NCBI GenBank assembly: GCA_021780575.1 | Contig: JAJXYL010000030.1 | Span: 1 to 6,686, forward strand | From: a bacterium | Lineage (GTDB): Bacteria > Patescibacteriota > Minisyncoccia > Phycocordibacterales > Phycocordibacteraceae | Direction of reading: 5' to 3' | Length of the DNA: 6,686 bases | Part shown: piece after piece, positions 1 to 6,686 of the stretch | Position numbering within the stretch: position 1 is the stretch's first letter | How the letters are laid out: every line of letters begins with the position of its first letter | Notes under the pieces: model-generated | Databases searched by the model: none | What the model was told of the DNA's origin: nothing | What the model saw: the letters and a program-made list of their open reading frames with translations, nothing else | Position numbers and translations under genes: made by a program

Positions 1-401
1 TCAATAAGCAGCTCCAGGAGGGTCAGGCAGGCGACAATGCCGGCATTCTTCTCCGCGGCACCAAGAAAGAGGACGTGCATCGCGGCCAAGTCCTCGCGAA
101 GGCTGGCTCGGTCACTCCGCACACTGACTTCGAGGCAGAGGTCTACATCCTCTCCAAGGACGAGGGCGGCCGTCACACGCCATTCTTCTCCGGTTACAAG
201 CCCCAGTTCTATATCCGCACCACGGACGTCACGGGAGAAGTGACGCTCGCCGAGGGCAAGGAAATGGTCATGCCGGGCGATACAGCCACCTTCAAAGTGA
301 AGCTCGTCGCACCGGTTGCCCTTGAGGAGAAGCAGAATTTCGCTATTCGCGAAGGTGGGAAGACTGTCGGCGCAGGCGTGGTCACGAAGATCACTGCGTA
401 A
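1..401 (+). CDS. tuf: Elongation factor Tu, C-terminal part (5' end outside window)
   Basis: EF-Tu is the GTPase that brings aminoacyl-tRNA to the ribosomal A site. Only the last 132 full codons are present (reading frame from base 3), corresponding to the end of domain 2 and all of domain 3; the GTPase domain lies upstream of the window. Recognisable family stretches are [63 protein letters not shown] and the C-terminal [18 protein letters not shown], all nearly identical to the family. Domain 3 contacts the T-stem of tRNA and EF-Ts. The gene ends in TAA at 399-401, and rpsJ begins 23 nt later with no terminator between them, so the two are probably co-transcribed, as tuf-rpsJ pairs are in many bacteria. 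Nothing is degraded; the truncation is only the window edge. Confidence 0.98.
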
Positions 402-424
402 CCCAGGACACTGCAAAGAACAGC

Positions 425-853
425 ATGCCAACAAAAACGGCAACGAAATCAAAAGCGAAGTCGAAGGAAAAGACCGTCTCGAAGCGTGTCGCCACTCCGG
501 TTGTCAAACCGAAGAAGAAGGTCGGCGCCGTCTCTGGCGCTCCGGCGGAGCACAAGCTCCGTATCCGCGTCCGCGCCTACGAGCATAAGATTCTCGATCT
601 CTCGGTGAAGCAGATTATGGATACGGCGGCGCGCCTCGATGCCGTCGTCGTTGGTCCAGTACCGCTTCCGACCGAGATAAAGCGCTGGACGGTGAACCGT
701 TCCACCTTCGTCTACAAGGATGCGCGCGAGCAGTTCGAGATGCGCGTCCATAAGCGCCTTATCGATATTCTCAACCCCACGCCGAAGGTTATCGAGGCCC
801 TCACGAACCTCAACCTCCCGTCAGGGGTCACCATAGATGTGAAAATGGTTTAG
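425..853 (+). CDS. rpsJ: 30S ribosomal protein S10 (NusE) with long basic N-terminal extension
   Basis: S10 sits in the 30S head and, as NusE, binds NusB in transcription antitermination. The family core runs from about residue 42 ([13 protein letters not shown]) to the end, with the diagnostic [17 protein letters not shown] at 77-93 and [18 protein letters not shown] at 98-115. The protein is 142 residues against about 102 in E. coli; the excess is an N-terminal Lys/Ala/Thr/Val-rich tail of about 40 residues, likely disordered. The start at 425 is forced: no ATG, GTG or TTG codon occurs in frame between it and the conserved core. There is no Shine-Dalgarno; the 15 bases before ATG read actgcaaagaacagc. 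It lies 23 nt after tuf and is followed at once by a strong stem-loop, so it seems to be the last gene of its transcript, unlike in the usual rpsJ-rplC arrangement. Confidence 0.97.
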
Positions 854-868
854 CAAAGATGACCAAGA

Positions 869-904
869 AAGCACAAAGCCGCCCGCACGGGCGGCTTTGT
901 GCTT
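869..904 (+). terminator. Perfect 16-bp stem-loop after rpsJ, probable (bidirectional-type) terminator
   Basis: Arms aagcacaaagccgccc (869-884) and gggcggctttgtgctt (889-904) are exact reverse complements around the 4-nt loop gcac. A GC-rich core (gccgccc/gggcggc) is followed by ttt, then by further paired bases, so the short U-run lies inside the stem and there is no long free U-tract. It begins 15 nt after the rpsJ stop. Position and strength argue for a terminator of the tuf-rpsJ transcript; lack of a long U-tract leaves efficiency uncertain. Confidence 0.8.
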
Positions 905-905
905 A

Positions 906-934
906 TTGACATATATACATTTAGATGTTATATT
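906..934 (+). promoter_or_regulatory. Near-consensus sigma70-type promoter for the sugar transferase
   Basis: A perfect -35 TTGACA (906-911), a 17-bp A/T-rich spacer and TATATT (929-934, five of six matches to TATAAT). Predicted transcription start is near 941, giving a leader of about 36 nt before the ATG at 977. It starts one base after the preceding stem-loop. This is the best promoter match in the window. Confidence 0.85.
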
Positions 935-964
935 TGCGCTCGCGTCACTCTCAACCAATTGTCG

Positions 965-970
965 AGGAGG
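965..970 (+). promoter_or_regulatory. Strong Shine-Dalgarno AGGAGG of the sugar transferase
   Basis: AGGAGG lies 6 nt before ATG 977 and decides that start over the earlier in-frame GTG at 899, which is inside the terminator stem and upstream of the promoter. It is the only Shine-Dalgarno in front of a recognised gene in this window. Confidence 0.9.
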
Positions 971-976
971 AAGGTG

Positions 977-1546
977 ATGGGTAAGAAGATCTTTGATTTT
1001 CTCGGGGCGTTCGTGCTTCTGGTGCTGGCCGCACCGCTATTTCCGCTTATTGCCGTTTGGATAAGGGCGACATCGCCCGGACCGATTATCTTCAGGCAGA
1101 CACGTCTTGGGTGTCGTGGCGTGCCGTTTAAGGTGTTCAAGTTCCGAACGCTTGGAGATAAGACCGGCCACCCGATGGATATGGTTTTGCGGGGCGACCA
1201 GCGCGTTACCGCGCCGGGAAGGTTTCTGCGGAAGACGCACTTGGACGAGCTCCCGCAGCTTATCAACGTCCTTCTGGGACAGATGAGTCTAGTGGGCCCG
1301 CGCCCGTTCCCGCTCGATATATCTAAAAAATGCATTCAGGAAATACCGTCCTTCGCCCGTCGTCTCGACGTTCTTCCTGGTATGACGGGGTTGGCACAGA
1401 TTTACGGAAGGGAATGGTGGATCAATCGGGGTTTCAGATGTGTTTTTCGTCTCGACCTTTTCTATATCAACCGCCGTTGCTTCCTGCTTGATTTGTACAT
1501 TCTGTTCAGGACAGCGGGAACGGTTCTGTTGGGTAAGGGGATTTGA
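977..1546 (+). CDS. Monotopic phosphoglycosyl transferase (bacterial sugar transferase family, PglC/WbaP/EpsL-like)
   Basis: Enzymes of this family (Pfam bacterial sugar transferase) move a sugar phosphate from a nucleotide sugar to undecaprenyl phosphate at the inner face of the membrane, the first membrane step of capsule, O-antigen, exopolysaccharide or glycoprotein glycan assembly. The 189 residues match a minimal PglC-size catalytic domain. Residues about 5-30 form the hydrophobic re-entrant helix with prolines 20 and 23; SPGPIIFRQTRLG (33-45) and FKVFKFRT (51-58) follow; the catalytic Asp-Glu dyad is D90-E91 in KTHLDELPQLINVL; then MSLVGPRP (103-110) and LPGMTGLAQIYGRE (133-146). All core motifs are intact, so it should be active. 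The sugar cannot be told from sequence. It has its own promoter, Shine-Dalgarno and terminator, contains four cysteines and fewer Lys-rich stretches than its neighbours, and has no functional relation to them, which suggests insertion into the S10 operon. No partner glycosyltransferase or flippase gene is visible. Confidence 0.93.
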   Translation: MGKKIFDFLGAFVLLVLAAPLFPLIAVWIRATSPGPIIFRQTRLGCRGVPFKVFKFRTLGDKTGHPMDMVLRGDQRVTAPGRFLRKTHLDELPQLINVLLGQMSLVGPRPFPLDISKKCIQEIPSFARRLDVLPGMTGLAQIYGREWWINRGFRCVFRLDLFYINRRCFLLDLYILFRTAGTVLLGKGI

Positions 1547-1548
1547 CA

Positions 1549-1580
1549 CCGCGCGCTCTTATGAGCGCGCGGTTTTTCTT
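1549..1580 (+). terminator. Canonical intrinsic terminator after the sugar transferase
   Basis: A 10-bp GC-rich stem ccgcgcgctc (1549-1558) and gagcgcgcgg (1563-1572), loop ttat, followed by TTTTTCTT (1573-1580); a1548 can pair with t1573. It starts two bases after the TGA stop (1544-1546). This is the most classical terminator in the window and separates the transferase from rplC. Confidence 0.93.
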
Positions 1581-1607
1581 GCATCTTTAAGAAGCCTCGT
1601 GTAGAGT
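1579..1607 (+). promoter_or_regulatory. Weak candidate promoter for the rplC-rplB unit
   Basis: TTGCAT (1579-1584, three of six matches) and TAGAGT (1602-1607, four of six, with the key first T, A and last T) are separated by 17 bp. Because a terminator ends at about 1580, rplC needs either read-through or a promoter in this 107-bp gap, and this is the best candidate I can find. Predicted start is near 1614. The match alone is modest. Confidence 0.4.
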
Positions 1608-1611
1608 GTCC

Positions 1612-1687
1612 GGAACGCTACGTACTTCCCTGGAGGTACCTATGGCAGAACGCGCGATGCGTCTGTCATCGCGCGTTTTCCTTAAAA
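1612..1687 (+). promoter_or_regulatory. Structured rplC leader: Shine-Dalgarno, out-of-frame ATG, hairpin with U-rich tail
   Basis: The leader contains GGAGG (1632-1636) five bases before ATG 1642. That frame is not the rplC frame: it reads MAERAMRLSSRVF and on through the rplC start to a stop at 1813-1815. Bases 1649-1659 (aacgcgcgatg) and 1667-1677 (catcgcgcgtt) form a perfect 11-bp stem with a 7-nt loop, extendable by a G-U and an A-U pair, followed by tttcctt; this looks like a terminator and ends only a few bases before ATG 1688. The GGAGG can itself pair within 1622-1639 (gtacttc with ggaggtac, one G-U). Together these look like a leader under translational or attenuation control. The structures are read directly; the function is inferred. 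Confidence 0.55.
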
Positions 1688-2302
1688 ATGAAATTCATTC
1701 TCGCAAAGAAGGAAGGCATGACCCGAGTGTTCGGGGAGGATGGCCGCGCCCGCGCAGGAACCATCCTTACTGCCGACCCGGTGACGGTCACCCAGGTGAA
1801 GACGAAGGGGGGTAAGGACGCTTATGCGGCGATTCAGGTTGGTGCAGGCATCCGCAAGACAAAGAACATCAGCAAGGCGGTCCTCGGACACACCAAAGGG
1901 AAGGGTTATACGGACATCCGGGAATTTCGTACGGAAGACACGGCGGAAATCGGCAGCACGATTGACGCGTCAGTATTCGCCGTCGGCGATACAGTCCAGG
2001 TTTCCGGCCTTTCGAAGGGTAAGGGCTTCGCCGGTGTTGTGAAGCGCCACGGCTTCCACGGCGGCCCGCGTTCTCACGGTCAGAAGCACACCGAGCGCTC
2101 CCCGGGCTCCATCGGCGGTTCGGGCGGTCGCGCGGGCGGGCGTGTCGCTAAGGGCATGAAGATGGCTGGCCGTCTGGGTACCGATCGCGTGACGGTTACG
2201 AACCTCAAAGTGCTCGTCGTCGACCCGAAGGCAGGCAAGATTATCGTGAGTGGTGCCGTACCTGGCCGCCGCGGAACATTGCTTGAGATCGTATCCGCAT
2301 AA
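1688..2302 (+). CDS. rplC: 50S ribosomal protein L3
   Basis: L3 is an early 50S assembly protein whose central loop reaches towards the peptidyl-transferase centre. At 204 residues it has the normal family length (E. coli 209). The N-terminal MKFILAKKEGMTRVF, the signature GFAGVVKRHGFHGGPRSHG (113-131) and the C-terminal KMAGRLGTDRVTVTNLKV and SGAVPGRRG are clear. The loop after PGSIG is unusually glycine-rich (GGSGGRAGGRVAKG, about 143-156) and about two residues longer than in E. coli. The start at 1688 fits the family N-terminus exactly, yet no Shine-Dalgarno lies in reach: the preceding bases are ttttccttaaaa, directly after a stable hairpin. First gene of a four-gene unit; rplD starts 15 nt after its stop. 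Confidence 0.98.
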   Translation: MKFILAKKEGMTRVFGEDGRARAGTILTADPVTVTQVKTKGGKDAYAAIQVGAGIRKTKNISKAVLGHTKGKGYTDIREFRTEDTAEIGSTIDASVFAVGDTVQVSGLSKGKGFAGVVKRHGFHGGPRSHGQKHTERSPGSIGGSGGRAGGRVAKGMKMAGRLGTDRVTVTNLKVLVVDPKAGKIIVSGAVPGRRGTLLEIVSA

Positions 2303-2317
2303 CATAATTTGAATACT

Positions 2318-3040
2318 ATGGCTCCTGCAAAGAAAATAACGAAGAAGGTACAGAAGGCCGAGCTCATCGCACGTGAGGCGAATATCTTCTCCATGGAAGG
2401 GGAAAAGGTCGGTAGCATCGCTCTTCCAGAGAGCATCTTCGGCGTGCCGTGGCGGAGCGATCTTGTGCATCAGGTTACGACAGCGATGCAGGCGAATGCG
2501 CGGCAGAACCGCGCGCATACTAAAGATCGATCCGAAGTCTCGGGCGGCGGTAAAAAGCCGTGGAAGCAGAAGGGCACTGGACAGGCGCGTCACGGCTCCT
2601 CCCGCTCCCCGATTTGGCGCCACGGCGGTGTTACCTTCGGCCCACGTTCGACGCGAGATTATAGCGAGAAAATAAACCGCAGGATGCGTGTCGGCGCTCT
2701 CCTCTCAGCCCTTTCAAAGAAGGCGAAGGATGGCGAGATTATTCTTGTTGATACCTTCACCATGAATGCGCCGAAGACGGCGATGGCGAAAGGCGTGCTT
2801 GAAAATCTTGCGAAGGGCGCCGCAGTTGCCGATCTTGTCACGAAGAAGAGCAATGCCGCGCTTCTTGCGCTCGCTACGTACAACGCGAACGTTGCAAAGA
2901 GCTTCCACAACTTCGGCAATGTGATGACAGAAGAGGTGCGCAACCTAAACCCGGTAGACGTGCTCACACATAAATATCTCATCATTGAGAACCCTGAGAC
3001 GGCATTTGCCTCGCTTCTTGCCCGTGCGAAATCTAAATAA
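2318..3040 (+). CDS. rplD: 50S ribosomal protein L4 with short basic N-terminal extension
   Basis: L4 binds 23S rRNA and its extended loop lines the peptide exit tunnel; in E. coli it also represses the S10 operon through the leader. The loop signature is intact: SGGGKKPWKQKGTGQARHG (75-93) then SPIWRHGGVTFGPRSTRDYSEKINRRMR (97-124; shown here for position, key residues W100, G103, F107). Length is 240 against 201 in E. coli, partly from an N-terminal tail of about 20 residues (MAPAKKITKKVQKAELIA). I take ATG 2318 rather than the in-frame TTG at 2309, which would leave only 6 nt after the rplC stop and add three residues. The spacer is A/T-rich without a Shine-Dalgarno. If L4 autoregulation exists here, the structured rplC leader would be the obvious target; that is inference. 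Confidence 0.97.
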   Translation: MAPAKKITKKVQKAELIAREANIFSMEGEKVGSIALPESIFGVPWRSDLVHQVTTAMQANARQNRAHTKDRSEVSGGGKKPWKQKGTGQARHGSSRSPIWRHGGVTFGPRSTRDYSEKINRRMRVGALLSALSKKAKDGEIILVDTFTMNAPKTAMAKGVLENLAKGAAVADLVTKKSNAALLALATYNANVAKSFHNFGNVMTEEVRNLNPVDVLTHKYLIIENPETAFASLLARAKSK

Positions 3041-3046
3041 TCTTGT

Positions 3047-3412
3047 ATGGCATCCTCTACCGGCAGAAAGAAAGAGAAAAAAGCAAAGGCAACGCGTCAT
3101 ATTCGTGCTCGCGCACGCATGAGCACAAATGGTGTCGCTCATGAGATCATTCGCGCGCCGTGGTTCTCCGAGAAGGCGCTCATCGTGACCGAGAAGGGCG
3201 TCTACACCTTTGCAGTGCCTCTGCGGGCGACCAAGGCGGATATCGCTGGCGCTATCAAGGAGATTTACAAGGTGACACCAAGGAAGATACGCATCGCGCA
3301 CCTGCCAGGCAAGTCGAAGTCGATGCGCACTAGGCGCGGCGAAGGGGTGCGCGCCGCCCGTCACAAGGCATATGTCTATTTGAATGCCGGCGATACGATT
3401 CAATTCGCATAA
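3047..3412 (+). CDS. rplW: 50S ribosomal protein L23 with basic N-terminal extension
   Basis: L23 lies at the exit of the peptide tunnel and docks trigger factor and the signal recognition particle. The core begins near residue 33: IIRAPWFSEKALIVTEKGVYTF, then ATKADIAGAIKEIYKV (61-76) and the C-terminal KAYVYLNAGDTIQF. Glu42 in the SEK motif corresponds to the trigger-factor-binding Glu18 of E. coli L23. The whole is 121 residues; the first 28 or so are Arg/Lys-rich and outside the usual domain. An in-frame ATG at 3119 (residue 25) would give a 97-residue protein close to normal length, so the true start is open; I keep 3047 because it sits 6 nt after the rplD stop, matching the tight packing of this cluster. 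Neither start has a Shine-Dalgarno. Confidence 0.95.
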   Translation: MASSTGRKKEKKAKATRHIRARARMSTNGVAHEIIRAPWFSEKALIVTEKGVYTFAVPLRATKADIAGAIKEIYKVTPRKIRIAHLPGKSKSMRTRRGEGVRAARHKAYVYLNAGDTIQFA

Positions 3413-3417
3413 TATTT

Positions 3418-4266
3418 ATGAAAACGTATAAACCAACCACCAAGAGCCGGCGTTTCATGACGAATCTCCCGTATCGGGAGCTCCTCTCGGGCGACACGCC
3501 GCACAAGCCTCTCTTGAAGAGCAAGAAGCGCCAGAGCGGGCGAAATGCCTTTGGACGCATCACTGTGCGTCACCAAGGCGGCGGACACAAGCGCCGTCTT
3601 CGCGACATCGATTTCTCCTACGATAAGAAAAACATTCCCGCGCGTATTGAGACCGTCGAGTATGACCCGTTCCGCTCCGCTTTTATCGGGCTCGCCCTCT
3701 ATCGCGATGGGGAACGCCGGTACGTCATCTTGCCGAAAGAAGTGAAGGTTGGGTCAACATTCCTTGTTGGCGAGAACGCGCCTCTGACTGTCGGCAACCG
3801 CCTTCCCTTGGGCTCAATTCCAGTCGGCACTTTTGTGTATAACATCGAACTCTCTCCGGGCGCGGGCGCGAGCCTCGTTCGTTCGGCAGGTAACTTCGCC
3901 GAAGTGGTCGCGCACGACGCTGGCTATGCGCAGGTAAAGCTGCCCTCGACCGAGATCCGCAAAGTGTCTGATCTTTGCTGGGCCTCTATCGGAGCGGTCG
4001 GCAATGAAGAATACAATCTCGTCGTTATCGGCAAGGCAGGCCGGTCTCGCTGGATGGGCATCCGTCCGACCGTTCGCGGAACGGCGATGAATCCCGTCGA
4101 CCACCCGCACGGCGGTGGCGAGGGTCGCCAGGGCAGGGGACTCCGTCGCGCGAAGAGCGCCTGGGGCAAGCCGACCGGCAAGGGCCAGAAGACCCGTACA
4201 CCGAAGAAATACTCAAACGTCTTTATCGTCTCCCGCCGCAAAGTCGGCAAGAGCCGCAAGGGATAA
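3418..4266 (+). CDS. rplB: 50S ribosomal protein L2
   Basis: L2 is a primary 23S rRNA-binding protein needed for subunit joining and peptidyl-transferase activity. At 282 residues it is slightly longer than E. coli L2 (273). Family landmarks in order: GRNAFGRITVRHQGGGHKRR (41-60), EYDPFRSAFIGLALYRDGERRY (81-102; key residues D83, P84, Y95), IPVGTFVYNIELSPG (134-148), GKAGRSRWMGIRPTVRGTAM (205-224) and NPVDHPHGGGEGR (225-237). His229 in DHPHGG is the position reported as important for catalysis in E. coli L2 and is present. The start is 5 nt after the rplW stop (tattt) with no Shine-Dalgarno, so translation is probably coupled to rplW. It is the last gene of its unit: a strong 23-bp stem-loop follows 7 nt after the TAA. 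Confidence 0.98.
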   Translation: MKTYKPTTKSRRFMTNLPYRELLSGDTPHKPLLKSKKRQSGRNAFGRITVRHQGGGHKRRLRDIDFSYDKKNIPARIETVEYDPFRSAFIGLALYRDGERRYVILPKEVKVGSTFLVGENAPLTVGNRLPLGSIPVGTFVYNIELSPGAGASLVRSAGNFAEVVAHDAGYAQVKLPSTEIRKVSDLCWASIGAVGNEEYNLVVIGKAGRSRWMGIRPTVRGTAMNPVDHPHGGGEGRQGRGLRRAKSAWGKPTGKGQKTRTPKKYSNVFIVSRRKVGKSRKG

Positions 4267-4273
4267 TTGTAGA

Positions 4274-4323
4274 AATACCCATACACAAAACCCCGCGAAA
4301 GCGGGGTTTTGTGTATGGGTATT
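4274..4323 (+). terminator. Perfect 23-bp stem-loop with GAAA tetraloop between rplB and rpsS
   Basis: Bases 4274-4296 are the exact reverse complement of 4301-4323, around a GAAA loop (4297-4300), a stable GNRA tetraloop closed by C-G. The apical half is GC-rich (ccccgc/gcgggg), flanked by aaaa on the left and tttt on the right, then a further 12-13 paired bases. The symmetric A-tract and U-tract would let it act on either strand. It begins 7 nt after the rplB stop. Likely end of the rplC-rplB transcript, or an RNase-processing or 3'-stabilising structure. Confidence 0.83.
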
Positions 4324-4356
4324 GTGCGGAAAATCACCATAAATCTAATTATGCAT

Positions 4357-4384
4357 TTGTCAAAGTTCTGGAATCGCCTAGGAT
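4357..4384 (+). promoter_or_regulatory. Second, weaker candidate promoter upstream of rpsS
   Basis: TTGTCA (4357-4362, five of six matches) and TAGGAT (4379-4384, four of six) with a 16-bp spacer. It lies upstream of the better promoter at 4411 and could form a tandem pair. The evidence is only consensus similarity in an A/T-rich gap. Confidence 0.3.
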
Positions 4385-4410
4385 TTATGAGGGTGTTTTG
4401 GTATGGAAGT

Positions 4411-4439
4411 TTGACTTCACAGATGCCTTCCTGTATCTT
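4411..4439 (+). promoter_or_regulatory. Probable promoter for the rpsS unit
   Basis: TTGACT (4411-4416, five of six matches), 17-bp spacer, TATCTT (4434-4439, four of six). The predicted transcription start near 4446 would put the short hairpin at 4448-4460 at the very 5' end of the mRNA and give a leader of about 31 nt. A promoter is expected here because a strong stem-loop separates rplB from rpsS. Confidence 0.65.
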
Positions 4440-4447
4440 TGAGCTAT

Positions 4448-4476
4448 CCCGCAGTGCGGGCTTTTCATTACTTTTT
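4448..4476 (+). promoter_or_regulatory. rpsS leader: 5-bp hairpin and U-runs directly before the start codon
   Basis: cccgc (4448-4452) and gcggg (4456-4460) pair around a 3-nt loop, followed by cttttc and then ttttt just before ATG 4477. No Shine-Dalgarno is present. If transcription starts near 4446 the hairpin is too close to the 5' end to act as a terminator; it more likely protects the mRNA end, with the U-rich stretch as a possible landing site for ribosomal protein S1. That role is inferred. Confidence 0.45.
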
Positions 4477-4827
4477 ATGTCGCGCTCACTTAAGAAAGGG
4501 CCCTTCGTGGACGCTAAGCTCCTGAAGAAGGTCAAGAACTTGAAACCTGCAACCGCAGGGGTCATTAAAACGTGGGCGCGCCGAAGCCAGATAAGCCCTG
4601 AGATGCTCGGATTCACTTTCGGCGTCCATAACGGCAAGTCTCACATCGAAGTGCTCGTTTCGGAAGAAATGGTCGGTCATCGCCTCGGTGAATTTTCGCC
4701 GACGAAGAAATTCATCCGTCACGGTGGCAAGATGCAGAAAGAGATGGAGATGAAGAAGCAGGAGGCGGAGATTGCTTCGGCGAATGCCGCAAAGGCGCCC
4801 GCGGCTACCGCATCCGCCAAAAAATAA
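4477..4827 (+). CDS. rpsS: 30S ribosomal protein S19 with Ala/Lys-rich C-terminal tail
   Basis: S19 binds 16S rRNA in the 30S head together with S13 and touches the A-site tRNA. The start ATG 4477 gives the invariant N-terminus [12 protein letters not shown]; the frame is open for another 56 codons upstream, but these run through the promoter and the terminator and are not coding. Landmarks: [24 protein letters not shown] (31-54; key residues W33, R35, R36, N52), [14 protein letters not shown] (63-76). Length 116 against about 92 in E. coli; the excess is a tail from about residue 84, first a charged Met/Lys/Glu stretch and then an Ala/Lys-rich end. No Shine-Dalgarno. First gene of the second ribosomal unit; rplV follows after 3 nt, so coupling is likely. 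Confidence 0.97.
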
Positions 4828-4830
4828 CCT

Positions 4831-5178
4831 ATGACCAGCGCAACACTCAAAAGCCATAACCAGACGCCGCGGAAGGTTCGTCTTGTTACTGAGCTCGTGA
4901 AGGGGAAGAAGGTCCCTGTGGCGCTCGCGACTCTGCAGTTTCTCCCCAAGCGCGCCGCGGAGCCTATCACGAAGCTTATCAAGAGCGCCGCGGCGAACGC
5001 GAAGGAGAAAGGGGAGGACCCTGACACGATGACCGTGCAGTCAATCACGGTTGAAAGTGCTGGCATGCTGAAGAAATATATGCCGCGCGCTTTCGGCCGC
5101 GCCTCGCTCATTCGCCGCCGAAAGAGCCGTGTAATCGTATCGCTCGCGCCGGCGAAGCCCGCAAAGAAAGGCGCATAG
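4831..5178 (+). CDS. rplV: 50S ribosomal protein L22
   Basis: L22 binds all domains of 23S rRNA; its long beta-hairpin lines the exit tunnel beside L4 and is a known site of macrolide-resistance changes. At 115 residues it is near the family norm (E. coli 110). Landmarks: TPRKVRLVTELVKGKKVPVA (12-31), AAEPITKLIKSAAANAKEK (42-60), and the hairpin segment from MLKKYMPRAFGRASLIRRRK (79-98), with no deletion or insertion visible at the tip relative to the E. coli protein. The C-terminus ends in a short Ala/Pro/Lys tail (SLAPAKPAKKGA). It starts 3 nt after the rpsS stop and has no Shine-Dalgarno, so translation probably depends on ribosomes finishing rpsS. rpsC begins 7 nt after its stop. Confidence 0.97.
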   Translation: MTSATLKSHNQTPRKVRLVTELVKGKKVPVALATLQFLPKRAAEPITKLIKSAAANAKEKGEDPDTMTVQSITVESAGMLKKYMPRAFGRASLIRRRKSRVIVSLAPAKPAKKGA

Positions 5179-5185
5179 ATTTTAT

Positions 5186-5908
5186 ATGACCCATACTGTA
5201 CATCCTTACGCACATCGTCTCGGCATCATCCGGGATTGGAAGAGCCGTTGGTTCGCCGGCGATAAGAAGAGTTACCGCGAGAATATCAAAGTAGACGAGT
5301 TGATTCGCCGTTTCCTCACAAAGCGCCTGCGCGGGACTTTCACGAGCGGCATTGAGATAGAGCGCTCGGCGAGCGAATTGCGCGTCATCCTCTCGACCGG
5401 GCGTCCCGGGCTTGTCATCGGTCGTTCCGGTGAGAACGCGGGCAAGTTGCGTAAAGAACTTGCTGATATGGTGCGCAAGATTGCTCCTGCCGATCGCCGC
5501 ACCCTCAAATTCGATATCGTCGAAGTGCGCCAGCCGGAGACTGATGCGGCCGTTGTTGCATACATGATCGCTGAAGGGCTTGAAAAACGCATGCCGTTCC
5601 GTCGCGTACTCAAACAGACCGTGGAGAAAGTGATTGCCGCGCGCGAGGTGGAGGGCGTGCGTATCGCGCTCTCAGGCAGGCTCGGCGGCGCCGAGATGAG
5701 CCGCAAGGAAGAACTCAAAAAGGGTCGTATTCCTCTCCAGACGTTCCGTGCGGATATCGACTTCGCCCACGAGCGAGCCTATCTGCCCTATGGCGTCATC
5801 GGTATCAAGGTGTGGATATATCGTGGCAATGTGTACCAGGATAAAAAGACCTTGGTACGCCAGCCCGTACAAGCGGGTCCGTTCGATGGGACGCCCTCAC
5901 GCGGCTAA
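5186..5908 (+). CDS. rpsC: 30S ribosomal protein S3
   Basis: S3 forms part of the mRNA entry channel and, with S4 and S5, has helicase activity on mRNA. The 240 residues match the family (E. coli 233). The N-terminal VHPYAHRLGIIRDWKSRWFA (5-24) is typical; a type II KH domain follows with its GXXG loop as GRSG (79-82) within PGLVIGRSGEN; the C-terminal domain has SGRLGGAEMSRKEELKKGRI (163-182) and RADIDFAHERAYLPYGVIGIKVWI (188-211; key residues D190, D192, G203). Arg139, Arg140 and Lys143 in FRRVLK line up with the E. coli helicase residues Arg131, Arg132 and Lys135. The start is 7 nt after rplV (attttat) without a Shine-Dalgarno. Nothing unusual in the protein. Confidence 0.98.
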   Translation: MTHTVHPYAHRLGIIRDWKSRWFAGDKKSYRENIKVDELIRRFLTKRLRGTFTSGIEIERSASELRVILSTGRPGLVIGRSGENAGKLRKELADMVRKIAPADRRTLKFDIVEVRQPETDAAVVAYMIAEGLEKRMPFRRVLKQTVEKVIAAREVEGVRIALSGRLGGAEMSRKEELKKGRIPLQTFRADIDFAHERAYLPYGVIGIKVWIYRGNVYQDKKTLVRQPVQAGPFDGTPSRG

Positions 5909-5917
5909 TATTTCCAT

Positions 5918-6340
5918 ATGTTGTTCCCAAAGAAAGTAAAACACCGCAAGTGGCAGACGCAGCGCAAGAGCGCCAAGCGCAGGAGCCGTCCGGAGACTCG
6001 CGGTACAACCGTTGCCTTCGGTTCCTACGGCCTCAAGGCACTCACAAGCGGCCGTATTACGAGCAATCAAATCGAGTCTGCGCGCAAAGTGATAACGCGC
6101 GCGACCGCTAAGACAGGGAAGCTCTGGACCCGCATCTTCCCCGACCGTCCGGTAACTGCAAAGCCGGCTGAAGTGGGCATGGGAAGCGGAAAAGGAGATC
6201 CGAAACACTATGTGTTTGAAGTGCGTCCCGGCCGTATGCTCTTCGAAATCGACGGCGTTCCTGAGACTATTGCCCGCGAGCACCTGCGACAGGCGGGTAT
6301 GAAGCTGCCGGTCAAGACAGCGGTTATCGCGCGCCGGTAA
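5918..6340 (+). CDS. rplP: 50S ribosomal protein L16, with glycine at the usual Arg81 position
   Basis: L16 helps place the A-site tRNA and lies near the peptidyl-transferase centre; it is a late-assembly 50S protein. The 140 residues align end to end with the E. coli protein (136): MLFPKKVKHRKW, VAFGSYGLKAL (32-42), SNQIESARKVITRA (49-62), KLWTRIFPDRPVTAKPAE (68-85), IDGVPETIAREHLRQA (111-126) and KLPVKTAV (129-136). Two differences stand out: about six extra, mostly basic residues between 12 and 29, and Gly87 (AEVGMGSGKG) where E. coli has Arg81 (AVRMGKGKG), the arginine that is hydroxylated in E. coli. The gene starts 9 nt after rpsC, without a Shine-Dalgarno; rpmC follows after a 20-nt pyrimidine-rich gap. 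Confidence 0.97.
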   Translation: MLFPKKVKHRKWQTQRKSAKRRSRPETRGTTVAFGSYGLKALTSGRITSNQIESARKVITRATAKTGKLWTRIFPDRPVTAKPAEVGMGSGKGDPKHYVFEVRPGRMLFEIDGVPETIAREHLRQAGMKLPVKTAVIARR

Positions 6341-6360
6341 TTTGCCTTTTCTCGATTTCT

Positions 6361-6561
6361 ATGACAAAAAAAGAGACTATGATGACCAAGACCGATCACG
6401 AGCTTACCGAACTCCTTTCGAAGACGCGCGAAACGCTTCGTGCGGAGCGTTTCTCTGCTGCCGGCGCCCGCGCGAAGGACTCCAACAGTCCGCGGAAGCT
6501 GCGCAAGGCGATCGCCCGGGTTCTCACTGAGCAGCGCGCCCGTGCGCTTAAGGCTACATAA
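6361..6561 (+). CDS. rpmC: 50S ribosomal protein L29
   Basis: L29 is a small two-helix protein next to L23 at the tunnel exit. The 66-residue product has the family pattern: an N-terminal helix around DHELTELLSKTRETLRAERF (12-31) and a C-terminal helix PRKLRKAIARVLTEQRARAL (44-63), in which IARVLTEQ matches the ARIKTLL-type end of other L29 proteins. Sequence conservation in this family is low, so the position between rplP and rpsQ is the strongest support. The start is uncertain: ATG 6361 lies 20 nt after rplP, but ATG ATG at 6379-6384 would remove six or seven residues and fit the family N-terminus at least as well. No start has a Shine-Dalgarno; the gap is U/C-rich. Confidence 0.92.
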   Translation: MTKKETMMTKTDHELTELLSKTRETLRAERFSAAGARAKDSNSPRKLRKAIARVLTEQRARALKAT

Positions 6562-6563
6562 AT

Positions 6564-6686
6564 ATGGAACAGAAAACCTCTCGCCCCCAATCATTTGTCG
6601 GTACCGTCGTAAAGACGGCGATGAAGGATACTGCCACGGTCCGCGTGGATCGCTACACGAAGAACGCGAAGTACAAGAAATATTTC
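6564..6686 (+). CDS. rpsQ: 30S ribosomal protein S17, N-terminal part (3' end outside window)
   Basis: S17 is an early 30S assembly protein with an OB fold that binds 16S rRNA in the body of the subunit. Only 41 codons are in the window, running exactly to its last base. After a short polar N-terminus (MEQKTSRPQ) the sequence FVGTVVKTAMKDTATVRVDRYTKNAKYKKYF shows the first strands of the fold (key residues G13, V15, V16, K21, D22, R27, V28), comparable to [28 protein letters not shown] of E. coli. The start lies 2 nt after the rpmC TAA, with no Shine-Dalgarno, so coupling to rpmC is likely. The position after rpmC is the conserved bacterial order. The frame has no interruption up to the window edge. 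Confidence 0.93.
   Translation, partial: MEQKTSRPQSFVGTVVKTAMKDTATVRVDRYTKNAKYKKYF

Follow-up and report, generated by a model that had tools for sequence, protein, structure and literature searches.

The S10 cluster of ribosomal protein genes is a textbook case of frozen gene order. Gene-exchange hotspots are found between conserved core genes, carry varying and unrelated cargo, and are empty at some sites. In Escherichia coli, L4 (uL4) controls the S10 operon by attenuation and at the level of translation, as described in the part of PMC10931766 used here. Here we describe an S10 cluster in which a phosphoglycosyl transferase (PGT) gene lies between rpsJ and rplC. The analysed stretch, referred to as the window, is a whole contig (G000:C17) of 6686 bases from a metagenome-assembled genome (MAG; 48 contigs, 311 kb, 80% complete) of a tiny Parcubacteria-group bacterium. 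Its plus strand carries the end of tuf followed by rpsJ, the PGT gene, rplC, rplD, rplW, rplB, rpsS, rplV, rpsC, rplP and rpmC, of which tuf, rpsJ and rplC were named by family models and the other ribosomal genes by order and translations (Table 1). rpsJ stops at 853 and rplC starts at 1688, with a single gene in the interval. We propose that this PGT probably occupies a variable slot where two parts of the S10 cluster meet. The first-pass annotation had suggested an accessory gene that carries its own signals and is tolerated despite the conserved location, and it is upheld in that respect.

Table 1. Features of the window (all on the plus strand) and the evidence for each
Feature	Coordinates	Strand	Evidence
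tuf end	3-401	+	family model
rpsJ (S10), last gene ahead of the slot	425..853	+	TIGR01049/PRK00596 match, ORF list
16-bp stem-loop, likely terminator of the tuf-rpsJ unit	869..904	+	sequence; empty sites of relatives; 64/73 junctions
Predicted PGT promoter, TTGACA-17-TATATT, directly behind the stem-loop	906..934	+	11/12 consensus matches
PGT ribosome site, AGGAGG	965..970	+	sequence; AAGGAG in three PGT-carrying relatives
Cargo gene, stand-alone 189-aa monotopic phosphoglycosyl transferase family protein	977..1546 (ATG 977, stop 1544-1546)	+	PF02397 2e-54; PglC chains
PGT terminator-like hairpin, 11 pairs, then TTTTTC; runs into the rplC promoter-like site	1548..1573	+	terminator scan
Predicted rplC promoter, TTGCAT-17-TAGAGT (1579-1584, 1602-1607)	1579..1607	+	conserved in relatives with and without cargo
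Structured rplC leader, ~80 nt	1608..1687	+	fold, covariation, model match 1602-1689 (E 3.9e-22)
Leader P0	1617-1620/1643-1646	+	fold of the window's sequence and covariation
Leader P1	1622-1628/1633-1639	+	fold of the window's sequence and covariation
Leader, possible alternative pairing	~1642-1653 with 1660-1669	+	fold, pair counts
Leader terminator-like hairpin	~1648 to 1679	+	fold of the window's sequence and covariation
rplC (L3), first gene of the next unit rplC-rplD-rplW-rplB	1688..2302	+	TIGR03625 1.1e-58
Second slot rplB|rpsS, empty in the window: stem-loop 4274-4323, promoter-like site 4411-4439, hairpin 4448-4460	4267..4476	+	sequence, scans, relatives

An intact transferase gene on the strand of the operon had been reported at this place, and this was confirmed. 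The Bac_transf domain is full length, residues 3-184 matching profile positions 1-178 of 179. The best matches among solved structures are the PglC chains 8e37 (8.3e-30) and 8g1n (3e-29). Residues D90-E91 align with the DE of these chains, a pair which we take to be the active-site pair of monotopic PGTs, and K3-K4 and A19-P20 fall at the PglC Lys-Arg and Ser-Pro places, respectively. In the PglC motif Ser23-Pro24, the proline is given as highly conserved and the serine as 49% in the part of PMC6133551 used here. The N-terminal part of the long WcaJ/WbaP/EPS forms is absent from the window's protein, and the cut-offs of the WcaJ/WbaP/EPS_sugtrans long-form models were not reached (TIGR03025, 229.6 for a cut-off of 295.55; TIGR03023, 213.5 for 410.75; TIGR03022, 157.2 for 403). 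Since it consists of the catalytic domain alone and misses these cut-offs, the PGT is a small stand-alone protein. As judged from its sequence, it is predicted to transfer a phospho-sugar from a UDP-sugar to polyprenyl phosphate, which would start a surface glycan. The same MAG carries a long-form PGT on contig C11 (39% identity to the window's PGT), and some PGT match turned up in 88 of the 98 family genomes; almost all of these matches are long forms at other places in the genome. The nearest proteins come from ‘Candidatus Parcubacteria bacterium’ (78% identity) and ‘Parcubacteria group bacterium Gr01-1014_49’ (72%); a scan of the named genome collection returned only Halomonas and Mucilaginibacter loci, at 41-43% identity.

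The signals attributed to the gene (promoter, ribosome site and hairpin with its T run) are also present in the sequence. The predicted promoter is the best of five sites with at least 9 of 12 matches in the window (3.0±1.6 expected) and the hairpin behind the gene is the best of seven terminator-like hairpins (7.9±3.5 expected), neither total being above chance over the whole window. TTGACA or TTGACG together with TGGTATA was seen by eye ahead of the PGT in two relatives (G026 and G067), and TGGTATA in a third (G090). The unit proposed earlier, spanning 854-1687, must be narrowed: the gene itself stands, and positions 1579-1687 hold instead the rplC promoter-like site and leader, which had been missed. 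Similarly, the stem-loop said to seal the gene off upstream does exist; it is, however, an element of the rpsJ side, since relatives with an empty site have one too. The window-wide scan does not list it as a terminator, as its T-rich stretch forms part of the 3′ arm and no T run comes behind. Under a looser rule, a terminator-like hairpin occurs within 170 nt past the rpsJ stop in 64 of 73 junctions of the genus, compared to 0.6 expected from shuffles, and is lacking in nine. A second one, before the rplC promoter, was found in 23 of the 48 filled sites with a recognised rplC promoter (0.5 expected) and was absent in 25.

The window makes up an entire contig of a fragmented and incomplete MAG, as might be the case if the arrangement were an assembly or binning chimera. 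We regard this as extremely improbable. The 90% cluster of the PGT protein, a single sequence, stands for eight contigs, the longest of 154 kb (their surroundings are not visible), which disfavours a chimera, and P0003, from another contig, begins with a translated upstream stretch resembling that of the window. Given this cluster and the presence of the gene at the same place in relatives, the PGT at the rpsJ-rplC junction is very probably real.

The relatives were sampled as 98 genomes of the family, including 85 of the window's genus (its own genome among them). rplC was located in 90 of the 98 and rpsJ in 87; the junction lay on one contig in 83 genomes (73 of the genus and 10 of two other genera), and 15 gave none. 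The genus gap ranges from 144 to 4002 bp with a median of 836 bp (n=73): none is 60 bp or shorter, 19 are at most 330 bp, 54 exceed 400 bp and 27 exceed 1000 bp. A tight gap of 4-11 bp was found in three of the ten junctions from the two other genera. In other families of the order, the median match distance was 188 bp for 95 same-contig pairs among the matches listed (241 genomes; pairs on different contigs were dropped), with 19 pairs at 60 bp or less and 25 above 500 bp. A tight rpsJ-rplC adjacency, presumed by the first-pass annotation, is thus not what the genus has, nor is the filled junction an oddity of one genome, 54 of the 73 being expanded with varied cargo. All that an empty site contains is the hairpin together with the promoter-like site and leader of rplC. 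The PGT occupies the gap in four genomes (G000, the window's own, G026, G067 and G090), directly observed at the same site and in the same layout, and in G093, perhaps a fifth carrier, two contig ends next to rpsJ and rplC have PGT-like pieces.

These counts bear on the idea, also raised earlier, that glycan priming is linked to ribosome supply as a trait of the lineage. The gene indeed shares the strand of the ribosomal genes and lies between two ribosomal units, as one might expect if it were deliberately co-regulated with ribosomes so that glycan priming followed growth. However, hairpins stand on both sides of it, it has a promoter-like site of its own, and the PGT is absent from 69 of the 73 genus junctions, 50 of which are filled with something else, unrelated genes being found there in other genomes. 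Deliberate co-regulation is in our view very unlikely, and the PGT is better explained by occupancy of a slot than by a functional tie to ribosomes.

To place the junction among its neighbours, ten junctions from tuf-rpsJ to rplP-rpmC were measured as a control in 40 genomes of the genus chosen for long contigs. rpsJ-rplC exceeded 300 bp in 33 of 40 (median 1031 bp) and rplB-rpsS in 32 of 38 (median 1251 bp; G003 and G050 have no rpsS in the stretch). The other eight junctions, with 36-40 measurements each, never exceeded 300 bp, the maximum being 194 bp. Expansion is thus limited to two junctions, and rpsJ-rplC is more expandable than the eight others. At both expandable junctions, one end commonly has a hairpin and the opposite end a promoter-like element that is conserved. 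The two junctions also share two cargo types: a short basic protein (G035, G046 and G096 at the first site, G041 at the second) and a bPH_2 protein (G034 and G029, respectively). Nevertheless, 23 of 38 relatives have one and the same opposite-strand gene at the second site, and the three members of it that were scanned match DUF3298. Dominated in this way by one gene, the second site looks more as if a neighbour had been retained there than as if genes were swapped, which weakens the idea that the two sites work alike.

At the rpsJ-rplC site the cargo is directly seen to vary. Cargo ORFs were sought in gaps of at least 330 bp, and ORFs of at least 60 aa were clustered by blastp. The Pfam scan took in 50 cargo ORFs of 39 genomes and thereby 38 of the 54 filled genus sites; G067 and G090 are among the other 16, their PGT being known by homology and clusters. 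Sixteen of the 50 ORFs matched unrelated families above the cut-off, four matched only below it and 30 had no match; some of these 30 may not be genes. In the genus, the families above cut-off were Bac_transf (counting the window's PGT), HicA, HicB, MOSC, adh_short (an SDR), fn3, Cupin_2, NYN, OMPdecase with Pribosyltran (OMP decarboxylase plus phosphoribosyltransferase), CarboxypepD_reg, bPH_2, PG_binding_1 and Lnb_N; LysE occurs as cargo in G007, of another genus. The largest blastp cluster of this site is the PGT itself, in four genomes, and no cargo family is found in more. Other clusters with ORFs of this site span two to four genomes, the four counting one member from the second site. 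A defence island was considered for ten orphan cargo ORFs and dropped, as PADLOC returned one CARF-like match too weak for a claim.

One junction has a peculiarity that could betray a site-specific mobile element targeting the rpsJ 3′ end and leaving cargo behind: in G009, 57 nt from the rpsJ 3′ end recur (89% identity) at the far end of the cargo. Such a copy was found in only one of 80 junctions, with none in the reversed-query control. Moreover, no integrase or transposase family was present among the 50 Pfam-scanned cargo ORFs, which cover 38 of the 54 filled genus sites, and the ten orphan ORFs had no match in PHROGs. We therefore consider such an element unlikely.

The history of the PGT at the site is less one-sided. 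Its GC (0.538), GC3 (0.624) and codon score lie at the 21st, 39th and 14th percentiles, respectively, in a set of 101 ORFs (150 aa or longer) taken from 145 kb of the same MAG, so that the gene does not look foreign. A recent alien gene was thus rejected, and the recent insertion suggested by the first-pass annotation is disfavoured both by this native-like codon use, within the range of the genome, and by the three relatives that carry the PGT at the same site in the same layout. The PGT tree has 25 rows and leaves out P0034 and the piece from G093. It separates the gap genes and their short relatives from the long forms (99/92), and the four gap genes fall in three groups; no supported conflict with the genome tree emerged. 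The genome tree, built from rpsJ and rplC of 78 genomes (five of the 83 junctions were left out for a short L3), has the carriers at separate places.

An old, vertically inherited resident lost in most of the genus would fit several of these observations, the variable gap then reflecting decay and replacement instead of active exchange. The four genomes share site, layout and similar ribosome sites, codon use is native-like, and the PGT and L3 identities rank alike (80.0 and 90.2, respectively, for G067-G090; 60-65 and 79-85 for the other pairs), which together with the lack of a clear tree conflict fits vertical descent with losses. In contrast, the non-carrier G057 is the sister of carrier G026 (support 93), another non-carrier, G064, is placed next to G067/G090 (support only 56), and many different genes occupy the site. 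Vertical inheritance with losses thus has a substantial chance of being correct, while falling clearly on the less probable side. Gain of the PGT by exchange within the genus is favoured over old presence with losses, in view of the very mixed content of the whole site.

On the far side of the slot, the region before rplC is structured. Seventy leaders were extracted by pattern, and 30 of one type, picked by eye, were aligned as a seed. The pair counts and RNAalifold both give a P0/P1 hairpin followed by a GC-rich hairpin that ends T-rich before the rplC ATG. In the 30 seed leaders, 92.6% of the cells of the consensus are paired. Seven of 17 pairs are changed on both sides (4.8 in shuffles), with 49 double-changed cells compared to 16.6±2.9 in shuffles and at most 10 in slid versions; non-standard pairs occur at 24-64 (P1) in 16 of 30 and at 77-109 in 7 of 30. 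This covariation is directly observed, and a covarying structure upstream of the rplC operon is the mark of a ribosomal-protein leader. A hairpin lies within 30 nt of the rplC ATG in 64 of 68 leaders.

An alternative pairing using the 5′ arm of the second, GC-rich hairpin is weakly supported. Its helix has 87.7% of cells paired, with double changes in two of 11 pairs (14 cells; the count of 36 double-changed cells in all includes 22 that belong to P1), and the doubly changed pairs, five compared to 4.3 in shuffles, are not above chance. In nascent folds, for which two of the 70 leaders (G029 and G063) were left out for wrong leader ends, at least 60% of the terminator arm was paired in 57 of 64 leaders (mean 0.70, compared to 0.60 in shuffles) and the energy was among the lowest 5% in 25 of 64; the window's own leader satisfies neither measure.

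A model of the leader (R1) matches 72 of the 98 family genomes at 1e-3. Below 1e-10 there are 52 matches, all at rplC or at most 203 nt upstream of it, 22 of them from non-seed genomes as sorted by eye; family matches weaker than ~1e-5 include places away from rplC and were not used. Among 247 genomes of the order, R1 matched five at 1e-5, all of the window's own genus, under stricter filters that may lose weak matches. A known RNA family was ruled out as the identity of the leader: in a search of 840-1720 with Rfam 15 the best match had 27 bits for a gathering threshold of 55, and nothing up to E 5 overlaps 1608-1687. Among the literature matches listed, titles and abstract openings contained no description of the rpsJ-rplC slot or of the rplC leader. 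By analogy with known leaders, we predict that this one tunes the rplC operon by attenuation, probably under control of a product of that operon.

Taken together, these results suggest how a gene could settle in so conserved a place. In the genus, the S10 cluster would be divided by a terminator-like hairpin behind rpsJ and, ahead of rplC, by a promoter-like site and its structured leader; it likely forms two transcription units at rpsJ-rplC, with different genes or none between them. Because one unit appears to end and the next to begin there, the junction is likely a tolerated docking slot. If the cluster is indeed read as separate units, cargo with its own promoter and terminator should be neutral for ribosome synthesis and could be gained, swapped and lost. 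Judged from the signals, transcription from the ribosomal promoter would not extend into the cargo, and the cargo would not block rplC. The likely route of exchange, as the simplest guess, is homologous recombination in the conserved ribosomal genes on either side. A broader reading is that the S10 cluster of the genus consists of three separately controlled units, with its two seams serving as docking slots and the rplC seam guarded by a previously undescribed, family-confined attenuator RNA for ribosomal proteins; we put it forward tentatively, as a conjecture with somewhat less than an even chance.

The two precise places at which the cluster opens are where a terminator-like hairpin meets a promoter-like site; at the eight others measured it is closed. 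This yields a testable rule, namely that gene order in an essential operon would be protected where transcription runs through and not by essentiality itself. In addition, the slot indicates one place at which accessory genes enter very small genomes, and the rplC leader is a candidate for a leader RNA that acts in the ribosomal control of uncultured bacteria.

Compared to known systems, the PGT resembles the small monotopic enzymes of PglC type in its full-length catalytic domain, its 189 aa, its D-E pair and the proline of its N-terminal membrane helix, at the Ser23-Pro24 place of PglC as given in the cited part of PMC6133551. It differs from them by Lys-Lys and Ala-Pro in place of Lys-Arg and Ser-Pro, and by its position in a ribosomal cluster with no adjoining glycan gene in the window. 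The rplC leader, like the E. coli S10 leader as far as the part of PMC10931766 used here describes it, is structured, has a terminator-like hairpin and stands ahead of an operon with rplC, rplD, rplW and rplB; unlike it, the window's leader precedes rplC instead of rpsJ, is ~80 nt long and has no Rfam match. The B. subtilis rplJL and L20 leaders, from the same part of that source, belong to other genes, and the competition proposed for them, between a terminator and an alternative structure, has a counterpart here that is weakly supported. Finally, the rpsJ-rplC slot departs from gene-exchange hotspots in lying inside the S10 ribosomal cluster, in being marked by a terminator-like hairpin and a promoter-like site, and in that no recombinase was seen among the 50 cargo ORFs scanned. 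What it has in common with such hotspots are conserved flanks, unrelated and varying cargo, and some empty sites.

Expansion of the S10 ribosomal cluster was also observed at the rplB-rpsS junction, which measured >300 bp in 32 of 38 relatives among the genus genomes. A gene on the opposite strand was present at this junction in 23/38 genus relatives, and the three members scanned all matched DUF3298. The short hairpin located ahead of rpsS in the window, TATCCCGC..GCGGGCTTTT, was found again in the rplB-rpsS junctions of relatives.

Coordinates of features in the window and in stretches cut from relatives (L-numbers)
Feature	Location	Strand	Description
rplB-rpsS junction	window 4267-4476		empty; stem-loop, promoter-like site and short hairpin ahead of rpsS
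Opposite-strand rplB-rpsS gene	L131:7761-8657	-	example
Opposite-strand rplB-rpsS gene	L132:6200-6973	-	example
OMP decarboxylase and phosphoribosyltransferase genes	L049:928-2423		adjacent; rpsJ-rplC gap of genome G040
PGT gene of genome G090	L016:785-1396		204 aa
rplC leader	window 1608-1687		covarying pairs
Second rpsJ 3′-end copy of genome G009	L104:about 2485-2541		57 nt

In the rpsJ-rplC gap, the gene pair of G040 is a metabolic pair serving as cargo. The reading frame of the G090 phosphoglycosyl transferase (PGT) extends beyond the stop of the other PGTs, into the hairpin. Two contigs of G093 (stretches L036/L099/L100) end in PGT-like pieces, one by rpsJ and the other ahead of the rplC leader; these probably represent a single rpsJ-rplC site split by assembly.

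The rpsJ 3′ end present a second time in G009, at 89% identity and towards the end of a 1973-bp rpsJ-rplC gap, is a footprint of insertion or recombination. Immediately 3′ of rpsJ, at the gap start, G031 (L008), G025 (L023) and G043 (L050) all carry one short element, CCTGAGCGAAGTCGAAGGCT, possibly a dispersed repeat.

The rplC leader, which has no match in Rfam and was seen, among the genomes searched, in the family of the window only, is probably a ribosomal-protein leader.
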